This document shows, in pieces, positions 1 to 64,000 of a DNA stretch of 64,000 nt. The notes beneath the pieces are model-generated. The model did no database searches. It was not told the origin of the DNA and worked only from the letters and a program-made list of their open reading frames with translations. Numbering within the stretch: the stretch's first letter is position 1; each line of letters opens with the position of its first letter. Made by a program: the position numbers and the translations under genes. The DNA comes from Actinotalea endophytica (GTDB lineage: Bacteria; Actinomycetota; Actinomycetes; Actinomycetales; Cellulomonadaceae): NCBI RefSeq assembly GCF_025717005.1, contig NZ_JAOVZU010000003.1, forward strand, positions 281,761-345,760, read 5' to 3'.

Positions 1-54
1 CGCCTGGTCCACCGCGAGGCCGATCTCCGAGAGCACACCGTCCAGAGCAGTCAC
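1..54 (-). CDS. 5' end of an unidentified gene, cut by the window edge
   Basis: An open frame begins with GTG at 54 and runs off the left edge. The 18 visible codons start MTALDGVLSEIGLAVDQA. It would be transcribed divergently from the YggS gene. No clear ribosome binding site is visible. Too little is present to assign a family, and it could be a chance open frame. Confidence 0.3.
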   Translation of the reverse strand, partial: MTALDGVLSEIGLAVDQA

Positions 55-70
55 CGGCCCAGAGTGCCAC

Positions 71-76
71 TACAGT
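71..76 (+). promoter_or_regulatory. Leaderless -10 box for yggS
   Basis: TACAGT lies 7 bases before the GTG start at 84, and there is no Shine-Dalgarno sequence. The transcript probably begins at or next to the start codon. No convincing -35 box was found. Confidence 0.45.
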
Positions 77-83
77 CCGGCGT

Positions 84-815
84 GTGAGCAGTCCGCACCC
101 CGACGAGGAGCGGGCCGCCCGCGTCGCCGGCCGGTGGCGGGACGCGCAGCGCCGCGTCGCCGACGCCGCCACCGCCGCCGGACGCGACCCCCGTGAGGTG
201 CGGATCCTGCTCGCCGTGAAGACCCTGCCCGCGAGGGTCGTCCGCGAGGCGGTGCTCAGTGGCGCGACGCTGCTCGGCCAGAACCGGGTCCAGGAGCTCA
301 CCGCCGTGGCACCCGAACTGGCCGCGCTCGCGCCGACCTGGCACGTGATCGGGCACCTGCAGTCCAACAAGGTGAACGCGGCGCTGCAGTGGGCGCACGC
401 CGTGCAGAGCGTGGACAGCACCGATCTCGCCGCACGACTGTCCCGGCGGTGCACGGCTCTCGACCGCGACCTCGAGGTCTGGGTGCAGGTGAACGTCTCC
501 GGTGAGGCGACCAAGAGCGGTGTGACCCCGGCGGCGGCGCTCGAGCTGGCGGCCGAGGTCGCCGCGCTGCCCCGGCTGCGCCTCGCGGGCCTGATGACGA
601 TCGGCGCGCGGTCGGACGACGAGGCCCTGGTCCGCGCCGGCTATGCGCGGCTGCGCGAGCTGCGCGACGCACTCGTCGGGTCGGGTGCACCGGGCACGGC
701 CGATGCGCACGGCCTGTCGATGGGCATGAGCGGGGACGTCGAGCTCGCGGTCGCCGAGGGTGCCACGATGGTCCGCCTCGGCAGCGCGGTGTTCGGGCCG
801 CGCCCGCCGGCCTGA
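84..815 (+). CDS. yggS: YggS-family pyridoxal phosphate homeostasis protein
   Basis: This 243-residue protein matches the YggS/PROSC family, single-domain TIM-barrel proteins that bind PLP and buffer the free cofactor in the cytosol without a known catalytic activity. Family landmarks seen in order are the PLP lysine in LLAVKTLP, GQNRVQEL (usually GENYVQE), WHVIGHLQSNK, GLMTIGARSDD, and LSMGMSGDVELAVAEG followed by MVRLGSAVFG at the C-terminus. The lysine motif is one residue shorter than the usual AVSKT form. The GTG at 84 is preferred because a -10 box lies just upstream. In many actinobacteria the gene lies near division genes, but here the next gene is an acetyltransferase. Confidence 0.9.
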   Translation: MSSPHPDEERAARVAGRWRDAQRRVADAATAAGRDPREVRILLAVKTLPARVVREAVLSGATLLGQNRVQELTAVAPELAALAPTWHVIGHLQSNKVNAALQWAHAVQSVDSTDLAARLSRRCTALDRDLEVWVQVNVSGEATKSGVTPAAALELAAEVAALPRLRLAGLMTIGARSDDEALVRAGYARLRELRDALVGSGAPGTADAHGLSMGMSGDVELAVAEGATMVRLGSAVFGPRPPA

Positions 816-868
816 CCGACCACGGAAATCCGCGTGCACCCGACGCCTCGGGACTCCAGACTCACCGC

Positions 869-1738
869 GTGATCGTGCGCACCGCCGTCCCGTCCGACCG
901 CTCGACCCTGGCCGTGCTGGCCGCCGGGCTCCAGCGACGACCCGAGCGCCACGTGGCCTACCTCGGCCTCGACGCCGAGACGATCGCCGCCGAGATGGTC
1001 GCCGAGGACGACGACTGGACCGCGGTGAGCGCCGTGGCCGAGCGGGACGGCGCCCCGGTGGGGTGGCTGGTGGGCTCCGTGGACCAGGAGATCGGCCGGG
1101 TGTGGTGGTTCGGCCCGTTCATCACCGCCGAGGACGAGGGCTGGGTGGCGATCGCGGACGCCCTCGACGCGCACGCCCGCGCGTTGCTGCCCGCCGCTAT
1201 CGACCAGGAGGAGCTCGCACCCGACGCGCGGTTCGACGTCCTGATCGCCTGGGCCCGCGCGCACGGCTTCGCCGCGGAGAGCGGGTCGGCCGTCCTCACG
1301 CTCGGCGGGCCTCTGCCAGGCCCCGCGGTCGAAGCGCGCCCGCTGCGGCCGGACGACGTCGACGTCGCAGCGCTGCACGACCGGCTGTTCCCGAGGACGC
1401 ACGCCACCGGCGACGGGCTGCTGCGCGACGCCGACCCCGACCATCTGCGCCTGGTGGTCGAGCAGGACGGCACGCCCGTCGGCTACCTCGCCGCCGAGCG
1501 CCAACCTGACGGTGACGGGTACCTCGACTTCCTCGGCGTCGCGGAGCACGCACGCCGCCAGGGTTGGGGCGGCGAGCTGGTCAAGGCCGCGGTGGCGGCC
1601 CTCCGGGCGCTCGGCTGCGGTCGGGTGCACCTCACGGTGCGGGAGACCAACGTCGCGGCGCGCAGCCTCTACCAGGGCCTGGGGTTCGTCGAGGAGCGGG
1701 TGATCGCCCCGCAACGGCGTGGCTTCTCCCTCGACTGA
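869..1738 (+). CDS. Two-part GNAT N-acetyltransferase
   Basis: This 289-residue protein ends in a clear GNAT domain. The acetyl-CoA loop is HARRQGWGGELVKAAV around residue 230, followed by the usual NVAARSLYQGLGF segment that closes the fold. The first ~150 residues look like a second, degenerate GNAT-like half, with a WLVGSVDQEIGRVWWFGPF strand region. The substrate cannot be told from the sequence. The GTG at 869 follows CAGACT at 857-862 by 6 bases, which suggests a leaderless start. The gene stands alone between yggS and a possible CRP-type site. Confidence 0.75.
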   Translation: MIVRTAVPSDRSTLAVLAAGLQRRPERHVAYLGLDAETIAAEMVAEDDDWTAVSAVAERDGAPVGWLVGSVDQEIGRVWWFGPFITAEDEGWVAIADALDAHARALLPAAIDQEELAPDARFDVLIAWARAHGFAAESGSAVLTLGGPLPGPAVEARPLRPDDVDVAALHDRLFPRTHATGDGLLRDADPDHLRLVVEQDGTPVGYLAAERQPDGDGYLDFLGVAEHARRQGWGGELVKAAVAALRALGCGRVHLTVRETNVAARSLYQGLGFVEERVIAPQRRGFSLD

Positions 1739-1773
1739 GGTGGCACACCTGCCGGCCCCCGGCATCGTCGGCC

Positions 1774-1789
1774 GGTGACCTGCGTCACA
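1774..1789. promoter_or_regulatory. CRP/GlxR-like palindrome
   Basis: GGTGACCTGCGTCACA matches the CRP-family consensus TGTGA-N6-TCACA in 9 of its 10 fixed positions. It lies upstream of a TATGAG hexamer at 1817-1822 that could be a -10 box for the gene at 1941. This is a motif match only. Confidence 0.35.
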
Positions 1790-1940
1790 GCGGCGCTCGT
1801 CGGCCCTCTCTTCAGGTATGAGCGCACGACACCTCCGGACCGTCGGTCACCCGCGGCGCCAAACCGGTCCCGTCGGGGTCCTTGACTCGGCGGCGATCGG
1901 GCCGATGGGGCAGGTGAGTCCCCACCGACCGGAGCACGTC

Positions 1941-2315
1941 ATGACCGCCGAGTTCACCCCCACCAGCATCCTGCGCGACCACGGCCCCCACGCGTTCGCG
2001 CCGAGCGACGTCGCGCACGCGGTGCTGCTCTCCGACGACGGGCTCTTCGAGGAGATCGTCACCGGGCACCCGCGCGACGTGCTGCACCGCTGCGGCGCCT
2101 GGCGGCTGCTCGGCGAGACGACCTGGACGCCGGAGGCGGCGGAGTCGGCCCGAGCCCTGCGGACCCTGCTCGGCCCGGTGCGGCACCCGCTCGCCCGGGT
2201 GGTGATCGCGGCCCTCAGCGAGGGCATCGAGACGGCCGAGGCGGCCTTCCCGCCGGCCGGCGAGCCGAACGAGGAGCCCGCTCGCGTCGAGGCGAGCGCC
2301 CAGCACGCCGCCTGA
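1941..2315 (+). CDS. Uncharacterised small soluble protein
   Basis: A 124-residue protein of unknown family. It is mostly helical in character, with no signal peptide, membrane segment or cysteine-rich motif, and it ends in an acidic Ala/Glu-rich tail. The ATG at 1941 is chosen because GGAG sits 6 bases before it. A longer frame starting at the ATG at 1818 would add 41 residues of low-complexity sequence without a ribosome site. A CRP-like palindrome about 150 bases upstream suggests nutrient or cAMP control. The stop lies 3 bases from the convergent lipoate-ligase gene. I do not recognise the protein. Confidence 0.6.
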   Translation: MTAEFTPTSILRDHGPHAFAPSDVAHAVLLSDDGLFEEIVTGHPRDVLHRCGAWRLLGETTWTPEAAESARALRTLLGPVRHPLARVVIAALSEGIETAEAAFPPAGEPNEEPARVEASAQHAA

Positions 2316-2318
2316 GCC

Positions 2319-3368
2319 TCACGGCACCCGGGCGGTCCACTCCTGGGTGCCGAACTTGGTCTCGACGAGCTCGTCGGCGCGCGCCCGCTCCCCCTCGGTG
2401 ACGGCCCCGTCGACGGTCCGGTAGCGCGACCTGAAGTGAGCCTTGAACGCTTCGATCACCTCGGCACGAGCCATCCCGGACTGCGAGCGCAGCGGGTCGA
2501 CGCGCTTGTTCGCGCTCTTCGTGCCCTTGTCCGAGAGCTTCTCCCGGCCGATCCGCAGGACCTCGAGCATCTTCGACTGGTCGATGTCGTAGGCCATCGT
2601 CACGTGGTGCAGCACGGCGCCGGTGGCGAGCCGCTTCTGCGCCGCGCCGGCGATCTTGCCGGCCGGCGAGGCGATGTCGTTGAGCGGCACGTAGCGGGCG
2701 TCGATCCCGATCTCGGCGAGCGCGCCGAGCACCCAGTCGTCCAGGAACGCGTACGAGCGCTCGAAGCTCAGGCCCTCGACGAGCGAGGCCGGCACGGTGA
2801 GCGAGTAGGTGATCGTGTTGCCGGGCTCGATGAACATCGCGCCACCACCGGAGATCCGCCGGACCACGGTGATGCCGTGCCGGTCGGCCGCCTCCGCGTC
2901 GACCTCGTTGCGCAGCGACTGGAACGAGCCGATCACCACGGCCGGCGCGCCCCACTCCCAGATCCGGAGCGTGGGCCGGCGGGTCCCGGCGCCGACCGCC
3001 TCGGCCATCGCCTGGTCGAGCGCCATGTGCATGGCCGGCGACGCCGGTCCCTCGTGGACGATCTCGAACTCGTGGTCGTCCCAGCCGGTGGCGTGCCCGA
3101 GGGCGCGCCGCACCGCCACCGCGACCGCGTCGGCACTGAAGCCGACCATCACGGCGCCTGCTCCGAGCGCCTGCTCGACGACCCGGGTCAGCTCGGCGAC
3201 CGGGGTGTCTGCGGGCTGCCCCAGCAGGGCCTCGTTGATCGCTTCGAGCGCGGTGTCCGGCTCGAGGAAGAAGTCGCCACTGACCGCGACCCGGGTCAGC
3301 CTCCCGTCGTCGACCTCGACGTCGACCGCCACGAGCTTGCCACCGGGGACCTTGTACTCACCGTGCAC
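2319..3368 (-). CDS. lplA: Lipoate--protein ligase with accessory domain at the N-terminus
   Basis: This 349-residue cytosolic enzyme would activate lipoate with ATP and attach it to lipoyl domains of 2-oxoacid dehydrogenases or GcvH. The catalytic biotin/lipoate ligase domain spans about 100-330, with RRISGGGAMF at 170-179 and the lysine K238 in PAGKIAGAAQ. The first ~90 residues (KVPGGKL, then VSGDFFLEPDTALEAINEAL) resemble the small LplA accessory domain, which in E. coli LplA follows the catalytic domain and in Thermoplasma is a separate LplB subunit. The order is therefore reversed. GTG at 3368 follows TAGGAT by 6 bases, suggesting a leaderless start. Confidence 0.82.
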   Translation of the reverse strand: MHGEYKVPGGKLVAVDVEVDDGRLTRVAVSGDFFLEPDTALEAINEALLGQPADTPVAELTRVVEQALGAGAVMVGFSADAVAVAVRRALGHATGWDDHEFEIVHEGPASPAMHMALDQAMAEAVGAGTRRPTLRIWEWGAPAVVIGSFQSLRNEVDAEAADRHGITVVRRISGGGAMFIEPGNTITYSLTVPASLVEGLSFERSYAFLDDWVLGALAEIGIDARYVPLNDIASPAGKIAGAAQKRLATGAVLHHVTMAYDIDQSKMLEVLRIGREKLSDKGTKSANKRVDPLRSQSGMARAEVIEAFKAHFRSRYRTVDGAVTEGERARADELVETKFGTQEWTARVP

Positions 3369-3374
3369 CGAGTC

Positions 3375-3380
3375 ATCCTA
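3375..3380 (-). promoter_or_regulatory. Leaderless -10 box for lplA
   Basis: On the minus strand TAGGAT lies exactly 6 bases before the GTG start at 3368. Confidence 0.5.
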
Positions 3381-3431
3381 GGACTCCGCCGGGGTGAACG
3401 CAGACCCGAGCGCGCGCACGGGCACGGCTGC

Positions 3432-4493
3432 TCAGGCGCCCACCAGCCGGACCCCGGCGTAGGCGACCGCCGCGACCAGCACCCAGGAGGCGAGCCCGAG
3501 CGCCAAGGCGCGGCCGCCCGTGCGACGCAGCATCGCGATGTGGATGCCGGTCCCGAGCCCGACGAGCGCGGCGACCAGGAGGACCTGCTGGGTGAGCTCG
3601 GCGGCGTGCAGGACGCCGTCCGGCAACCAGCCCGTGCTGGCCACCAGGATCGCGACGAGGAACCCGACGACGAACAGCGGGACCGGTGCGGGCCGCCGGC
3701 CGTCGGCGCGCGGCTGTGCCTGCCTCCCCGCGGTCCGCCGCTCGCGCAGCGCGACCGCGGCCACCAGCGGTGCGAGCAGCACGACACGGCTGAGCTTGAC
3801 CACGACGGCGGCGGAGAGCGCCCCGGGCACGCGGTTCGCGGTGGCGACGGTCTGGCCCACGTCGTGCACGCTCGCTCCGACCCACGCCCCGAACGACGTG
3901 ACGTCCAGGCCGAGCACCCCGCGCAGCGGCGGGAGCAGCAGGATCGCGAGCGAGCCGCACAGCGTGACCAGGGCGACCGCGACGCCGACGTCCTCCTCGT
4001 CGCAGTCCACGACCTCCTTCATGGCCCCGACCGCGGACGCACCACAGATCGAGAACCCGGTCGCGACGAGCAACGAGCGGGTCCGTCCGACCCGGAGCAG
4101 CCGGCCCAGCACCTGCGTCCCGGTGAAGGTGAGCGTGACGGTCGCCGCCACCACGGCGAGACCGGCCCAGCCGAGCCCTGCCACCTGGCCGAGGGACAGC
4201 TGAAGACCGAGCAGGACGACTCCGACCCGCAGCAGACGCTTCGCGGCGAAGGCGGTGCCCGGCCGCAGCACCGCGCGGTGCAGCCCGAGGTTGGCTGCGA
4301 GAGCGCCGAGCACCACGGCGACGGTCGTGGCGCCGAGCCCCGGGACGGCCGCGGCCACACCGAACGCGACGAGCGTCGCGGCCGCGACGGCAGCGAGTCC
4401 GGGTACGAGTGGTCGCAGGCGCCCGAACCGCTCGACCGGGCCCGGCACCACCGTCGCGCCCGGCCGCGTCGCGGCCCGCACCTCGTCGCTCAT
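3432..4493 (-). CDS. YeiH-family putative sulfate/anion exporter
   Basis: A 353-residue integral membrane protein of the YeiH (UPF0324, putative sulfate exporter) family with roughly ten hydrophobic segments. Family landmarks are VLGALAANL near the N-terminus, LLVATGFSICGASAVGAMKEVV in the middle, and SFGAWVGASVHDVGQTVATA. Transport of sulfate or sulfite is assigned by family only; the substrate is not proven. The ATG at 4493 has GAGGAG 5 bases upstream. The gene is divergent from a LysR regulator, an arrangement also seen for E. coli yeiE-yeiH, which suggests the regulator controls it. Confidence 0.82.
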   Translation of the reverse strand: MSDEVRAATRPGATVVPGPVERFGRLRPLVPGLAAVAAATLVAFGVAAAVPGLGATTVAVVLGALAANLGLHRAVLRPGTAFAAKRLLRVGVVLLGLQLSLGQVAGLGWAGLAVVAATVTLTFTGTQVLGRLLRVGRTRSLLVATGFSICGASAVGAMKEVVDCDEEDVGVAVALVTLCGSLAILLLPPLRGVLGLDVTSFGAWVGASVHDVGQTVATANRVPGALSAAVVVKLSRVVLLAPLVAAVALRERRTAGRQAQPRADGRRPAPVPLFVVGFLVAILVASTGWLPDGVLHAAELTQQVLLVAALVGLGTGIHIAMLRRTGGRALALGLASWVLVAAVAYAGVRLVGA

Positions 4494-4584
4494 CCGGTCT
4501 CCTCGCTCGTCCCATGTCTGTTCGACCGGGGCAAGCCTCCGCTACGCAGGTGCCCACGCGGAAGGCCAGGATCTTGATCGACCC

Positions 4585-4599
4585 ATCACCATTCGTGAT
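4585..4599. promoter_or_regulatory. LysR-type operator candidate between the divergent genes
   Basis: ATCACCATTCGTGAT is a perfect 5+5 inverted repeat with a 5-base centre. It contains the T-N11-A signature of LysR binding sites. It lies in the only intergenic space between yeiH and the LysR gene. Confidence 0.45.
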
Positions 4600-4608
4600 G
4601 ACTCCGGG

Positions 4609-4614
4609 TACGGT
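4609..4614 (+). promoter_or_regulatory. Leaderless -10 box for the LysR gene
   Basis: TACGGT lies 6 bases before the GTG at 4621, and no ribosome binding site is present. Confidence 0.45.
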
Positions 4615-4620
4615 GGCCAC

Positions 4621-5556
4621 GTGCCCGAGAACCCGAAGCCGGCGCTCGGCCCGGCGGCGCCGCAGGTGCCGGATCTCGTCTCGCTGTCGCTCCTGCGGGC
4701 GATCGGCGAGGAGCAGAGCCTGTCCCGCGCGGCGGCCCGGCACGGCCTGAGCCAGCCCGCCGTGTCGGCCCGGCTGCGGGCCCTCGAGCGCCGGGTCGGC
4801 ACGACGCTGGTGGACCGCGGACCGCGCGGGTCGCGACTGACCCCCGCGGGGGCACTGGTGGCCGGCTGGGCCGGACCGGTGCTGGACGCTGCGGCGGACC
4901 TCGGCGCCGGCCTCGCCTCGCTGCGCAGCGATGCGCGGGGGCGCCTGCGCCTCGCCGCGTCACTGACCGTCGCCGAGCACCTGCTCCCCGGCTGGCTCGC
5001 GCTCTACGCCGCGGCCCACCCGGACTCCACCGTGACCCTTGACGCGATGAACTCGGTGCGCGTCGAGCAGGCGGTCCTGGACGGCTCGGTCGACCTGGGG
5101 TTCGTCGAGGGGCCGAACCCGCCACGCGGCCTCAGGTCGCGCGTGGTCGCGCGCGACCGGCTCGCCGTCGTCGTGCACCCCGGGCACGCGTGGGCCCACC
5201 GGTCCGAACCGGTCGAGCCCCGCGAGCTGGCCGCCACCCGGCTGGTGCAGCGTGAGCCGACCTCGGGCACCCGCACCTTCCTCGAGACCGCCCTCGCGGG
5301 GGCGGGAGTCGGACCGTCCGCCGCGCCCGTGCTCGAGCTCTCCACGACGAGCGCGGTGCGCTCCGCCGCCGTGGCCGGCGCGGGGCCGGCCGCCCTGAGC
5401 CTGCTGGCTGTGTCCCGCGACATCGCCGACGGCCGGCTCGTCGAGGTGGACGTCGCACTGGACCTGCGGCGCCCGCTGCGCGCGGTCTGGCGCGGCGACC
5501 TCGGCCCCGCGGCGCTCGACCTGCTTCGGATCGCGGGCCGGCTCCGCGAGGCCTGA
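4621..5556 (+). CDS. LysR-family transcriptional regulator
   Basis: A 311-residue regulator. The N-terminal winged helix-turn-helix includes LSLLRAIGEEQSLSRAAARH and LSQPAVSARLRALE at about residues 20-60. The effector-binding domain covers about 95-305 and begins GRLRLAASLTVAEHLLPGWL. It probably acts on the divergent yeiH gene through the palindrome at 4585-4599. In E. coli the homologous pair involves YeiE, reported as a sulfite sensor, so a sulfur-oxyanion ligand is plausible but unproven here. The GTG at 4621 is chosen over an in-frame upstream extension that runs antisense through yeiH. Confidence 0.85.
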   Translation: MPENPKPALGPAAPQVPDLVSLSLLRAIGEEQSLSRAAARHGLSQPAVSARLRALERRVGTTLVDRGPRGSRLTPAGALVAGWAGPVLDAAADLGAGLASLRSDARGRLRLAASLTVAEHLLPGWLALYAAAHPDSTVTLDAMNSVRVEQAVLDGSVDLGFVEGPNPPRGLRSRVVARDRLAVVVHPGHAWAHRSEPVEPRELAATRLVQREPTSGTRTFLETALAGAGVGPSAAPVLELSTTSAVRSAAVAGAGPAALSLLAVSRDIADGRLVEVDVALDLRRPLRAVWRGDLGPAALDLLRIAGRLREA

Positions 5557-5560
5557 CACG

Positions 5561-5594
5561 ACCGAGGGCCCCGCAGCGCGCGGAGCCCTCGGTT
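5561..5594. terminator. Bidirectional terminator between LysR gene and sqr unit
   Basis: ACCGAGGGC at 5561-5569 pairs perfectly with GCCCTCGGT at 5584-5592, with further possible pairing inside the loop. It lies between convergent genes. Confidence 0.6.
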
Positions 5595-5611
5595 CGTCGC
5601 GTCAGCCGTGC

Positions 5612-5764
5612 TCAGCCGTGACCGCGCGCGACGACGCGCACCATCTTGAGGTTGATCACGGCGAAGCGGACGAGCTGGAAGAACACGTTCCTGCGGCGGG
5701 CCAACGTCTTGGGAGTCGGCAGCGGTGACGAAGCGATGGCCTCGTCGGCGATCGGGTCGGACAT
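5612..5764 (-). CDS. 50-residue protein downstream of sqr
   Basis: A short open frame with ATG at 5764 and TGA at 5612-5614. The ribosome site AGAGGA lies about 9 bases upstream. The product begins MSDPIADEAI and has a basic patch (LARRR) followed by the hydrophobic stretch NVFFQLVRFAVINLKMV, then a basic tail ending ARGHG. The gene is 92 bases downstream of the sulfide:quinone oxidoreductase on the same strand and before a terminator, so it is probably cotranscribed. The hydrophobic segment is short for a membrane span and might be an amphipathic membrane helix. I do not recognise the family. Confidence 0.6.
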   Translation of the reverse strand: MSDPIADEAIASSPLPTPKTLARRRNVFFQLVRFAVINLKMVRVVARGHG

Positions 5765-5856
5765 GGTCACTGGTCCTCTCTGGCGGGTCTTGGTCGGTCG
5801 TCCAGTCGCTCACGGGTCCGGCGGTCGCGCGGCCTGCGCGCGTCCCGCCCTCTCGG

Positions 5857-7314
5857 TCACTCCGGGATGAGGAACCAGAACGGACGCGCCTTGGCCTTGT
5901 AGATGAACAGGTAGTGCAGCATCGCCTTGATCCAGTGGCCGGCCAGGCCGATCTCGCCGGACGTGCCCTTCTGGTCACGACCCGTCCCCGGGTACTTCTT
6001 CCAGTCCGGCACCACCGGGAACATGGTCATCGCGGCCGCCGACCCCCGGGTGAAGCCGTTGCCCGCCGACGCGACGCAGGCGGCTCCCATCCGGGCCATC
6101 GACGCGGTGTGCGCGTGGGCCTGGTCGCCCTTCGCGATCAGGTCCTTGATGGTGAGCGCGACGGTCTTGGCCATGATCCCGGACGGCATGCCGGTGCGCG
6201 GCGGTGCCGGCGTGATGACCGTGCCGTTCGGGCTCTTGCGCGGCACCGAGATCGGGTGCGGCGGCGCGAACGCGATGCCCGGCGCGAAGATGTTCGGGTA
6301 CGAGGGGTTGCGGTAGGTGGTGGGCCAGTCGTCGGCCGACCACTCCTCGTACGGCTTGGGCGTGTAGTCGGCGTCGACCTTGGTCAACCCGTTGGGTGCG
6401 AAGAGCCGGTCGGTGATGTCCGCACCGGCGCGGTCGTACGCCTTCATGTCTGCGCCCTTGAACGGCGGCAGGAGCATCGCGAAGTCGAAGTCGAGGCTGT
6501 GCTCGGAGCCGTCCAGCTGCTCGTAGTGCACCGTGCCGGGCTCGACCTTCTGGACGTGGGCCCGCAGGATCGCCTTGACGCCACGCTCCCGGAAGAGCGA
6601 CTCGGTCCAGGTCTTCGACGACGTCGTGAAGCCCATCTGGGTGAAGCTCATGCCGCCGACGCCGAAGTCGCCGAGCTCGTACTCGTTGGACAGGTACACG
6701 ACCTCGGCGTTGTCCCGCACGCCCTTCTCGCGCAGCTCGTGCTCGACGTTGAAGGTGTACTCGAACGCGGCGCCCTCGCACGTGCACATGCCGTGGCCGG
6801 TGCCGATCACGATCGTCTTCTTCTCGCCGGCCCGCATCTGCTCGACGAGCGCGTCGAACTCCTTCGAGGTCTCGGCCGCGTGCGAGGCCGTGCAGACGGA
6901 CAACGAGTTGCCGTCCGGACCGAGCCCCGGGGTCGCCGCGAAGTTCAGCTTCGGACCGGTCGCGTTGATCAGGTAGTCGTACCAGAGCCGCTCGGTCTGC
7001 CCCTGCGAACCGGGCGCCGTCGAGGAGACCTCCACCTGCGGTCGCTCGTCCTCGGCCGTGCCCTCGGGGAAGATCGTGGTGGCCAGCGCCTGGTGGAACC
7101 CGATCCCCTTGCGCCGGTAGATCGGGGCGAGCGGGAAGACCACCTGGTCCGAGGCCATCTTGCCGACGCCGACCCAGATGTTCGACGGGATCCAGTTCCA
7201 CTTCGAGTTCGGCGACACCACGACGATCTCGTGCTGCTTGCCGAGCATCCTGCGCAGGTGCAGTGCCGCGGTGTGTCCGGCGATGCCGGCCCCCAGGATC
7301 ACTACGCGAGCCAT
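5857..7314 (-). CDS. sqr: Sulfide:quinone oxidoreductase-type flavoprotein
   Basis: A 485-residue FAD-dependent pyridine-nucleotide-disulfide-type oxidoreductase. MARVVILGAGIAGHTAALHL forms the N-terminal FAD fold. Cysteines in SVCTASHA, HGMCTCEGAAFEY and GAACVASAG are candidates for the redox site. The C-terminal HWIKAMLHYLFIYKAKARPF is an amphipathic/hydrophobic tail of the sort that holds these enzymes on the membrane. Family role: oxidise sulfide to sulfane sulfur and reduce quinone. The ATG at 7314 is chosen because GAGGAGGAG precedes it; the longer frame is antisense to the methyltransferase. The promoter carries a CsoR/CstR-like palindrome. No rhodanese or persulfide dioxygenase gene is adjacent. 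Confidence 0.8.
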   Translation of the reverse strand: MARVVILGAGIAGHTAALHLRRMLGKQHEIVVVSPNSKWNWIPSNIWVGVGKMASDQVVFPLAPIYRRKGIGFHQALATTIFPEGTAEDERPQVEVSSTAPGSQGQTERLWYDYLINATGPKLNFAATPGLGPDGNSLSVCTASHAAETSKEFDALVEQMRAGEKKTIVIGTGHGMCTCEGAAFEYTFNVEHELREKGVRDNAEVVYLSNEYELGDFGVGGMSFTQMGFTTSSKTWTESLFRERGVKAILRAHVQKVEPGTVHYEQLDGSEHSLDFDFAMLLPPFKGADMKAYDRAGADITDRLFAPNGLTKVDADYTPKPYEEWSADDWPTTYRNPSYPNIFAPGIAFAPPHPISVPRKSPNGTVITPAPPRTGMPSGIMAKTVALTIKDLIAKGDQAHAHTASMARMGAACVASAGNGFTRGSAAAMTMFPVVPDWKKYPGTGRDQKGTSGEIGLAGHWIKAMLHYLFIYKAKARPFWFLIPE

Positions 7315-7374
7315 CGATCTCCTCCTCGAGGTCGTTGCGGCGCCTTGCCGCCGGGCGCCCTGGCCCGACCGATG

Positions 7375-7380
7375 AGCATA
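7375..7380 (-). promoter_or_regulatory. Possible -10 box of the sqr promoter
   Basis: TATGCT on the minus strand lies next to the palindrome at 7378-7398 and about 60 bases before the sqr start. The -35 region is weak. Confidence 0.35.
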
Positions 7381-7398
7381 CCCCCAGGGGTATACCCC
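7378..7398. promoter_or_regulatory. CsoR/CstR-like operator in front of sqr
   Basis: ATACCCCCAGGGGTAT at 7378-7393 is a G/C-tract palindrome of the type bound by CsoR-family repressors, including the persulfide sensor CstR. It overlaps a second palindrome, GGGGTATACCCC, at 7387-7398. The pair covers the region where the sqr promoter should be, which suits repression. No CsoR-family gene is present in the window. Confidence 0.55.
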
Positions 7399-7476
7399 TC
7401 GAGGATTGTTCCGCACCGACATCGATACCACTCGGACGGCCGTCGCGAGGTCGATTCGGGGCGCGGCTCCGGCAGA

Positions 7477-7482
7477 TAGGGT
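7477..7482 (+). promoter_or_regulatory. Leaderless -10 box for the methyltransferase
   Basis: TAGGGT lies exactly 6 bases before the GTG at 7489. Confidence 0.5.
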
Positions 7483-7488
7483 CGAGCC

Positions 7489-8076
7489 GTGCCCCACGAC
7501 GTCAGCTGGGACGACTACAACGCCCACCAGTGGGGCCGCGTCCCCCGCGCCTCGCTCGACCTCGCGCTGGACGCGACCAGCGGCGAACCCGGCGTCGCGG
7601 TCGACCTCGGCTGCGGCGAGGGTGTCGAGGTGGCGGCCCTGCTCGACGCCGGGTGGACCGTGCACGCGGTCGACGGCGAGCCCGCAGCGCTCGCGCGGAT
7701 CGTCGACCGGCACGGCTCGCACGCCGCCCTGCACGTGCAGCACGCCGACTTCACCGCCCCGCCGGTGCTACCGCCGGCGGACCTGGTGCACTCCTCGTAC
7801 GCCCTGCCCTACTGTCCGCCGGCCGCCTTCGACGCCCTGTGGGCCGAGGTGCGCGAAGCGCTCCGCCCCGGCGCCGTGCTCGCCGTCCAGCTGTTCGGCC
7901 CGAACGACGACTCCTACGGCGACCCCGAGATGACGTTCCACACCGAGGCCGAGGCCCAGGAGCTGCTCGCCGGGCTCGAGATCCTGCACTGGCGTGAGGA
8001 GGACGCCGACGGCAACGCCTACACCGGGCCCAAGCACTGGCACGTCTTCCACGTGGTCGCCCGACGACCCGCCTGA
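7489..8076 (+). CDS. Class I SAM-dependent methyltransferase
   Basis: A 195-residue cytosolic enzyme. Motif I VAVDLGCGEGVEVAALLD is at about residues 37-54, the acidic end of strand 2 is HAVDGEPAAL, and motif IV-like sequence is ADLVHSSYALPY near residue 103. The fold resembles TehB/UbiE-like small-molecule methyltransferases, but the acceptor cannot be predicted. It is divergent from sqr and shares the operator-containing intergenic region, although it has its own -10 box. It is convergent with cimA. Confidence 0.75.
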   Translation: MPHDVSWDDYNAHQWGRVPRASLDLALDATSGEPGVAVDLGCGEGVEVAALLDAGWTVHAVDGEPAALARIVDRHGSHAALHVQHADFTAPPVLPPADLVHSSYALPYCPPAAFDALWAEVREALRPGAVLAVQLFGPNDDSYGDPEMTFHTEAEAQELLAGLEILHWREEDADGNAYTGPKHWHVFHVVARRPA

Positions 8077-8097
8077 CACCGCGCCCGGCGCGACCCG

Positions 8098-8115
8098 GCA
8101 CGGCCGGACCCGTGC
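8098..8115. terminator. Weak hairpin between convergent genes
   Basis: GCACGG and CCGTGC form a 6-bp stem with a 6-base loop immediately after the cimA stop codon. There is no U tract, so terminator function is uncertain. Confidence 0.3.
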
Positions 8116-9714
8116 TCAGGAGCGGTTCGGCACCCCGGCGCGCAGCAGCCCGTAGGTGATCGCGTCGACCAGCGCCTCCCACGAGGCCTCGACCAGGTTC
8201 GGCCCCACGCCGACCGTCATCCAGGTGGTCTCCGCGTCGGTGTCCATCGTCTCGACGAGCACGCGCGTGGTGGCGTCCGTGCCGTGCTCGGTGTCCAGGA
8301 TGCGCACCTTGAAGTCGATCAGCTCGAACCTGCCGACCTCGGGGTAGGTCGGCTCGACCGCCTTGCGCAGCGCGTGGTCGAGCGCGTTCACCGGACCGTT
8401 GCCCTCGCCGGTCGCGAGCATCCGCTCGCCGCCGACGTGCATCTTCACGGTCGCCTCGCTCGACGCCTGGGTCGGGTCGCCGGGCATCGTCTCGACGAAG
8501 ACGCGCCAGCTCTCGGTGGTGAAGAACGCCGGTCGCGCCCCGTCGAGCTCCTCGCGCAGCAGCAGCTCGAACGACGCATCCGCTGCGTCGTAGGTGTACC
8601 CCTGCGCCTCGGCGTCCTTGACCCGGTTGGTCACCTTGGTCAGCAGCTCGCCGCGTCCGGTCAGGTCGTACCCCAGCTCACGGCCCTTGAGCTCGATCGA
8701 CGCGCGGCCCGCCATGTCCGAGACCAGCATCCGCATGTCGTTGCCGACCGTGATCGGGTCGGTGTGCTGGTACATGTCCGGGTCGACCTTGATGGCGCTC
8801 GCGTGCAGGCCCGCCTTGTGCGCGAACGCGCTCGCGCCCACGTACGGCTGGCGCGCGAACGGCGCGATGTTCGTGATCTCGCTGATCGCGTGCGCGATCC
8901 GGGTCATCTCCCGCAGGCCGTCACCGGCGAGCAGCCGACGGCCGTGCTTGATCTCCAGGTTGGCGACGACCGTGAGCAGGTCGGCGTTCCCGGTCCGCTC
9001 GCCGTAGCCGTTCACCGTGCCCTGCACGTGCACCGCGCCCGCGCTGACCGCGGCCAGGGTGTTCGCGACCGCGCACCCCGTGTCGTTGTGCGCGTGCATG
9101 CCCAGCCGCCCGGTGGTGCGCTGCTGCACGGTGGCCACGACCTCGTGGACCCACTCCGGGATCATGCCGCCGTTGGTGTCGCACAGCACGACGGTCTCCG
9201 CGCCCGCCTCGAACGACTCGAGCACCGCTGCGACCGCGTAGTCCTCGTCGTACCGGAACCCGTCGAAGAAGTGCTCGACGTCCACCACCACGCGTCGCCC
9301 CTCGCGGCGCAGGAGTCGCACGGTGTCGGCGATCATCGCGAGGTTCTCCTCGCCCGTGGTCCGCAGCGCGCGCTCGACGTGACGGATGTCCGACTTGGCG
9401 ACGAGCGTGACCACGGGCGCCTCGCTGTCGAGCAGTGCCCGCACCTGGGTGTCCTCGGCCGCCGTGGTGCCGGCCTTGCGGGTCGAGCCGAACGCGACGA
9501 GCTCGGCGTTGCGCAGGTCGAGCTCCTTGGCGGCGCGCTTGAAGAACTCGGTGTCCTTGGGGATCGCGCCCGGCCAGCCACCCTCGATGAAGCCGACCCC
9601 GAGCTCGTCGAGCAGCGGCGCGATCGCGAGCTTGTCGGCCACCGAGAGGTTCATGCCCTCCTGCTGGGCCCCGTCTCGCAGGGTCGTGTCGTAGACGTCG
9701 AAGGTGGTGTCCAC
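8116..9714 (-). CDS. cimA: Citramalate synthase
   Basis: A 532-residue enzyme of the alpha-isopropylmalate/homocitrate synthase family. It condenses pyruvate and acetyl-CoA to citramalate, the first step of the threonine-independent route to isoleucine. The catalytic TIM barrel starts YDTTLRDGAQQEG, with R13-D14; GMHAHNDTGCAVAN supplies the metal histidines. The C-terminal ~130 residues are the LeuA-type regulatory dimer domain. Length and opening sequence fit the actinobacterial CimA group rather than LeuA. The GTG at 9714 has GAGGAG about 6 bases upstream. An attenuator with an Ile-containing leader peptide precedes the gene, which supports the isoleucine assignment. Confidence 0.85.
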   Translation of the reverse strand: MDTTFDVYDTTLRDGAQQEGMNLSVADKLAIAPLLDELGVGFIEGGWPGAIPKDTEFFKRAAKELDLRNAELVAFGSTRKAGTTAAEDTQVRALLDSEAPVVTLVAKSDIRHVERALRTTGEENLAMIADTVRLLRREGRRVVVDVEHFFDGFRYDEDYAVAAVLESFEAGAETVVLCDTNGGMIPEWVHEVVATVQQRTTGRLGMHAHNDTGCAVANTLAAVSAGAVHVQGTVNGYGERTGNADLLTVVANLEIKHGRRLLAGDGLREMTRIAHAISEITNIAPFARQPYVGASAFAHKAGLHASAIKVDPDMYQHTDPITVGNDMRMLVSDMAGRASIELKGRELGYDLTGRGELLTKVTNRVKDAEAQGYTYDAADASFELLLREELDGARPAFFTTESWRVFVETMPGDPTQASSEATVKMHVGGERMLATGEGNGPVNALDHALRKAVEPTYPEVGRFELIDFKVRILDTEHGTDATTRVLVETMDTDAETTWMTVGVGPNLVEASWEALVDAITYGLLRAGVPNRS

Positions 9715-9870
9715 CGGGTCTCCTCGGGCTGGCCGTCGGCGTCGGTGCCGACGGGTCGAACCAGGCACTGCGGGCAGGTTCCGTCCACGGTACGCGGGGT
9801 GCTGCCCGACCAGGGGTGGCGGTCGGGCCGTGGACGGTGCCGGTCGGGCGGGGGTGGTGCCCGGACCAAC

Positions 9871-9900
9871 AAAAAGACCCCCCGAGGTCACGGGAGGTCT
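9871..9900 (-). terminator. Attenuator hairpin in the cimA leader
   Basis: On the minus strand AGACCTCCCG pairs with CGGGGGGTCT (10 bp, one G-U) around a 6-base loop and is followed by five U residues. It sits between the leader peptide and the cimA start, as expected for an intrinsic terminator controlled by leader translation. Confidence 0.75.
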
Positions 9901-9926
9901 GCGCGTCCGGCGAGGTGCCGAACGCG

Positions 9927-9959
9927 CTACTCGATAATGAGGTGTGCTGGGTGAGTCAC
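9927..9959 (-). CDS. Leader peptide of the cimA attenuator
   Basis: GTG at 9959 opens a 10-codon frame encoding MTHPAHLIIE, ending in TAG at 9927-9929. The consecutive Leu-Ile-Ile codons (CTC ATT ATC) lie two codons before the stop. ATT is a rare codon in this GC-rich DNA. Slow translation when charged tRNA-Ile is scarce would be expected to prevent formation of the terminator at 9871-9900. The start is 6 bases after a -10 box, so the mRNA is probably leaderless. Confidence 0.7.
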   Translation of the reverse strand: MTHPAHLIIE

Positions 9960-9965
9960 GCGGGC

Positions 9966-9994
9966 ATCATGCCACAGCCCTCCAGCGCCGCCAA
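9966..9994 (-). promoter_or_regulatory. Promoter of the cimA attenuator transcript
   Basis: Minus-strand TTGGCG (9989-9994), a 17-base spacer, then CATGAT (9966-9971). The GTG of the leader peptide follows 6 bases later. Confidence 0.6.
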
Positions 9995-10109
9995 GGACCG
10001 TCTCAGCCGCGCCGCGCGCGTTCCCCTGCGCCACGACGGCACCATGGCTAGCGTGGGCGTGTCGAGCCGGAACGGCCCAGCACGACGGGCCCTCCCACCT
10101 GGAGGAACG

Positions 10110-10625
10110 ATGACCGACCCGTACGAGCCGACCCGCCGGATGCCGCCGGTGCAGCCGCCGGTCCAGCACACCCAGCCCGAGCCACCCGCCGCGCCACCGA
10201 AGCCCGCGTGGACGATCGACGCCGGCAGGTACTGGGCCGGGGCGGTCGCCACCGCCGTCGTCGCCGCGCTCGTGGGGGTGGTCGGCACGATCGTGGCCGA
10301 GGAGATCCTGAACGTCGACCTCGTGGTGCAGGACCCGTTCGGCACGGACTCGCACCTGTGGGCCTACGTGCTCGGCGGAGCCGTGGCCGCGCTGCTCGCG
10401 GCCGGGCTGCTCCAGCTGCTCGTGATCGCCGCGCCCCGTCCCCAGGCGTTCTTCGGCTGGATCGTGGGCCTGGTCACGGTGGTCGCGATGCTGCTCCCGC
10501 TGACCTGGACCGACGACCTGGGCAGCGCGGTCGCGAGCGGCCTGGTCAACCTCGTGGTCGGCCTGTCGATCGGCTCGCTGCTCGGCGGCGTGCTGAGGTG
10601 GACGCTCCACCCGACCGTCCCCTGA
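10110..10625 (+). CDS. Four-TM membrane protein, possibly DUF6069 family
   Basis: A 171-residue protein with a Pro-rich cytosolic N-terminus (about residues 1-35) and four hydrophobic segments: VATAVVAALVGVVGTIVAEE, LGGAVAALLAAGLLQLLVIA, IVGLVTVVAMLLPL, and a final LVNLVVGLSIGSLLGGVL. This layout resembles DUF6069 proteins of actinobacteria; the match is from memory and not certain. The function is unknown. The ATG at 10110 has GGAGGA 3 bases upstream, an unusually close but strong ribosome site. It is divergent from cimA and convergent with ilvE. Confidence 0.65.
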   Translation: MTDPYEPTRRMPPVQPPVQHTQPEPPAAPPKPAWTIDAGRYWAGAVATAVVAALVGVVGTIVAEEILNVDLVVQDPFGTDSHLWAYVLGGAVAALLAAGLLQLLVIAAPRPQAFFGWIVGLVTVVAMLLPLTWTDDLGSAVASGLVNLVVGLSIGSLLGGVLRWTLHPTVP

Positions 10626-10712
10626 GCGAACCGGGCGCGGGCCCGGCTGCTCGGACGAGCCGACGCCGGCCGGTCGGACCCGCTGCTCGGACCCGCCGCC
10701 CGGGCGCACCGT

Positions 10713-11819
10713 TCAGGCGAGCCGGCGCATCCAGCCGTGCGTGTCCTCGGCGCGCCCGTACTGCACGGCCGTGAGCTGGTGCCGGATCGCGGTGGTCACG
10801 GTGCCGGTCGCGCCGCCGTTGACCTCGAGGTCGAACCCGTCTCCGACGAGCCGGCCGATCGGCGTCACGACGGCCGCCGTTCCGCACGCGAAGATCTCCG
10901 TGACGTCTCCCGTGCGCAGCCCCTCCAGCACCTCGGCGAGGGGCAGGTCGCGCTCGACCACCTCGTGCCCGCCCTCGCGCAGCAGCGTGAGGATCGAGTC
11001 CCGGGTGACACCCTCGAGGATCGTGCCGGACAGCGCGGGCGTGGCGATCGACCCGTCCCGGTGCACGACCATGACGTTCATCCCGCCGAGCTCCTCGAGC
11101 AGCGAGCTGGTCGCCGCGTCCAGGAAGCACACCTGCTCGCAGCCGTGCGCGTAGGCCTCCTGCTGAGGCAGCAGCGACGCCGCGTAGTTGCCGCCGCACT
11201 TGGCCGCGCCGGTCCCGCCGGGGCCCGCCCGGTGGTAGTCCTCGGCGACGAAGATCGACACGGGGCGCACACCGCCGGAGAAGTAGGGACCAACCGGGGA
11301 GGCGATCAGCAGGTAGTCGACCCGGCGCGACGGGCGCACCCCGAGGAACGACTCCGCCGCGAACATGAAGGGGCGCAGGTAGAGGCTCGTCTCGTCCGCG
11401 CCCGGCACCCACGCACCGTCGACCGCGACCAGTGCCTCGATCGAGCCCAGGAAGTCCTCGACCGAGAGCTCCGGCAGGGCCAGCCGACGGGCCGAGGCCG
11501 CGAACCGCGCCGCGTTCTTCTCGGGCCGGAACGTCCAGATCGAGCCGTCCGCGTGGCGGTAGGCCTTGAGCCCCTCGAAGATCTCCTGGCCGTAGTGCAG
11601 CACCGCCGCGGCCGGGTCGAGCTGGAGCGGTCCGTACGGCTCGACGCGGCGGTCGGTCCAGCCCTCGTCGGCGGTCCACGTCACCCGCGCCATGTGGTCG
11701 GTGAAGACCACGCCGAACGACGGCGAGGCGATGAGCTCGGCGCGCTCCGACTCGCTGCGCGGTGAGTCGCTGAGCCGTCGCTCGAACGCGTCGGCGGAGG
11801 TGTGTGCCGTGGTGCTCAT
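10713..11819 (-). CDS. ilvE: Branched-chain amino-acid aminotransferase, copy 1
   Basis: A 368-residue fold-type IV PLP enzyme that performs the last step of Val, Leu and Ile synthesis, 2-oxoacid plus glutamate to amino acid. The PLP lysine is K207 in GTGAAKCGGNYAAS. Other landmarks are YGPLQLDPAAAVLHYGQEIFEGLKAYR, LYLRPFMFA, ELGGMNV and GTAAVVTPIGRL. The ATG at 11819 has AAGGGA upstream. A second ilvE lies 69 bases upstream on the same strand with very similar sequence through most of its length. The conserved KxGGNY form makes this copy the closer match to characterised IlvE enzymes. Confidence 0.9.
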   Translation of the reverse strand: MSTTAHTSADAFERRLSDSPRSESERAELIASPSFGVVFTDHMARVTWTADEGWTDRRVEPYGPLQLDPAAAVLHYGQEIFEGLKAYRHADGSIWTFRPEKNAARFAASARRLALPELSVEDFLGSIEALVAVDGAWVPGADETSLYLRPFMFAAESFLGVRPSRRVDYLLIASPVGPYFSGGVRPVSIFVAEDYHRAGPGGTGAAKCGGNYAASLLPQQEAYAHGCEQVCFLDAATSSLLEELGGMNVMVVHRDGSIATPALSGTILEGVTRDSILTLLREGGHEVVERDLPLAEVLEGLRTGDVTEIFACGTAAVVTPIGRLVGDGFDLEVNGGATGTVTTAIRHQLTAVQYGRAEDTHGWMRRLA

Positions 11820-11888
11820 CTCGTTCCCTTCGACCGGGGCGCAGCGCCCACGGAACCGGCCCTGAGGCTACCTGTGCATCCGGTCACT

Positions 11889-13007
11889 TCACACCAGCCG
11901 GACCATCCAGCCGTGCGGGTCGGCCGCCCTGCCGTGCTGCACGTCGGTCAGCCCCTCACGCACGGCCACCGTCACCGGTCCGGCGGTCCCGTCACCCACC
12001 CGCTCGTCGAAGCCGGTCCCGGCCAGCCGGCCGATCGGCGTGACCACCGCGCCGGTCCCGCAGGCGAAGGCCTCGGCGACCTCTCCCGAGCGCAACCCGT
12101 CGAGCACCTCCGCCAACGGCACGTCCCGCTCCTCGACGTCGTGCCCGGCCTCGCGCAGGAGCGTGAGCACGGCGTCCCGGGTCACCCCGGGAAGGATCGT
12201 GCCGGACAGCCCCGGTGTCACGACCGACCCGTCCGAGCGCACGACGACCACGTTCATGCCGCCGAGCTCCTCGAGGTTGGCCCCGGTTCGCGCGTCGAGG
12301 AAGCAGACCTGGTCGCAGCCGTGCGCATAGGCCTCGGCCTGCGACGCGAGCGACGCGCCGTAGTTGCCCATCGTCTTGACCGCGCCGGTCCCGCCAGGTC
12401 CCGCGCGATGCAGGTCCTCGGCGACCCAGATCGACACCGGCGTGAGCGCGTCCGAGAAGTACGCGCCCGCCGGCGAGGCGATCACGAGGTACTCGACCCG
12501 GTGCGCGGCCCGGACGAGCAACGTCGGCTCGGTGGCGACCATGAACGGTCGCAGGTAGAGGCTGGTCTCCGCGCCGTCCGGGACCCAGGCCTCGTCGACC
12601 GCGACCAGCGCCTGGATCGAGCCGAGGAAGTCCTCGGCCGGCAGCTCCGGGAGGGCCAGGCGGCGGGCCGAGGCTGCGAACCTGGCCGCGTTCTGCTCCG
12701 GCCGGAACGTCCACACCGAGCCGTCGGGGTGCCGGTACGCCTTCAGGCCTTCGAACACCTCCTGGCCGTAGTGCAGCACGAGCGAGGACGGCTCGAGCTC
12801 GAGCGGTCCGTACGGCTCGACCCGACGGTCGCCCCAGCCGGTCTCGCTCGTCCAGGTCGCCCGGGCCAGGTGGTCGGTGAACACGTCGCCGAACCGCGGC
12901 GCCGCCAGCAGGGCCTTGCGCTCGACGTCCGGCCGCGGCGTGGTGGACCGTCGCACCGCGAAGGCGCGCGCCGCCTCGGTCAGCTCCGCGGGGCCCGTGA
13001 TCGTCAT
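11889..13007 (-). CDS. ilvE: Branched-chain aminotransferase paralogue, copy 2
   Basis: A 372-residue paralogue of the neighbouring ilvE. The PLP lysine is K211, but its context is GTGAVKTMGNYGAS, so the glycine two residues before the GNY triplet is replaced by methionine. Surrounding motifs such as YLRPFMVATE and ELGGMNVVVV are kept. It lies 10 bases downstream of the leuB stop codon, with no clear ribosome site, so translation is probably coupled to leuB. A start at 13049 is possible and would overlap leuB. Substrate preference may differ from copy 1; aromatic or other branched 2-oxoacids are possible, but the sequence does not decide. Confidence 0.85.
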   Translation of the reverse strand: MTITGPAELTEAARAFAVRRSTTPRPDVERKALLAAPRFGDVFTDHLARATWTSETGWGDRRVEPYGPLELEPSSLVLHYGQEVFEGLKAYRHPDGSVWTFRPEQNAARFAASARRLALPELPAEDFLGSIQALVAVDEAWVPDGAETSLYLRPFMVATEPTLLVRAAHRVEYLVIASPAGAYFSDALTPVSIWVAEDLHRAGPGGTGAVKTMGNYGASLASQAEAYAHGCDQVCFLDARTGANLEELGGMNVVVVRSDGSVVTPGLSGTILPGVTRDAVLTLLREAGHDVEERDVPLAEVLDGLRSGEVAEAFACGTGAVVTPIGRLAGTGFDERVGDGTAGPVTVAVREGLTDVQHGRAADPHGWMVRLV

Positions 13008-13017
13008 GGTCCGGTGC

Positions 13018-14058
13018 TCAGCCGGCCACGCGTGCGGCGAGGTCGGCACCGACCTGCGACGTGGACCGCACGGCCGAGCCCCGCTCGGCGAGGTCCGCCG
13101 CGACGGCCGCCTCGACCCGGGCGGACGCGTCGTCGAGCCCCAGGTGCGCGAGCAGCATGCTCACGCTCAGCACGGTGGCGGTCGGGTCGGCCTTGCCCTG
13201 GCCCGCGATGTCCGGAGCCGAGCCGTGCACGGGCTCGAACATCGACGGCGCGGTCCGGTCCGGGTTGATGTTGCCGGACGCCGCCAGGCCGATGCCGCCG
13301 GTGATCGCGGCCGCCTGGTCGGTGAGGATGTCGCCGAAGAGGTTGTCCGTGACGATGACGTCGAACCGCGACGGGTTCGTGGTGAGGAAGATCGTGGCGG
13401 CGTCGACGTGCAGGTAGTCGGTGGTGACGTCGGGGAACTCGGCGTTGACCCGCTCGACCGTCCGGCGCCACAGGTGCCCGGCGTGCACGAGCACGTTGTG
13501 CTTGTGCACCAGGGTGAGCTGCTTGCGGCGCTTCCGGGCACGGGCGAACGCGTCCCGGACCACGCGCTCGACGCCGAAGGCGGTGTTGACGCTGACCTCG
13601 TTGGCGACCTCGTGCGGCGTGCCGACCCGGATCGCACCGCCGTTGCCGACGTACGGGCCCTCGGTCCCCTCGCGCACCACCACGAAGTCGACGTCACCGG
13701 GGTCGGCGAGCGGCGAGCGGACACCGGCGAACAGCCGGGCGGGGCGCAGGTTCACGTAGTGGTCGAGCTCGAAGCGCAGCCGGAGCAGCAGCCCACGCTC
13801 GAGGACCCCGCTCGGCACGTTCGGGTCGCCGACCGCGCCGAGCAGGATCGCGTCGTGCTCGCGCACGGTGGCCAGGTCCGCGTCGGTGAGGGTCTCCCCC
13901 GTCGCGTGCCAGCGGCTCGCACCGAGGTCGAGCTCGGTCGTGGCGACCGTGGTGCCGCTGCCGGCGAGCGCTGCGTCCAGGACGCGCAGCCCCTCCTCGA
14001 CGACCTCGGTCCCGATGCCGTCGCCACGGATCACCGCGAGCCTGATCTCCTGCGCCAT
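13018..14058 (-). CDS. leuB: 3-isopropylmalate dehydrogenase
   Basis: A 346-residue NAD-dependent beta-decarboxylating dehydrogenase of leucine biosynthesis. [20 protein letters not shown] opens the fold; [25 protein letters not shown] and the metal-site region [18 protein letters not shown] follow; [19 protein letters not shown] is the adenine-binding loop. The ATG at 14058 is preferred: GAAGG lies 9 bases upstream, whereas it directly abuts the alternative ATG at 14067. The gene is followed closely by ilvE copy 2. In other actinobacteria leuB also lies beside ilvE and cimA. Confidence 0.93.
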
Positions 14059-14092
14059 GCGTGCCATCCTTCGTGCGCCCTGCGGCGCGTCG

Positions 14093-14656
14093 TCATCGGT
14101 CGTTCGGTCGGGGGTACAGCAGGGTGAAGCGTTCGAGGACGAGCTCGAGCGCGGGCGAGAACTCGACGCCGATCGCCGGCAGCACCCGCCGCCAGTAGCG
14201 CTCGTGCTCGGCGCGCCAGGACGTCAGGCTCCGGTCGTCCTCGCCCTCGGCGGCGGCGTGCTCGGCGTCGACCTCGTCGAACCGGCACCTGGTCACCGAC
14301 GTCGTCCGGATCAGCGCTCCGGGACGCCCGCGGCCGTCCAGCACGATCGACAGGTCACCTCGTCTGGGCTCCGGCTCGTCGGACGCCACGAGTTCCGCGG
14401 CCGCGGTGGACGTGCCGGTCTTGACCCCGTCGAGCACGAGCTGGAGCAGCGAGTCCGCAAGCTCGGGCGAGTCCCCGAACGACCACGCCGGCGGCACGAT
14501 GCTGCCGACGACGCCGAGGCCGGTCCACTCCGGCACCGGCGCCACCTTGGCCCGTGGCCGGGCCACCTCCCAGAACTCCAGCAACGCGACTCTCGCCGTG
14601 TCGTCGGAGTCGGGCGCCCGGTCCTCGGGTCCGGGCTGCCCGCCCCGCTCCTGCAT
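14093..14656 (-). CDS. ASCH-domain protein
   Basis: A 187-residue cytosolic protein with an ASCH (PUA-like beta-barrel) domain, a fold often linked to RNA binding or modified nucleosides. Recognisable features are [13 protein letters not shown] near residue 80, [21 protein letters not shown], and the C-terminal [12 protein letters not shown] segment. GAGGAG overlaps the end of ilvC and is 5 bases before the ATG at 14656, while the GTG at 14662 would sit directly on the ribosome site. The gene is 9 bases after ilvC and is probably read with the ilv operon. Its link to amino-acid synthesis is unclear. Confidence 0.8.
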
Positions 14657-14665
14657 GGCCACTCC

Positions 14666-16308
<1,643 letters not shown>

Positions 16309-16338
16309 GCTGCACCTGCTTCCTCGAGGCGGGTCATG

Positions 16339-18168
16339 TCAGTCCTCCCGGTCCCAGGCCGGGCTGATGCCACGGGCGTACTGGATCTCGTCGTTGCTCA
16401 CGCCGGCGGCCACCATCGGCCACACCATGGCGTCGCGGGACACCGTGAAGTCGATCACCACGGGCCGGTCGTCGATCTCCATGGCGCGCTTGATCGCGGC
16501 GTCGACCTCGCCCTTGGAGTCGACCCGGATGCCCTCCGCGCCGTAGGCGTCGGCGAGCTTGACGAAGTCCGGGATGCGCACCGTGCCGTGCCCGGTGTGC
16601 AGGTCGGTGTTGGAGTACCGCGACTCGTAGAACAGGGTCTGCCACTGGCGGACCATGCCGAGCGAGGAGTTGTTGATCAGCGCGACCTTGATCGGGATCT
16701 CGTTGATGGTCGCGGTGGCCAGCTCCTGGTTGGTCATCTGGAAGCAGCCGTCGCCGTCGATCGCCCAGACCACCCGGTCGGGGTCGCCCACCTTGGCGCC
16801 CATCGCGGCCGGGATCGCGAAGCCCATCGTGCCCAGGCCCCCGGAGTTGATCCACGCACCGGGGCGCTGGTGCTTGATGAACTGCGCGGCCCACATCTGG
16901 TGCTGGCCGACGCCGGCGACGTAGACCGCCTCAGGGCCGGCGATCTCGCCGATCCGGGTGATCACGTGCTGCGGGGCGAGCAGGCCGTCCTCGGTGTCGG
17001 TGTAGCCGAGCGGGAACGTCTCGCGCCAGTCGTCGATCTGCTTCCACCAGCGCTCGAGGTCCGGCTTGCCGTGCTGCGCGTGCTCACGAGCCAGTTCGGG
17101 CAGCAGGTCGGCGATGACCTCCTTGAGGTCGCCGACGATCGGCACGTCCGCGCGGCGGTTCTTGCCGATCTCCGCGGGGTCGATGTCCGCGTGCACGATC
17201 AGTGCGTGCGGCGCGAACGACGACAGCTTGCCGGTCACCCGGTCGTCGAACCGGGCCCCGAGCGCGACGATCAGGTCGGCCTTCTGCAGCGCGGCGACCG
17301 CGGGCACGGTGCCGTGCATGCCCGGCATGCCGAGGTTCTGCGGGTGGGTGTCCGGCAGCACGCCGCGGGCCATCAGCGTGGTGACCGCGGGGGCGCCGGA
17401 CTCGTCGACCAGCCGGCGCAGCTCGGCCGCGGCCCCGGCGCGCACCGCGCCGCCGCCGACGTAGAGCACCGGGCGCCGAGCCGTCGCGAGCAGCCGCGCG
17501 GCCTCCCGCACCTGCTTGGCGTGCGGCTTGGTGACCGGGTGGTAGCCGGGCAGCTCGACCTCGGCCGGCGGCCACGAGTAGGTCGTCATCGCCTGCATCG
17601 CGGACTTCGCGACGTCGATCAGCACCGGGCCGGGCCGACCGGTCGAGGCGATGTGGAAGGCCTGGGCGATCGTCTTCGGGATGTCGGCCGGGTCGGTGAT
17701 CAGGTAGCTGTGCTTGGTCACCGGCAGCGTGATGCCGACGATGTCGGCCTCCTGGAACGCGTCCGTGCCGATCAGCGACGCCCCGACCTGGCCGGTGATC
17801 GCGACCATCGGCACCGAGTCGAGGTTCGCGTCTGCGAGCGCCGTGACGAGGTTCGTCGCGCCGGGCCCGGAGGTCGCCATGCAGACGCCGACCTTGCCGG
17901 AGGTGTACGCGTAGCCCTCGGCCGCGTGGCCGGCGCCCTGCTCGTGGCGGACCAGGATGTGGCGCACCGACGAGGAGTCCATCAGCGGGTCGTACGTGGG
18001 CAGGATCGCGCCGCCCGGGATGCCGAAGACGGTGTCGACGCCGACGGCCTCAAGCGAACGGACGATCGACTCCGCTCCGGTCATCTGCTGCGGCTGCGCC
18101 GGGCGCAGGTCGGCCGGCGTGACCGGCCTCCCGGCCGCCGGCGGCGCCTGCTGGGACCCTTGGACCAT
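16339..18168 (-). CDS. ilvB: Acetolactate synthase large (catalytic) subunit
   Basis: A 609-residue ThDP-dependent enzyme that makes acetolactate or acetohydroxybutyrate. The ThDP-activating glutamate lies in [14 protein letters not shown], the pyrimidine-binding region is followed by an FAD-binding middle domain, and [15 protein letters not shown] plus [13 protein letters not shown] is the ThDP/Mg site. The ATG at 18168 ([10 protein letters not shown]) has AGGAGAGC upstream; earlier in-frame codons fall inside the attenuator. It is first in an ilvB-ilvN-ilvC operon controlled by a Val-rich leader peptide. Confidence 0.94.
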
Positions 18169-18211
18169 CGTTGCTCTCCTGTGTCTCGTCGTGGGGGTGA
18201 CCCCTGGCATG

Positions 18212-18250
18212 AAAAAACCCCTCGGCCCGGGTGGGCTCGGCGAGGGGCTG
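18212..18250 (-). terminator. Attenuator hairpin of ilvBNC
   Basis: On the minus strand CCCCTCG pairs with CGAGGGG around a G/C-rich inner loop with its own GCCC/GGGC pairing, followed by six U residues. It lies between the Val leader peptide and ilvB. Confidence 0.75.
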
Positions 18251-18268
18251 GCGTGGACCGTGGGAGGT

Positions 18269-18304
18269 CTACGCCTGACTGACTACGACGACGAACGTAC
18301 GCAC
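18269..18304 (-). CDS. Leader peptide of the ilvBNC attenuator
   Basis: GTG at 18304 opens an 11-codon frame encoding [11 protein letters not shown] with TAG at 18269-18271. Four consecutive Val codons (GTC GTC GTA GTC) are the control codons: stalling when Val-tRNA is scarce would favour antitermination. It begins 7 bases after a TAGTCT -10 box, so the transcript is probably leaderless. Val-rich leaders in front of acetolactate synthase genes are known in several bacteria. Confidence 0.75.
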
Positions 18305-18311
18305 GTCCGCG

Positions 18312-18340
18312 AGACTACGACACCGTTTCCTCTGTGTCAC
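18312..18340 (-). promoter_or_regulatory. Promoter of the ilvBNC operon
   Basis: Minus-strand GTGACA (18335-18340), a 17-base spacer, TAGTCT (18312-18317), then 7 bases to the leader-peptide GTG. Confidence 0.6.
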
Positions 18341-18431
18341 GCTCCGAAGGTCCCGTCTCGCATCGTGGATCACGAGTTCATCAGGTGGATGACATTCGGC
18401 GGTGCCGGACTCGCCGCCCGAGCGACCCAGA

Positions 18432-19094
18432 TCAGTCCCGGGCCTGCCACGTGCAGACGCAGGCCTCGTTGCCCTCCGGGTCGGCCAGTACCCAGAACGC
18501 GGGCGCGCGGGTGTCCCGGACCAGCGTCCCGCCGGCCGCGAGAGCGGCCGCGACGCGAGCCTCGGCCTCGTCGTGCGGCACCGTGACGTCGAGGTGGATC
18601 CGGTTGCGCTGCGGCCGAGGGGCATCCATCTGCTGGAACCACACCGAGGGGTTGATCCCGGCGGGGTCGACGAGCGCCGGCGCGTCGTCGGGATCGGCCG
18701 AGCCGTCGTCGGCATAGCCGAGCACGGCCCGCCAGAACGGCACCACCGCAGGGATGTCCAGAGCGTCGATCGCGACCTCGAGAGCGAGCGCCGCCCCGGG
18801 TGCGGCCTCCAGACCGAGCTCGTCGACGATCCGGCTGATCTCGGCCGCGAGCGCGGTGTCCCGATCGGTGATGCCACCCGCGTCGTGCGAGACCAGCGAG
18901 ATGTGCACCACCGGGTAACGAAGGTCGATGTCGGGATGGTGGCCGGCACGCTCGGCGACCTCCGTGATCCGCTCCACCAGCTCCACACCGCGGACGAACG
19001 AACCCGTCCGGATCGTGGTGTGCAGCCTGCCCAGCAGCAGCCGCCAGTGGCGCTGGTCGACCGCCGCGGTCGCGGCCCCGCGTGACAGAGTCAT
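18432..19094 (-). CDS. Pterin-4a-carbinolamine dehydratase / VOC fusion protein
   Basis: A 220-residue two-domain protein. Residues about 1-95 match pterin-4a-carbinolamine dehydratases: ERAGHHPDIDLRYPVVHISL carries the active-site histidines, and TDRDTALAAEIS follows. Residues about 110-220 are a VOC/glyoxalase-like domain, with NRIHLDVTVPHDEAEARVAA and PAFWVLADPEGNEACVC at its end. The fusion is found in various actinobacteria and its reaction is not established; no aromatic amino-acid hydroxylase is nearby. It is divergent in function from the adjacent ilv operon, although it is read on the same strand. Confidence 0.8.
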   Translation of the reverse strand: MTLSRGAATAAVDQRHWRLLLGRLHTTIRTGSFVRGVELVERITEVAERAGHHPDIDLRYPVVHISLVSHDAGGITDRDTALAAEISRIVDELGLEAAPGAALALEVAIDALDIPAVVPFWRAVLGYADDGSADPDDAPALVDPAGINPSVWFQQMDAPRPQRNRIHLDVTVPHDEAEARVAAALAAGGTLVRDTRAPAFWVLADPEGNEACVCTWQARD

Positions 19095-19141
19095 GCCGTC
19101 AGCGTCGCACCGGCGTCCGACACCCGCGCGCCGGGTGGGCG

Positions 19142-20074
19142 TCAGCGGGCCGGACGCACCACGTTGAGCGGTGCCCCGCCGGCCACCAGGGTCTCGAGCT
19201 GACGACGCACCAAGGCCTCGAACCGTGGGTGGGTCGCGTTGGTGTACCCGCCGACGTGCGGTGTGACCAGCAGGTTCGGCGCGTCCCAGAGCGGGTGGTC
19301 ATCGGGCAGCGGCTCGGGGTCGGTGACGTCCAGCGCCGCGCGCAACCGGCCGGACCGCAGCTCGGCGAGCAGGGCGTCGGTGTCCACCACCTTGCCGCGA
19401 GCCATGTTGACCACCAGGGCGCCGTCCGGCAGCGCGGCGAGGAAGTCGGCGTCCACCAGGCCCGCCGTCCCCGGGGTGAGCGGCACGATCAGGACCACGG
19501 CATCGACGGTCGGCAACAGCGAAGCGAGCTCGTCCATGCCGTGCACGTGGCGGCCGTCCTCGTCCCGAGCCGTCGTCGCGACCGGGACCACGTCGACCTC
19601 GAAGGCGTCCAGCCGCCGTGCGATCGCGGCTCCCACTGCGCCGTAGCCGAGCACCATCACGCGGCGGTCGGCGAGCGACGACCGGAACACCGGAGCCCAC
19701 CGGTGCTCGGTCATGGCCCGGGCCGACTCGTCGATGCCGCGCTGCACCGCGAGCAGCATCCCGACGGCGAGCTCGGCGGTCCCGGCGTCGTGGACGCCAC
19801 GCCCGTTGCACAGCGCCGCGGCCGGCGGCACCAGGTCGACGGCGTACTCGAACCCTGCGCTCGGCAGCTGCACGACGCTGAGGTTCGGCAGGTCGTGCAG
19901 CACCGCGAACCCGTCGGCCCGCACGAAGTAGTGCGGGATGACCACGACGTCGACCTCGTCGACCGGGACCGGGAGCGGCGCCCGCAGGTCCCAGCGGACC
20001 ACCCGGACACCGTCGACCGGGTTCGCGACCAGCGGGTCGTAGAGCTCGTCGTTGGCAACGGTGACGGTGATCAT
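19142..20074 (-). CDS. D-2-hydroxyacid dehydrogenase family protein
   Basis: A 310-residue NAD(P)-dependent dehydrogenase. The dinucleotide loop is VMVLGYGAVGAAIARRL near residue 137. The catalytic arginine is in NMARGKVVDTDALL, the glutamate in DVTDPEPLPDDHPLW, and the histidine in TPHVGGYT. The preferred substrate is not evident; glyoxylate/hydroxypyruvate or phosphoglycerate relatives are possible. The ATG at 20074 follows CAGGAT by 6 bases, which suggests a leaderless start. A longer in-frame start at 20173 would run into the 16-bp tandem repeat and lacks support. Confidence 0.8.
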   Translation of the reverse strand: MITVTVANDELYDPLVANPVDGVRVVRWDLRAPLPVPVDEVDVVVIPHYFVRADGFAVLHDLPNLSVVQLPSAGFEYAVDLVPPAAALCNGRGVHDAGTAELAVGMLLAVQRGIDESARAMTEHRWAPVFRSSLADRRVMVLGYGAVGAAIARRLDAFEVDVVPVATTARDEDGRHVHGMDELASLLPTVDAVVLIVPLTPGTAGLVDADFLAALPDGALVVNMARGKVVDTDALLAELRSGRLRAALDVTDPEPLPDDHPLWDAPNLLVTPHVGGYTNATHPRFEALVRRQLETLVAGGAPLNVVRPAR

Positions 20075-20080
20075 GCCGAC

Positions 20081-20086
20081 ATCCTG
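20081..20086 (-). promoter_or_regulatory. Leaderless -10 box for the hydroxyacid dehydrogenase
   Basis: CAGGAT on the minus strand lies 6 bases before the ATG at 20074. Confidence 0.4.
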
Positions 20087-20146
20087 GCACCCGACGGCAC
20101 CCGCCCATGACCGATCGTCCGGGTCCGCCGAGATCCGTGGCAGGGG

Positions 20147-20210
20147 TCGATGGTCACGGTCGTCGATGGTCACGGTCGTCGATGGTCACGGTCGTCGATG
20201 GTCACGGTCA
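20147..20210. repeat. Four tandem copies of a 16-bp unit
   Basis: TCGATGGTCACGGTCG occurs four times head to tail; the last copy ends in A instead of G. The array overlaps the stop codon of the acetyltransferase gene (TCA at 20208-20210). The unit is not a multiple of three, so copy-number change would shift any frame reading through it. Confidence 0.9.
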
Positions 20211-20759
20211 GCGGTCCCGGGCCCGCCAGTCCTCCTCGAGCACCGCCATGACGATCACGTCGCACCAGTGGTCGCCGTCCAGGTGCGCCTCGCGCAGCCG
20301 GCCCTCGACCGCGAACCCCAGGCTCTCGTACAGCGCGTACGCCCGCGGGTTGATGCTCAGCACGTCGAGCGACACGCGGTGCAGCCCCAGCCCGTCCGGC
20401 GCGAAGGCGTGGTCCAGGACGAGCTGGATCGCCTCGCCCCCGAACCCGCGGCCGCGGTGGCTCGGGCGCAGTGCGAGCCGCAGGTTCGCGTTGCGCGAGT
20501 GGGCGTCGATCTGGTTCAGGACGATCTCGCCCAGGTACTCGTCGGTCAGGTGGGTGATCGCCCAGTCCGCCCGGCCGTCCCGGTCGGCGACCTCGGCGCA
20601 CCACACGTCGACCTGCTCACGCGTGAACACCTCGGTGGTGCCGGTCTGCCTGGTCCCCTCGGGGTCCTGGGTGACCATCTCCCACATGCCGTCGGCGTCG
20701 TCGGACTGGATCGGGCGCAACGTGACCATCTCGCCACGCAGCGTCGGCATGCCCTTCAT
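20208..20759 (-). CDS. RimJ/RimL-like GNAT acetyltransferase
   Basis: A 183-residue GNAT protein of the type that acetylates protein N-termini or small amines. GEMVTLRPIQSDDADGMWEM is the usual start, LRPSHRGRGFGGEAIQLVL near residue 97 is the acetyl-CoA loop, and NPRAYALYESLGFAVEGRLR ends the fold. It begins 21 bases downstream of gatB, so it may be the last gene of the gatCAB transcript. Its stop codon lies inside a 16-bp tandem repeat. The substrate is unknown. Confidence 0.8.
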   Translation of the reverse strand: MKGMPTLRGEMVTLRPIQSDDADGMWEMVTQDPEGTRQTGTTEVFTREQVDVWCAEVADRDGRADWAITHLTDEYLGEIVLNQIDAHSRNANLRLALRPSHRGRGFGGEAIQLVLDHAFAPDGLGLHRVSLDVLSINPRAYALYESLGFAVEGRLREAHLDGDHWCDVIVMAVLEEDWRARDR

Positions 20760-20780
20760 CGCGGAACGCTCACCACCGGT

Positions 20781-22289
20781 TCAGCCCTGTCCCACTCGTT
20801 CGAGCACGATCTCGCGAACCCGCGCGGCGTCGGCCTGACCACGGGTCGCCTTCATCACGGCCCCGATGATCGCGCCGACCGGGCCGAGGTTGCCCGACCG
20901 GATCTTGTCCGCGATGTCCGGCTGCGCGGCGAGCGCCTCGTCGACCGCGGCGACCAGCGCGCCGTCGTCGGAGACGACCTCCAGGCCGCGGGCCGCGACC
21001 ACCTGCTCCGGGGAACCCTCGCCGGCGAGCACGCCGGCCAGCACCTGCCTCGCCAGCTTGTCGTTGAGGCGGCCCGAGTCGACCAGGCCCTGCAGCTCGG
21101 CGATCTGCTCCGGCGTGATCGGCAGCTGCTCGAGATCCGTGCCGTCGGTCTTCGCGGTCCGCGCGAGCTCGCCCATCCACCACTTGCGGGCCGCGGCGGG
21201 CGTGGCACCGGCCGCGACCGTCGCCTCGATCAGGTCGACCGCGCCAGCGTTGACCACGTCCCGCATCTCGGCGTCGGCGAAGCCCCACTCCCCCTGCAGC
21301 CGCTTGCGGCGCACCGCAGGCACCTCCGGCAGCGTGCCGTGCAGCTCGGCCACCCACTCGCGCGACGGCGCGACCGGGACGAGGTCGGGCTCGGGGAAGT
21401 ACCGGTAGTCCTCCGCGTCGGACTTGATCCGGCCCGGCGTGGTGATGCCGGTGTCCTCGTGCCAGTGCCGGGTCTCCTGGGTGACGGTGGCGCCCGAGTC
21501 GAGCACCGCGGCCTGCCGCGAGACCTCGTAGCGCACGGCACGCTCCACCGAGCGGAACGAGTTGACGTTCTTCGTCTCGGTGCGGGTGCCGAGCGGCGAG
21601 TCGGGCGAGGGCCGCAGCGAGACGTTGACGTCCGCCCGGACGTTGCCCCGCTCCATCCGGGCCTCGGACACGTCGAGCGCGCGGAACAGGTCGCGCAGGT
21701 AGCGGACGTACGCCGCAGCGACCTCGGGCGCCCTCGCGCCGGTCCCGGTGATCGGCTTCGTGACGATCTCCACCAGCGGGATGCCGGCGCGGTTGTAGTC
21801 GACCAGCGAGTACTCGGCGCCGTGGATCCGGCCGGCCTGCCCGCCCACGTGGGTGTTCTTGCCGGCGTCCTCCTCCATGTGTGCCCGCTCGATCTCGATC
21901 CGCACCGGGGTGCCGTCCTCGAGCTCGATCTCGACCCAGCCGTCGTACGCGATCGGCTCGTCGTACTGCGAGGTCTGGAAGTTCTTCGGGATGTCCGGGT
22001 AGAAGTAGTTCTTCCGGGCGAACCGGCACAGCTCGGCGATCTGGCAGTTCAGCGCCAGCCCGATCCGGATCGCCGACTCCACGGCCTTGCCGTTCAGCGA
22101 CGGCAGCACGCCCGGCAGCCCCAGCGAGACCGGTGTGACCTGCGAGTTCGGGGGCGCGCCGAACTCGGTGGGCGCACCGTCGAACATCTTGGACACGGTG
22201 CCGAGCTCGACGTGCACCTCGATGCCGAGCACCGGGTCGTACCGGTCGACGGCCTCGTCGTAGGGCACCAGGTCGGTCGTGGCGCTCAT
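20781..22289 (-). CDS. gatB: Asp-tRNA(Asn)/Glu-tRNA(Gln) amidotransferase subunit B
   Basis: A 502-residue subunit that binds misacylated tRNA and activates the acyl group with ATP for amidation. [20 protein letters not shown] opens the kinase-like core; [11 protein letters not shown] and [18 protein letters not shown] are family signatures; the C-terminal GatB/YqeY helical domain covers about the last 150 residues. Its ATG overlaps the gatA stop by four bases, which fits tight coupling. Such amidotransferases replace glutaminyl- and/or asparaginyl-tRNA synthetase. Confidence 0.95.
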
Positions 22290-23821
22290 CGCGCGCTCCC
22301 CTCGGTCGTCGATCCGCTCAGCTCCGGCGCGCGGGACAGGAGCGGGGCTCCCCAGCTCGCCTCGAGCAGCGTCTCCAGGGCGGCGCCGACCCGGTAGAGC
22401 CGGTCGTCCGCCCGGGCGGGTGCGAGCACCTGGAAGCCGACCGGCAGACCGTCGTCCGACAGGCCGCTGGGCACCGAGAGGCCGGGGACGCCGGCCAGGT
22501 TCGCCGGGATCGTCGCGACGTCGTTGAGGTACATCGCGAGGGGGTCGTCGAGCTTCTCGCCGAGCTTGAACGCCGTGGTCGGCGCGGTGGGCGACACCAG
22601 CACGTCCACCTGCTCGAACGCGGCGGCGAAGTCGCGCTGGATCAGGGTGCGGACCTTCTGCGCGCTGCCGTAGTAGGCGTCGTAGTAGCCCGCGGACAGG
22701 GCGTACGTGCCGAGGATGATCCGGCGCTTGACCTCGTCGCCGAACCCGGCGCCGCGAGTGGCCGCCATGACCCGTTCCGCGGTCGCCGGACCGTCCTGGG
22801 GCAGCACGCGCAGGCCGTACCGCATGCCGTCGAACTTGGCGAGGTTGCTCGACGCCTCGCTCGGCAGGATCAGGTAGTACGCCGCGAGCGCGTGGCCGAA
22901 GTGCGGGCAGGACACCTCGCTGATCTGGGCGCCGGCACCGCGCAGCACGTCGAGCGCGGCCTCGAACGAGGCCCGCACGCCCGGCTGGTAGCCGTCGCCG
23001 GACAGCTCGGTGACGACGCCGACGCGCACCCCGGACAGGTCACCGGTCAGCCCCTGACGGGCTGCGGCGACGAGTGGCGGCAGGGCTTCGGGAAGCGAGG
23101 TGGCGTCGCGCGGGTCGTGCCCGCCGATCACCTCGTGCAGCAGCGCGGCGTCGAGCACCGTCCGGGTCACCGGACCGGCCTGGTCGAGGCTCGAGGCCAG
23201 CGCGATCAGCCCGTAGCGCGACACCGAGCCGTAGGTGGGCTTGACGCCGACCGTCCCGGTCACCGCGGCGGGCTGACGGATCGAGCCGCCGGTGTCCGTG
23301 CCGATCGCGAGCGGTGCCTCGAACGCGCCGACCGCAGCCGCGCTGCCGCCGCCCGAACCACCGGGGATCCGGTCCAGGTCCCACGGGTTGTGGGTGTTGC
23401 CGTACGCCGAGTGCTCGGTGGAGGAGCCCATCGCGAACTCGTCCATGTTCGTCTTGCCGAGGATCGGCATGCCCGCGGCCTTGATCCGGGTCACCAGCGT
23501 CGCGTCGTACGGCGGCACCCAGCCCTCGAGGATCTTCGAGCCGGCGGTCGTGGGCATGCCCTCGGTGACGACGACGTCCTTGACGGCGATCGGCACGCCC
23601 GCGAGCGGGTGGAGCTCGTCGCCGGCGGTGCGGCGGGCGTCCACGACCCGCGCGGTGGCCAGCGCCTCGTCGGGCGAGACGTGCAGGTACGCGTGCACGG
23701 CGCCGTCGACGGCGGCGATCCGGTCGAGGTGGGCCTGGGTCAGCTCGACGCTGGTCACCTCGCCCGCGGCCAGCAGACCGGCCAGGTCGGCAGCGCTGCG
23801 GCGCGTCAGGTCGTCGCCCAT
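22286..23821 (-). CDS. gatA: Asp-tRNA(Asn)/Glu-tRNA(Gln) amidotransferase subunit A
   Basis: A 511-residue amidase-signature enzyme that releases ammonia from glutamine for transfer within GatCAB. The catalytic Lys is in [32 protein letters not shown] and [13 protein letters not shown] hold the Ser-cis-Ser-Lys centre. The ATG at 23821 overlaps the gatC stop (TGATG). The GTG immediately upstream is a less likely start. Confidence 0.95.
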
Positions 23822-24120
23822 CACGCCTCCTCACCGAGGATCTGCGGCACCGAGAACCGGCCGTCCTCGGCATCGGGCGCGCCGGAGAGCGCCTGCTCGA
23901 CGGTGAGCGGCTCCTCGGCGACGTCGGCGCGGAACACGTTCGTCAGCGGGATCGGATGGCTGGTGGCCGGGACGTCGTCGGTGGCGACCTCCTGCACGCG
24001 GGCCACGGACTCGACGATCACGTCGAGCTCGCCCGCGAGCCGGGTCAGCTCGGCATCGGTGAGGTCGATCCGGGCGAGGCCGGCCAGGCGCGCGACCTCG
24101 TCACGAGAGATGGTGGACAT
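23821..24120 (-). CDS. gatC: Asp-tRNA(Asn)/Glu-tRNA(Gln) amidotransferase subunit C
   Basis: A 99-residue subunit that stabilises the GatA-GatB complex. It opens [20 protein letters not shown] with the family's typical helix and ends near GRFSVPQIL. It is first in a gatC-gatA-gatB operon. The ATG at 24120 lies 7 bases after TAGACT and lacks a strong ribosome site. Confidence 0.93.
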
Positions 24121-24127
24121 GGCCGCG

Positions 24128-24133
24128 AGTCTA
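24128..24133 (-). promoter_or_regulatory. Leaderless -10 box of the gatCAB operon
   Basis: TAGACT on the minus strand lies 7 bases before the gatC ATG. Confidence 0.5.
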
Positions 24134-24206
24134 CGGGCCGTGTGTTGCGGCGCGATGACCGGACCGCGGGGACGATTGGCCCAGTCGGCCTGACCGCGAC
24201 GGGGGA

Positions 24207-24863
24207 ATGGTGACCCGCGTGACCGACGCGGCGCTGCCCTACGGACCTGTCATGACGCGGCTGCTGGAGCCGATGCGGCGCGGATTCCTGGTCGTGAACC
24301 GCCGGGTCACCGCCCCGCTCCTGCGCAACGGTCTCGGGCCCCTGATCGCCACACCCGTGACGGGCTCGATGCTGTTGCTGCGCACCCGGGGACGGCGCAG
24401 CGGCGTGATCCGCGAGGCGCCGCTCGGGTACGCCGTCCGTGCCGGCGAGGTCCTGGTCGTCGCCGGGTACGGGAGATCGGCGCACTGGTTCGCCAACGCG
24501 CTCGCCGACCCGCGCGTGGAGCTGGTGCTGCCGGGCGCCCGGTTCGCCGGCACGGCCCGCGAGATCACCGACCCGGACGAGCGCCGCGAGGCGTTCGACG
24601 TGACCATCCGCGCGATGGGTGTGGTCGGCCGGGCGACGCTCGGCGACCTGGACGCCGCGTCACCCGAGCGGATCGACGAGCTCGCCGCCGCCTTTCCCGT
24701 GCTGGCGATCACACCGACCGCCCTGCTCGACGGGCCGTTCGACCCGGGCGGTGTCGGAGTCCGCTGGACGGCGGGCGTGGCCACCGCGCACAGCGCGCTG
24801 GTCGTCGGGGCCTGCTACCTGGCGCGCCGCTGTGCGCGCCGGGGCCCGCGCTCGGGCGGCTGA
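24207..24863 (+). CDS. Deazaflavin (F420)-dependent nitroreductase-family protein
   Basis: A 218-residue protein resembling the split-barrel Ddn/DUF385 family, whose members use F420H2 to reduce quinones or nitro compounds. The landmarks are TGSMLLLRTRGRRSGVIREA, PLGYAVRAGEVLVVAGYG, and HWFANALADPRVELVL. The C-terminus is longer than in Ddn and ends basic. Cofactor use is a family inference, since no F420 biosynthesis gene is visible. Starts at 24207 (ATG), 24210 (GTG) and 24219 (GTG) are all possible. It is divergent from gatC. Confidence 0.7.
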   Translation: MVTRVTDAALPYGPVMTRLLEPMRRGFLVVNRRVTAPLLRNGLGPLIATPVTGSMLLLRTRGRRSGVIREAPLGYAVRAGEVLVVAGYGRSAHWFANALADPRVELVLPGARFAGTAREITDPDERREAFDVTIRAMGVVGRATLGDLDAASPERIDELAAAFPVLAITPTALLDGPFDPGGVGVRWTAGVATAHSALVVGACYLARRCARRGPRSGG

Positions 24864-24891
24864 GCCGAGCGATCGAGCGCCGGAGACCCGC

Positions 24892-25314
24892 TCAGACCGG
24901 CGCGCCGACGTGCCGCATGAGCGCGAGCAGCGCGTCCCCGTACGCGTCGGCCGCGGTCGGAGCCGCGAAGTCGACCGGGTCGGCGTCGGGCAGACGGGTC
25001 GTCACCACCCACTCGGCACGAGCCCCCCGGGTCAGGGCGACGAACGCCCCACCGAGCAGCTCGCGCAGCTGGTCCTCGCGCGGCAGCCACAGCACGTCCT
25101 CCTGGGCGACGGAGTCCAGTGCCCACTCGGTGGTGCCGTTGAAGCCCAGGATCGTGCCCGTCGGGTAGTGGTGCGCCTCGATCGTCATCTCCGAGAGCGT
25201 GAAGACCTCGCCGACGAGGTCCGGCTGCGGGATGACGAAGCGGTCGCCCGGCGCGGGAGTCCAGTGCAGCCCTGCGTCGCGCAGCGCCGCGGCACGGTGC
25301 TCGGAGATCTCCAT
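24892..25314 (-). CDS. Conserved actinobacterial protein of unknown function
   Basis: A 140-residue soluble protein. It starts MEISEHRAAALRDAGLHWTP and contains GDRFVIPQPDLVGEVFTLSE and GFNGTTEWALDSVAQED. I recall similar actinobacterial proteins being labelled as pilus-assembly CpaE, a name that does not fit: there is no P-loop ATPase or receiver domain here. The function is unknown. The ATG at 25314 is preceded by GACACT at a 6-base distance. Confidence 0.6.
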   Translation of the reverse strand: MEISEHRAAALRDAGLHWTPAPGDRFVIPQPDLVGEVFTLSEMTIEAHHYPTGTILGFNGTTEWALDSVAQEDVLWLPREDQLRELLGGAFVALTRGARAEWVVTTRLPDADPVDFAAPTAADAYGDALLALMRHVGAPV

Positions 25315-25406
25315 CCGGCCAGTGTCGTCGGGGCGGCGGTGCCACGCGACCCCTCGACGCCCCCGAACCGCCGCCGGCGCCGCGGGCGCCGCGGGCGCCG
25401 GACTGC

Positions 25407-31268
<5,862 letters not shown>

Positions 31269-31291
31269 GCACGCGGTCCCGGGTCCGGGGG

Positions 31292-32329
31292 TCAGCCGTC
31301 CGCGGCACGCTCGGCCAGCGCCTCCGCGACCCGCACGGCCGTCCTGATCTCGTAGGCGGCCGCCTGGAGGTTGCCCAGCACCTGGTCGCCGGCGCCGCTG
31401 GTGTCGGTGTGCACCACGACGTCGGCCAGGCCCGCCACCGGCAGGCCCATCTCTCGCCACGGCTTGTGGATCAGCGCAGCGAGCTTCGCGATGTCCGGTC
31501 CGCCCTTGCGCGGGTGGTCGCGCGGCAGGCCGAACCACGGCCGGGTGCCACGCTCGACCAGCTCCGCCACGGCCTCCCACTGCGGACCCCGCACGCCGGC
31601 CGCGGCCAGCCCGATCCCGTCCGCCGACGTCGCCGCCATCGCGGCCAGCGACCGGGACGCGAAGCGCGACCCGCCGTGCACCACGACCCGGTCCGCACCG
31701 GCCGCGCGCAGCCGGGCCAGCACCCGGTCGAGAGCCGCTGCGGCCTCGGGCGCCGCGACCGCCGCGATCCGGCCGTGCCCCGAGAACGTCGAGACCGCTC
31801 CCCCGATCACGTCCGGCAGGTTCGGCTCGCGGAGCACGACCCTGATCTGCGCGTGCGGTGCCGCCTCCCGGACCCGAACGGTGAGCAGGCCGAGCCCCTC
31901 GGCGAGCGAGTCGACCAGGTCCCGCACGGCGCCGTGGTCGGACAGCACGCGATCCCCGCGCGCGAGCCAGAGCTGCGAGGCGAGGGTCCACGGGCCGCGA
32001 GCGCTGACCATCAGCGGACCACCCCAGCCGTTCCCGAGCACCGCGAGCGCGTCCAGGTCCTCGCGCAGCAGCGCGGCCGCCCGCTCGACGTCGACGCCCG
32101 GCCGGTCGGCGAGCTTCCAGCCGTGCGTGCCGAGCTCGGTGGGCATCTCCTCGAGGATCGCCGCGGTGCGGGCCACCGTCGTGGCGTACTCGCCGCGCTT
32201 GGGCATGTGCACCAGCGGCGGGATGCCCTCCACCCCGGTGGCGGTCGAGGCGAGCTCGGTGAAGGCGACGTCCTGCGCCTTGAGCACCTTGTGCCCCGGC
32301 CACGGCCCGAGTGCGCTGACCCCCGTCAT
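31292..32329 (-). CDS. MetE-like (cobalamin-independent methionine synthase) protein lacking cysteines
   Basis: A 345-residue protein related to the C-terminal barrel of cobalamin-independent methionine synthases and to the protein found beside ligA in mycobacteria (Rv3015c). It has no N-terminal MetE half. Canonical MetE binds zinc through one His, one Glu and two Cys. This sequence contains no cysteine at all, and [11 protein letters not shown] stands where I recall relatives having a His-Cys-Cys motif. It is therefore unlikely to be a normal methionine synthase. The ATG at 32329 overlaps the mnmA stop (ATGA), so the two are translated together. True function unknown. Confidence 0.7.
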
Positions 32330-33414
32330 GCCGCCACCCGCAGCGTGCGGTCCACGGTGGCCTGGGCGATCACCCGGTCGCCGTCGTAGAGCACGGCGGA
32401 CTGGCCCGGCGCGAGGCCACGGACCGGCGCGTCGAAGGCGACGTCGATCCCGTCCGCGGTCGCACGAACGCGGGCGGCCACCGGCGTGCCGTGCGCACGC
32501 AGCTGCGCCGAGCACGACCGCCAGTCGGCCGCGGGCTCCTCGAACCACACCGGGTCGGAGCCCGCGAGGCCCTCGACGCCGAGCAGCTCGGCCGGTCCGA
32601 CCACCACCGTGTTCGTGACCGGCTGCACGTCGAGCACGTACCGCGGGCGCCCGTCGGGCGACGGAGTGCCGAGCCGCAGACCCCGGCGCTGGCCCACCGT
32701 GTACGCCCACGCGCCGTCGTGCCGCCCCACGACCGCTCCGTCGGCGTCGACCACGTCGCCCGGCTCGGAGCCGAGATGGGTGCGTAGGAAGCCTTGCGTG
32801 TCACCGTCTGCGACGAAGCACAGGTCCACCGAGTCCGGCTTGGTGCTCACCGGGAGCCCGCGACGAGCCGCCTCGGCCCGCACCTCCTCCTTGGAGTCGG
32901 TCTCACCGAGCGGGAAGAGGGCCCGGGCCAGACGGTCCGGTCCCATCACGGCGAGCACGTACGACTGGTCCTTGGCGGCGTCGCGTGCGCGGAGCAGGGC
33001 CGGGGTGCCGTCCGCCCCGGTCGTGGCGCGCGCGTAGTGCCCGGTCGCCACGGCGTCGAAGCCGAGCGCGAGGGCCTTGTCGAGCAGCGTCGCGAACTTG
33101 ATGTGCTCGTTGCACCGCACGCACGGGTTCGGCGTGCGGCCCGCGGCGTACTCCGAGAGGAAGTCCGCGACCACGGTCTGCTCGAACCGCTCGGACAGGT
33201 CCCAGACGTAGTACGGGATGCCGAGCAGGTCGGCCGAGCGGCGCGCGTCGGACGCGTCCTCGATGGTGCAGCACCCGCGACCGCCCTCACGTCCCGGTCC
33301 GCGGTCCCGCGACAGCGCCATGTGCACACCGACGACCTCGTGCCCGGCGTCCACCGCACGGGCCGCCGCGACCGCCGAGTCGACGCCCCCGGACAGGGCG
33401 GCCAGCACACGCAT
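32326..33414 (-). CDS. mnmA: tRNA-specific 2-thiouridylase
   Basis: A 362-residue ATP-dependent enzyme that thiolates U34 of tRNA-Lys, -Glu and -Gln using sulfur delivered from a cysteine desulfurase. The PP-loop is [18 protein letters not shown] at the N-terminus. The catalytic cysteines lie in [14 protein letters not shown] and DLCFVADGD. Family motifs GHYAR and DQSYVL (here KDQSYVLAV) are present. The ATG at 33414 is supported by TACGCT 6 bases upstream; the GTG two codons earlier would fall within that spacer. iscS, the likely sulfur donor, lies upstream beyond a large lipoprotein gene. Confidence 0.93.
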
Positions 33415-33420
33415 GCGCAC

Positions 33421-33426
33421 AGCGTA
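33421..33426 (-). promoter_or_regulatory. Leaderless -10 box for mnmA
   Basis: TACGCT on the minus strand is 6 bases before the mnmA ATG, downstream of two terminator hairpins. Confidence 0.5.
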
Positions 33427-33427
33427 C

Positions 33428-33447
33428 GGGGCCCCCGGAGGGGCCCC
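33428..33447 (-). terminator. Hairpin downstream of the repeat lipoprotein gene, distal
   Basis: GGGGCCCC pairs with GGGGCCCC (8 bp) around a 4-base loop. There is no U tract. Confidence 0.45.
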
Positions 33448-33455
33448 GCACCGAT

Positions 33456-33488
33456 CGGGCGCCGCGACCGGGGCCGTCGCGGCGCCCG
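33456..33488 (-). terminator. Strong hairpin just after the repeat lipoprotein gene
   Basis: A perfect 13-bp stem (CGGGCGCCGCGAC with GTCGCGGCGCCCG) around a 7-base loop. Together with the neighbouring hairpin it separates the lipoprotein gene from mnmA. Confidence 0.6.
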
Positions 33489-33492
33489 ACGC

Positions 33493-36240
33493 TCACGGCA
33501 CCGGCGTCAGGTCGAGGTAGAGCACCATCGGGTCCCAGCTCTGCCTCAGCACCCCGCCCGGGACGAGCGTGAAGACCGTCGCCGTCTCCCAGGTCGACGC
33601 GCCGTCGGCGAAGCCCGGCAGCCAGCCGTCCTTGACCGCGCCGACCTTGACGTCGCCGGGCTGCAGACCGTCGACCAGGTAGTACCCGTCACCGTCGGCG
33701 ACGGTCTCGCCCAACGGCGCACCGGACGCCGCGTCGTACACCGTCACGGTCGCACCACCGAGCGGGTCGAACTCACCGAGCACCTGCCCCTGCACGGCAG
33801 GCTCGCCGTACATCGTCAATCCGACGGCCTGGGTCTCCCCATCGACGAGCACGATGGTCGCCGCGTCGGCGAACGTGTCGGTCTGTCCCGCGTACACGGT
33901 CAGCCAACCGTCCTTGTCTGCCCGCACCGTGTAGCTACCCGGTGTCAGCCCGGCGAAGGCGAAGTCGCCGAACGTGTCGGTCGTCGCGGTCGCAAGCTCG
34001 GCTCCCGAGCCGCGGTCGAGCAGGGTGATCGTCACCCCGCCCAGGGGGTCGTCCCACGGGTCGTTCGGGTGATCCTTGAACCCGAAGACGTTGCCCCTCA
34101 GCGTGCCGCCCGGCGTCAGGTCGATGTAGAGCACCATCGGGTCCCAGCTCTGCACGAGTGTCCGACCCGGCACCAGGGTGAACACCGTCGCCGCCGCGAG
34201 AGTGCCGACGCCGTCGGCGAAGCCCGGCGACCACCCGTCGTGGGTCGCGCCGACCTTGACGTCGCCGGGCATCAGACCCTCGACCCGGTAGTGGCCGTCG
34301 CCGTCGGCGACCGTCTGGGCGAGCACGTCACCCGAGGCGGCGTCGTAGACGGTCACCGTGGCCCCGCCCAGCGGATCCATCCAACCGAGCACCTGACCGG
34401 CCACGGCGGGCCGGGCGTACAGGGTCGTCTCGAGCCACGCCGCCTCAGCGCCGGAGAGCGTGAAGGTCTGCGCGTCGGCGAGGGTGTCGGACTGGCCGGC
34501 GTACATCGGCAGCCACCCGTCCTTCTCGGCCAGCACGGTGTACGTGCCGGGCGGGATCTCGGAGAACCGGTAGGCACCGTACGCATCGGTCAGGGTCGTG
34601 GCGGCCACGTCACCGCCCGGCAGCGCGAGCAGCGACACCGTCACGCCCGGGAGTGGGCCGTCCCAGCCGTCGACCGGGTCGTCCCTGATCCCCGTGACCT
34701 CCCCGTACAGCCTCGGCATCAGCATCAGGTCGATGTAGAGCACGCCGGAGTCCCAGGACTGCGACAACGTCTGCCCCGGCTGCAGGGTGTACACCGTGGC
34801 GTCCGCGAGCGTGCGGGCACCCTCCGCGAAGCACGGCAGCCACCCGTCCTTGGCCGCACCGACCTTCACCTCACCCGGCGTCAGACCCTCGATCCGGTAC
34901 GTGGTCTCGTACTCTCCGAGCTGCACCGAGGCGATCGGCTCGCCGGTCGCGGCGTCGTACACCGTCACCGTGGCACCACCGAGCGGGTCGAAGTTGCCCA
35001 GCACCTCGCCCGTCACGGCGGGCTCGGCGTAGATGGTGAGCCCGGTCGCCTGGACCTCACCGCCGACGAAGGTGAATGTCGCCGCGTCGGCGAGGTCGTC
35101 GGCCTGCCCGGCATAGACCGGCAGCCACCCGTCCTTCTCCGCGAGCAGGGTGTACCCGCCGGGGGCAACCCCGTCGAACCGGAAGTCACCGAGCTCGTCG
35201 GTCTGGGTCGTGGCGACGGTCGCACCGGTCGTCGCGTCCAGCAACGTGACCGTCACACCGCGCAGCGGGTCGTCCCAGCCGTAGACCGGGTCGTCCCTGA
35301 TCCCCAGGACCTCACCCATCAACGTCGACATCGGCGTCAGGTCGACATAGAGCACGATCGGGTCCCAGGACTGCGAGAGCGTCTGCCCCGGCTCGAGGGT
35401 GTACACGGTGGCGTCCGCCAGCGTGCGGACACCGTCGGCGAAGCCCGGCAGCCACCCGTCCTTGGTGGCACCGACCTTCACCTCACCGGGCATCAGACCC
35501 TCGATCCGGTACGTGGTCTCGTACTCTCCGAGCTGCACCGAGGTGATCGGCTCGTCCGTCGCGGCGTCGTACACCGTCACCGTGGCACCACCGAGCGGGT
35601 CGAAGTTGCCCAGCACCTCGCCCGTGATCGCAGGCTCGGCATAGAGCGTCATGCCGGTCGACTGCACCTCACCGCCGTAGAAGGTGAACGGTGCCGCGTC
35701 GGCCACGTTGTCCACCTGCCCGACGTAGATCGGCAGCCACCCGTCCTTCTCCGCCCGGAGCGTGTAGGTCCCCGGAGCCAGCCCGTCGAACCGGAAGTTG
35801 CCGAGCTCGTCCGTCCGGGTCGTCGCGAGCGCCTCACCCGTCTCCGTGCCGAGCAGGCTCACGGTCGCATCCGGCAACGGACCGTCCCAGCCGAGCTCGG
35901 GGTCGTCCCGAACGCCGTGGACCCACCCCATCAGCGTCGACATCGGCGTGAGGTCGATGTAGAGCACCATCGGGTCCCAGGACTGCGTGAGCGTCTGCCC
36001 AGGCTCGAGGGTGTACACGGTGGCGTCGGCCAGCGTGCGGACACCGTTCGCGAAGCCCGGCAGCCACCCGTCCCGCGTGGCGCCGACCTTGACGTCACCC
36101 GGCGGCAGGCCGGTGATCAGGTAGGAGGACTGGTACTCCCCCAGCTCCACCGAGGTGATCGGCTCGTCCGTCGCGGCGTCGTAGACCGTCACCGTCGCGC
36201 CACCGAGCGGGTCCATCCAGCCCAGCACCTCGCCGGTGAC
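33493..36240 (-). repeat. Long in-gene repeats, period about 612 bp
   Basis: The lipoprotein gene contains near-identical DNA blocks; for example GAGCGGGTCGAAGTTGCCCA starts at 34981 and again at 35593. Middle copies are far more alike than outer ones, as expected from recombination between repeats. Confidence 0.85.
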
Positions 36241-36651
36241 CGCCGCGGTGGCCGGCAGCAGGGCGAAGTCCACCGAGAGCGGCCGGCCCTTGCGGACGGT
36301 CAGGACCGTCGCGTCACTGCGGTCGGCGGCCCGGTCGTACCAGGTGACCTGGCCGTGGGACGTCGCACGCAGCTCCACGTCGCCGAGCGGCACCCTGGTC
36401 ACGGAGAACCGGCCGGCTGCGTTCGTGGTCGCGCTCCCGACCACGCCGCCGCCCGCCGCGAGCACGTCGACCACGACGCCGCGAACGCGGTCGCTGTCCA
36501 TCGTGACGACGCCACCGACCTCACCGGTCAGCGGAGGCAGCAGTCTCGCATCGCAGCCCGCGCCGGCCATGAGGGCCAGTGCGACCAGGGCAACGACGGC
36601 GGCGCCGCGGGTTCGCAGGGATCGGACCGGAGCACGATGGATGCCGCGCAT
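33493..36651 (-). CDS. Large secreted lipoprotein of alternating beta-sandwich repeats
   Basis: A 1052-residue protein. The N-terminus is a signal peptide with a likely lipobox cysteine at C33 (LALMAGAGC). A carboxypeptidase-regulatory-like domain follows at about 40-130. The rest is four A-B repeat pairs plus a final A. A repeats (~107 residues) begin like GEVLGNFDPLGGATVTVYDA and contain DGWLPGF and LSQSWDP; B repeats (~97) begin like GIRDDPVYGWDDPL and contain EKDGWLPVY. Pairs recur every 612 bp and are nearly identical in the middle. The folds look like CarboxypepD_reg/CNA-B-type sandwiches, suggesting adhesion or glycan binding, but no function can be assigned. ATG at 36651 has AGAGG upstream. 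Confidence 0.75.
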   Translation of the reverse strand: MRGIHRAPVRSLRTRGAAVVALVALALMAGAGCDARLLPPLTGEVGGVVTMDSDRVRGVVVDVLAAGGGVVGSATTNAAGRFSVTRVPLGDVELRATSHGQVTWYDRAADRSDATVLTVRKGRPLSVDFALLPATAAVTGEVLGWMDPLGGATVTVYDAATDEPITSVELGEYQSSYLITGLPPGDVKVGATRDGWLPGFANGVRTLADATVYTLEPGQTLTQSWDPMVLYIDLTPMSTLMGWVHGVRDDPELGWDGPLPDATVSLLGTETGEALATTRTDELGNFRFDGLAPGTYTLRAEKDGWLPIYVGQVDNVADAAPFTFYGGEVQSTGMTLYAEPAITGEVLGNFDPLGGATVTVYDAATDEPITSVQLGEYETTYRIEGLMPGEVKVGATKDGWLPGFADGVRTLADATVYTLEPGQTLSQSWDPIVLYVDLTPMSTLMGEVLGIRDDPVYGWDDPLRGVTVTLLDATTGATVATTQTDELGDFRFDGVAPGGYTLLAEKDGWLPVYAGQADDLADAATFTFVGGEVQATGLTIYAEPAVTGEVLGNFDPLGGATVTVYDAATGEPIASVQLGEYETTYRIEGLTPGEVKVGAAKDGWLPCFAEGARTLADATVYTLQPGQTLSQSWDSGVLYIDLMLMPRLYGEVTGIRDDPVDGWDGPLPGVTVSLLALPGGDVAATTLTDAYGAYRFSEIPPGTYTVLAEKDGWLPMYAGQSDTLADAQTFTLSGAEAAWLETTLYARPAVAGQVLGWMDPLGGATVTVYDAASGDVLAQTVADGDGHYRVEGLMPGDVKVGATHDGWSPGFADGVGTLAAATVFTLVPGRTLVQSWDPMVLYIDLTPGGTLRGNVFGFKDHPNDPWDDPLGGVTITLLDRGSGAELATATTDTFGDFAFAGLTPGSYTVRADKDGWLTVYAGQTDTFADAATIVLVDGETQAVGLTMYGEPAVQGQVLGEFDPLGGATVTVYDAASGAPLGETVADGDGYYLVDGLQPGDVKVGAVKDGWLPGFADGASTWETATVFTLVPGGVLRQSWDPMVLYLDLTPVP

Positions 36652-36787
36652 GGTCTTGCCTCTCACCCGGGCAGTCGGCGACCGCCGGACGCGGCGCTCC
36701 GGCTGCACCCAGTTCGACGGTACGCGCGCGCGACCTCCGTCCGCCGGGGTCCAAGGGCCCTGCCTCGCCGAAGGGGCGGGGCACCGG

Positions 36788-37966
36788 TCACCCGGCCGCG
36801 GCAGCCCCCGCGGCGCGTGCCCGGTCGACCACCTCGGGCAGGACGCCGAGCAGTGCGTCGACGTCCTCGGGCGTCGACGTCCGGCCCAGGGAGAAGCGGA
36901 GCGCGCCCCTCGCCAGGACCTCGTCCACACCGCACGCGGTGAGCACGTGCGAGACCTGCTGCACACCTGCCGTGCAGGCCGACCCGGTCGAGCACGCGAT
37001 GCCGCGCGCGTCGAGGAGGTACAGCAGCGAGTCCCCGTCGCAGCCGGGGAAGACCAGGTGGGCGTTCTGCGGGAGCCGGTCACCGGTGGCCGGCTCCGGC
37101 CCACCCAGGACGGCATCCGGCACGAGCTCCCGCGCCCCTGCGATCAGCCGGTCCCGCAGTGCGGCGACGCGCGCGGCCTCGGCCGGCAGCCCGTCGAGCG
37201 CGAGCTCGAGCGCGAGCGCGAACCCCACCGCACCCACCGCGTCGAGCGTCCCCGACCGGACGTCGCGCTCCTGGCCGCCTCCGTGCAGGACTGGCACCAG
37301 GTCGAGCCCGCGCCGGGCCACCAGGGCCCCGACCCCGACCGGACCACCGAGCTTGTGCGCCGTGACGGTCACCGCGTCCGCACCCCAGGCGGTCAGGTCC
37401 GCCGGTACGTGGCCGACCGCCTGCACGGCGTCGGTGTGCACCGGCACACCGTGCGCGTGCGCGAGCGCCACGACGTCCCCGACCGGCTGCAGCGTGCCGA
37501 TCTCGTTGTTCGCCGCCATCACCGAGACCAGCGCGGTCCGGTCCGGGTGGCCTGCGAGCTCCACCTCCAGGGCCGCGAGGTCGACCCGGCCCACCCGGTC
37601 GACCGGGAGCTCCACCACGGTCGCGCCCTGCGTCGCGAGCCAGCGCGCCGGGTCAAGCACCGCGTGGTGCTCGACGGCACTGACCAGCACCCGGGTCCGG
37701 CGTGGGTCGGCGCCGTGCCGCGCCCACCACAGGCCCTTGACCGCGAGGTTGTCCGCCTCGGTACCGCCGGAGGTGAGCAGCACGTCGCGGGGACGGACGC
37801 CGAGTGCCGCGCCGATCCGCTCGCGCGACTCCTCGACGGACCGACGGACCGCTCGACCCGGGCCGTGCGCCGACGACGGGTTGCCGACCGCCGCGAGCTG
37901 CTCCGTCATCGCCTCGATCACCCGGGGGTCGACGGGCGTGGTCGCCGCGTGGTCGAGGTAGGTCAC
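36788..37966 (-). CDS. iscS: Cysteine desulfurase
   Basis: A 392-residue PLP enzyme that converts cysteine to alanine and carries persulfide sulfur for tRNA thiolation and Fe-S assembly. It opens MTYLDHAATTPVDPRVIEAM; the PLP lysine is in TVTAHKLGGPVG; the persulfide cysteine lies in IACSTGSACTAGVQ. It resembles the NifS/IscS group found beside mnmA in actinobacteria (Rv3025c-Rv3024c in M. tuberculosis). GTG at 37966 follows TAGACT by 8 bases. Here a repeat lipoprotein gene separates it from mnmA. Confidence 0.92.
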   Translation of the reverse strand: MTYLDHAATTPVDPRVIEAMTEQLAAVGNPSSAHGPGRAVRRSVEESRERIGAALGVRPRDVLLTSGGTEADNLAVKGLWWARHGADPRRTRVLVSAVEHHAVLDPARWLATQGATVVELPVDRVGRVDLAALEVELAGHPDRTALVSVMAANNEIGTLQPVGDVVALAHAHGVPVHTDAVQAVGHVPADLTAWGADAVTVTAHKLGGPVGVGALVARRGLDLVPVLHGGGQERDVRSGTLDAVGAVGFALALELALDGLPAEAARVAALRDRLIAGARELVPDAVLGGPEPATGDRLPQNAHLVFPGCDGDSLLYLLDARGIACSTGSACTAGVQQVSHVLTACGVDEVLARGALRFSLGRTSTPEDVDALLGVLPEVVDRARAAGAAAAG

Positions 37967-37974
37967 GCCAAGCG

Positions 37975-37980
37975 AGTCTA
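37975..37980 (-). promoter_or_regulatory. Leaderless -10 box for iscS
   Basis: TAGACT on the minus strand, 8 bases before the GTG start. Confidence 0.45.
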
Positions 37981-38027
37981 GGGACGCCCGAGTGTCGGAC
38001 GGCCGGGCGGCCCGGCGCGCGGCCTGC

Positions 38028-38033
38028 CACAAT
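38028..38033 (+). promoter_or_regulatory. Leaderless -10 box for the APH-family gene
   Basis: CACAAT lies 7 bases before the GTG at 38041. Confidence 0.4.
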
Positions 38034-38040
38034 CGCGGGC

Positions 38041-39012
38041 GTGACCGACGAGGGCCCACCGCTGGCGTTCAGCGGATCCCGCCTGGCCTGGGCGGACCTG
38101 CCGCGCAGCCTCAAGGCGCGGATCGCGGAGCTCTCGGGTGCCGCGGTGGTCGCCGAGGCCCCCGCGACGACGGGCTTCAGCCCTGGCTACGCCTCTCTCC
38201 TCGAGCTCGGTGACGGCACCGAGGTGTTCGTCAAGGCCGTCTCGCCCGAGCAGAACCCGGACTCACCGAACCTGGCGCGCGCCGAGATCAGGGCGATCGA
38301 GTCGCTCCCGCCGGGCGTGCCGGCGCCACGACTCCTGTGGTCCCACGACGACGGCTGGTGGGTCATGCTCGGCATCGAGGCCGTCCCCGGCCGGCCGCCC
38401 GAGCATCCGTGGCGCGACGAGCAGCTGGTGCGCGTCCTGGACGTCATCACCGAGCTCGCCGAGGCCGGGACGCCCGCACCCGAGCAGCTCCCGCCGATCA
38501 CAGTCGCCCTCTCCGGGCTCGCGGCCTGCTGGCCGCAGCTCGCGGCCGAGCCGGACGACCTCGAGGCCGCGGCCGCCGCGGTGGGCGAGCACGGGGAATG
38601 GCTGCGCGCACACCTCGACGACGCGGCGTCCTGGGCCGCCGAGGCGCCCGAGCGTGCCGTCGGGCACACGATCGCGCACAACGACCTGCGAGCCGACAAC
38701 GTGCTGCTCGGCGACCACGGCGTGTGGATCGTCGACTGGCCGCACGCCTCGCGGGACGCACCCGCCTGGTTCGACCTGGCCGGCATGCTGCCGAGCATCG
38801 CGATGCAGGGCGGCGGTGACCCGGCCGAGCTGTTCTGGTCCCACCCGACGGCGGAGGGCGCCGACCCGGACGTCGTTCGTGCCGTCGTCTCCGGCCTGAC
38901 CGGGTACTTCGTGCGGAACGCCGTGCAGCCCGCACCGCCCGGGATCGCGAACCTGCGACCGTTCCAGCTCGCGCAGGGAATCGCCGCCCTGGACTGGCTG
39001 CGGCGGTTCTGA
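38041..39012 (+). CDS. APH-family phosphotransferase
   Basis: A 323-residue small-molecule kinase of the aminoglycoside phosphotransferase fold. The nucleotide lobe contains DGTEVFVKAVSPEQ with its lysine; the Brenner motif is TIAHNDLRADNVLLGDHGVW, followed by the metal aspartate in IVDWPHASR. Such genes in soil actinobacteria usually phosphorylate unknown sugars, amines or amino alcohols. Antibiotic resistance cannot be assumed. The GTG at 38041 is chosen because the longer frame runs antisense through iscS. Confidence 0.78.
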   Translation: MTDEGPPLAFSGSRLAWADLPRSLKARIAELSGAAVVAEAPATTGFSPGYASLLELGDGTEVFVKAVSPEQNPDSPNLARAEIRAIESLPPGVPAPRLLWSHDDGWWVMLGIEAVPGRPPEHPWRDEQLVRVLDVITELAEAGTPAPEQLPPITVALSGLAACWPQLAAEPDDLEAAAAAVGEHGEWLRAHLDDAASWAAEAPERAVGHTIAHNDLRADNVLLGDHGVWIVDWPHASRDAPAWFDLAGMLPSIAMQGGGDPAELFWSHPTAEGADPDVVRAVVSGLTGYFVRNAVQPAPPGIANLRPFQLAQGIAALDWLRRF

Positions 39013-39027
39013 CCGGCCCGCGTGCGC

Positions 39028-39993
39028 TCAGCCGCGCAGGCGGCGCAGCTCGGCGGTGGCCTGCGGGAGGACCTGGCGCAGGTCGCCCACGATCCCCAGG
39101 TCGGCGATCTCGAAGATCGGTGCGTCGGCATCGGTGTTGATCGCGACGATGGTGCCCGAGGCCTGCATCCCGCCGCGGTGGTGCACCGCCCCCGAGACCC
39201 CGGCCCCGATGTAGAGGCGCGGCGCGACGGTGACCCCGGTCTGCCCGATCTGGGCGTCCCGGTCGATCCAGCCCTCGTCGGTGGCCACCCGGGTCGCCCC
39301 GACCGCACCGCCGAGCACGTCGGCGAGCTCGTCGAGCGCCGAGAAGTCACCGTCCGTGCCGCGGCCGCCGACCACGACGACCTGCGCGGCACCGAGGTCC
39401 GGGCGCTCCGACGGCGCGCGCTCGGTCCGCTCGACCACCTCGACCGCGGCGGCGACCGCGGAGACGCTCACCTCGTGCCGCACCACCTGCGGCTCGCTCG
39501 GCCCGGTGGTCTCGGCCTGGACGGCGTGCGGCTTGACCGCGAGCACCGCGAGCGGGGTCCGCACCGTGCAGCGGGTGGTCCAGGTGGCCGCGAACACCTG
39601 CTTCTCGGCGACCAACCGCTCGCCGTCGACGCTCAGCGCGGCCACGTCGACCATCACACCGGCGCCGGTCAGCACCCCGAGCCGCGCGGCGACCTCCTTG
39701 TTCTCGAACGACGAGCCGAGCAGGACGGCCCGGGTCGACGGCTCGACCAACGCGGCGAGTGCCTCGGCGATCACCGGGGTCAGGCGCGGGTGCGCGTCGG
39801 GTGTCACCACGTGGAGCTCCTGCACGCCGTGCGCGGCGAGCTCCGCGAGCACGTCGGCACCGGGATCGGCGGCGGCCACCCACACCGCGCCGACGGTGCC
39901 GATGGTCCGGCCGAGGGTGAGCAGCTCGGGCACCGAGGGGCGCAGCGCGCCGTCGTCGGCGTGCTCGAGCAGGACGAGGACGTCGGTGGTCAT
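39028..39993 (-). CDS. etfA: Electron transfer flavoprotein alpha subunit
   Basis: A 321-residue FAD-carrying subunit. The C-terminal FAD domain has [20 protein letters not shown] and [20 protein letters not shown], the family signature. With EtfB it accepts electrons from acyl-CoA dehydrogenases and passes them to a quinone reductase. It starts 10 bases after the etfB stop. No ETF:quinone oxidoreductase or acyl-CoA dehydrogenase is in the window. Confidence 0.93.
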
Positions 39994-40003
39994 CAGGGCT
40001 TCC

Positions 40004-40792
40004 TCAGACGAGCTTGTTCTGGACCAGGTACTCGGCCAGGCGCAGCCCGGCGTCGCCCTCGTCGGTGAGCAGCACCCGGTCGGTGCGCGGTGGCCGTTCG
40101 GTGGCGGTCAGCACCTCGGTCCGCGCGCCCTGCGCGCCGAGACCGCTGCCGTCCAGACCGAGGTCGTCGAGCCCGATCGTGTCCACGGGCTTCTTGCGGG
40201 CCGCCATGATCCCGGCGAAGGCCGGGTAGCGCGGCTCGTTCGCCTGGTCGGTCACCGAGACGAGTGCCGGCAGCGGCGCGCGGAGCACCTCCGTGGCGTG
40301 ATCGAGATCCCGGTGCACGGTGACCGCGCCGTCGGCGATCGCCGTCTCGACGGCGAGGGTCAGCTGCGGCAGGCCCAGCTCGGCGGACAGCGCCGCCGGC
40401 AGCATCGAGGTCAGGCCGTCCAGCGACGCCATGCCGGTGACGACCAGGTCCACCGGGCCGTCCTCGGCGATCCGGCGCACCGCCGCAGCGAGCACCCGGG
40501 CGGTACCGAACACGTCCGTACCGGTGAGCGCGTCGTCGAGCACGTGGACGGCGCGGTCGGCGCCCATCTGGAGCGCCCGGCGCACGGCGTCGACGGCGTC
40601 GTCCGGGCCCATGGTCAGCGCGACGACCTCGGCGTCGTGCTCCTCGGCGAGCGTCAGAGCGGCCTCGACGGCGTTCTCGTCGAGCTCGTTGAGCGTCCCG
40701 TCACCGCCGTCGCGGACCACGCGACCGGCGTCGTCGAGCCTCCGCTCGGCCATCAGGTCCGGGACGTGCTTGACACACACGACGATCCTCAC
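40004..40792 (-). CDS. etfB: Electron transfer flavoprotein beta subunit
   Basis: A 262-residue subunit that binds AMP and completes the ETF heterodimer. It opens [19 protein letters not shown] and contains [25 protein letters not shown] and [19 protein letters not shown], the nucleotide region. It is the first gene of an etfB-etfA operon. GTG at 40792 gives the usual family N-terminus. A GTG at 40804 is close behind a GAGAGGGA ribosome site and would add four residues, so either may be used. Confidence 0.93.
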
Positions 40793-40942
40793 CGAGCTCA
40801 GCACTCCCTCTCAACGGCGACGCACCAGGCTACCCGGCGCTCGCCGCGGTCGCCGGTCGGGCGCATCGCGCGGGCCGGGGCCGGGTGAATCGTCACGGCA
40901 CGTGCACGCGGCGCGCCCGTGCGTGGGCCACACTGGGTGACC

Positions 40943-43153
40943 ATGCGTCACGACGACACCACCCACGGCGGCCTGCGCCCGCTCGGCGTGCACCTGCGCG
41001 CCGACGGTGCCGACGTGGCGGTGCTCGCCTCGCACGCCACCGCGGTGGACCTGTGCCTCCTGGATCCCGACCCGACGTCGCCCGACGGGTGGACCGAGCG
41101 GCGCGTCCCGCTCACCGGCCCGAGCCACGGCGTGTGGTACGCGCACGTGCCGGGGATGACCGCCGGCCAGCGCTACGGCTTCCGGGCGCACGGCCGGTGG
41201 GACCCGGCCGCCGGGCTGCGGTACAACCCCGCGAAGCTGCTGGTGGACCCCTACGCGCGCGGCCTCGACGGCCTCCAGCGCCTCGCCGCGGGACCGGCCG
41301 AGACGTACGGGCACCGGGTCGACGCGGAGCACCGACCCGCGCACGACCGGCTCGACCCGGACCGCACCGACTCCCGGGGCGTCGTCCCGCACTCGGTCGC
41401 GGTCGCCGACCCGGGTCCGGCCCCGGACACCCGACCGCGGGTTCCGTGGTCCCGCACGATCGTGTACGAGGCGCACGTGCGCGGCCTGACCCGACGCCTG
41501 TCGTCGCTGCCGCCCGCGCTGCGCGGCACCTACGCCGGTCTCGGCCACCCCGCGACGATCGAGCACCTGACGCGGCTCGGCGTCACGACCGTCGAGCTGC
41601 TGCCGATCCAGGCCGCGGCCACCGAGCCGTGGCTGGTCCGGGCCGGACGGACGAACTACTGGGGCTACAACACCCTCGGCTTCTTCGCGCCGCACCCCGC
41701 CTACGCCACCGAGGCAGCACAGCGTGCCGGTGCGGACGCCGTGCTCGCCGAGGTGCGCAGCGCGGTGCAGGCCCTGCACGCCGCGGGCATCGAGGTGCTG
41801 CTCGACGTCGTCTACAACCACACCGCGGAGGGTGGGACCGACGGCCCGCACCTGTCGTTCCGCGGCCTCGACCCGACCGTGTACTACCTGCACGACGGCG
41901 GCACGCCCGCCCGGTTCGCGGACGTGACCGGCTGCGGCAACTCGCTCGACTTCCGTCGACCTCGGGTCGTCCAGCTCGCGCTCGACTCGCTGCGCTGGTG
42001 GGCCCAGCAGGTGGGCGTGGACGGCTACCGCTTCGACCTCATGGTGACGCTCGGGCGCGACGCGGACGGCTTCACGCCGAACCACCCGTTCCTCGTCGCG
42101 TTGCAGACCGACCCGGTGCTGTCCGACCTCAAGCTCGTCGCCGAGCCGTGGGACGTCGGCCCGGGCGGCTGGCAGACCGGCGGGTTCCCGGCACCGCTGT
42201 CGGAGTGGAACGACCGGTTCCGCAACGCGGTGCGCTCGTTCTGGCTCGGCGACCCCGCGGCCGCTGCGCACGGCCGGCCCGGTCATGGTGTCCGCGAGCT
42301 CGCGACGAGGCTGGCCGGCTCCGCCGACCTGTTCGGCTACTCCGACCCCCCGCTGATGCGCGGTGTGGTGGCCTCGATCAACTACATCACGGCGCACGAC
42401 GGCTTCACCCTGGCGGACCTGGTCGCCTACGACCACAAGCACAACCTCGACAACGGTGAGCAGAACCGCGACGGGAGCGACGACAACCGCTCCTGGAACC
42501 ACGGCATCGAGGGCCCGCTCGACGCCGCCGGCCCGGGGCTGGAGATCCTCCCCCTGCGGCGTCGCTCGATGCGCAACCTGCTCGGCACCTTGCTGCTGTC
42601 CGCGGGCGTGCCGATGATCACCGCGGGCGACGAGATCGGCCGCACGCAGCGTGGCAACAACAACGCCTACAACCAGGACAACGCGATGTCCTGGCTCGAC
42701 TGGGAGCTGAGCCCGTGGCGGCAGAACGTGCTGGCCACCGCCGCGCACCTGGTCGCGCTGCGCCAGGAGCTGCCCGCGCTGCACCAGGCCGCGTTCTTCC
42801 GCGGCGTTCCGCACGACGACTGCGCCGACCCCCGGCCCGACCTGTTCTGGCGGACCGCGGACGGGCACGAGCTGCGCACCGACCAGTGGCACGACCCCGC
42901 GGTACGGACCCTGCAGATGATCCGTACCGCGTGCGACGGCTCGGCGGTGCTCGTCGTGATCAACGGGAGCCTGGACGAGACCGAGGTCGTCGCCGCGGAC
43001 GGCACCGACGGGGTGTGGCGCCTGCGCTGGGACTCCGCCGCGGAGCACCCCGACGAGCTCGACCCCGTCGCAGCAGGCCGCGCCGTCCTGCCCGGTGACA
43101 CGATCCCGATGGACCCGCTGACGATGCGGGTCTATGCCAGCGCACCCGAGTGA
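40943..43153 (+). CDS. glgX: Glycogen debranching enzyme
   Basis: A 736-residue GH13 isoamylase-type enzyme that hydrolyses alpha-1,6 branches of glycogen. The N-terminal CBM48 covers about 1-110. The nucleophile is D365 in VDGYRFDLMVTLG, the acid/base E401 in LKLVAEPWDVGPGG, and the third acid lies in YITAHDGFTLADLV. It is 56 bases upstream of glgE and is probably the first gene of a glgX-glgE-treS-mak-glgB operon. The ATG at 40943 sits inside a GTGAC-N5-GTCAC inverted repeat. CACACT 8 bases upstream may be a leaderless -10 box. Confidence 0.93.
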   Translation: MRHDDTTHGGLRPLGVHLRADGADVAVLASHATAVDLCLLDPDPTSPDGWTERRVPLTGPSHGVWYAHVPGMTAGQRYGFRAHGRWDPAAGLRYNPAKLLVDPYARGLDGLQRLAAGPAETYGHRVDAEHRPAHDRLDPDRTDSRGVVPHSVAVADPGPAPDTRPRVPWSRTIVYEAHVRGLTRRLSSLPPALRGTYAGLGHPATIEHLTRLGVTTVELLPIQAAATEPWLVRAGRTNYWGYNTLGFFAPHPAYATEAAQRAGADAVLAEVRSAVQALHAAGIEVLLDVVYNHTAEGGTDGPHLSFRGLDPTVYYLHDGGTPARFADVTGCGNSLDFRRPRVVQLALDSLRWWAQQVGVDGYRFDLMVTLGRDADGFTPNHPFLVALQTDPVLSDLKLVAEPWDVGPGGWQTGGFPAPLSEWNDRFRNAVRSFWLGDPAAAAHGRPGHGVRELATRLAGSADLFGYSDPPLMRGVVASINYITAHDGFTLADLVAYDHKHNLDNGEQNRDGSDDNRSWNHGIEGPLDAAGPGLEILPLRRRSMRNLLGTLLLSAGVPMITAGDEIGRTQRGNNNAYNQDNAMSWLDWELSPWRQNVLATAAHLVALRQELPALHQAAFFRGVPHDDCADPRPDLFWRTADGHELRTDQWHDPAVRTLQMIRTACDGSAVLVVINGSLDETEVVAADGTDGVWRLRWDSAAEHPDELDPVAAGRAVLPGDTIPMDPLTMRVYASAPE

Positions 43154-43197
43154 GCCCTCGCGGCCGCGGCACGCGTGCCGATCGAGCCGACCCTGGG

Positions 43198-43203
43198 TAG
43201 GTT
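43198..43203 (+). promoter_or_regulatory. Leaderless -10 box for glgE
   Basis: TAGGTT lies exactly 6 bases before the GTG at 43210, so glgE may have its own transcript in addition to read-through from glgX. Confidence 0.5.
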
Positions 43204-43209
43204 CGCAAC

Positions 43210-47287
<4,078 letters not shown>

Positions 47288-47291
<4 letters not shown>

Positions 47292-48619
47292 GCACGGTGC
47301 CCCCGTCCGTCACCGAGCTGCTGGCCGGGTGGATGCCGGCCCAGCGCTGGTACCCGGCCAAGGGCCGCGGCGTGGGCCTGCGCCCGCTCGGCACGCTCAC
47401 GCTGAGCGGGCCCGACCCGGACGCGACCATCGAGGTGCGCGTGATCGGCCTCGACTCCGGCGACCGGTTCGACGTCGTCCAGGTGCCGCTGACGTACCGG
47501 GCCGCCCCGCTGCCGGCCGGCGAGCACGCCCTGGTCGGGACCACCGAGCAGCACGGCCGCACCCGCTGGGTCTACGACGGCCCGCACGACCCCGCGTACG
47601 TCACCGCGCTCCTCGCGGCCCTCGACCACCCGGCCGGCCGTCCCGTCCCGGCACCGAGCCGGTCGAGGGTGCTGCGTGGCGAGCAGTCGAACACGAGCGT
47701 CATCGTGGACGTCGACGGATCGGGGCCCCTGATCGTCAAGGTCTTCCGGACGCTGCACCCCGGCGACAACCCCGACGTCGAGGTGCTCCGCGGGCTGGAC
47801 GGCTTCCCCCAGGTCCCCGCGGTGATCGGCTGGCTCGGCGGCACGTGGCGCACGCCCGGCGGCGACGAGGCGAACGGGCACCTGGCGGTCGCCACCGAGT
47901 TCGTCGCGGACGGCCGCGACGCGTGGCGCGAGGCGGTCGCAGCCGTCGAGGAGGGGCGCGACTTCAGCGCCGAGGCCCACGGTCTCGGCGCGGCCACGGC
48001 CCGCCTGCACGCCGCGCTGGCCGACGCGTTCGGGACGACGCCGGCCGGAGCGGACGCGCGCCGCGCCACCGAGGAGGGCCTGCGCGAGCGGATCGCCTGG
48101 GCGCTGCGCAGCACGGACGCGCTGGACCGGCACCGCGCGACCCTCGCCGACCGCGCCGGGCACCTGGCCCTGTCCGACGTCCCGGACCTGCAGCGCGTGC
48201 ACGGCGACTACCACCTCGGTCAGGTGCTGCACTCCCCGAGCCGGGGCTGGGTGGTGCTGGACTTCGAGGGTGAGCCGTTGCGCGCGCTGCACGAGCGCAC
48301 CAGGCCGGACCTCGCGCTACGTGACGTCGCCGGGATGCTGCGGTCGTTCGACTACGCCGCCGGCCAGGTGCAGGTGGCGACGGACGACGCGGCCACCGCC
48401 GGGGCCGCCGCGGCCTGGGCGGCCGACGCGCGCGACGCCTTCTGCCGCGGGTACGCGAGCGTCGCCGGCGCCGACCCCCGCGAGCACGGCGAGCTGCTCA
48501 CCGCGCTCGAACTCGACAAGGCCCTGTACGAGGTCGTCTACGAGGCCGGGAACCGTCCCGACTGGATCGACGTGCCGCTGCACGCGGTCGACCGACTCGT
48601 CAGCACGGATCGCACGTGA
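47288..48619 (+). CDS. mak: Maltokinase
   Basis: A 443-residue kinase (Pep2/Mak) that phosphorylates maltose to maltose-1-phosphate, the substrate of GlgE. The N-terminal cap has LLAGWMPAQRWYPAKGRGVG, the family hallmark. The kinase core has LRGEQSNTSVIVDVDG, the phosphotransfer loop VHGDYHLGQVLHSP, and the metal motif WVVLDFEGEPLR, followed by LRDVAGMLRSFDYAA. The gene overlaps treS by four bases, which fits the TreS-Mak protein complex known from mycobacteria. Confidence 0.93.
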
Positions 48620-48645
48620 CCACTGCGCTCCGGTGCCCAGCGTGG

Positions 48646-48651
48646 CAGGGT
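48646..48651 (+). promoter_or_regulatory. Possible leaderless -10 box for glgB
   Basis: CAGGGT lies 7 bases before the ATG at 48659, within the 39-base gap after the maltokinase gene. Confidence 0.35.
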
Positions 48652-48658
48652 GGGCCTC

Positions 48659-50872
48659 ATGACGACGACGCCCTCCGCCACGCCTGACCCGACCCCCCGC
48701 GCGGTGTTCACCGAGGAGCTCGGCGCGATCGCCGCAGGGGTGCACCAGGACCCGCACCGGATCCTCGGTCCGCACCTCGACGACGACGTCGTGACCGTCC
48801 GCGCCCTGCGCCCGATGGCCGACTCGGTCGTGCTCGTGACGGCCGAGGGACGCCGCGAGCTCACCCACGAGCACGAGGGCGTCTGGGTCACCGCGTTCAA
48901 GGCCGACGCGGTTCCCGACTACCGGCTCGAGGCCACCTACGGCGGCGCCCCGAGCACGGCCGACGATCCCTACCGCTTCCTGCCCACGCTCGGCGAGATG
49001 GACCTGCACCTCGTCCGCGAGGGCCGCCACGAGGAGCTGTGGACCGCCCTGGGAGCGAACGTCCGGCGCTACCCGAGCGCGCTCGGCGACGTCGTGGGCA
49101 CCGCGTTCGCGGTCTGGGCACCCAACGCACGCGCGGTGCGTGTGGTCGGCGACTTCAACCACTGGCAGGGCGCGACTCACGCGATGCGCGCGCTCGGCGA
49201 CAGCGGCGTGTGGGAGCTGTACGTCCCGGGCGTTGCCGCCGGCGCGACCTACAAGTTCGAGATCCTCGCGCAGGACGGCTCGTGGCGGCAGAAGGCCGAC
49301 CCGCTCGCGAAGGGCACCGAGATCCCGCCGGCCACGGCGTCCGTCGTGGTCGAGTCGGGCCACCGGTGGGGCGACGACGCGTGGATGGACCGCCGGCGCA
49401 CGTCCGACCCGCACGACGGCCCGATGAGCATCTACGAGGTGCACCTCGGCTCGTGGCGGCCCGGCCTGGGCTACCGCGAGCTCGCCGACCAGCTGGTCGA
49501 GCACGTCACGCAGATGGGCTTCACGCACGTCGAGTTCCTGCCGGTCGCCGAGCACCCGTTCGGTGGCTCGTGGGGCTATCAGGTCACCTCGTACTACGCA
49601 CCGACCTCGCGGTTCGGTCACCCCGACGACTTCCGGCTGCTCGTGGACCGGCTGCACCAGGCGGGGGTCGGGGTCGTGCTCGACTGGGTTCCCGCGCACT
49701 TCCCCAAGGACGAGTGGGCGCTGGGCCGGTTCGACGGCACGCCGCTGTACGAGCACCCGGACCCGCTGCTCGGCGAGCACCCGGACTGGGGCACCTTCGT
49801 GTTCGACTTCGGCCGCAACGAGGTGCGCAACTTCCTGGTCGCCAACGCCACGTACTGGCTCGAGGAGTTCCACGTGGACGGGCTGCGCGTCGACGCGGTC
49901 GCCTCGATGCTCTACCTCGACTACTCGCGCAGCCACGGCCAGTGGCGCCCGAACGTTCACGGCGGACGGGAGAACCTGGACGCGATCGCATTCATCCAGG
50001 AGGCGAACGCGACGGCCTACCGGCGCTCGGGCGGCATCCTGATGATCGCCGAGGAGTCCACCGCGTGGCCGGGCGTCACGACGCCGACGTCGGGCGGCGG
50101 CCTGGGCTACGGCTTCAAGTGGAACATGGGCTGGATGAACGACACCCTCCGCTACCTCGCGGAGGAGCCGATCAACCGCCGGTACCACCACAACGAGATC
50201 ACGTTCTCGATGGTCTACGCGTTCTCCGAGCAGTTCGTCCTGCCGCTCAGCCACGACGAGGTCGTGCACGGCAAGGGCTCGCTGATGCACAAGATGCCGG
50301 GCGAGCACCTGCAGCAGGCGGCCGGTCTGCGCACGCTGCTCACCTACCAGTGGACCCACCCGGGCAAGCAGCTGCTCTTCATGGGTGGCGAGTTCGGCCA
50401 GACCTCGGAGTGGAACGAGTCGCACGGCCTCGACTGGCGCCTGCTGGAGTACCCCACGCACCAGGGCATCGCCCGGCTCGTGGTGGACCTCAACCGCTTC
50501 TACCGCTCCGAGCCCGCCCTGTGGGAGCTTGACGCCGACCCGGCCGGCTTCGAGTGGATCGACGCCCAGGACGCCGGGCACAACGTGCTCAGCTACATCC
50601 GCCGCGACCGGACCGGTCGCACCGCGGTGATCGCGGTGAACTTCGCCGGCGTGACGCACGAGGGGTACCGGCTCGGCCTCCCGGTGGGCGGCGTGTGGCG
50701 TGAGGCCATCAACACCGACGCGGACGTCTACGGGGGCTGGGGTGTCGGCAACCTCGGCCAGGTCGAGGCCCTGCCGCAGCCGCTGCACGCGCAGGGCTAC
50801 TCGGCGAGCGTGCGACTGCCCGCGCTCGGCGCGATCGTGCTGGTCCCCGAGGAGCAGCCGGGCCAGGCCTGA
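48659..50872 (+). CDS. glgB: 1,4-alpha-glucan branching enzyme
   Basis: A 737-residue GH13_9 enzyme that makes alpha-1,6 branches. Two N-terminal beta domains cover about 1-230 (FAVWAPNARAVRVVGDFNHW marks the CBM48). The barrel has YEVHLGSWRPGLGYRELADQ, the nucleophile in DGLRVDAVASMLYLDYSR, the acid/base in ILMIAEESTAWPGVT, and LPLSHDEVVHGKGSL. The ATG at 48659 is favoured over GTG at 48650. It is the last gene of the glucan operon and is followed by a strong terminator. Confidence 0.95.
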   Translation: MTTTPSATPDPTPRAVFTEELGAIAAGVHQDPHRILGPHLDDDVVTVRALRPMADSVVLVTAEGRRELTHEHEGVWVTAFKADAVPDYRLEATYGGAPSTADDPYRFLPTLGEMDLHLVREGRHEELWTALGANVRRYPSALGDVVGTAFAVWAPNARAVRVVGDFNHWQGATHAMRALGDSGVWELYVPGVAAGATYKFEILAQDGSWRQKADPLAKGTEIPPATASVVVESGHRWGDDAWMDRRRTSDPHDGPMSIYEVHLGSWRPGLGYRELADQLVEHVTQMGFTHVEFLPVAEHPFGGSWGYQVTSYYAPTSRFGHPDDFRLLVDRLHQAGVGVVLDWVPAHFPKDEWALGRFDGTPLYEHPDPLLGEHPDWGTFVFDFGRNEVRNFLVANATYWLEEFHVDGLRVDAVASMLYLDYSRSHGQWRPNVHGGRENLDAIAFIQEANATAYRRSGGILMIAEESTAWPGVTTPTSGGGLGYGFKWNMGWMNDTLRYLAEEPINRRYHHNEITFSMVYAFSEQFVLPLSHDEVVHGKGSLMHKMPGEHLQQAAGLRTLLTYQWTHPGKQLLFMGGEFGQTSEWNESHGLDWRLLEYPTHQGIARLVVDLNRFYRSEPALWELDADPAGFEWIDAQDAGHNVLSYIRRDRTGRTAVIAVNFAGVTHEGYRLGLPVGGVWREAINTDADVYGGWGVGNLGQVEALPQPLHAQGYSASVRLPALGAIVLVPEEQPGQA

Positions 50873-50883
50873 GACCCGACCGC

Positions 50884-50918
50884 GGTCCGCGCCGGATCGA
50901 ACCCGATCCGCGCGGACC
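50884..50918. terminator. Bidirectional terminator after glgB
   Basis: GGTCCGCGCCGGATCG pairs with CGATCCGCGCGGACC with a single bulged C, giving a 15-bp stem and a 4-base loop between convergent genes. Confidence 0.7.
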
Positions 50919-50938
50919 GGCCGGTCGACGGGGTCCGG

Positions 50939-51856
50939 TCAGTACAGCGCGCTGGCGAGTTCTCGGCGTGCCCTGGCGACGCTGGGGTCGGCGTCGCCCA
51001 CCAGGCTGAACAGCGCGACGAGCCGCACACGCACCCGCTCGCGGTCCGGTCCGGCACTGCTCCGGATCGCCGCCAGGAGTCGCGCGAAGGCCTCGTCGAC
51101 CTGACCGGCCGCTAGCTCGAGGTCCGCCATGTCGAGCTGCGCGTCGAGGTCCGTCGTCTGCTGCGCGCGCTGCGCGACCTGCACTGCGTCCAGGCCCTGC
51201 ACCCGGGCGAGCAGCTCCACCTGGGCCAGTCCGACCTTGGCCATCTCGTCCCGCGGGTTCTGTGCCAGGGCCCGCCGGTAGGCGTCGCCAGCGCGGTCCA
51301 GGTCGCCGGCCTCGATCGCGTCGTACGCCTCGGCGTGCAGCGGGGGCAGCGGCGGTTCCTCGGGCTCGGCCGGCTCCTCCCCCGGCTCGGCGGCGACGGT
51401 CCCGGTGATCTGGTTGGCCTCGGCGACCTCGAGCAGCTTCTCCAGCAGTGCCCGGATCTGCTCACGCTCCGCCGGGCCCTGGAACAGCGGCACGGGCTGA
51501 CCGCGGAGCACGCCGAGCACGGTCGGTATCGCCTGCGCACCGATCGCCTGCGCGATCTCCGGGTGGGCCTCCGCGTCGAGCCGCGCGACGAGGAACCTGC
51601 CACCCATCTCGCTGGACAGACCGGCCAGGTCGTCGGCCACCTGGGTGCTCGCCGCGCTGTACGAGGACCACAGGACCAGCACGACCGGGACCGAGGTCGA
51701 CTGCTGGACGACCGCGGTGAAGGTCGCCTCGTCGGTCACGTCGACCACCGAACCCGTCGGCGCGGACGGCGGGGCGGCAGGCGGCCGACCGAGGCTGGAC
51801 AGGTCCACCGCGCCGTGCAGGTTCAGGCGCATGTCAGATCCGGGTGTCGTGCTCAT
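50939..51856 (-). CDS. YbbN/CnoX-like thioredoxin-TPR protein without cysteines
   Basis: A 305-residue cytosolic protein: a thioredoxin fold at about 30-140 followed by a tetratricopeptide region at about 165-305. Relatives (E. coli YbbN/CnoX) are holdase co-chaperones. The active-site position reads LWSSYSAAS, so both CxxC cysteines are missing and no redox chemistry is expected. IPTVLGVLRGQPVPLFQG keeps the cis-proline loop. The ATG at 51856 has GAGGAG just upstream. It is the last gene of a trio with a lipoprotein and a two-TM protein, 23 bases after the lipoprotein. Confidence 0.82.
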   Translation of the reverse strand: MSTTPGSDMRLNLHGAVDLSSLGRPPAAPPSAPTGSVVDVTDEATFTAVVQQSTSVPVVLVLWSSYSAASTQVADDLAGLSSEMGGRFLVARLDAEAHPEIAQAIGAQAIPTVLGVLRGQPVPLFQGPAEREQIRALLEKLLEVAEANQITGTVAAEPGEEPAEPEEPPLPPLHAEAYDAIEAGDLDRAGDAYRRALAQNPRDEMAKVGLAQVELLARVQGLDAVQVAQRAQQTTDLDAQLDMADLELAAGQVDEAFARLLAAIRSSAGPDRERVRVRLVALFSLVGDADPSVARARRELASALY

Positions 51857-51879
51857 GGGCTCCTCGCAGTGCGGGTCGG

Positions 51880-52899
51880 TCACTCCCCCGAGGCCGCGAC
51901 GAGAGCGTACTCGGCGCCGAGCACCGTGACCGGGTCCGTGGATCCGGCGGGCGGCACCGAGAACGCGACCGTCACGGTCCAGGCGAGGTTGAGGTTCTTG
52001 GTGATCGTGTCCTTGCCGAGCAGCGTCGTCGTGGCCGGGTCGGCGACCTTCAGGGTCGAGTCCGCGAGCGTCAGGGTCGTCAGGCCGCCGAAACCGCCGA
52101 CCACGATCGCGCCGCCGTCGGCGGTGGCCAGAGCCCAGGGGCCGGTGTCCAGAGGCTGGTACGTCTCGGTGAACGTGCCCTGGCCGACGGCCGCGCTCCA
52201 GGCCGAGCGCTGCTCGGCGATCCGCTGCTGGAGCGGGGTGTCGGTGAACCCGTCGAAGTACTCCGACTCGGTGCCGTGCGCGATGACGTCGACGTACTGG
52301 TCGATCGTCTCCTCGGGGGTGAGGGTCGCCGTGCCGCCGTCGGCCGGGACCGGGTCGCTGCCCACGCCGGGCAGCGTGGTCGCCGGAAGCTCGACGCCGC
52401 CGAACAACCGTTCCCACGCCCACAGTTTGTAGGCCGAGCGCGGATCCTCCTGCACCAGGGTGAGCAGAAGTGGCGCCTGGAGGTCCTCGGACGGGTCGGT
52501 GACGACCATGAGCACGCGCGGCCAGGTCGTGGTCGCCGGGTCCACCACCGTCTGGGCGCCGGACGGGATGGTCGTCAGGGCGTCCGCCCCGGTGGTCGCG
52601 GCGAGCAGGTACTGGGCCTGGCGGATCTGCTCGGCGGGACCGTAGGCACGGGCTCCGAGGGTATCGACGGCAGCCGTGCGCGCGGCCCCCGGGTCCTCGG
52701 CCCCGGCAGCCGCCACCCCGGCTGCGTCGGCGTCGTCGAGAACCGCGTGCAGGTCGGTCAGGACCCGGTCGACCTGCACGGACTCCAGAGCGGCCGGCGC
52801 GACGGCCGGCACGGCCTCGGGCTCGGGGACGGGCAGGGGCGCGGCGCACGCGCCGAGCAGCGGCACGAGCGCGAGGACGAGAGCGGTCCGACGCTTCAT
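51880..52899 (-). CDS. Secreted lipoprotein of unknown function
   Basis: A 339-residue protein with a clean lipoprotein signal, MKRRTALVLALVPLLGACAA, lipid-modified at C18. The mature part is Ala-rich, then contains YLLAATTGADALTTIPSG and a possible NTF2-like region near TPEETIDQYVDVIAHGTES, ending LGAEYALVAASGE. I do not recognise the family. Its ATG overlaps the stop of the upstream two-TM gene by four bases, so the two products are made together and may interact outside the membrane. Confidence 0.72.
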   Translation of the reverse strand: MKRRTALVLALVPLLGACAAPLPVPEPEAVPAVAPAALESVQVDRVLTDLHAVLDDADAAGVAAAGAEDPGAARTAAVDTLGARAYGPAEQIRQAQYLLAATTGADALTTIPSGAQTVVDPATTTWPRVLMVVTDPSEDLQAPLLLTLVQEDPRSAYKLWAWERLFGGVELPATTLPGVGSDPVPADGGTATLTPEETIDQYVDVIAHGTESEYFDGFTDTPLQQRIAEQRSAWSAAVGQGTFTETYQPLDTGPWALATADGGAIVVGGFGGLTTLTLADSTLKVADPATTTLLGKDTITKNLNLAWTVTVAFSVPPAGSTDPVTVLGAEYALVAASGE

Positions 52900-54704
52900 C
52901 GCTTCTCCTCCCCCTGGTCGTGGTTGGCACCCGGTGCGGTGCCCGGCAGGCCCCAGGCGCGCCGCCAGGCATCCGCCGACGGGCTGGACGCGGCGGGTGG
53001 CTCGGGCAGCTCGGGAACCTCCGGCGTCTCGCCCGACGCCTCGAGCGGGCTCCACGCCACCGGCGGCGTCGCCGGCTTGCGCCGCATCGCCCGGTCGAGC
53101 GCACGTCGCAGTCCGGTCCGCGCCGCCTCCCGGTCGAGCTCCGCCTGGTCCGAGGTGTCCCGCCCGGTGACCGCCTCCGGCACCGGCGTCTCGGGCACAG
53201 CCCGAGCCGGCACAGCACGGGCCGGCACAGCACGATCCGACACAGCACGATCCGGCACAGCACGATCCGGTACAGCCTGGTCGGGCGCAGCCTGGTCCGA
53301 CCCTGCGGCCCGACCGAAGGCCGTGGCGGGCCACACCCGAGCGGTCGTCTCGGGGCTGGAGGCGGTTCGCTCGGGCATCCGCACCGTGCCTACCCGGGGC
53401 CACTCGACAGCCCCTGGCTGCGGCCCGGCGGTATCGGCCGCGGGCCCCGTTCCCTGAGGGGCTCCGGGCGTCGCCGCGGGCTCGGGCTCGGGCTCGGGGC
53501 GCGGGCGGCGCCCGTGCCGGTCGGCCGCGGCGAGCTCCGCGCGCTCGCGCTCCTCACGCTCGCGCAGCTCGCGGAGCTGGCGCCGGGTCATCGGCGCCCC
53601 GTCGGCGCTCACGTGCAGGATCTCGGTCGGCTGCGCCGCGGTGGACGGGCGCGGCCCGGTGGCCTCGGCCGGGCCCGGCTCGCCTGCGGCCGCCGGAGGC
53701 TGCTCGAGGCCACCCGCAGTGGCACCGGGTGCGACCGACGTGTCCGACGCGGAGACCGCCGAGAGGGCCGCGCGTCGACCGGCCGAGAAGGCCACCGGTG
53801 GCACCGCAGCGCTCTCGGCCGCGGTCGCCACGGAGGTCGTGCCCTCGGTCGGGGACGGCGCGCGCGAGGGGCGGCCCGAGCCCAGGACGTCCCGTGCGTG
53901 CCCGAACCAGCCCGCCGCCCCGACGCCGGCCACGGCCCGGCGCGAACGCACCAGGATCAGCGCCCACCACGCGATGCCGAGCACCAGGAGCACCGAACCG
54001 CCGGCGACCCCCGGGCGCAGCCACGGGGTGGTCACCTCCTGCGGCCAGGTGAGGGTGAGCGCGACGTCGTCGCCGGAGGCCGCCGCGACGAGCACGCTCC
54101 AGCGACCGTCGGTGCGCTCCCACGTCATCGTCGCGCGACCGTCGCCGGTGGCCTCGGTGAGCCACAGGTCGGACCCGGACGGGTCGGCGAACGCGGCCTC
54201 GCCGTCCTCGCCGGAGGCCGCGTCGTCCCCGGACTCGGTCGCGGAGGCATCCGCGGACTCGGTCGCGGAGGGATCCGCGGACTCGGTCGCGGAGTCCGTG
54301 GGCTCGGGTGACTCGGTCGCCGACGCGGTGTCGGTCGCCGACTCGCTCGGCGCGTCCGTCGCCGTCGGGGACGACGTCGCGCTCACCCCCTGCCCGGCCT
54401 CGGTGGTCAGCTCGGTGAGGGTGGCCAGACCGGTCACACGGGTGGCCTCGTCCTCACCGACCCATGCCTCGACGTCCGCCGTCCGGCCGAGCGCGATGGT
54501 GACCGGGCCGGTGGCCGACGCCGTGACGGTGACCTCGTCCGCGGCGAGGTCGAGGACACCGGGGTCGGTGACCAGGTACCCGCTCGCCGAGGCCGTGGCG
54601 GCCAAGGTGTCCGAGGAGCGCCAGACGGTCGCCGAGGCGACGCCCAGGGCGATCGCGGCGGCGCCGAGCAGGCACAGCAGCGACGCGAGAACGCGAGACA
54701 GCAC
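52896..54704 (-). CDS. Two-TM protein with Ser/Glu-rich outer region and long cytosolic tail
   Basis: A 602-residue protein. A first hydrophobic segment (LASLLCLLGAAAIALGVASA) is near the N-terminus; an outer domain of about 200 residues includes a repetitive TESADPSATESADASATES tract; a second TM segment (GGSVLLVLGIAWWALILV) follows; the ~330-residue tail is Pro/Ala-rich with a charged helix (RRQLRELREREERERAEL) and short AVPDRAVPDRAV-like repeats. I do not recognise the family. GTG at 54704 has AAAGGGA about 8 bases upstream. It is the first gene of a three-gene unit, divergent from the coiled-coil gene. Confidence 0.7.
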   Translation of the reverse strand: MLSRVLASLLCLLGAAAIALGVASATVWRSSDTLAATASASGYLVTDPGVLDLAADEVTVTASATGPVTIALGRTADVEAWVGEDEATRVTGLATLTELTTEAGQGVSATSSPTATDAPSESATDTASATESPEPTDSATESADPSATESADASATESGDDAASGEDGEAAFADPSGSDLWLTEATGDGRATMTWERTDGRWSVLVAAASGDDVALTLTWPQEVTTPWLRPGVAGGSVLLVLGIAWWALILVRSRRAVAGVGAAGWFGHARDVLGSGRPSRAPSPTEGTTSVATAAESAAVPPVAFSAGRRAALSAVSASDTSVAPGATAGGLEQPPAAAGEPGPAEATGPRPSTAAQPTEILHVSADGAPMTRRQLRELREREERERAELAAADRHGRRPRPEPEPEPAATPGAPQGTGPAADTAGPQPGAVEWPRVGTVRMPERTASSPETTARVWPATAFGRAAGSDQAAPDQAVPDRAVPDRAVSDRAVPARAVPARAVPETPVPEAVTGRDTSDQAELDREAARTGLRRALDRAMRRKPATPPVAWSPLEASGETPEVPELPEPPAASSPSADAWRRAWGLPGTAPGANHDQGEEKR

Positions 54705-55058
54705 AGAATGTCCCTTTCCGACGTGACGCCCCAGGATAGGCGAGCACGATCGACCGTGCGTGCCCGCCCGGTGGTCGGTGTGTGGCCGGTGTGTGCGCAG
54801 ATCGTGCCCACCGGGCTCTCCCGCGCCGGGCGGCAGCGCGCTCCGAGACGTCGCCGCTCGGGCTCCGAGACGATCGTCGGGTCGTCGCTCGACGGTGGGT
54901 CGACCGCCCGGGCGGGCGGGTTCGACCCGGAACCGGGCTGGGGGCGCCCTGCCCGGACCGTTAGGCTTGGCGATGGTTCGCCGCGCACCCCGGGCGATCC
55001 TGGCCGCCGAGGAGACGACCCCGGCGAGGCCCGAACCGAGCCAAGCCTGGAGGTTCCT
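54705..55058. other. 354-base divergent intergenic region
   Basis: It separates the two-TM gene (minus) from the coiled-coil gene (plus). Candidate -10 boxes are TATCCT at 54733-54738 on the minus strand and TAGGCT at 54962-54967 on the plus strand; neither has a good -35 box. GCTCCGAGACG is repeated directly around 54840-54870. No gene is supported in this stretch. Confidence 0.5.
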
Positions 55059-57167
55059 GTGTCCGAGGAGCGATCGATCTTCCCCGTGGTCCTGCGGGGG
55101 TACGACCGAGCGCAGGTCGAGCAGCGACTCGGCGACGTCGAGCGCCAGCTCAACGACGCCAGGGGGCAGGTCGAACAGCTCGACGCCAAGGCCATGCAGC
55201 TCGCCGGTGAGCTGTCCGAGGCCCACCGCCAGCTCCGCGAGGCGGAGCGGCCGACGTACTCCGGCCTCGGGTCGAGGATCGAGCAGCTGCTGCGGTCCGC
55301 CGAGGAGCAGTCCTCCGACGTGCTGGCCCAGGCCAACGCCCAGGCGGCCGACGCGATGGCCAGGGCCAAGCTCGCCGCCGGGCAGCTGCGCGCCCGTGCC
55401 GAGAACGAGGTCGCCGAGATGCTCGCCACGGCCCGTCGTGAGGCCGAGGAGGTGCGCGGCACCGCGGATTCCGAGGCCGAGTCCACGCTCACGTCGGCGC
55501 AGCGCCGCGCGGAGGAGCTGGTCGGGTCGGCCGAGCGCGAGGCCGCCCGGATCTCCAGCGCGATCACCACCGAGGAGGCCGAGCGGCGCGGCACGCTCGA
55601 GCGCGAGATCGGCACGCTGCGCGCCACCGCCGAGCGGGAGACCACCGAGCTGCGGGTGTCCACCGAGACCTACGCGTCCGAGCTGCGCTCGACGACCGAG
55701 GCCGAGACCCGCGCGCTGCGCGAGGAGACCGAGAGCTACGCCGCCGAGCTGCGCTCGACGACCGACGCCGACACCACCGCCCTGCGGCAGCGCACCGAGT
55801 CCGAGACCGCAGCGCTGCGCACCGAGGCGGAGCAGTACGCCGCTGCCCTGCGCACCGCCGCGGAGCGCGAGACCGCCGAGCTGCGGGCCGAGGCCGACGC
55901 CACGGTCGCCGTGCTGCGGACCCGCGCGCAGGAGGCGGCGGACGCGCTGCGCACCGCGGCCGAGCGCGACGCCCGCGCCATCCGGCACAACGCCGAGCAG
56001 GAGAGCAACGCGCTGCGCACCGAGGCCGACCAGTACTCCGCGTTCGTCCGGGCCACGGCCGACCGCGAGGTCGCCGAGCTGCGCTCCGCGGTGGCCGACG
56101 AGGCCCAGGCCGCACGCAACGAGCTCGCCGAGGAGATCGGCGCCGAGCGCTCCGAGGCCGAGGACTACGTGAGCACGCTGCGGGCGACCGCCGAGCGCGA
56201 GACCACCGAGCTGCGCGAGACCGCCGCACGGGAGACCACGCACCTCCGGTCGACCACCGCGCGCGAGACCACCGAGCTCCGCGAGACCACTGCACGCGAG
56301 ACCACCGAGCTGCGCGAGACCGCCGCACGGGAGACCACCGAGCTGCGCGAGCAGGCCCGGATCGACGCGGACCGGATGATCGCCGAGGCCAAGCGGACGG
56401 CGACCGAGACGCTGAGCGCCGCGACCACCGAGGCCGAGGCACTGCGCAGCCAGGCCGGCCGCGCGCTCGCGGACGCCGAGGTCGAGATCGCGACGAAGCG
56501 CGAGGAGGCGGAGAACGCCGACGCCGCCCGCCACGACGCGGCCCGGGCCGCGACCGAGAAGCTGGTCTCCGACGCGGAGGCGCACGCGGCCGACGCCGAG
56601 CAGCGCGTCGCCCACGCCCTCGAGCAGGCCGAGAAGATCCGCAGCGACGCCGACACGCACGCCAAGGAGCTGCTGTCCAACGCGCGGCGCAACGCGGACC
56701 GCGTCGTCGCCGAGGCTCGCGAGCACGCCGAGAACATGCTCTCCGAGGCGATGACCGAGGCCGAGCGCGAGCGCACCACCGCTCAGCGGCAGGTCGAGGA
56801 CCTCAACCGCCAGCGCGAGGCCATCACGTCGTACCTCGACGAGCTGCGCAGCCTCCTGGGCCACGAGCCCGTGCCCAGCCAGCGCACCCTCGCGAAGGTC
56901 GAGGCCGCCGAGGCGCGCCTCGCCGCGATCGAGGGGAGCTCGCCCGAGCAGGGCTCCGACGCCGACGAGACCGGGGCCGGGGAGGATGCCACGGACGTGG
57001 ACGACGCGCCGGAGGCCGACGCGAACGCAGCGGACTCCCCGTCCGACGCTGCCGAGGACGCCCCCGCCGAGGACGCCCCCGCCGACGAGGCCCCCGCCGC
57101 GGACGAGCCGGCCACCGACGAGTCGACGGCCGCGGACTCGAAGGCGCGTGCCGGCCGCGGTGCCTGA
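55059..57167 (+). CDS. Scy/DivIVA-like coiled-coil cytoskeletal protein
   Basis: A 702-residue protein. Residues about 5-60 resemble the DivIVA N-terminus (FPVVLRGYDRAQVEQRLGDV), which binds curved membrane. Residues about 75-590 are almost uninterrupted coiled coil with many Glu, Arg, Ala and Thr, including 11-residue repeats of the form ARETTELRETT between about 375 and 435. The last ~90 residues are an acidic, Asp/Ala/Pro-rich tail. Streptomyces Scy and FilP are the closest kind of protein I know, organising polar growth. The GTG at 55059 has GGAGG 5 bases upstream. Confidence 0.8.
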   Translation: MSEERSIFPVVLRGYDRAQVEQRLGDVERQLNDARGQVEQLDAKAMQLAGELSEAHRQLREAERPTYSGLGSRIEQLLRSAEEQSSDVLAQANAQAADAMARAKLAAGQLRARAENEVAEMLATARREAEEVRGTADSEAESTLTSAQRRAEELVGSAEREAARISSAITTEEAERRGTLEREIGTLRATAERETTELRVSTETYASELRSTTEAETRALREETESYAAELRSTTDADTTALRQRTESETAALRTEAEQYAAALRTAAERETAELRAEADATVAVLRTRAQEAADALRTAAERDARAIRHNAEQESNALRTEADQYSAFVRATADREVAELRSAVADEAQAARNELAEEIGAERSEAEDYVSTLRATAERETTELRETAARETTHLRSTTARETTELRETTARETTELRETAARETTELREQARIDADRMIAEAKRTATETLSAATTEAEALRSQAGRALADAEVEIATKREEAENADAARHDAARAATEKLVSDAEAHAADAEQRVAHALEQAEKIRSDADTHAKELLSNARRNADRVVAEAREHAENMLSEAMTEAERERTTAQRQVEDLNRQREAITSYLDELRSLLGHEPVPSQRTLAKVEAAEARLAAIEGSSPEQGSDADETGAGEDATDVDDAPEADANAADSPSDAAEDAPAEDAPADEAPAADEPATDESTAADSKARAGRGA

Positions 57168-57570
57168 GGACGACTGGCGCGAGCGCCGCGCCGACGCCGC
57201 AACCGAGCGAGCCGCTGCGCTCGACCGGGCACGGGCCAAGGAGACGGTCCGTGCCCGGGAGCTGATCTCCGCGTTCCTCGAGGTCGCACGCGAACGCGGG
57301 CTCGAGCCGGAGCCGCTGCGTGCCCGCTCGTACGACGGACGCCGTCGGTACCGCACCGGGTTGACCGGCTGGTACCTGCGCGCGAACGAGACCGTCGGGG
57401 TGGACACCGAGGGCAGGTTCTACCTGCTCAGCGTCCCGGCCGGCTCGATGGCCCTGCTGCGCGGCGTGACGCTCGAGGAGTCCGACCCCCCGATGGTCCT
57501 CGGTCGCGGCGCGCGGGACGGGGAGTCGATCGACCTCGCCGACGCGCTGCGGCGCGTGCTCGGCGACTGA
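57148..57570 (+). CDS. Uncharacterised protein overlapping the coiled-coil gene
   Basis: A ~140-residue protein. The N-terminal half is a charged helix (WRERRADAATERAAALDRAR), and the second half is a compact domain including RSYDGRRRYRTGLTGWYLRA and VDTEGRFYLLSV. There are no TM segments. It starts within the last codons of the coiled-coil gene, so translation is probably coupled and a joint role is plausible. GTG at 57148 (GAAGG just upstream) or 57160 may be the start. I do not recognise the family. Confidence 0.65.
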   Translation: MPAAVPEDDWRERRADAATERAAALDRARAKETVRARELISAFLEVARERGLEPEPLRARSYDGRRRYRTGLTGWYLRANETVGVDTEGRFYLLSVPAGSMALLRGVTLEESDPPMVLGRGARDGESIDLADALRRVLGD

Positions 57571-57616
57571 GCTCTCCGCCGGTCGCCGCGATCGGCCGCC
57601 TGCGTCGGCACGCCGG

Positions 57617-57988
57617 TCACCCGGCCCAGGTGCCGTCCCAGTCGCCCAACGGCGTCGACGTCGTGTAGTCCCGCAGGTAGCTGATCGCGCCGTCGCGCAG
57701 GTGCGCCACCGTCCGGCCCTCGACCCTCGCCTCGACGCCCTGGATCGTCGCGTGGACCACCCACTGGGCCGTGATCACGCCGTCGGCGACGGACTCGTCG
57801 GTGATCTGCCAGTCGTGCACCACACCGCCGCCGGCGAACCAGCCGGACATCCACTCCGCGACGGCGTCGCGCCCGCGCAGCACCGTCCCGGAGGAGTCCA
57901 CCAGCACGCACGCCTCGGTGAGGACCCCGACGGCGGCGGCGACGTCGTTGCGTCTCCACCCGTCGAGATAGACGTGCAGGGCGTTCAT
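57617..57988 (-). CDS. SnoaL/NTF2-like protein
   Basis: A 123-residue cone-shaped alpha+beta protein of the NTF2/SnoaL superfamily. It opens with MNALHVYLDGWRRNDVAAAV, then GTVLRGRDAVAEWMSGWFAG, and ends with the conserved sheet (GRTVAHLRDGAISYLRDY). Members range from small isomerases and hydrolases to ligand binders; no catalytic role can be assigned. It lies 7 bases downstream of an alpha/beta hydrolase gene and is probably in its operon. Confidence 0.78.
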   Translation of the reverse strand: MNALHVYLDGWRRNDVAAAVGVLTEACVLVDSSGTVLRGRDAVAEWMSGWFAGGGVVHDWQITDESVADGVITAQWVVHATIQGVEARVEGRTVAHLRDGAISYLRDYTTSTPLGDWDGTWAG

Positions 57989-57995
57989 CGCGGCC

Positions 57996-58817
57996 TCAGC
58001 GGCCCGCGCGCGCCAGCAGGGCGCTCAGCGCGGCGGCGACCGGCTCGGGGTTCTCGATCGGCGTCATGTGCCCTGCGGACGGCACCACGACCAACGTCGC
58101 GTCCGGCAGGGCCTCGGCCATCAGCTCGGCCTGGTCGACCGGGCTCAGGTCGTCCTGCTCGCCGACCACGACGACGGCCGGCACCCCGACCCCCCGCAGG
58201 ACGTCGGTGCGGTCGGGGCGGGCCGCCATGGCGCGCTGGGCCCAGGCCACGCCGGACGCCCCCTGGTCGGCGATCCAGGTCTCCAGGTGCTCGACGAGGT
58301 CGGTTCGGGTCTGCCTGGACGTCGCGCCGAGCAGAGTCGTGCGCATCGGCAGCACCGCGTCGACGCTGTCGTCCGCCAGGACGGCGTCGGCGATCCGGAG
58401 GCGGTTCGCCCGTGCGGGCTCGGGGTCGGCGCCGGACTTGGTGTCGAGGAGCGCGAGACCGGCGATCAGGTCGGGGTGCCGCTCGGCCAGCGCCATCGCG
58501 ACGTAGCCACCCATCGACAGCCCGCCGACGACGGCCCGCTCGACGCCGGCCGCACGCAGCGCGGCCGCGACCGCGTCCGCCATCACGTCGACCGAGGGCC
58601 CGGTACCCCCGACGTGCTCGGCCACGTCCTCGCCGATCGGCGACACCCCGAAGCCGGGCAGGTCGGGTGCCAGGACGGTCGGATCGCCCGTGAGCAGGTC
58701 GAGGACGTCGAGCCACATCCGGTGGTCCAGCGGGAAACCGTGCAGCAGGACAAGCGGAGGCGTCCCGGACCCACCCCGTCGCAGGGTGTGCAGCGCGAGC
58801 ATGCCGTCGGTCGTCAT
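57996..58817 (-). CDS. Alpha/beta hydrolase
   Basis: A 273-residue hydrolase. The oxyanion strand is LVLLHGFPLDHRMW, the nucleophile is in VVGGLSMGGYVAMAL near residue 100, the acid is probably in VVVGEQDDLSPVDQ, and the histidine lies in VPSAGHMTPIENP. The overall pattern matches the small esterase/lactonase group; the substrate is unknown. ATG at 58817 has GAGGAGG upstream. Confidence 0.85.
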   Translation of the reverse strand: MTTDGMLALHTLRRGGSGTPPLVLLHGFPLDHRMWLDVLDLLTGDPTVLAPDLPGFGVSPIGEDVAEHVGGTGPSVDVMADAVAAALRAAGVERAVVGGLSMGGYVAMALAERHPDLIAGLALLDTKSGADPEPARANRLRIADAVLADDSVDAVLPMRTTLLGATSRQTRTDLVEHLETWIADQGASGVAWAQRAMAARPDRTDVLRGVGVPAVVVVGEQDDLSPVDQAELMAEALPDATLVVVPSAGHMTPIENPEPVAAALSALLARAGR

Positions 58818-58832
58818 GGCTTCCTCCTCGCC

Positions 58833-59594
58833 TCAGCCGTCAGCCTCGCCGCTGGCGGCGGTCGACATCGCCCCGTCCCACGTGGTGGGCAGCGGTCCGT
58901 GGCCCGGGAGCACGCGCGCCACCACCTCGTCGAGCACCCGGCGTACGGACGGCTCACCGACCCACAGGTGCTTGGCACCGTCCACGCCGATCACCTCGGC
59001 CTGGCGCACGCGCGCGAACCGGCGACGCGCCTCGTCGGGCTGCAGGAAGTCGTCGTGCTCCGGGACCAACGCCACGAGCGGGCGGCCGAACGCGTCCCAG
59101 CGGTCCAGGTCGGCGTCGGTCGCCCGGGACAGCGGCGGGGAGAGCAGGATGGCTCCCTCGACCGCCGGGTCCGCGCCGTGCATCAGGGCCAGCTCGGTGC
59201 CGAACGACCAGCCGAGCAGCCACGGGTGCGGCAGCTCGTGGAACTCCGCGTACTCGATCGCTGCTGCGACGTCGAAACGTTCGGCCTGGCCGCCGTCGAA
59301 CTCGCCCCCGCTCGTGCCGCGCGGGCTCGAGGTCCCCCTCGTGTTGAAGCGCAGGACGGCGAGGCCGGCGAGCGCGGGCAGTCGCCAGGACGCCTTGCGC
59401 AGCACGTGCGAGTCCATGAACCCGCCGTGCGTGGGCAGCGGGTGAAGCGTGATCAAGGTCGCCAGCGGGGGCCGGTCCACCGGGACGGCGAGCTCGCCGA
59501 CCAGCGTGAGGCCGTCGGCGGTGTGCAGCTCGATCTCGGTGCGCGTGGCGGGAAGGACGGACAGCGCACGGATCTGTGCGGGCGAGGTGCTCAT
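58833..59594 (-). CDS. Alpha/beta hydrolase, CocE/dienelactone-hydrolase-like
   Basis: A 253-residue hydrolase. TLITLHPLPTHGGFMDSHVL carries the oxyanion region, LRFNTRGTSSPRGTSGG is typical of this actinobacterial subgroup, and LLGWSFGTELALMHG holds the nucleophile serine. EHDDFLQPDEARR and GAKHLWVGEPSVR hold the acid and histidine. The longer frame to 59672 lacks support, while TAGGCT lies 7 bases before the ATG at 59594. It is 15 bases upstream of the first hydrolase gene. Confidence 0.82.
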   Translation of the reverse strand: MSTSPAQIRALSVLPATRTEIELHTADGLTLVGELAVPVDRPPLATLITLHPLPTHGGFMDSHVLRKASWRLPALAGLAVLRFNTRGTSSPRGTSGGEFDGGQAERFDVAAAIEYAEFHELPHPWLLGWSFGTELALMHGADPAVEGAILLSPPLSRATDADLDRWDAFGRPLVALVPEHDDFLQPDEARRRFARVRQAEVIGVDGAKHLWVGEPSVRRVLDEVVARVLPGHGPLPTTWDGAMSTAASGEADG

Positions 59595-59601
59595 CAGCTC
59601 G

Positions 59602-59607
59602 AGCCTA
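59602..59607 (-). promoter_or_regulatory. Leaderless -10 box for the hydrolase unit
   Basis: TAGGCT on the minus strand, 7 bases before the ATG at 59594. Confidence 0.5.
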
Positions 59608-59650
59608 GTGGCGGTGCGGGAGCGCGGCTCAGCGGCGTCCGGACGAGCCG

Positions 59651-59941
59651 TCAGCGGCGTCGTGACCAGCACGAGGAGTGCCAGTGCCGCCGCAGCTCGA
59701 GGCCCGCCTGGGCGCCGAGCAACGCGTCATCGTGCCACGCGACCACGTGCGGCGTGCCGGGTGGGATCTCCTGCTGGCACCCGGGGCACAGGTACGACTT
59801 CGTCGCGGCCGCGGCCGAGACGCTGCGCACCGTCCAGGCGCCGTCCGAGCGGTGCTCGACGCGCGAGCCGCCTCGGGCGCGCTCGGTGTCCAGCTCCGGG
59901 TGCGGTGCACCCCACGGGCGTTTGGACGAGCGGCGAGCCAT
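59651..59941 (-). CDS. Small conserved protein with a putative Cys/His zinc site
   Basis: A 96-residue actinobacterial protein. It begins MARRSSKRPWGAPHPELDTE and ends in a compact region with YLCPGCQQEIPPGTPHVV and RRHWHSSCWSRRR, giving three Cys and several His in a zinc-ribbon-like arrangement. I recall relatives labelled ATP/GTP-binding protein, but there is no P-loop here. The function is unknown. CACAAT 6 bases before the ATG suggests a leaderless start. Confidence 0.72.
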   Translation of the reverse strand: MARRSSKRPWGAPHPELDTERARGGSRVEHRSDGAWTVRSVSAAAATKSYLCPGCQQEIPPGTPHVVAWHDDALLGAQAGLELRRHWHSSCWSRRR

Positions 59942-59947
59942 CCCCCC

Positions 59948-59953
59948 ATTGTG
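59948..59953 (-). promoter_or_regulatory. Leaderless -10 box for the small Cys/His protein
   Basis: CACAAT on the minus strand, 6 bases before the ATG at 59941. Confidence 0.45.
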
Positions 59954-59959
59954 CCGGGG

Positions 59960-61159
59960 TCAGGCCACCCAGGCCCCGGCACGCATCACCCGACGCGGAC
60001 GCAGCTCCTCGTCGACGACGACGAGGTCTGCCCGCCGACCCGCGGCCAGGCTCCCGACGTCCCCACGGCCGAGCACCTGCGCCGGCGTGCTCGACGCGGC
60101 GTGCACCGCCTCGGCGAGCGGGACGCCCGCCGCCACCGTCGTCCGGACCACGTCGAGCAGGTGCGACGTGCCCCCAGCGATCGCACCGCCGCGCACCAGG
60201 CGGGACACCCCGTCGGTGACCTGCACCCGGGCCGGACCCAGCAGGTAGAACCCGTCCGGCATCCCGGCGCCGGCCATCGCGTCGGTCACCAGGGCGATGC
60301 CCTGGGCACCCACGAGGTCGAACACCATCCGGATCACCTCGGACGTGAGGTGCACCCCGTCGGCGATGAGCTCGACCACCACCTCGCCGCGCCGGGCAGC
60401 GGTGAGCAGCACCGGGATCGGTCCGGGGTCGCGGTGGTGCAGCGGACGCATGCCGTTGAACACGTGGGTCGCCACCGGGCGCCGGCCGCGCGGGCCGCCG
60501 GCCAGCAGGCGCCGCGCCTCCTCCACCGCCCGGGCGACCTGAGGGGCCGACGCGTCGGTGTGGCCGAACGACGGCACCGCACCTTCCGCCACCACGGCGG
60601 CGAGGACGCCGTCGAGCACCCCCGGCACCTCGGGCGCGACCGTCACCCCGATGAGTCCGCCGTCCGCGGCGTCGGCGAGCGCGGTGACGAGTGCCGGGTC
60701 GCCGGCCACCATGTGCTCGGCGGACTGCGCGCCGCACCGGGCCGGCGCCAGGAACGGGCCTTCGACGTGGATGCCCGCCAGGTCCCCGTCCGCGACCAGC
60801 GTCGCGAGCAGCGCGGTCTGCTCGACCAGCCGCTCGCGGGGGGCGGTGACCAGGGACGCGACGAGCGTCGTCGTGCCGTGCGCCAGGTGCTCGCGGGCAG
60901 CCGTGCGCGCCTGCTCGGGCCCGGGCGCGTCCGGGAAGCTCTCGCCGCCACCGCCGTGGCAGTGCAGGTCGATCAGCCCGGGGAGGATGGTCGAGTCGGG
61001 TGGGGCGGCGTCCGGCATCGCCGCCAGCTCCGGCGGCGCGTCGGCGACGGCACCCACCCAGACGACCGTGTCCGCGTCGACCACCACGAGGCCGCCGGGG
61101 AGCTCACCGTGCTCGGTCACGACGCGACCACGCAGAGCAGTCCCGGACGCCGTCGTCAT
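59960..61159 (-). CDS. nagA: N-acetylglucosamine-6-phosphate deacetylase
   Basis: A 399-residue amidohydrolase that deacetylates GlcNAc-6-phosphate in amino-sugar and wall recycling. The metal motif is GLIDLHCHGGGGESF, the next landmarks are GIHVEGPFLAPARCGAQSAEH and THVFNGMRPLHHRDPG, and the catalytic aspartate lies in LVTDAMAGAGMPDG. The ATG at 61159 follows CAGGAT by 6 bases. No nagB or GlcNAc transporter is adjacent; a beta-glucosidase lies upstream. Confidence 0.92.
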   Translation of the reverse strand: MTTASGTALRGRVVTEHGELPGGLVVVDADTVVWVGAVADAPPELAAMPDAAPPDSTILPGLIDLHCHGGGGESFPDAPGPEQARTAAREHLAHGTTTLVASLVTAPRERLVEQTALLATLVADGDLAGIHVEGPFLAPARCGAQSAEHMVAGDPALVTALADAADGGLIGVTVAPEVPGVLDGVLAAVVAEGAVPSFGHTDASAPQVARAVEEARRLLAGGPRGRRPVATHVFNGMRPLHHRDPGPIPVLLTAARRGEVVVELIADGVHLTSEVIRMVFDLVGAQGIALVTDAMAGAGMPDGFYLLGPARVQVTDGVSRLVRGGAIAGGTSHLLDVVRTTVAAGVPLAEAVHAASSTPAQVLGRGDVGSLAAGRRADLVVVDEELRPRRVMRAGAWVA

Positions 61160-61165
61160 CGCCCC

Positions 61166-61171
61166 ATCCTG
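61166..61171 (-). promoter_or_regulatory. Leaderless -10 box for nagA
   Basis: CAGGAT on the minus strand, 6 bases before the ATG at 61159. Confidence 0.4.
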
Positions 61172-61267
61172 GCATCGCGGCGTCCGGCGCGGGAGTGCGC
61201 CGCGCAGGGTGTCTCCGCCCGGCTCCACCCGCGACGGGCCTCGTCCGGACCGTGCGCGGTCGGGCGT

Positions 61268-62695
<1,428 letters not shown>

Positions 62696-62743
62696 GCCCT
62701 GCACCTCCGTCAGTCCGTCTCCCCCCGCCGTTGTCGACACCTC

Positions 62744-63421
62744 TCAGGGTGCCAGACGTTCGACCACCCAGCCGTGCCCGAGCGGGCGGTAGCGCACGCG
62801 ATCGTGCAGGCGATCCCGGCGCCCCTGCCACAGCTCGACGGTGCCGAGCGCGAGGCGGTAGCCGGTCCAGTGCTCCGGCATCGGCACGTCCTCTCCGGCG
62901 AACCGGCGCTCCGCCGCGGCGTAGTCCGCCTCGAGCTCGGCGCGGGACGCCACCACGGCCGACTGATCGCTCGCCCATGCGGCCAGCTGGCTGCCACGCG
63001 GGCGGCTCGCGAAGTAGGCCGCGACCTCCGCACGGCTCACCGGGGTCACCGCGCCGCGCACGATCGCCTGGCGGTCCATCGCGTGCCAGACGAACACTGC
63101 GGCCGCTTCGGGGTGCACCGCGAGCTGCCGCCCCTTCGCGGAGCGCACCTGGGTGTAGAAGACCAGGCCTCGCTCGTCGATCCCCTTGCAGAGCACGGTC
63201 CGGGCCGCCGGGGCGCCGTCGGCGTCCACCGTGGCCAGCACCATCGCGTTCGGCTCCACGAGCCCCGCGTCCTGAGCGTCGTCGAGCCACCTGCGGAGCT
63301 GGGCGACCGGGTCCGGGTCGACGTCGGCCGGGTCGAGCGTCCCGAGGACGTAGCTGCGCCGCAACGCGGCGAGCCGGTCGACCGGGCGGGGGTCGGGGGT
63401 CTGCGGCGCAAGCGGCTCCAT
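62744..63421 (-). CDS. pdxH: Pyridoxamine 5'-phosphate oxidase
   Basis: A 225-residue FMN flavoprotein that oxidises pyridoxine or pyridoxamine phosphate to PLP. The landmarks are LRRSYVLGTLDPADVDPDPV, MVLATVDADGAPAARTVLCKG, the FMN segment SAKGRQLAVHPEAAAVFVW, and the closing WVVERLAP. The ATG at 63421 gives the family N-terminus and follows AAGGAT by 6 bases. Together with YggS at the left end it concerns vitamin B6, but the two are 62 kb apart. Confidence 0.92.
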   Translation of the reverse strand: MEPLAPQTPDPRPVDRLAALRRSYVLGTLDPADVDPDPVAQLRRWLDDAQDAGLVEPNAMVLATVDADGAPAARTVLCKGIDERGLVFYTQVRSAKGRQLAVHPEAAAVFVWHAMDRQAIVRGAVTPVSRAEVAAYFASRPRGSQLAAWASDQSAVVASRAELEADYAAAERRFAGEDVPMPEHWTGYRLALGTVELWQGRRDRLHDRVRYRPLGHGWVVERLAP

Positions 63422-63466
63422 GGCCCCATCCTTGCTGGCCCGACACGCACGCGCGATCGCGTCCCG

Positions 63467-63482
63467 CCATGTTCGATCATGG
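63467..63482. repeat. Inverted repeat upstream of the secreted inhibitor-like gene
   Basis: CCATG-N6-CATGG lies in a less GC-rich stretch about 30-50 bases upstream of the promoter of the gene at 63579. It may be an operator for that gene or for the divergent pdxH. Confidence 0.35.
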
Positions 63483-63515
63483 TCGATGCCGACATGACTC
63501 TTGTCACTGCGCAAC

Positions 63516-63544
63516 TTGTCCTTGATCAACATACTGGCTACGGT
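63516..63544 (+). promoter_or_regulatory. Promoter of the secreted four-cysteine protein
   Basis: TTGTCC (63516-63521), a 17-base spacer, then TACGGT (63539-63544). Transcription would begin near 63551, leaving a ~28-base leader with a ribosome site (GAAAGGA). Confidence 0.6.
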
Positions 63545-63578
63545 GACCGCGCCCTATTCCGGACGAAAGGAACATCAC

Positions 63579-63875
63579 ATGCGAAAGCGCGCCATCGCCC
63601 TGCTCACCGGAGCGGCGCTCACGATCGGTTCGGTCGCGCTCGCCGGGCCCGCGGCCGCGGCGAGCGACGTGCAGTGCGCGTCTGCCGTGGGCAGCGGCTC
63701 TGCGTTCTCCTACCGATACATCAACGTGAAGAACTCGTGCAGCCGCACCATCACGGTCAGGCTCGACATCGCGAACGCCAACGACTCGGGCTGCTATGCG
63801 ATCTCGGCGAACTCCACGGAGCAGCTCCGATACAACCGCCTCTGGGGCACCTTCAGGTCGATCAAGGACTGCTGA
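63579..63875 (+). CDS. Secreted four-cysteine protein resembling the alpha-amylase inhibitor tendamistat
   Basis: A 98-residue preprotein. The signal peptide ends around A28 (GPAAAA), leaving a ~70-residue mature protein with cysteines at 33, 54, 72 and 98. Tendamistat (mature 74 residues) has cysteines at 11, 27, 45 and 73. The middle spacing is 18 in both. SYRY-x4-N-x-C here matches SWRY-x4-N-x-C there, so the inhibitory Trp-Arg-Tyr triad reads Tyr45-Arg46-Tyr47; the C-x3-[IV]TV pattern and C-Y-A-[IV] also agree. Inhibitor function is inferred, not shown. ATG at 63579 has GAAAGGA upstream. The gene lies 57 bases before the low-complexity end. Confidence 0.7.
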   Translation: MRKRAIALLTGAALTIGSVALAGPAAAASDVQCASAVGSGSAFSYRYINVKNSCSRTITVRLDIANANDSGCYAISANSTEQLRYNRLWGTFRSIKDC

Positions 63876-63930
63876 CCTGCGAGCGCTCGCGACCCTGGCC
63901 AGGCCGCGATGCGTGAGGCACCCAGGCGTG

Positions 63931-64000
63931 GGGGGGGGGGCGGGGGGGGGCGGCGGGGCCCCCCCCCCCGGGGGGGGGCGGGGGGGGGGGCGGGCGGGGG
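63931..64000. other. G/C homopolymer at the contig end, probable artefact
   Basis: The last ~70 bases consist almost only of runs of G and C, with up to ten or more identical bases in a row. Nothing like this occurs elsewhere in the window. It resembles poly-G read-through from two-colour sequencing chemistry or an assembly-tip error and should not be read as biology. Confidence 0.8.

Follow-up and report, generated by a model that had tools for sequence, protein, structure and literature searches.

The last gene in the 64-kb window (the window being the whole stretch of Actinotalea endophytica DNA that was analysed, 64,000 nucleotides) encodes a short four-cysteine protein resembling tendamistat. 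Tendamistat inhibits amylase through the loop Y15-QSWRY20 (PMC9966187), and the characterised members of its family are described as Streptomyces proteins that inhibit amylase, two with a picomolar Ki (PMC10671682). The Trp-Arg-Tyr (WRY) triad is absent from the window protein, which has Tyr-Arg-Tyr instead. This raises the question whether the gene encodes an amylase inhibitor with one triad residue changed, or a more distant member of the family with a different target.

Gene and predicted product

The open reading frame (63579-63872 plus stop codon; 63579..63875 with the stop included, forward strand) codes for a tendamistat-family protein of 98 residues. It is a real gene, divergent from pdxH. 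A ribosome-binding site GAAAGGA (63565..63571, forward strand, by eye) lies 7 bases before the ATG, and the GC3 of 0.909 is close to that of five neighbouring genes (0.92-0.94). At 66.3 percent, the GC content of the gene is lower than the 73.5 percent of the window and ranks among the lowest 1.7 percent of 297-base stretches. A search for a sigma-70-like promoter and for a terminator found neither, which says little in this bacterial group.

A putative signal peptide (residues 1-27; 63579..63659, forward strand) was recognised by eye from a basic start, a hydrophobic stretch and an AxA motif, with cleavage near AAA-ASDVQ; export of the protein is thus predicted from a reading of the sequence by eye. 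The mature domain of 71 residues (63660..63872, forward strand) contains the cysteines C33, C54, C72 and C98, spaced 21/18/26. The segment from C33 to C54 (63675..63740, forward strand) holds the first β-hairpin, and Tyr45-Arg46-Tyr47 (63711..63719, forward strand) aligns with the triad of tendamistat. Y47 of the S-Y-R-Y motif sits seven residues ahead of C54, and YAI directly follows C72. The segment from C72 to C98 (63792..63872, forward strand) is the second presumed disulfide loop. The disulfides are presumably paired 1-2 and 3-4, by analogy with tendamistat. The secreted four-cysteine anatomy of the original prediction was therefore recovered, and its numbers hold (four cysteines, the central spacing of 18, SYRY, CYA[IV], and 21 against 16 in the first loop).

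Relatives and the WRY-less branch

A single-sequence search of 5.8 billion proteins at E 0.001, limited to shared five-residue words, returned only the protein itself. No close relative was found in 98 other related genomes (E 0.001) or in plasmids and phages (E 1), and a search of 395 further genomes sampled from the order (E 0.01) gave no relative. In a PDB sequence search tendamistat ranked second (E 0.051) behind a shark antibody domain (E 0.041), which is not evidence alone. Among PF01356 matches below the cut-off, L004 was set aside because a longer ORF on the opposite strand encloses it, and L003, L007 and L009 because of internal stop codons. The sole locus of the genome-contig scan, L074 from Streptomyces eurythermus, is a 358-residue ORF without the cysteine pattern.

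More distant relatives were reached stepwise with the mature sequence. Five matches were found in four genomes besides its own among 394 sampled genomes of the class. All five are short and secreted-looking, and four of them carry the full set of four cysteines, with spacings of 20/18/26, 21/18/26 or 20/18/25; L041, on the minus strand, is a true member without WRY. L038 (G1071:C433) keeps the first two cysteines and has lost the third and fourth; it has a SYRY hairpin like that of the window protein and could form only one disulfide. A profile of the window protein and four of the five matches (A7) gave 29 matches in 20 of 296 genomes: 20 relatives without WRY, three of tendamistat type (L054, L057 and L060), the window gene, and five dropped as unrelated (L055, L059, L061, L069 and L070). 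A profile of 21 rows without WRY (A8) then retrieved 106 database proteins, the window protein included, all labelled PF01356.26. Most matches with a named organism are from Nonomuraea, and others are from Streptosporangium, Streptomyces, Kitasatospora and a few further genera. The names are mostly 'hypothetical protein', and a few are 'Alpha amylase inhibitor'. By source name, P0109 (Sorangium cellulosum) and P0135 (a cyanobacterial assembly) are WRY-less members outside the actinobacteria.

The A8 profile matched tendamistat (E 1.9e-6) and parvulustat (E 6e-5) in the PDB and aligned with the tendamistat profile A9 at E 4.4e-11. PF01356.24 matches 13 of the 21 A8 rows with E 0.01 or lower. 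Searched at full length, four WRY-less relatives hit this model with E 9.7e-4 to 0.045, in every case under the cut-off, and the top Pfam model for L040 is FliC_D2. Given the shared PF01356.26 label and the matches of A8 to the two PDB structures and to profile A9, the WRY-less proteins and the tendamistats are read as one superfamily.

In a 2026 survey of 295 Streptomyces genomes, tendamistat homologues were detected in 38 species with a threshold of 1e-10 (PMC13240717), which would probably miss the WRY-less branch. Among the matches listed in literature searches (tendamistat triad, PF01356, tendamistat with Nonomuraea, and broader terms), no title dealt with WRY-less members.

Membership in the PF01356 family

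The Pfam model PF01356.24 (A_amylase_inhib) matches the window protein with E = 1.3e-4 over 24,736 models; however, the score of 22.4 bits is below the curated cut-off of 25. The protein database labels the window protein PF01356.26, without stating the cut-off of that version. NCBIfam gave no match above its cut-offs for the window protein or for the four full-length WRY-less relatives.

Profiles built without the window protein were used for scoring, with 50,000 free and 50,000 cysteine-fixed shuffles as controls. The window protein scored 30.8 bits with 103 database rows, 44.7 bits with the 116 WRY-less rows and 41.4 bits with 115 rows (without L038), values that are somewhat favoured since the WRY-less relatives were gathered by searches starting from this protein. 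None of the shuffles of either kind reached these scores (best 23.7). The profile of all 156 rows gave 43.6 bits, against 23.2 for the best of 50,000 cysteine-fixed shuffles, and no free shuffle reached the score either. The scores were lower with tendamistats: 18.3 bits with the 40-row tendamistat-clade profile, where one of 50,000 cysteine-fixed shuffles and none of the free ones scored as high, and 15.4 bits with 38 tendamistat-type proteins, where two of 50,000 shuffles of each kind scored higher. The central spacing of 18 occurs in the window protein and in 141 of 142 four-cysteine database rows, though the search pattern prefers 18.

These profile scores support homology of the window protein to the wider PF01356 family beyond what shuffled sequence gives, and with the PF01356 labels they bear out the homology to tendamistat that had been proposed. 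A chance resemblance or a spurious ORF is very improbable. The low Pfam score and the single-sequence search that returned only the protein itself would fit such an explanation; the shuffle tests, the cysteine-patterned relatives found from the window protein alone, the GC3 and the ribosome-binding site all speak against it.

Motif, spacing and phylogeny

The alignment A1 (the window protein and two Streptomyces relatives) led to 38 tendamistat-type proteins. All 38 have the spacing 16/18/27; WRY is found in 36 and RRY in two, both from Streptomyces (P0038 and P0039), which offer a natural test of how far the triad Trp is needed. One further tendamistat-type locus, L060, is spaced 16/18/28. 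The original prediction had compared the last spacing of 26 with 28, a value seen at L060, and the 38 proteins have 27. L008 (1300-1955, minus strand), another PF01356 match below the cut-off, has frames that resemble fragments of a tendamistat-type gene and looks like a decayed copy; it was described and entered in no alignment or tree.

R46 and Y47 of the window protein are invariant in the tendamistat clade (40 of 40 rows). Other residues invariant in that clade, outside the triad (Y64, R73, T82, G86 and G88), are missing from the window protein, and with a spacing of 21 its first hairpin exceeds that of the 38 tendamistat-type proteins by five residues. D69 is shared with all 116 WRY-less rows, a few of which are copies, and occurs in 7 of 40 tendamistat rows; at F92 the WRY-less rows have F or Y in 115 of 116, whereas the tendamistat rows have V in 40 of 40. 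The spacing 20/18/26 is found in 78 of the 142 four-cysteine database rows and 21/18/26 in two, the window protein counted. YRY stands at the triad columns in one of the 116 WRY-less rows (L038). An A-R-Y in eleven database rows sits in the hairpin right after the first cysteine, off the triad columns. Identity of the window protein to the 20 other A8 rows is 16-31 percent.

Phylogenetic trees were reconstructed from 157 rows and from 48 of these. The larger tree took 13 of the 20 A8 loci (L048, L049, L050, L052, L058, L066 and L068 were left out), and P0134 and P0143 were omitted as they do not have four cysteines in the pattern. Its 40 tendamistat rows form one clade (support 100/98, branch length 2.43). 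The window protein falls outside this clade in both trees, on a long branch without resolved position in the larger one; a deeper placement is beyond an alignment of 69 columns. In the smaller tree, a joint (sister) clade with the tendamistats gave p-AU 0.474 and was not rejected.

By motif, the window protein is not a tendamistat-type amylase inhibitor, and in the profile comparison it scores best with the large WRY-less branch. The description of a tendamistat with one triad residue changed was therefore not upheld: near-own spacings are common in that branch, where YRY is found in just one other row. The suspicion of a divergent family that could have another target is counted as right.

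It is unlikely that the protein is still an alpha-amylase inhibitor, in which YRY would replace WRY and Arg46 would form the salt bridge, against an animal-type amylase or a starch enzyme of its own. This explanation could appeal to the conserved R46 and Y47, to the RRY of the two Streptomyces proteins, and to the joint clade that was not rejected. A starch-related target stays conceivable because the genome carries GH13 genes (20 PF00128 matches in all), one of which, on contig C19, is a 1946-residue open frame with Alpha-amylase and Alpha-amylase_C matches and a putative signal peptide by eye. A tendamistat-like inhibitor has also been modelled on Streptomyces pullulanases (PMC13240717). In tendamistat, however, the triad binds at the amylase catalytic site, where Arg19 forms a salt bridge with Glu230, and the contact is described as involving four segments and 15 residues (PMC10671682); the longer hairpin and the five missing clade residues of the window protein speak against such binding. 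These inhibitors are also reported to bind amylases of Streptomyces (PMC10671682), while according to another paper little is known of their action on prokaryotic amylases (PMC13240717).

Predicted structure

AlphaFold2 with the family alignment, in which tendamistat-type rows were included, gave a confident six-stranded fold with strands at residues 34-42, 45-52, 58-65, 72-75, 80-85 and 91-97. Foldseek matched this model best to tendamistat in the PDB, and second to parvulustat (2ker). The model from the single sequence did not reproduce the six-stranded fold and had no tendamistat match. The tendamistat-like fold of the original prediction thus agrees with the family-based model and was not recovered from the single sequence; the six-stranded β-sandwich is predicted by modelling. 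A complete lack of profile or structural matches, named beforehand as counting against the family assignment, did not occur, though the Pfam score lies below the curated cut-off. Taken as a whole, the earlier interpretation is partly supported.

Genomic neighbourhood

The conserved left neighbour is pdxH (pyridoxamine phosphate oxidase, Pfam; 62744..63421, reverse strand). Eighteen other genomes of the genus were compared; two had no pdxH match (G005 and G009) and one had only a distant paralogue (G013), leaving 15 loci. Throughout the genus pdxH lies next to nucS, with 65-194 bp between the two in 14 of the 15 loci; these lengths are measured between tblastn ends and are approximate. The fifteenth has a nagA-like gene (by eye) in the junction (L017 2214-3464); in the window a nagA-like gene lies beyond the GH1 gene, at 59960-61228. 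The genome of the window has 692 bp between pdxH and nucS, the N gap included, and this interval holds the tendamistat-family gene. Shortly after the gene, positions 63930-64000 are a run of G and C only, which past the window end leads to a 10-N scaffold gap (L010 762-771), then nucS (Pfam) and genes resembling an ATP synthase operon (by eye). The run and the gap look like an assembly artefact.

The junction seems prone to change. The short junction in the same-genus loci and the search of 395 sampled genomes of the order, which found no relative, agree with the acquisition of one extra gene, possibly through transfer.

Relatives also occur on three records filed as plasmids, one of which (11.8 Mb) looks like a chromosome. 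On two of the three (Streptomyces; L071 691-3198 and L073 1956-4192) the relative stands divergently next to a pair of related genes; one of the pair is annotated as a peptidoglycan-binding protein, and its start is similar to the adjoining XRE regulator. This bears on another explanation, that the family is not one of inhibitors at heart: the WRY-less branch would bind a glycan, wall polymer or surface, or act as small antibacterial or signal proteins, and amylase inhibition would have arisen once, in the tendamistat clade. The single tendamistat clade on its long branch among many WRY-less lineages would agree with this, as would the annotated neighbour; but a search for the pair was negative at the loci of eight other relatives (L072 and L075-L081), at the tendamistat loci L011 and L012 and in the sequence that follows the window gene (L010), and the WRY-less branch showed no recognisable catalytic or binding motif. 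We regard this explanation as rather doubtful. The toxin or defence role that had also been suggested found no support: PADLOC gave no match at E 0.1, and the best PHROGs match (residues 1-47) reached only E 0.063, with a family of unknown function.

Proposed function

The protein is most likely an extracellular inhibitor-like binder with a target other than an animal-type amylase. Among 34 WRY-less representatives the hairpin (16 to 21 residues long) varies slightly more than any other segment, and from this variability we infer an inhibitor-like binder with a changed tip. After export the predicted secreted protein would fold as six strands with two disulfides (1-2 and 3-4), and the fold might still serve inhibition. 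The tip of the first β-hairpin would plug the active site of some enzyme outside the cell, and the longer, different hairpin (SAFSYRY against YQSWRY) may have moved the target away from animal-type alpha-amylase. The target could be an extracellular hydrolase of a competitor, of a host or of the producer itself. This full reading, a secreted four-cysteine member of the wider PF01356 family that differs in motif and hairpin length and plugs an extracellular enzyme, is given about an even chance.

A broader and more tentative proposal, which we hold to be somewhat less than an even chance, is that tendamistat is one twig of a large actinobacterial family of secreted miniproteins whose first hairpin was re-tooled in each lineage against different extracellular enzymes; the window gene would be a lone new gain with a Tyr-Arg-Tyr tip for a new enzyme. 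That 116 rows do not carry the binding triad implies one of two things: the Pfam name of the family is misleading for many members, or a compact disulfide scaffold has been turned against other enzymes. The family as a whole might supply a general framework for inhibitors, and any new inhibitor built on so well known a framework would have practical value.

Comparison with known systems

Tendamistat (HOE 467A; PDB 1hoe, 1bvn) and the window protein share the four cysteines, the C2-C3 spacing of 18, x-R-Y before C2, CYA after C3 and, by prediction for the window protein, the six-stranded fold. They differ in the Tyr for Trp, in the hairpin five residues longer, and in the absence of Y64, R73, G86 and G88 from the window protein. 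Parvulustat (Z-2685; PDB 2ker) belongs to the same fold family, with the same differences. L038 resembles the window protein in the hairpin (SYRYVTVKNNC against SYRYINVKNSC) and in the C1-C2 spacing of 21, whereas its third and fourth cysteines are lost. The WRY-less PF01356 proteins of Nonomuraea, Streptosporangium, Kitasatospora and Streptomyces (P0040-P0144; L039, L040, L041 and L042) have the same secreted-looking four-cysteine domain, mostly spaced 20/18/26, with D69, F or Y at position 92 and no WRY; the window protein differs from them in its YRY and its long lone branch.
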